Shown here: positions 1 through 13,607 of the stretch, in pieces
Layout of the letters: the number at the start of each line of letters is the position of its first letter
Numbering within the stretch: the stretch's first letter is position 1
NCBI GenBank assembly: GCA_002313795.1
Contig: DCCL01000004.1
Location: 4,192 to 17,798 of the forward strand
From: Faecalibacterium prausnitzii
GTDB lineage: Bacteria > Bacillota > Clostridia > Oscillospirales > Ruminococcaceae
Direction: 5' to 3'
DNA: 13,607 bases
Program-made: the position numbers and the translations under genes
Notes under the pieces: generated by a model
What the model was told of the DNA's origin: nothing
The model's input: the letters and a program-made list of their open reading frames with translations, nothing else
Database searches by the model: none

Positions 1-42
1 ACCAGAACTGTTGGCTGAATCAGTGATACAGTTCTGGTTTTT
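1..42 (+). terminator. Intrinsic terminator at the left edge
   Basis: A perfect 10-bp stem, ACCAGAACTG (1-10) with CAGTTCTGGT (29-38), encloses an 18-nt loop and is followed by TTTT (39-42). It would end a rightward transcript entering from outside the window. It may also back up termination of the leftward exporter operon, but the bases beyond position 1 needed to judge that are not visible. Confidence 0.6.
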
Positions 43-57
43 CTGTTGTTCATGAGA

Positions 58-146
58 GCAAGAATCGTCCCGTGGCCACAAATTTTCAATTCTTGAAAAT
101 TCTTGCCCTCTTGGGACAGCTTCTTGTTGGGGCGTGCCTGCCCCAA
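58..146. repeat. Cluster of inverted repeats downstream of the marR stop
   Basis: Two clean hairpins are visible. AATTTTCAA (81-89) pairs with TTGAAAATT (93-101) across a 3-nt loop, and TTGGGGC (127-133) pairs with GCCCCAA (140-146) across 6 nt. A competing outer pairing joins GCAAGAAT (58-65) with ATTCTTGC (99-106). The 127-146 hairpin lies about 10 nt after the leftward marR stop codon, so it could slow or end that transcript, but no T-run follows it on the minus strand. Its role is undecided. Confidence 0.5.
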
Positions 147-155
147 ACCCTGCTG

Positions 156-596
156 CTAAGGATGACAAACTTGTTTTAGACAATCGCAGTAGATTTGCCC
201 ATAAAGCTCCAACAGGCGGCTCAGCTCACGGCTGTTCGCTTCACCCATTTGTGCCATAACCTGTTCCTCCTGCTGCAAAAGTGGTTCTACTACATCTTTA
301 CAGAGCTGTCTGCCTTTTGGGGTCAGTGTAATGCCCTTGTTCTTTCGATTCTCTGGCAGTTCCCGGAGTACAAGAACTTCTTCATTCAGAAACGCCCTTA
401 TCACCAAATTGATTGACTGCTTTGGGTAGTGCGTATCTTCGCTGATTTGTTTTTGAGTGCAGCCATCGCCCAATTCATAGAGTTCTGCCAGAACCATCAG
501 GCTGATGTAATTCAGCCCTTTGGATTTTGCGTATTCTTCATAAACACGATCCATATTTCGGAGCTGTTCTATCAGTCGGTTTTGTATGTTTTCCAT
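156..596 (-). CDS. MarR-family transcriptional regulator
   Basis: A 146-residue winged-helix regulator of usual MarR length. The helix-turn-helix lies at about residues 47-72 (TQKQISEDTHYPKQSINLVI) and the beta-wing at about 76-92 (ELPENRKNKGITLTPKGR), flanked by the N- and C-terminal helices that form the dimer interface in this family. It is the second gene of a leftward pair: the MATE exporter stop is only 9 nt upstream, and the ribosome binding site AAGGA (602-606) overlaps the end of that gene, so the two are co-transcribed and probably coupled. MarR proteins paired with MATE pumps (for example MepR with MepA in Staphylococcus aureus) are ligand-released repressors of their own operon; the same is inferred here. 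The inducing ligand cannot be told. The pair appears AT-richer than the citrate genes, in keeping with transfer. Confidence 0.9.
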   Translation of the reverse strand: MENIQNRLIEQLRNMDRVYEEYAKSKGLNYISLMVLAELYELGDGCTQKQISEDTHYPKQSINLVIRAFLNEEVLVLRELPENRKNKGITLTPKGRQLCKDVVEPLLQQEEQVMAQMGEANSRELSRLLELYGQIYCDCLKQVCHP

Positions 597-605
597 ATGT
601 GTTCC

Positions 606-1937
606 TTATGCATAATTATATTTTGATTTCATTGTTTTGAAGTAGTAGGCCGAGAGAAAGGCACTCAAAATCTCCGCCGTTGGCATAGACAGCCATACAC
701 CATCTACCCCTAGTATACCCGGTAAGACCAGTAACGGCAAGAGCAAAAATATCAGCGTTCGGAACAAAGAAATGATTGCCGAGGTACATCCATCATTCGG
801 TGCGGTAAAAAAGCCAGATGCAAATAGATTGAATCCCATCAGCAAAAATGCCACGGAAAACAGGAAAGTACCTCGCACAGCCATATTCAGAACAGTCTGG
901 GAACCTTCGGCAAACAATCGAGCCAGAGGTCGGGCAAGTGGGAAAGCGGCCAAAAAACTCAATACGGAAAGCACCGCAATAGTGCGCAGTGCTGCTCGAT
1001 ACAGAGCGCGTAGTTCTGTGTGGTTGGCACAGCCGTACTGAAAACTGACCACCGGGGCGATGCCTTGTACATAGCCTGCATAGGCTGCAGATAAAATGGT
1101 CTGCACTGACAAAATTATTGCAGCAGCAGCTACGCCATCAGCCCCTACCAACCGCATCAGAATCACATTCATGGCAATCATAGTTACTGTAACTGCCAGC
1201 ATTCCGACCATCTCACTCAAGCCATTGACACAGGCTTTGCGCAGTGCTACGCCATCAAACCGGGGACGAACAAAATAAAGTGCATCCTTACGGTTGCAAG
1301 CAAAAAACACCACACCAATTACACTTTGCAACACATAGCCAGCTGCTGTGGCGTAGGCTGCACCAGCTACGCCCAGCGGAAATACCGCCATCAGCAGGTA
1401 ATCCAGCACCATATTGGTGACACCACCTGCAATAGACAGCCCAAAGCCCAGTCCGGGTCGACCTGCCGCGACAAAAAACATCTGGAAAACAATACTAACC
1501 ATAGCGAATGGAATCAGCAGGAAGATGGGTACTGCATAGGCTTCACACAGCGGATAAAGTGTGGTGTCAGCTCCCATAGCGTATAAGATAGGCTTCCGCA
1601 GCAAAATGCCTACTATGCAAAATACTGTGCTAATAATCACACTGAACAGCGTAAAAAGCGAAAAGTTCTCTCGTGCCTTCTGCGCATTGCCCTCACCCAT
1701 TTGGCGAGACACCAGCGCACAGCCACCGGTTGCAATCATGGTACCGATAGCCAGCGCAATGGCTAAGAACGGCCCCGCGATGCTGACAGCAGAGAGTGCA
1801 ACTGTGCCCAATAGATTGGACACGAACAACTGATCGACGATACTATAAAGATTCATGAAAATGTTAGACAAGATAGTTGGCAGTGCATATTTCAAAAGCG
1901 ATGCTGTCGTGATTCTAAAATTCAGATTGTTTTTCAC
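606..1937 (-). CDS. MATE-family multidrug/metabolite exporter
   Basis: A 443-residue polytopic inner-membrane protein of the length and hydrophobic pattern expected of 12-helix MATE antiporters, which export cationic drugs or metabolites using a sodium or proton gradient. The N-terminus shows the typical MATE start (ALPTILSNIFMNLYSIVDQL, about residues 14-33), followed by a second family-typical stretch around ALSAVSIAGP. The closest known type is the MepA-like branch. The start codon is GTG (1935-1937), supported by AAGGA at 1946-1950, 8 nt upstream; an ATG inside the spacer is out of frame and stops after three codons. A strong promoter and a palindromic operator candidate lie directly upstream and marR follows in the same operon. 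Substrate is unknown. Family assignment is firm; calling it a drug pump is inference from the MarR pairing. Confidence 0.93.
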   Translation of the reverse strand: MKNNLNFRITTASLLKYALPTILSNIFMNLYSIVDQLFVSNLLGTVALSAVSIAGPFLAIALAIGTMIATGGCALVSRQMGEGNAQKARENFSLFTLFSVIISTVFCIVGILLRKPILYAMGADTTLYPLCEAYAVPIFLLIPFAMVSIVFQMFFVAAGRPGLGFGLSIAGGVTNMVLDYLLMAVFPLGVAGAAYATAAGYVLQSVIGVVFFACNRKDALYFVRPRFDGVALRKACVNGLSEMVGMLAVTVTMIAMNVILMRLVGADGVAAAAIILSVQTILSAAYAGYVQGIAPVVSFQYGCANHTELRALYRAALRTIAVLSVLSFLAAFPLARPLARLFAEGSQTVLNMAVRGTFLFSVAFLLMGFNLFASGFFTAPNDGCTSAIISLFRTLIFLLLPLLVLPGILGVDGVWLSMPTAEILSAFLSAYYFKTMKSKYNYA

Positions 1938-1971
1938 AGGGACATTCCTTTCTCGGTTATTTTTGTTTACA

Positions 1972-1986
1972 GTAAATTATATTTAC
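1972..1986. promoter_or_regulatory. Palindromic operator candidate for the MarR protein
   Basis: GTAAAT (1972-1977) and ATTTAC (1981-1986) form a perfect 6+6 palindrome with a 3-bp centre. It covers the expected transcription start just downstream of the -10, a usual place for a MarR dimer to block initiation. Size and symmetry suit the family; binding is inferred. A second inverted repeat, GATAAAT/ATTTATC (2017-2023 and 2028-2034), lies just upstream of the -35 and could be another site. Confidence 0.45.
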
Positions 1987-1987
1987 C

Positions 1988-2015
1988 ATTATATATGGAA
2001 ATCCCTGTTTGTCAA
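1988..2015 (-). promoter_or_regulatory. Sigma-A promoter of the MATE-marR operon
   Basis: On the minus strand a perfect -35 TTGACA (2010-2015) is separated by 16 bp from a perfect -10 TATAAT (1988-1993). Transcription would start near 1980, leaving about 45 nt before the GTG start. This is the strongest promoter seen in the window, which fits an operon held off by a repressor. Confidence 0.75.
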
Positions 2016-2086
2016 TGATAAATTTTGATTTATCGGCGAAAGATGATTTTGCTATGGCTTAAATACGGAACCTCAGCCGTTTTACT

Positions 2087-2123
2087 GCGTACGTGCGTAC
2101 GAACCTCCTGTACGCACGTACGC
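2087..2123. repeat. Perfect 14-bp inverted repeat
   Basis: GCGTACGTGCGTAC (2087-2100) is exactly inverted at 2110-2123, with a 9-bp spacer. Each arm is itself rich in GTACG/CGTAC steps, so the element can form either a long hairpin or several dimeric protein sites. It lies between the exporter promoter and the oriT-like region. A replication, transfer or regulator binding site is possible; no function is shown. Confidence 0.6.
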
Positions 2124-2171
2124 GGCAATTTGCCCGAAACGCACCCTATACAACCGTCCCCCCTCGAAGAG

Positions 2172-2216
2172 CCCACTACACTTTGCAGACCGCAGGGCTG
2201 AAAGTGTCATAGTGGG
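2172..2216. repeat. Long imperfect hairpin in the mobile-element noncoding region
   Basis: CCCACTACACTTT (2172-2184) pairs with AAAGTGTCATAGTGGG (2201-2216) except for a three-base TCA bulge, giving a 13-bp stem around a 16-nt loop. A second small hairpin, CACTTC-CGCA-GAAGTG (2223-2238), follows. There is no T-run, so these are unlikely to be plain terminators. They are part of the structured region that accompanies the oriT-like site. Confidence 0.5.
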
Positions 2217-2298
2217 TTATTACACTTCCGCAGAAGTGCCTTTTCCTCGCCGCAGACAGCCGGGTATGCCTTTTGTGAAGCCTCCTTTGCGGCGAATC

Positions 2299-2420
2299 CA
2301 CATCGCCCACAGGCGATGTGCGCAGGGATTTCAAGGGGTGCGGGTCGCCAGTGGCGACTTCAAAATGCTTGCATTTTGAAGCACTTGACCGAGCCGACAG
2401 GCGAGAAGCAGCACCCCTTG
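2299..2420. repeat. Nested stem-loop array beside oriT
   Basis: Several perfect stems are packed together: CACATCGCC/GGCGATGTG (2299-2307 and 2312-2320, loop 4), GTCGCC/GGCGAC (2344-2349 and 2353-2358), and TTCAAAATGC/GCATTTTGAA (2359-2368 and 2371-2380, loop 2). The last two are enclosed by a 10-bp closing stem, CAAGGGGTGC (2332-2341) with GCACCCCTTG (2411-2420), giving a branched single-stranded fold directly next to the nick-like site. This architecture suits a single-strand initiation or relaxosome region of a transfer system, which is inferred. Confidence 0.5.
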
Positions 2421-2427
2421 GCGCACG

Positions 2428-2472
2428 ACTTTGGTACAAAGTCTAGTGTGTTACACCTTGATAGAGGTGTAA
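2428..2472 (+). other. MOBV-type origin of transfer (oriT) candidate
   Basis: The sequence holds an inverted repeat ACTTT (2428-2432) / AAAGT (2438-2442) followed after two bases by TAGTGTGTTA (2444-2453), then a second inverted repeat TTACACCT/AGGTGTAA (2451-2458 and 2465-2472). The same order and core occur in the pMV158 oriT, where the MOBV relaxase MobM nicks TAGTGTG/TTA; the equivalent nick here is between 2450 and 2451 on the plus strand. A relaxase gene would be expected downstream on the plus strand but none is present. The match to the family core is from memory of that well-studied site; activity is not shown. Confidence 0.6.
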
Positions 2473-2657
2473 AGAACCCCCAATATGCAAAAAGCCCCAT
2501 GCCCAACACCTTGACAGTGCGGACATGGGACTTGATGCTTCCTCGGCCTAGCGGGGTACTCGTAACCAATCCTGACAGGCAGTTGCCGTGTCATTTCTCG
2601 AAAACTGTTTTACGAACACCCAGCTAAATGGGAAAGGGCCTTTTCGCTGCAATGCTG

Positions 2658-3230
2658 TTACAGAAACTCGACGCTGCCGTCCTCGATGTGGTACATTGCA
2701 CCGACGACCCGCAGGCCGGTCTCCTCCTCAATATTATGGATGCAGAGGCTCTTTTCGATCTCCTGCACACTGTGCCGGACATTGAGACAGCTGGCCTTGT
2801 AGGGGTCGGTCTCGTCCCCGATGGCCTTCTTGATCTCGTCCGTGATGAAGCGGATATAGCCGGAAGGCTGCGCATGGATGGCTGCGTCTACCGCGCCGCA
2901 ATGGGTATGGCCCAGCACCACCACCAGCCGACAGCCCAGATGGCCGGCGGCATACTCGATGCTGCCCAGCTGATGGTCGTCGATGACGTTGCCCGCCAGC
3001 CGGATGACGAACAGTTCCCCGATGCCTGCAGAGAAGATGTTTTCCGGGATGACCCGGGAGTCCGAGCAGGTCACGATAATGGCATAGGGGGACTGGCCCT
3101 TTGTCCAAGTGGACATCCGGATGCGGCGGGAAATATCGCCGCTGCCGCTCTCGGCATTCAGATATTTCAGATTGCCCGCTGCCAGCCTGTAAATGGCATC
3201 GGCCGCGGTGCAGACAGGGGTCTCATGCAT
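2658..3230 (-). CDS. Beta-class carbonic anhydrase
   Basis: A 190-residue cytoplasmic zinc enzyme that interconverts CO2 and bicarbonate. Zinc ligands of the beta class are visible: Cys55 in CSDSR, then His108 and Cys111 in HTHC. The Asp57/Arg59 pair typical of the active site is present, as is the conserved stretch IRLAGN (about 76-81). Length matches the short bacterial beta type. The start at 3228-3230 is chosen over an in-frame ATG 18 codons upstream because AAGGAGG (3239-3245) sits 8 nt before it and the upstream extension overlaps the transporter terminator. It follows the citrate transporter in the same direction, beyond that terminator, so it has either its own promoter or receives read-through. 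A link to citrate metabolism (handling CO2 from oxaloacetate decarboxylation or supplying bicarbonate) is inference from position. Confidence 0.93.
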   Translation of the reverse strand: MHETPVCTAADAIYRLAAGNLKYLNAESGSGDISRRIRMSTWTKGQSPYAIIVTCSDSRVIPENIFSAGIGELFVIRLAGNVIDDHQLGSIEYAAGHLGCRLVVVLGHTHCGAVDAAIHAQPSGYIRFITDEIKKAIGDETDPYKASCLNVRHSVQEIEKSLCIHNIEEETGLRVVGAMYHIEDGSVEFL

Positions 3231-3260
3231 TGCAGCAGCCTCCTTGAAGCAGATCTCTGA

Positions 3261-3296
3261 CAAAAATGCCCGGCCGTCCAACAAGGGGCAGCCGGG
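3261..3296 (-). terminator. Intrinsic terminator after the citrate transporter
   Basis: Read leftward, CCCGGC (3291-3296) pairs with GCCGGG (3269-3274) and is followed by CATTTTTG (T-run opposite 3262-3266). It lies 12 nt after the transporter stop codon and separates that gene from the carbonic anhydrase. The 16-nt loop makes it moderate in strength, so partial read-through is plausible. Confidence 0.6.
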
Positions 3297-3307
3297 TGGG
3301 AGTTAAG

Positions 3308-4645
3308 TTAGAACTTGATGACGCCGAGGATCAGACCAGCGATCAGGCAGATGATGGAAACGCCCCACTGCCAGCCGAAGCAGTACTTGATGTGGTCCTT
3401 GATCTCGACACCGGCCAGACCGATGCCCAGATAGGTAGCGGGAGCCACAGGGCTGATGAAGGTAGCGCAGTTGCGGCAGACGACCATTGCAATGGCAATG
3501 TGAGCCGGGTTGACGCCGAACTGGTTGCCGACACTGACCAGAACAGGCAGAACGCCGTAGAAGTAAGAGTCGGTATCGAACAGCAGAGCCAGAGGCACGC
3601 TCAGAACGCCGATGATGACAGGCAGGAAACGACCCAGAGAGGTCGGGATGAAGTTTGCCATGGCAACAGCCATCTTCTCCATAATGCCGCTCTTGCTCAG
3701 GACGCCCAGGAACACACCGGCGCACAGGATGGTGGAAGCCATGCTCAGACCAGCAGAAGCGTGGCTCTTGATGATGGAGTTGTGCAGTTTCTTACCGCGG
3801 TAGTTGACCAGAATGCCCAGAGCGCAGCCAACCATAAAGACGTAGTAAGAGGGGAAGATATCCATGACCAGAACGATGATGACCGCCAGAGTCAGGATGA
3901 CATTGAAGATGAAGTTCTGGGGACGAGCCAGAGACTCATCCTTCTTGCCCTCGTCAGCATCGTCATACTTGCCAGCATCCTCAGCAACGATGGCGTCGCC
4001 GAGCTTTGCAATACGCTTCTTCTCCTGCAGGCCCCAGAAGACAGCAGTGCCGATAGCCAGAACAAAACCGACAACCTGCATGGGCATGAGCTGGAACCAC
4101 AGGTCATTGGGCTCCATCTCGATGACACTGGCAGCACGCATGGTAGGGCCACCCCAGGGCATCAGGTTCATGACGCCCATTGCGGTGACGCAGATCAGCA
4201 GCAGGGTCTCACGGCGCATATGCAGGCGCTTGTAGACGGGCAGCATAGCGGGGATGGTGATAAGGAAGGTGGATGCGCCGCCGCCGTCCAGATGGCCGAT
4301 GATGGCGATGATGCAGGTCATCAGAGCAACGCCAACGACGTTGTTGCCGACCTTCTTCATCAGGGCACCGATGATCTTGTCGAACATACCTGCATCGGTC
4401 ATGACGCCGAAGAACAGGACAGAGAAGATGAACAGGACAGCTGTACCGTGGACGCCCTTGACGCCCTCCTTGATAAAGCCAGCCATTTCATCCAGAGTGA
4501 AAGCACCGGTAGCCACCAGAATGGCTGCGGTGATGGTCGAGACACTGACGAATGCCAGCGCAGGGACCGTGACATTGCGCAGCAGCAGGACGATGACCGC
4601 AATCACCGTTGCAAAGCCGAGCAGAGCGAGGATAGTGTCACTCAT
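3308..4645 (-). CDS. CitMHS-family citrate transporter
   Basis: A 445-residue, about 12-helix membrane carrier of the CitMHS family (Bacillus CitM/CitH type), which imports citrate complexed with divalent metal in symport with protons. Family-like features include the N-terminal TM segment ILALLGFATVIAVIVLLL, the loop GHLDGGGAST, the motif MPWGGPT, and a charged central cytoplasmic loop (about residues 205-245) separating the two halves. The C-terminal half carries RNCATFISPVAPATYLGIGL. The start at 4643-4645 is preferred over an in-frame ATG 18 codons upstream because AAAGGAAG lies 8-10 nt before it, and starting there leaves the hydrophobic N-terminus clean. It is transcribed alone from an upstream region sharing sequence boxes with the citDEF promoter, which supports citrate as substrate. 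The metal cofactor cannot be predicted. Confidence 0.9.
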   Translation of the reverse strand: MSDTILALLGFATVIAVIVLLLRNVTVPALAFVSVSTITAAILVATGAFTLDEMAGFIKEGVKGVHGTAVLFIFSVLFFGVMTDAGMFDKIIGALMKKVGNNVVGVALMTCIIAIIGHLDGGGASTFLITIPAMLPVYKRLHMRRETLLLICVTAMGVMNLMPWGGPTMRAASVIEMEPNDLWFQLMPMQVVGFVLAIGTAVFWGLQEKKRIAKLGDAIVAEDAGKYDDADEGKKDESLARPQNFIFNVILTLAVIIVLVMDIFPSYYVFMVGCALGILVNYRGKKLHNSIIKSHASAGLSMASTILCAGVFLGVLSKSGIMEKMAVAMANFIPTSLGRFLPVIIGVLSVPLALLFDTDSYFYGVLPVLVSVGNQFGVNPAHIAIAMVVCRNCATFISPVAPATYLGIGLAGVEIKDHIKYCFGWQWGVSIICLIAGLILGVIKF

Positions 4646-4728
4646 GGTTTGTACTTCCTTTCCATTTTTCCGTTTTCGGGATATATTCTGTTTTGTCATC
4701 CGGAATCATTCCCGTTCGTTATGGCTCA

Positions 4729-4809
4729 AGTATACAGACCCAAACTTAACCCCCAAAGCACATTCCGTTACGGTTTGTTAAGAAATCTCTTAATATCCTG
4801 TAAGATTCC
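4729..4809 (-). promoter_or_regulatory. Promoter and operator boxes of the citrate transporter
   Basis: A -10-like TATACT lies at 4729-4734 on the minus strand with no good -35, which suggests an activator-dependent promoter. Upstream are GGAATCTTACA (minus strand, 4799-4809) and the inverted pair TTAAGA (4778-4783) / TCTTAA (4788-4793). On the minus strand TCTTAC and TCTTAA start 22 bp apart. The same 11-mer and half-sites recur upstream of citD with a 23-bp offset. OmpR-type regulators bind such direct repeats, so the regulator at 7361 is the candidate binder (inference). Confidence 0.5.
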
Positions 4810-4852
4810 GTATGGATGGTTGGATGCAATCTTGTTCTTTTCGCTTGCCGCA

Positions 4853-5012
4853 GGAGGCTGGGCGGAGGGTGGTTCACTGCCAAGCGGCTCAATCGCAAAC
4901 TTTGTTTGCGATAGCGGGCAGGGAACTGCCGGACTGCCCTGCCGATGAGATGCAGTTCCGAGTTCCCTGCTCCTGTACTTCCCCAGCGAGTTATAAAAAG
5001 CCGCCCTGCCGG
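4853..5012. repeat. Structured interspersed repeat, copy A
   Basis: About 150 bp shared with copies B and C near 11,350 and 11,600. Landmarks are GGCGGAGGGTGGTT, the hairpin ATCGCAAAC/GTTTGCGAT (4892-4900 and 4904-4912), and CAGGGAACTGCCGGACTGCC. This copy is the most diverged. It has an extra private stem, GCAGGGAACT (4918-4927) with AGTTCCCTGC (4961-4970). Its right end merges into the terminator of the sensor kinase. No open reading frame in it looks real. Confidence 0.85.
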
Positions 5013-5037
5013 GTCAAATGAGATCCGACGGGACGGC
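4995..5037 (-). terminator. Intrinsic terminator of the sensor kinase gene
   Basis: Read leftward, GCCGTCCCGTCGG (5025-5037) pairs with CCCGGCAGGGCGGC (5000-5013) with two G-U pairs and one mismatch, followed by TTTTTAT. It is 48 nt past the kinase stop. The descending arm belongs to the right end of repeat copy A, so repeat and terminator are physically joined. Confidence 0.75.
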
Positions 5038-5084
5038 ATAAAATGGCTTATTTATTGTATTGACCAGACACTGCCTTCCGCAGC

Positions 5085-7241
5085 TTATGCCTTTCTGCAG
5101 CTCCGTATCTGCGCCAGCAGCATGGATGCCGATACCGGCTTGATGATATAACCATCGATGACACCATGGGCGCGGGCATCCACGATCTCTCGGGTGGGGG
5201 CATTGGTCATGATGATGCGGGTCATGCCGGGATACCGGCCCCGGATGGCCATGCAGAAATCCACGCCGCTGCTGCCGGTCAGGCTCTCGTCGATTGCAAG
5301 TACATCGTAGGGCTGCTCCTTCAGCAGACGGCGCAGTTCGTCCCGGCGGGAGCAGGTTGAGACGCTCAGGCCCAGCGCACTGAGGTCTTTGTCCAGCAGG
5401 TCAAGCACCTTGTTGTTGTCATCGGCAGCAAGGATGCGCAGTTTGTTGTCTGCGCCCCATTGGAGCTGCTCGCGCTCCTGCTGCTGTTCCAGCACCGGCA
5501 GATACACACGGAAGGTCGTGCCTTTTCCGATGGTGCTTTCCGGCCAGATGCGGCCCCGGTGGGTGCGGATGATCTGGTCTGCCAGCGCCAGACCAAGGCC
5601 GGTGCCTTCGCCGGTCTTCTTGGTGGTGAAGAAGGGCTCAAAGATGTGCTGCATGGTCTCCTTGTCCATGCCGCAGCCGGTATCCGTGATGCTGAGCCGG
5701 ATGTAGCTGGCCCACTCTTCGGGTATCTTTTCTTCCGGGAAGAGTTTTTCCAGCTCCTCCCGGGGCACGATGTCACCCCGCAGGCTCAGACTGCCGCCCT
5801 CCGGGCCGATGGCGTGGATGCCGTTGATGCAGATGTTCAGCAGCACCTGCTGCAACTGGGTGGCATTGCCCAGCACACAGGCACCGTTCAGGTTGCATTC
5901 CTCTTTCAGCTCCACATTCTTGGGGCAGTTCGTCTCTACCAGCTTCCGGGTCTGGTGGAGCAGGCCCTCCGCCGAGACGGCATCATACACCGTCTCCACA
6001 TTCTTCCGGCTCATGGAGGAGATCTGTTTCACTACCTCCTGCGCTTTCTGGGCTGCCTCGCTGATCTCCATGGCGTTGTCGTAAATTTCACTGCCCGGGT
6101 CGGCGTCGGCCATGATGAGGTCGGCGTAGCCGGTGATGGGGGTGAGGAAGTTGTTGAACTCATGGGCGATGCCGCCGGTAAGGGTGCCCATCATCTGCAG
6201 CCGCTGGCCGTGGGCCAGAGATTCTTCGCTGCGGTGAAGCTCTTCCAGCGTCTGGTTCAGAAGCTTCAGGTCGCTGATCTCGGTGGCGCTGCGGCGGTCC
6301 CGCTCCTGCAGGCGGAGCATCTGGAACATGAAGAGCAGCAGCACCACAGCCACGATGCTGAAGATAAGGACGACTTTCACGAAGCTCTGCTGCACCGGTG
6401 CATAGAGGTCGTCATAGTCCACCACCGCGCTGACGATCCAGAAGCTGTCCCCTACGCTCAGATGGCGGAAAGCGCTGATCTTGTGCACCCGGGGCAGGTT
6501 CGGGTCAGTCCACCAGTAAGAATAGTAATCCATCGTTCCGGCGTCCTCTTCCTGCTGTGCGCGCAGCAGGCTGCTGAGACTGTCCATATCCAGCTGCTTT
6601 CCCTTGTAAATACGCTGACGGCCTTCCACGACCTTGATGCCCCACTGTACGGCCTCCGGGTGCATGATGACCATATCGTCATCGTTCTTTATCATAATGT
6701 AGCCGTTCGTGCCCACATGGATCTCCGAGATGAGCTGCTGGTACATGACGGTGGAGTCCACCACCAAACAGACGGTCTGCTCCCCTACCTGCTTTTTCAT
6801 CACAAGATAATGATGGTCGCCGCTGTGGTACTGCCAGTAGGTGATGCTCTCCGTCCGGGTGATCAGGACATCACAGAGTGCACTCACCCCGTAACAGCTG
6901 TAGACGACTTCCCCATTCTCGTTTTCCAGCCAGACATCCCGAATGGTATCGCTCCGGGCAACGCCGGGGCGGTAGTCCGGGTTATCCCCCAGTTTTCCTG
7001 CAATGGAGTCCAGCCGGTCGGCGTATTCTTCCAGCAGCACCCGGATACTGTCGGCAGTGCTCTGCACCACCAGCTCCATCTGCCGGGTCTGACTCTCCAT
7101 CAGGGCGGTGCGGTAGTCTCTCCATACCGCTCCCACCACAAAGGCCAGTGCCGCCACCGTGACCACACCGATGGCCAGCGGCACCCAGAGAGTGCGCAGG
7201 GTCTGCAGCCAGCTCTTTTTTTTCGCATCGGTCTCCTTCAT
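5085..7241 (-). CDS. Hybrid sensor histidine kinase with periplasmic-side Cache-like sensor and receiver domain
   Basis: A 718-residue membrane kinase. Order: TM1 at about 18-40, an extracytoplasmic sensor of about 245 residues (41-285) with a Cache-like segment (GYIMIKNDDDMVIMHP, about 180-195), TM2 at about 288-308, a coiled linker, a dimerization/phosphoacceptor domain with His360 in AHEFNN, a catalytic ATPase domain (N box near Asn469/Asn473, DTGCGM from Asp520, GEGTGLG 544-550), and a C-terminal receiver (600-718). The receiver keeps all key residues: Asp607/Asp608, phosphoacceptor Asp651, Thr679, Lys701. The ATG is preceded by AGGAGGA 6 nt upstream. It is divergent from the response regulator and lies between the transporter and citrate lyase, so sensing citrate or another carboxylate is inferred. 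The sensor is longer than the single PAS domain of classic CitA. The receiver may act as a relay or as a brake on the kinase. Confidence 0.92.
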   Translation of the reverse strand: MKETDAKKKSWLQTLRTLWVPLAIGVVTVAALAFVVGAVWRDYRTALMESQTRQMELVVQSTADSIRVLLEEYADRLDSIAGKLGDNPDYRPGVARSDTIRDVWLENENGEVVYSCYGVSALCDVLITRTESITYWQYHSGDHHYLVMKKQVGEQTVCLVVDSTVMYQQLISEIHVGTNGYIMIKNDDDMVIMHPEAVQWGIKVVEGRQRIYKGKQLDMDSLSSLLRAQQEEDAGTMDYYSYWWTDPNLPRVHKISAFRHLSVGDSFWIVSAVVDYDDLYAPVQQSFVKVVLIFSIVAVVLLLFMFQMLRLQERDRRSATEISDLKLLNQTLEELHRSEESLAHGQRLQMMGTLTGGIAHEFNNFLTPITGYADLIMADADPGSEIYDNAMEISEAAQKAQEVVKQISSMSRKNVETVYDAVSAEGLLHQTRKLVETNCPKNVELKEECNLNGACVLGNATQLQQVLLNICINGIHAIGPEGGSLSLRGDIVPREELEKLFPEEKIPEEWASYIRLSITDTGCGMDKETMQHIFEPFFTTKKTGEGTGLGLALADQIIRTHRGRIWPESTIGKGTTFRVYLPVLEQQQEREQLQWGADNKLRILAADDNNKVLDLLDKDLSALGLSVSTCSRRDELRRLLKEQPYDVLAIDESLTGSSGVDFCMAIRGRYPGMTRIIMTNAPTREIVDARAHGVIDGYIIKPVSASMLLAQIRSCRKA

Positions 7242-7256
7242 GGTCTCTCCTCCTCA

Positions 7257-7289
7257 GGGCGGGCTGAGCCGGGCTTGCTCTTCCCGCCC
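7257..7289 (-). promoter_or_regulatory. Stable hairpin in the kinase mRNA leader
   Basis: GGGCGGG (7257-7263) pairs with CCCGCCC (7283-7289), with an additional inner GAGC/GCTC stem. On the kinase transcript this hairpin ends just before the AGGAGG ribosome binding site, so it could dampen or gate translation. There is no T-run, so it is not a terminator. Confidence 0.4.
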
Positions 7290-7323
7290 AAACATGTTAT
7301 AATTTTATTTATCGAAAGTACAA
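7275..7323. promoter_or_regulatory. Overlapping divergent promoters of kinase and response regulator
   Basis: Plus strand: an extended -10 (TGTTATAAT, -10 hexamer 7298-7303) with a weak -35 TTGCTC (7275-7280), spacer 17 bp, driving the response regulator. Minus strand: TTGTAC (7318-7323), 16 bp, TATAAC (7296-7301), driving the kinase. The two -10 elements share bases, so only one polymerase can bind at a time. None of the TTAAGA or TGTAAGATTCC boxes seen at the cit promoters is present here. Confidence 0.45.
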
Positions 7324-7360
7324 CAAATCGTTCCAGTCAGAAAAGGTGCAGGGAGTTATC

Positions 7361-8053
7361 ATGTCGTATCATGTTCTTATTGTAGACGATGATCCAGCAA
7401 TTTGCAAACTTTTGTCGAAAGTTATGATAAGCAATGAGATGGAGCCGCTGGTCGTCAACAGCGGTGCCGCTGCGCTGGACCTCATCGCCCGCCAGAGCGG
7501 CACACTGGATATGATCCTGATGGACATCACTCTAGGCGACATGGAGGGCTTCGATGTCATCCAGACCATCCGGCGCAACGGCGTCACCACGCCGGTCATC
7601 ATCATCAGCGGCCGTAATGAGGATTATGATTTCATGTACGGTCTCTCGCTGGGTGCAGACGATTATGTGACCAAGCCCTTCCGCCCGCAGATCTTAGGTG
7701 CCAAAGTCAAGGCCCTCATCCGCCGGAGCAAGAGTTTTTCTCAGGAGAACAATCAGCAGATCAGCTGCGGGCCCTTCCTCTGCGACACCACCACCATGCG
7801 CTTTTACAAAAACAATGTGGAGCTGAACCTCTCGGAGAAGGAGCGTAGTCTGCTGCTGCTTTTCGTACGCCATCCGCAGCAGGTGTTCACCAAGGATATG
7901 ATCTACGAGCAGATCTGGGGCAACCTTATCGCTGTGGACGACAATGCCATCATGGTCTACATCAACCGCCTGCGCAGCAAGATCGAAGACAATGCCCGCA
8001 CTCCGCAGCATATCATCACCATCCGCGGCGTGGGATACCGGTTCGTGCCGTAA
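7361..8053 (+). CDS. OmpR/PhoB-family response regulator
   Basis: A 230-residue two-domain regulator. The receiver (about 1-120) has the acidic cluster Asp9-Asp11, phosphoacceptor Asp55 (LMDITLG), Ser83 and Lys105 (TKPF). A winged-helix DNA-binding domain follows (about 135-230), ending in the typical TIRGVGYRFVP. The ATG at 7361 is chosen over an in-frame GTG at 7346 because AGGGAG (7350-7355) lies 5 nt before it and MSYHVLIVDDD is a normal receiver start. It is divergent from the hybrid kinase, the natural partner. Likely targets are the two cit promoter regions sharing direct repeats spaced 22-23 bp. Classic citrate systems use a CitB regulator with a different output domain, so this is an unrelated solution if it controls citrate genes. 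Family certain; target inferred. Confidence 0.93.
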   Translation: MSYHVLIVDDDPAICKLLSKVMISNEMEPLVVNSGAAALDLIARQSGTLDMILMDITLGDMEGFDVIQTIRRNGVTTPVIIISGRNEDYDFMYGLSLGADDYVTKPFRPQILGAKVKALIRRSKSFSQENNQQISCGPFLCDTTTMRFYKNNVELNLSEKERSLLLLFVRHPQQVFTKDMIYEQIWGNLIAVDDNAIMVYINRLRSKIEDNARTPQHIITIRGVGYRFVP

Positions 8054-8085
8054 AATCGTACATTTTTATTTTATAAAACAAAAGA

Positions 8086-8122
8086 AGGGCAGCCAACTGC
8101 GCGCGGTGCAGTTGGCTGCCCT
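8086..8122. terminator. Bidirectional terminator between the response regulator and citF
   Basis: GGGCAGCCAACTGC (8087-8100) pairs perfectly with GCAGTTGGCTGCCC (8108-8121) around a 7-nt loop; A8086-T8122 adds one more pair. Rightward it is followed by CTGGTTTT, 33 nt after the regulator stop. Leftward it is followed by TTCTTTTGTTTTA, a better T-rich tract, so it also suits the convergent citDEF transcript, about 170 nt past the citF stop. Confidence 0.8.
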
Positions 8123-8171
8123 CTGGTTTTATGCCGGTATAAAACACAAAACCTTGAAAAAGGAGAATCGC

Positions 8172-8318
8172 ATGAAGCTTGTGTGCAGGCTTAGATGCGG
8201 GAGCAGGTTTGAGAAGAGCGAAGGAATATCCGTGAATCCATTCCGAAACGTGGTTGGCAAGCCACAGTCCCGCTCTCACATCATATCACTCAATCTTCGC
8301 GGAAAGAGAAAGGCTTAA
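8172..8318 (+). CDS. Possible small basic protein of 48 residues
   Basis: An ATG at 8172 is preceded by AAAAAGGAG with a 6-nt gap, a very good ribosome binding site, and opens a 48-codon frame (MKLVCRLRCGSRFEKSEG...) ending at TAA 8316-8318. The product is basic, with two cysteines near the start and no signal or membrane segment; I recognise no family. It overlaps the 3' end of citF on the other strand by 29 nt. A convincing promoter is not visible: TATAAA near 8138 has no good -35. It could be a chance frame downstream of the terminator. Confidence 0.25.
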   Translation: MKLVCRLRCGSRFEKSEGISVNPFRNVVGKPQSRSHIISLNLRGKRKA

Positions 8319-9858
8319 CTTCGCGGACAACGTCCATGACAGTGCCATCGCGGGCCTCGATGATGCCCACGATGCGGTCGCCGAACTGAACCTTCTCCGG
8401 CTCGCCGACGATGGAGTAGGCGATGTCGCGCAGCTCCTCGATGGTCTTCAGAGGCACGCAGTCAGCGGCCTTCAGAGCCTCCAGCAGGTCGGGACGGCGG
8501 GGGTTGACGGCCACGCCGTAGTCGGTGACGACGATATCAACGCTCTCGCCCGGGGTGGTGACAGTGGTCACATCGGTGCAGATGGCCGGGATACGGCCCT
8601 GCAGCAGAGGAGCGATGACGATGGTGCACTTTGCACCCTGTGCAGTATCGGGATGGCCGCCCTGTGCGCCGGTGATGATGCCATCAGAGCCGACGACGAC
8701 GTTGCAGTTGAAGTGGGTATCCACTTCCAGAGAGGCCAGGATGACGTAATCCAGCTTGTTGACGAAAGCGCCCTTATTCATGGGGCTTGCATACTCGCCA
8801 GCAGAGATGGGGAAATGGTTGGGGTTGGAAGCCACATTGTTGACGGCATCCAGGTCGAAGTCCTGGGTATCTACCAGCTTGCGGGCCAGACCACGATCCA
8901 GCAGCTCGCACATGGGCTTGGTCAGACCGCCGACGCCCAGACCCATGTGGATGTTCTTCTCCTCCATGATCTTGGACAGGGAGATGGTGGAAGCGATGGA
9001 TGCACCGCCGACACCGGTCTGATAGGAGAAGCCGTCCTTGAAGTACGGGGTGTTTGCCACGACCTGAGTGCAGTACTCAGCCATCAGGATCTTGCGCTGG
9101 TCGGTGGTGGGCTTGGCCGCACCGGTAGCGATCTTCTCGGGGATGCCGATCTGATCCACGACGCAGACGTAATCGACCTTGGTCTGGTTGATCTCTGCGG
9201 GGTAGTTGGGGTAGTCCACCAGGCAATCGGTGATGGCGACAACGTAATCTGCCATCTCAGCGTCCACGTAAGCGTAGCTCAGAACGCCGCAGTTGGTCTT
9301 GCCGCCCATGCCGGAGCAGTTGCCGTACTCGTCGCAGGAAGGTGCGCCGATGAAGGCGATATCGATATGAGTCTCGCCGGTCTCAATGGCGCGGACACGG
9401 CCGCCGTGGCTGCGCATGGTAGCCAGACCCTTCAGCTTGCCATGGGAGATGGCATCGCCGATCTTGCCGCGGACACCGGAAGACTCGATGTTGACGATGG
9501 TGCCGTCCTCGATCATGGGAACGAGGGCATCATGGGCCTTGCCCAGAGAGCTTGCGCTCAGGGTGATGTTCTTGAAGCCCATCTTGTGGATCTCTTCCAT
9601 GACCATGCAGACCACGAGGTCGCCCTCGCGGAAGTGATGATGGAAGGAGACGGTCATGCCGTCATGGGCGTTGCACTTGACCAGAGCCTCGTGGATGTTC
9701 TTGACCATCTTGTCGTGGTCATTGCGCATCACAGGGGTCACTTTGGGGCTGGCCTTCTGGAAAGCCTTGCCGTCTTTATAGTTGTTGCCCTGGAAGACCT
9801 CTTTGCCGGTGCGCTCGAGGATCTCTTCGGGAATGTCTCTGCCGACTGCGTTGATCAT
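8290..9858 (-). CDS. citF: Citrate lyase alpha subunit (citrate:acetyl-ACP transferase)
   Basis: A 522-residue cytoplasmic subunit, about the usual CitF length. It belongs to the CoA-transferase-like fold and swaps citrate for acetate on the acyl carrier, giving citryl-ACP and free acetate. Recognisable stretches are SFHHHFREGD (71-80), RSHGGR (149-154), GAPSCDEYGNCSGMGGK (171-187) and the glycine-rich GVGGASIAST segment in the second half. The start ATG (9856-9858) lies 2 nt after the citE stop, and its purine-rich ribosome site (AAGGGGG) is inside the end of citE, so translation is coupled. It is the last gene of citD-citE-citF; the accessory genes citX and citG that often follow in other bacteria are absent, the next feature being a terminator. 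Confidence 0.96.
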   Translation of the reverse strand: MINAVGRDIPEEILERTGKEVFQGNNYKDGKAFQKASPKVTPVMRNDHDKMVKNIHEALVKCNAHDGMTVSFHHHFREGDLVVCMVMEEIHKMGFKNITLSASSLGKAHDALVPMIEDGTIVNIESSGVRGKIGDAISHGKLKGLATMRSHGGRVRAIETGETHIDIAFIGAPSCDEYGNCSGMGGKTNCGVLSYAYVDAEMADYVVAITDCLVDYPNYPAEINQTKVDYVCVVDQIGIPEKIATGAAKPTTDQRKILMAEYCTQVVANTPYFKDGFSYQTGVGGASIASTISLSKIMEEKNIHMGLGVGGLTKPMCELLDRGLARKLVDTQDFDLDAVNNVASNPNHFPISAGEYASPMNKGAFVNKLDYVILASLEVDTHFNCNVVVGSDGIITGAQGGHPDTAQGAKCTIVIAPLLQGRIPAICTDVTTVTTPGESVDIVVTDYGVAVNPRRPDLLEALKAADCVPLKTIEELRDIAYSIVGEPEKVQFGDRIVGIIEARDGTVMDVVREVKPFSFRED

Positions 9859-9860
9859 AA

Positions 9861-10763
9861 TTACAAATCCCCCTTATACACGCCGGATGCCTTTGCCAGA
9901 TCGATGGTGCGCTTTGCACCGTCGTAGAAGGCGATATCGATCATCTTGCCGTCAACGGTGAAGACGCCGATGCCCATAGCCTTCTTGGAGTCGATCTCCT
10001 TGACCACCTTCTCAGCGAAGATGATGTCCTTCTGGGTCGGGGTGAAGATCTCATGGACGATGGGGATCTGACGGGGGTTGATGATGGATTTGCCGTCAAA
10101 GCCCATCAGGTGGATGTTCTCGACATCCTTGCGGAAGCCGTCCATATCCTTCAGGTCGGTGTAAACGGTATCGAAGCACTGCACGCCTGCTGCGCGGGCT
10201 GCAATGATCATCTGCTGACGGGCACCCATCAGCTCAATACCGGTGCCGGTGATGTGGGTCTGCAGGTCCTTGGTGTAGTCGCCGCCGGACAGTGCGATGC
10301 CAAACAGACGCTCGTCGCTCTCGCAGATTTCCAGAGCGTTCATGACGCCGCGGGCAGATTCCAGAGCAGCGATGATGAGGACTTCGCCCTCCGGACGGCC
10401 GTAGGTCTTCTCGTCTTCAGCGATGGCCTGAGCCACACGGTGGACATCCTCGGCGTGCTCGGTCTTGGGGATGCGGATGGAATCGCAGCCGCCGGCCACG
10501 CAAGCGCGGATATCTTCACGCCAGTAGGGAGTATCCAGACCGTTGATGCGGACGACCCGCTCTGCGCCGCGGTAATCCACGGTCTTCAGGGCGTGATACA
10601 GGCTGAAACGGGCGACGTCCTTCTGGTTCTCAGCAACAGCGTCCTCCAGATCCAGCATCAGGGAGTCGGCCTTATAGATGTAAGGGTCTTTGATGAGGCC
10701 GGGCTTCTGCGCATTCAGGAACATCATCGTGCGGCGCAGGCGCTTCTTGTTCGGATTATTCAT
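9861..10763 (-). CDS. citE: Citrate lyase beta subunit (citryl-ACP lyase)
   Basis: A 300-residue TIM-barrel protein of the HpcH/HpaI aldolase/CitE family that splits citryl-ACP into oxaloacetate and acetyl-ACP, using Mg2+. Family motifs are in order: SLMLDLEDAV (34-43), VRING (71-75), IPKTE (98-102), ALESARG (133-139, carrying the metal-binding Glu), and GFDGKSIINPRQ (221-232). Length is typical of true CitE rather than the shorter CitE-like thioesterases. The ATG overlaps the citD stop as ATGA, so the subunits are made by coupled translation. The flanking citD and citF settle the citrate lyase role against other HpcH-family functions. Confidence 0.96.
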   Translation of the reverse strand: MNNPNKKRLRRTMMFLNAQKPGLIKDPYIYKADSLMLDLEDAVAENQKDVARFSLYHALKTVDYRGAERVVRINGLDTPYWREDIRACVAGGCDSIRIPKTEHAEDVHRVAQAIAEDEKTYGRPEGEVLIIAALESARGVMNALEICESDERLFGIALSGGDYTKDLQTHITGTGIELMGARQQMIIAARAAGVQCFDTVYTDLKDMDGFRKDVENIHLMGFDGKSIINPRQIPIVHEIFTPTQKDIIFAEKVVKEIDSKKAMGIGVFTVDGKMIDIAFYDGAKRTIDLAKASGVYKGDL

Positions 10764-11059
10764 CGAATGGCACCTCCCCAGGGCAGATTCTCATACTGGT
10801 CAACAGCGCGGAACACAGCGCCTTCGATACGGGCCTTCAAGGTGCAGTCCAAAGCGCCCTTGTCCACGATGGTGATGCGGACGTTATCGATGTCCAGATT
10901 CTTCAGGGTCTCCAGTGCGACCTTGCGCAGCTGGTTGCCGTACTGGTGGATGACAGAGCTCTCCAGAGAGAAATCGATCTTTCCCTCGCCGGGCTCGACC
11001 GTCACCATGCAGTCGCTGGATTCCAGAGTGCCAGCCGTGGCTGCTTTCTTGATCTCCAT
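10760..11059 (-). CDS. citD: Citrate lyase acyl carrier protein (gamma subunit)
   Basis: A 99-residue acyl carrier subunit of normal CitD length. Ser14 in AGTLESSD corresponds to the serine that carries the phosphoribosyl-dephospho-CoA prosthetic group in characterised citrate lyases. The conserved block DKGALDCTLKARIEGAVFRA and the C-terminal LPW also match the family. It is first in the leftward citDEF operon, with a strong ribosome site AAGGAGG (11068-11074) 8 nt before the ATG, and overlaps citE by 4 nt. To become active it needs CitX and CitG for attachment of the cofactor and CitC for acetylation. None is encoded here, so they must lie elsewhere in the genome if the lyase works. Confidence 0.96.
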   Translation of the reverse strand: MEIKKAATAGTLESSDCMVTVEPGEGKIDFSLESSVIHQYGNQLRKVALETLKNLDIDNVRITIVDKGALDCTLKARIEGAVFRAVDQYENLPWGGAIR

Positions 11060-11089
11060 GCTTTTTTCCTCCTTGGCAGGTGGTTTCTT

Positions 11090-11202
11090 CGTTCGTTATA
11101 CCGTTCCGTGGGAGCGGCACCTCGCTGTGCCCCTCCTGATGGTTCTATCATAATCGTGGAATCTTACAAAAGTCATAGCGTCCATCTTAATATTCGTTAA
11201 GA
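11090..11202 (-). promoter_or_regulatory. citDEF promoter region with operator boxes shared with the transporter
   Basis: A -10-like TATGAT lies at 11147-11152 on the minus strand, without a good -35. Just upstream is TGTAAGATTCC (minus strand, 11158-11168), identical to the 11-mer upstream of the transporter but in the opposite orientation relative to the gene. Further upstream is the inverted pair TCTTAA (11185-11190) / TTAAGA (11197-11202). The leader also holds ATAACGAACG (11090-11099), again found in the transporter leader (4713-4722). Activation by the neighbouring response regulator is inferred. Confidence 0.5.
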
Positions 11203-11347
11203 AACGCCAAAAATTTCTCTTGTACACAAGATTTATTCCATTTGGTCATGCAAAGTCCGGTTTTTCTCTTCCGTTTTTCCCGTTTTCTGCGCAGGGTGAC
11301 AGAAAAGAGAGCATTTCTGTCATTTGACGCAAGCTTCCGGGTAGCCC

Positions 11348-11510
11348 ACCTCCGGAGGCGGGGCGGAGGGTGGTTTCCTGCCGGGCGGCTCAATCGCAAA
11401 CCTGTTTGCGATAGCTGGCAGGGAACTGCCGGACTGCCCCAGCCGATAAGATGCAGCTCCATGCCTCCCGCTCCGGTATCTCCCGGCGGGCTAAAAAGCC
11501 GCCTCGCCGG
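11348..11510. repeat. Structured interspersed repeat, copy B
   Basis: A near-identical direct copy of the repeat at 11596-11755, offset by 248 bp, and a diverged relative of copy A. Internal stems are TCGCAAAC/GTTTGCGA flanking CT (11393-11410), GCTGGCAG (11414-11421) with CTGCCCCAGC (11434-11443, one bulged base), and GGCT/AGCC around AAAA (11489-11500). Short frames crossing it (for example minus-strand peptides containing AVRQFPASYRKQ) recur in all copies and are products of the repeat rather than genes. Confidence 0.88.
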
Positions 11511-11531
11511 AAAATTCCCTTGCGGAGGCGG
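11493..11531 (-). terminator. Terminator-like hairpin at the end of repeat copy B
   Basis: Read leftward, CCGCCTC (11525-11531) pairs with GAGGCGG (11499-11505) and is followed by CTTTTTAG. The arm again belongs to the right end of the repeat, as at copy A. No leftward gene ends directly before it, so it may only catch read-through from yitT, or be a decayed terminator that came with the repeat. Confidence 0.5.
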
Positions 11532-11595
11532 GTAACGGCATCTGTTTTCAGTGTTCTTCTTGCCGTTGCCCGAGACATCAGCGCCCGGCCGGTCT

Positions 11596-11755
11596 ACCTC
11601 CGGAGGCAGGGCGGAGGGTGGTTTCCTGCCGGGCGGCTCAATCGCAAACCTGTTTGCGATAGCTGGTAGGGAACTGCCGGACTACCCCAGCTGATAAGAT
11701 GCAGCTCCATGCCTCCTGCTCCGGTATTTCCCGGCAGACTAAAAGTCGCCTTTCC
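11596..11755. repeat. Structured interspersed repeat, copy C
   Basis: A direct copy of B with scattered changes, nearly all G to A or C to T relative to B. Two pairs of changes preserve base pairing: C11419-G11436 of B becomes T11667-A11684 here, and G11490-C11499 becomes A11738-T11746. Its right end lies 10 bp from the T-run of the yitT terminator, so all three copies border a leftward terminator. Confidence 0.88.
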
Positions 11756-11764
11756 CCCTCTAAC

Positions 11765-11804
11765 AAAAATGCACCCGCTGCGCTTGGCAGGCGCAGCGGG
11801 TGCA
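11765..11804 (-). terminator. Intrinsic terminator of the YitT-family gene
   Basis: Read leftward, TGCACCCGCTGCGC (11791-11804) pairs perfectly over 14 bp with 11770-11783 around a 7-nt loop and is followed by TTTTTG. It lies about 20 nt after the gene's stop codon. This is the strongest terminator in the window. Confidence 0.9.
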
Positions 11805-11824
11805 CTGTTCTGATATTCTCCTGT

Positions 11825-12694
11825 TTATGCGTGGTTGAATCCCTTGCCGAACACCTCGGTGGTGCTGAGCATGGAGATGAACGCATTGAGGTTTTCCTTG
11901 TGGATAAAGGACTGCAGCTGCAGTGCCTCGCGGTGGGTCAGGGTGGTGTAGATCATGTAGTGGGGCCGGTCGGTGTAGGCACCATAGCAGGGGGTGTAGG
12001 TCGCACCGCGCACCAGCTTGTGGATGACAAAATCACAGATGGGGTCTTTGTCGTCGCAGATGATGAGGATGGCCTTGCACATTTTCATCTGCTCCAGCAC
12101 GGCATCAATGACCAGACTCTTGACCGTCAGACCCACAAAAGAGTAAAGGGCCGTATACAGGTCGAACACGAAGCAGGCCGCAATGACCATCACAAGGTCG
12201 GTGACGAAGAGGGCCGCACCGGTGTTCTGGATGTGGGTATACTTTTTCAGGATGAGGGCAAGGATATCGGTGCCGCCGGAGGATGCGCCCACATTAAAAA
12301 GCAGGGCCGCTGCAATGGCAGGCAGGGCAATGGCAAAGACCAGGTCCAGCATGGGCTGGTCGGAGAGAGGGCCGCTGAGGGGGACATATTTCTCAAAGAG
12401 GGCCAGCTCTATGTTCATGACCAGCGTGGCCCAGCCGGTGCTGATGGCGAACTTCTTGCCGAGGAAGATCCAGCCCAGAATCAGCAGGATAACGTTTGCC
12501 CAGGACGAGAAGGACGAGGCCGACATGGGGGTGAGCTTTGCTACAAGGGCGGCAAAACCGGTGACGCCGCCGAACACGAAGTTGTTGGGGAATTTGAAGA
12601 AATAGACGCCGATGGTGGTGATGCTGATACTCAGGGTGATGATGATGTACTGGTTGAGGATTTGTAGGATCTTATCCCGCGTGCTGATCTCCAT
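11825..12694 (-). CDS. YitT-family membrane protein (DUF161/DUF2179)
   Basis: A 289-residue inner-membrane protein with about five to six transmembrane helices in the first two thirds (for example IIITLSISITTIGVYFFKF, VILLILGWIFLG, LVFAIALPAIAAALLF) and a soluble C-terminal domain of the DUF2179 type (about 210-289, YTPCYGAYTDRPHYMIYTTLTHREA). The central GASSGGTDILALIL is the family hallmark. The molecular function of YitT proteins is not settled. The start at 12692-12694 is chosen over an upstream in-frame ATG because AAAGGA lies 6 nt before it and the extra ten residues come from a GC palindrome. A possible small ORF overlaps its start. It has its own terminator and no clear link to the citrate genes. 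Confidence 0.9.
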   Translation of the reverse strand: MEISTRDKILQILNQYIIITLSISITTIGVYFFKFPNNFVFGGVTGFAALVAKLTPMSASSFSSWANVILLILGWIFLGKKFAISTGWATLVMNIELALFEKYVPLSGPLSDQPMLDLVFAIALPAIAAALLFNVGASSGGTDILALILKKYTHIQNTGAALFVTDLVMVIAACFVFDLYTALYSFVGLTVKSLVIDAVLEQMKMCKAILIICDDKDPICDFVIHKLVRGATYTPCYGAYTDRPHYMIYTTLTHREALQLQSFIHKENLNAFISMLSTTEVFGKGFNHA

Positions 12695-12899
12695 GTTGTT
12701 TCCTTTCGCCGCCGCGCGCGGCATTCTGCGTTTCAGAAGCTGTTTTCATAAACAGGGTGCACCGAATGACAATAATTTTTGTCCCCAGGCAACACAGAAT
12801 GGGAACAAAAAGGCCCTTCGGACCGTGTGCGATGCGGATGAAAACGACTTCCGGCATTGAGCGGCCCGGGGCACTCAGAAAGAACTGCTCCTGACGCAT
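12672..12899 (-). CDS. Possible 75-residue small protein upstream of the YitT gene
   Basis: The ATG (12897-12899) has a good ribosome site (AAGGAG, 6-nt gap) and lies about 35 nt after the start expected from a well-formed promoter. The product has a hydrophobic stretch (GLFVPILCCLGTKIIVI, about 29-45) with a basic, polar C-terminus; I recognise no family. Its last codons overlap the first 23 nt of the YitT gene in another frame, so it could act as a leader that couples translation. Against it: the composition is odd, and the C-terminal part is simply the out-of-frame start of the next gene. Confidence 0.35.
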   Translation of the reverse strand: MRQEQFFLSAPGRSMPEVVFIRIAHGPKGLFVPILCCLGTKIIVIRCTLFMKTASETQNAARGGERKQHGDQHAG

Positions 12900-12940
12900 T
12901 TCCTTCTCCTTGTCACGGCCCCGCTGCCGTTGTCTGTGTT

Positions 12941-12969
12941 ATTGTAACACCACCCACCGCCCCATTCAA
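12941..12969 (-). promoter_or_regulatory. Promoter of the small ORF-YitT unit
   Basis: On the minus strand TTGAAT (12964-12969) is followed after 17 bp by TACAAT (12941-12946). Transcription would begin near 12934, giving a leader of about 240 nt before the YitT gene, which contains the 75-codon frame. The rightmost purC terminator ends just upstream, so this starts a new unit. Confidence 0.55.
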
Positions 12970-12993
12970 GAGGAAAACCGGTTTCTGCAACGC

Positions 12994-13027
12994 AAAAAAG
13001 CCCGCTCCGGTTTTCCACGGAGCAGGC
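12994..13027 (-). terminator. Intrinsic terminator of purC
   Basis: Read leftward, GCCTGCTCCG (13018-13027) pairs with CGGAGCGGGC (13000-13009) over 10 bp with one G-U pair, loop of 8 nt, followed by TTTTTTG. It begins 19 nt after the purC stop. Confidence 0.9.
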
Positions 13028-13046
13028 AGAAGAAGTTGAATCGTTC

Positions 13047-13607
13047 TTACAGCTTTTTGCCGGTGAGCATCTCGTAAGCTTCCTCGTACTTGGCGATGGT
13101 CTTATCGATGACATCCTGTGGCAGGTCGTAACCGCTGTCGGGGTTGGCCAGCAGCCAGTTGCGGACGAACTGCTTGTCGAAGGAGGGCTGGCCATGACCG
13201 GCCTCGTAGCCTTCCAGCGGCCAGAAGCGGGAGGAATCCGGGGTGAGCATCTCATCGCCCAGGATCACATTGCCATTCTCATCCAGACCGAACTCGAACT
13301 TGGTATCGGCGATGATGATGCCGCGGCTCAGGGCATACTCTGCGCACTTCTTGTACAGGGCGATGGTGTAATCCCGCAGCTTGGTGGCGTAGTCTTTGCC
13401 GTGGCCGGGGAACTGCTTTTCCAGCACATCGATGCTCTGCTCATAGGAGATATTCTCGTCGTGGTCGCCGATCTCTGCCTTGGTGGAGGGAGTGTAGATG
13501 GGCTCCGGCAGCTTCTCAGACTCTTTCAGGCCCTCGGGCAGCTGGATGCCGCAGACCTTGCCGGTCTTCTGGTAGCTGGCCCAGCCGCTGCCGGTGATGT
13601 AGCCGCG
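13047..13607 (-). CDS. purC: Phosphoribosylaminoimidazole-succinocarboxamide synthase (C-terminal part)
   Basis: The frame is open to the window edge and gives the last 186 residues of SAICAR synthase, which joins CAIR and aspartate with ATP in de novo purine synthesis. Seen in order: GYITGSGWASYQKTGKVCGI at the cut end, LPEPIYTPSTKA, DHDENIS, GIIIADTKFEFG, GDEMLTPDSSRFWP, and QPSFDKQFVRNWL. These match the longer SAICAR synthase type of about 290-300 residues, so roughly the first 100 residues lie beyond the right edge. An internal GTG at 13425-13427 is not a start because family sequence continues upstream of it. It has its own terminator and is unrelated to the citrate locus. Confidence 0.96.
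   Translation of the reverse strand, partial: RGYITGSGWASYQKTGKVCGIQLPEGLKESEKLPEPIYTPSTKAEIGDHDENISYEQSIDVLEKQFPGHGKDYATKLRDYTIALYKKCAEYALSRGIIIADTKFEFGLDENGNVILGDEMLTPDSSRFWPLEGYEAGHGQPSFDKQFVRNWLLANPDSGYDLPQDVIDKTIAKYEEAYEMLTGKKL

Follow-up and report, generated by a model that had tools for sequence, protein, structure and literature searches.

Results

Features at the left end of the window

The window, by which we mean the whole analysed stretch of 13,607 nucleotides from a Faecalibacterium prausnitzii contig (DCCL01000004.1), carries at its left end two genes on the reverse strand and, on the forward strand, a series of short sites followed by the chromosome. Three of the sites, called A, B and C here, resemble origins of transfer (oriTs). 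Family I, named in the list, is a group of related elements in Faecalibacterium genomes that is described further below.

54-156, forward strand: site A, oriT-like and orphan, of the type that goes with a MobA/VirD2-like (PF03432) relaxase and its NikA/MobC-like partner
156-596, reverse strand: gene for a marR-type regulator of 146 aa, cargo (PF12802, E 1.7e-5, 25.3 bits against a cut-off of 27)
606-1937, reverse strand: gene for a MATE efflux transporter of 443 aa, cargo (PF01554, E 1e-38)
1988-2015, reverse strand: sigma-70-like promoter TTGACA-16-TATAAT upstream of the MATE gene (a consensus match only, at 12/12 positions)
2159-2241, forward strand: site B, orphan MOBV-like oriT, CCCACT..ACACTTT/AAAGTGT-CAT-AGTGGG^TTA
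2335-2407, forward strand: stem-loop block between sites B and C, missing from the other aligned family I copies
2421-2475, forward strand: site C, orphan MOBV oriT (IR1 at 2428-2442, core at 2444-2453, second inverted repeat at 2451-2472)
2476-2624, forward strand: right end module with a terminator-like hairpin and the element end ..AAAACTGTTTTACGAACACCCAGC; common to family I loci, whose similarity stops here
2629-2645, forward strand: right arm of a terminator-like hairpin behind a carbonic-anhydrase gene (both arms are present in L128 and L129)

Positions 156-2100 had no DNA match in 31 Faecalibacterium genomes apart from their last 24-26 bp, a search of genome contigs and viral contigs with the MATE protein gave no relative confirmed by tblastn, and Rfam at gathering scores returned nothing in the window. 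Two kinds of repeat were seen besides: a near-perfect palindrome at 2087-2123, GTACGTGCGTAC..GTACGCACGTAC, with a similar GGTACGCACGTACGC after site C in the family II elements described below, and an intergenic repeat family of ~160 bp at 4853-5012, 11348-11510 and 11596-11751, the members of which are 82-94% alike.

Site C

An earlier note on this DNA had read the sequence and repeats at 2421-2475 as a MOBV-type oriT, and the letters are there as it described them. The first inverted repeat (IR1) is made of ACTTT (2428-2432), GGTAC and AAAGT (2438-2442) and is followed by a single C and by TAGTGTGTTA (2444-2453); the second, 8 bp long and perfect, pairs TTACACCT (2451-2458) with AGGTGTAA (2465-2472). 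When ACTTT-N5-AAAGT-N-TAGTGTGTTA was sought with up to 2 mismatches permitted, the window gave this single match, with 0 mismatches, and shuffles gave none (0/200). The single-stranded DNA fold of 2421-2475 reaches -13 kcal/mol (z -5.05; 0/200 shuffles equal it), the first hairpin by itself (2421-2452) being less exceptional (z -2.65; equalled by 4/200). The predicted hairpin has its 3′ end at 2450, and the basal stem of the window's copy contains one G.T pair at a place where most other copies have A-T.

By analogy with the pMV158 oriT the nick-equivalent of site C is expected between G2450 and T2451, 8 nt from the ACTTT/AAAGT repeat, and 8 nt is also the repeat-to-nick spacing of pMV158, whose layout and nick dinucleotide are given in the accessible part of PMC5863519. 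As that part presents the pMV158/MobM (MOBV1) system, the likeness extends to IR1, the 8-nt spacing, the TAGTGTG/TTA core and a longer, IR3-like hairpin that ends at the nick (PMC5863519). In pMV158, however, the oriT is followed by its own mobM gene, whereas the site here is chromosomal, relaxase-less and accompanied by two more oriT-like sites.

The company that site C keeps elsewhere speaks for its class. An exact 20-base scan with one genome per species found 46 stretches, 39 of them in Faecalibacterium, whose genomes hold several each, and 7 in MAGs of other taxa. Outside Faecalibacterium, a MobV-type relaxase gene lies at most 250 bp downstream in 5 of the 6 loci (the exception is L056; L051, where the sequence is cut at the site, was left out of the count), and on plasmid pPmC-129-16 the site C DNA is followed after ~40 bp by a gene that is annotated as mobV. 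The relaxase of site C, relC, matches the structure 4lvi ('plasmid recombination enzyme'), which we take to be MobM, at 1.2e-17, and this homology to a solved enzyme is a further likeness to pMV158/MobM; the value for relB, the relaxase of site B, is 1.5e-5. A broader pattern gave 43 matches in eight Faecalibacterium genomes, against 0 for the reversed pattern used as a control, and these fall into two loop classes: 29 have a 5-nt loop (GGNAC), as does the window's copy, and 14 have a loop of 6-7 nt (often GCYTGC). A strong Mob_Pre match, defined as E<1e-45 plus the split gene of G008, lies on the same strand 3-6 kb from ten of the 14 long-loop sites; no relaxase is near the other four (two in G003 and one each in G005 and G007), of which two or more are close to contig ends. 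None of the 29 short-loop sites has a strong MobV match within 10 kb, and 7 kb from one of them (G001) there is a Mob_Pre match of the B type. The split in loop class could reflect relaxase specificity or lineage. It is the recurrence of the same DNA near MobV relaxase genes, in 5/6 loci of other taxa, on pPmC-129-16 and at 10/14 long-loop sites, that bears out the earlier reading, and on these sequence grounds site C is a real MOBV-type oriT. The viral contigs scanned contained no match to the 19-base site-C pattern or to the right-end pattern.

Site-C-like sequences also occur on two plasmid records. A stretch of an Enterococcus faecalis plasmid (L234, LR962153.1 18380-26423) holds a site-C-like oriT with a relC-like gene (40%) on the opposite strand, together with a recombinase and tet(O), and the 3.4-kb uncultured plasmid pRGI00613 (L235, HG796349.1) has a site-C-like sequence and no relaxase match, possibly another orphan oriT.

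Sites B and A

Site B folds into the paired arms CCCACT/AGTGGG and ACACTTT/AAAGTGT, with a 3-nt bulge in the right arm and GGG/TTA at the 3′ end, a layout like that of IR3 in pMV158. By the same analogy its nick-equivalent would lie between G2216 and T2217. The single-stranded fold is exceptional (z -5.51; 0/200 shuffles equal it), and across 31 distinct copies 92.1% of cells are paired, against 34-50% when the partners are slid; covariation is thin, with both-sided changes at 1/13 pairs, and pair 10-44 is unpaired in 21/31 rows. The window's copy is intact, while 8 of the 22 family I copies have an inner-stem mismatch and two a change in the basal arm.

The 31 Faecalibacterium genomes contain 66 B sites. 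Thirty of these lie in the eight genomes searched for Mob_Pre, 20 outside family I and 10 inside it. All 20 outside sites are followed on the same strand by a Mob_Pre match, which is no more than ~110 bp away for 19 of them (in one case weak and truncated by the end of the contig) and ~1 kb away for the last; the inside sites have such a match within 5 kb in 0/10 cases, some of the ten being close to contig ends. Among 23 further B loci (L201-L223, three of them from the Faecalibacterium set), relB adjoins in 22, with a match over 37 residues only in L222 and none in L221, and the site B pattern found four viral contigs, all with relB beside B (4/4). In L008 a Mob_Pre relaxase gene follows the site B DNA after ~60 bp, and in L010 and L011 relatives of this gene come directly after it. 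The relaxase itself passes the Pfam Mob_Pre cut-off and falls below the NCBIfam MobV cut-off (41.6 of 100 bits). The hairpin, the nick-like G/TTA and the Mob_Pre linkage elsewhere make site B a second, MOBV-like oriT. The locus L008 (OY725880.1 56585-72669), from a Subdoligranulum record labelled as a plasmid and as non-mobilizable, carries a tandem pair of modules, each composed of site B, a Mob_Pre relaxase and tet(W).

Site A has a core of 33 nt (122-154), the hairpin TTGGGGC-GTGCCT-GCCCCAA followed by ACCCTGC, in which CCTG/C is presumably the MOBP nick motif; only by analogy would the nick be put between 152 and 153. The hairpin alone is unexceptional (z -1.91; 11/200 shuffles equal it), a compensatory stem variant (GGGGA..TCCCC) exists, and some copies have one-sided stem changes. 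Every one of eight genomes has matches to site A (8/8), 7-19 per genome with pieces counted separately, and the 37 matches in two complete chromosomes correspond to 29 distinct places: in 12 of them mobC (NikA/MobC-like) and a relaxase, PF03432 by Pfam, stand directly downstream, five have remnants of these genes, five belong to family I, four to family II, and three have neither a relaxase nor a family I or II context. At loci where the relaxase is merely 47-48% identical, site A aligns over the 33-nt core only. The pattern had no match in plasmids and matched two viral contigs, in one of which relA/mobC lie beside A. We also considered whether 54-156 might be nothing more than the element's left end; this was dropped, as the other family I copies that reach further share sequence leftward and the same block is found upstream of mobC. 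Sites A and B add two orphan oriT-like sites in the window to the one that the earlier note had found.

Family I elements

Family I as counted here comprises 22 loci in eight genomes (G001, G002, G003, G005, G006, G016, G026 and G036). Because the loci were picked by a match to B, or to C plus the right end, the presence of B and C is partly a result of selection; A and the recombinase were not selected for. Before the count we set aside a variant in F. longum that has A, C and the right end and no B match (L117), right-end pieces without B or C (L118-L120), and two loci whose B matches are relaxase-linked, at 66-67% to relB (L188 and L192). Family I was found in Faecalibacterium, the family-wide DNA search having covered two candidate places per genome.

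The layout of the elements is a large serine recombinase, a small ORF, A, cargo, B, C and the right end, and A-[cargo]-B-C stands in this fixed order on a single strand in 20 of the 22 loci, the exceptions being L186, which has no A, and L116, which is at a contig start. The recombinase is of full length in 14 loci and nearly so in one, has frame breaks in three (L193-L195), is reduced to its first 63 residues in two (L109 and L114) and lies off the contig in two. Both ends could be placed in 17 copies, 16 of them 3.3-3.8 kb long and one, L186, 2.4 kb, and the sites in these delimited copies are 90-99% like those of the window. The three relaxases and mobC were also sought by translated search in the 17 copies and in window 50-2624, and none was found (best E 0.8-7).

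This last result bears on the model of the earlier note, a mobilizable element, read here as a plain one of the Tn4451 type, with its relaxase and recombinase placed left of the window or lost. Tn4451 is an IME that carries a MobV relaxase along with a serine integrase, according to the accessible part of PMC5704250, and a serine recombinase is indeed present on the left of site A in the family I relatives. The relaxase, however, is absent from 17/17 delimited relatives, and A and B with their own relaxase types would go unexplained, which makes this reading very improbable. The recombinase half of the claim has the support of the relatives only (full length in 14/22), and positions 1-49 of the window are unlike their flank. 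The family I relatives resemble Tn4451-type IMEs in carrying a large serine recombinase and a MOBV oriT, and family I differs from them in having no tnpZ-like relaxase (0/17 delimited relatives; window 50-2624), in its two extra oriT types and in its hairpin targets.

Relaxases that might act in trans are close at hand. Mob_Pre matches occur in 8/8 Faecalibacterium genomes searched and PF03432 matches in at least 22 of 31, and these relaxases of the same genus are candidate helpers; G005 contains family I and lacks a strong C-type MobV match. Their presence counts against the reading of the sites as relics, left when mobilizable elements fused and lost their relaxase genes and recognised by nothing now. 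Such decay is visible in the recombinases cut to 63 residues (L109, L114) or broken in frame (L193-L195), in the loss of A from L186 and in the mismatches of 8/22 inner stems of B. It would not by itself predict that three unrelated site types keep a fixed order and strand in 20/22 loci at 90-99% likeness to the window's, nor the varying cargo between A and B beside a full-length serine recombinase in 14/22, a combination unlike random loss; we consider the relic reading improbable.

A second relaxase-less family, family II, was met at L124-L126, L158, L161, L172 and L173. It has sites A and C and no match to B, its serine recombinase is a different one (24-25% identical; L124-L126), and beyond its right end stands a tRNA gene in L124-L126 (Val, Met and Val), with none found in L172.

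Ends and insertion point

From 2629 on, the window is homologous to the chromosomes of two other Faecalibacterium genomes (90.6% over 2.2 kb), in which an unbroken terminator-like hairpin comes after a carbonic-anhydrase gene. Only the right arm of this hairpin stands in the window, and the right end of the element (2624) is inside the hairpin; on the family I reading, a GGCCCTTTCCC-like left arm would lie beyond the left end of the element. Positions 2501-2624 had also been considered as a chromosomal repeat unrelated to the element, a candidate that was dropped, as they are the shared right end of family I. On the other side, positions 1-49 match neither the family I flanks nor anything in the 31 genomes, so the left part of the window's copy may be rearranged or defective, and since no recombinase is in the window, its existence is deduced from the relatives.

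Splitting of a hairpin is the rule in the family. It was seen in 15 of the 17 delimited copies (exceptions L112 and L182), whereas the threshold was reached at 7.6% of randomly chosen chromosomal positions and by 11% of the flanks once shuffled; ten of the 15 split hairpins share a single repeated palindrome type and so do not count as independent targets. An earlier score of flank complementarity gave means of 21.2 for own pairs, 18.8 for cross-insertion pairs and 10.2 for shuffles, and failed to separate own from cross pairs because many targets are of that one palindrome type. The attB sites of serine integrases are usually imperfect palindromes, which may explain the preference for hairpins.

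Cargo between sites A and B

The slot between A and B holds an ORF of 94, 138, 144 or 66 aa in 18 family I loci (the listing leaves out L116, L182, L183 and L186), and in the window it holds the marR-MATE pair. That other ORFs fill the same slot in related elements agrees with the earlier note, which had taken the pair for cargo.

This variability could also mean that the sites are mainly recombination handles, at which Pre/Mob relaxases or homologous recombination swap the A-B cargo, with transfer secondary. The cargo differs between elements whose A, B, C and ends are alike, and the stem-loop block at 2335-2407 is contiguous with site C in L024 and L037, both with a 6-nt-loop C, to which window ~2334-2460 aligns unbroken, as it does not to other family I copies. 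Relaxase-stimulated recombination between oriTs is described for S. aureus in the accessible part of PMC4652767. What an exchange function leaves unexplained is why the sites keep the hairpin and core of their relaxase-linked copies, and as the main role of the sites we regard it as possible, if doubtful. Cargo exchange is compatible with transfer, and the two readings overlap and are not exclusive.

Discussion

We read window 50-2624 as the right-hand portion, or perhaps almost the whole, of a relaxase-less family I integrative element that carries a marR-MATE cargo and three oriTs for different helpers, and we give this reading a probability of roughly 0.78. The wider proposition, that Faecalibacterium harbours minimal relaxase-less integrative elements with a same-strand array of three oriTs, swappable cargo between A and B, a recombinase that targets the loops of terminator hairpins and the use of any of three helpers, seems to us rather likely.

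Starting from the observed order, orientation and copy number of the sites, the missing relaxase, the linkage of each site to a relaxase elsewhere and the insertion into hairpins, we infer steps of excision, nicking, export and re-insertion. The element would be excised by its serine recombinase, and the relaxase of a co-resident element would nick whichever oriT it recognises: at site A a MobA/VirD2-like relaxase with a NikA/MobC-like partner, at site B a Mob_Pre relaxase of ~430 aa, and at site C a MobV relaxase of ~325 aa. The nicked strand would leave through the channel of a conjugative element, and the circle would be put back by the serine recombinase into the loop of a terminator-like hairpin, three oriTs serving to widen the range of helpers. 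Mobilisation of flanking chromosome by a helper is possible in principle.

Relaxase-less IMEs moved by the relaxase of a helper are known under the name iOriT (accessible parts of PMC11389934 and PMC5704250). Family I is like the iOriT elements MGIVflInd1 and MTnSag1 in being integrative, with an oriT and without a relaxase. It departs from them, as far as the available text of those sources tells, in having three oriTs of three relaxase types on one strand where they have one each, and in its serine recombinase, where MTnSag1 has a DDE transposase and the MGIs a tyrosine integrase. An integration module and defined ends are seen in the relatives, the window showing the right end only; an oriT is present and a relaxase absent, for the window as far as it reaches. 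Plasmids of S. aureus offer another comparison, with 2-3 pWBG749-type oriTs that, where there are three, are never all on the same strand in the plasmids covered by the accessible part of PMC4652767. They share with the present case several orphan oriTs on a non-conjugative replicon and a relaxase supplied in trans (PMC4652767), but according to that same part their oriTs are of one family and on plasmids, whereas those here belong to three relaxase types, are integrated and face the same way. In a literature search that covered mostly papers outside subscription, we found no report of family I, nor of any integrative element with an oriT array of three types.

Family I provides a concrete example, open to counting, of conjugative satellites in a dominant gut commensal. 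A very small element, it suggests, could broaden its helper range by gathering oriTs that belong to several types of relaxase, and the cargo slot of such an element can be filled by a drug-exporter pair. Sites A, B and C, taken with their own relaxases, make up named pairs of helper and hitcher, and terminator-like hairpins are suggested as a low-cost target for integration. If the reading is true, the element would be a hitchhiker with a universal adapter that spares the bodies of genes.
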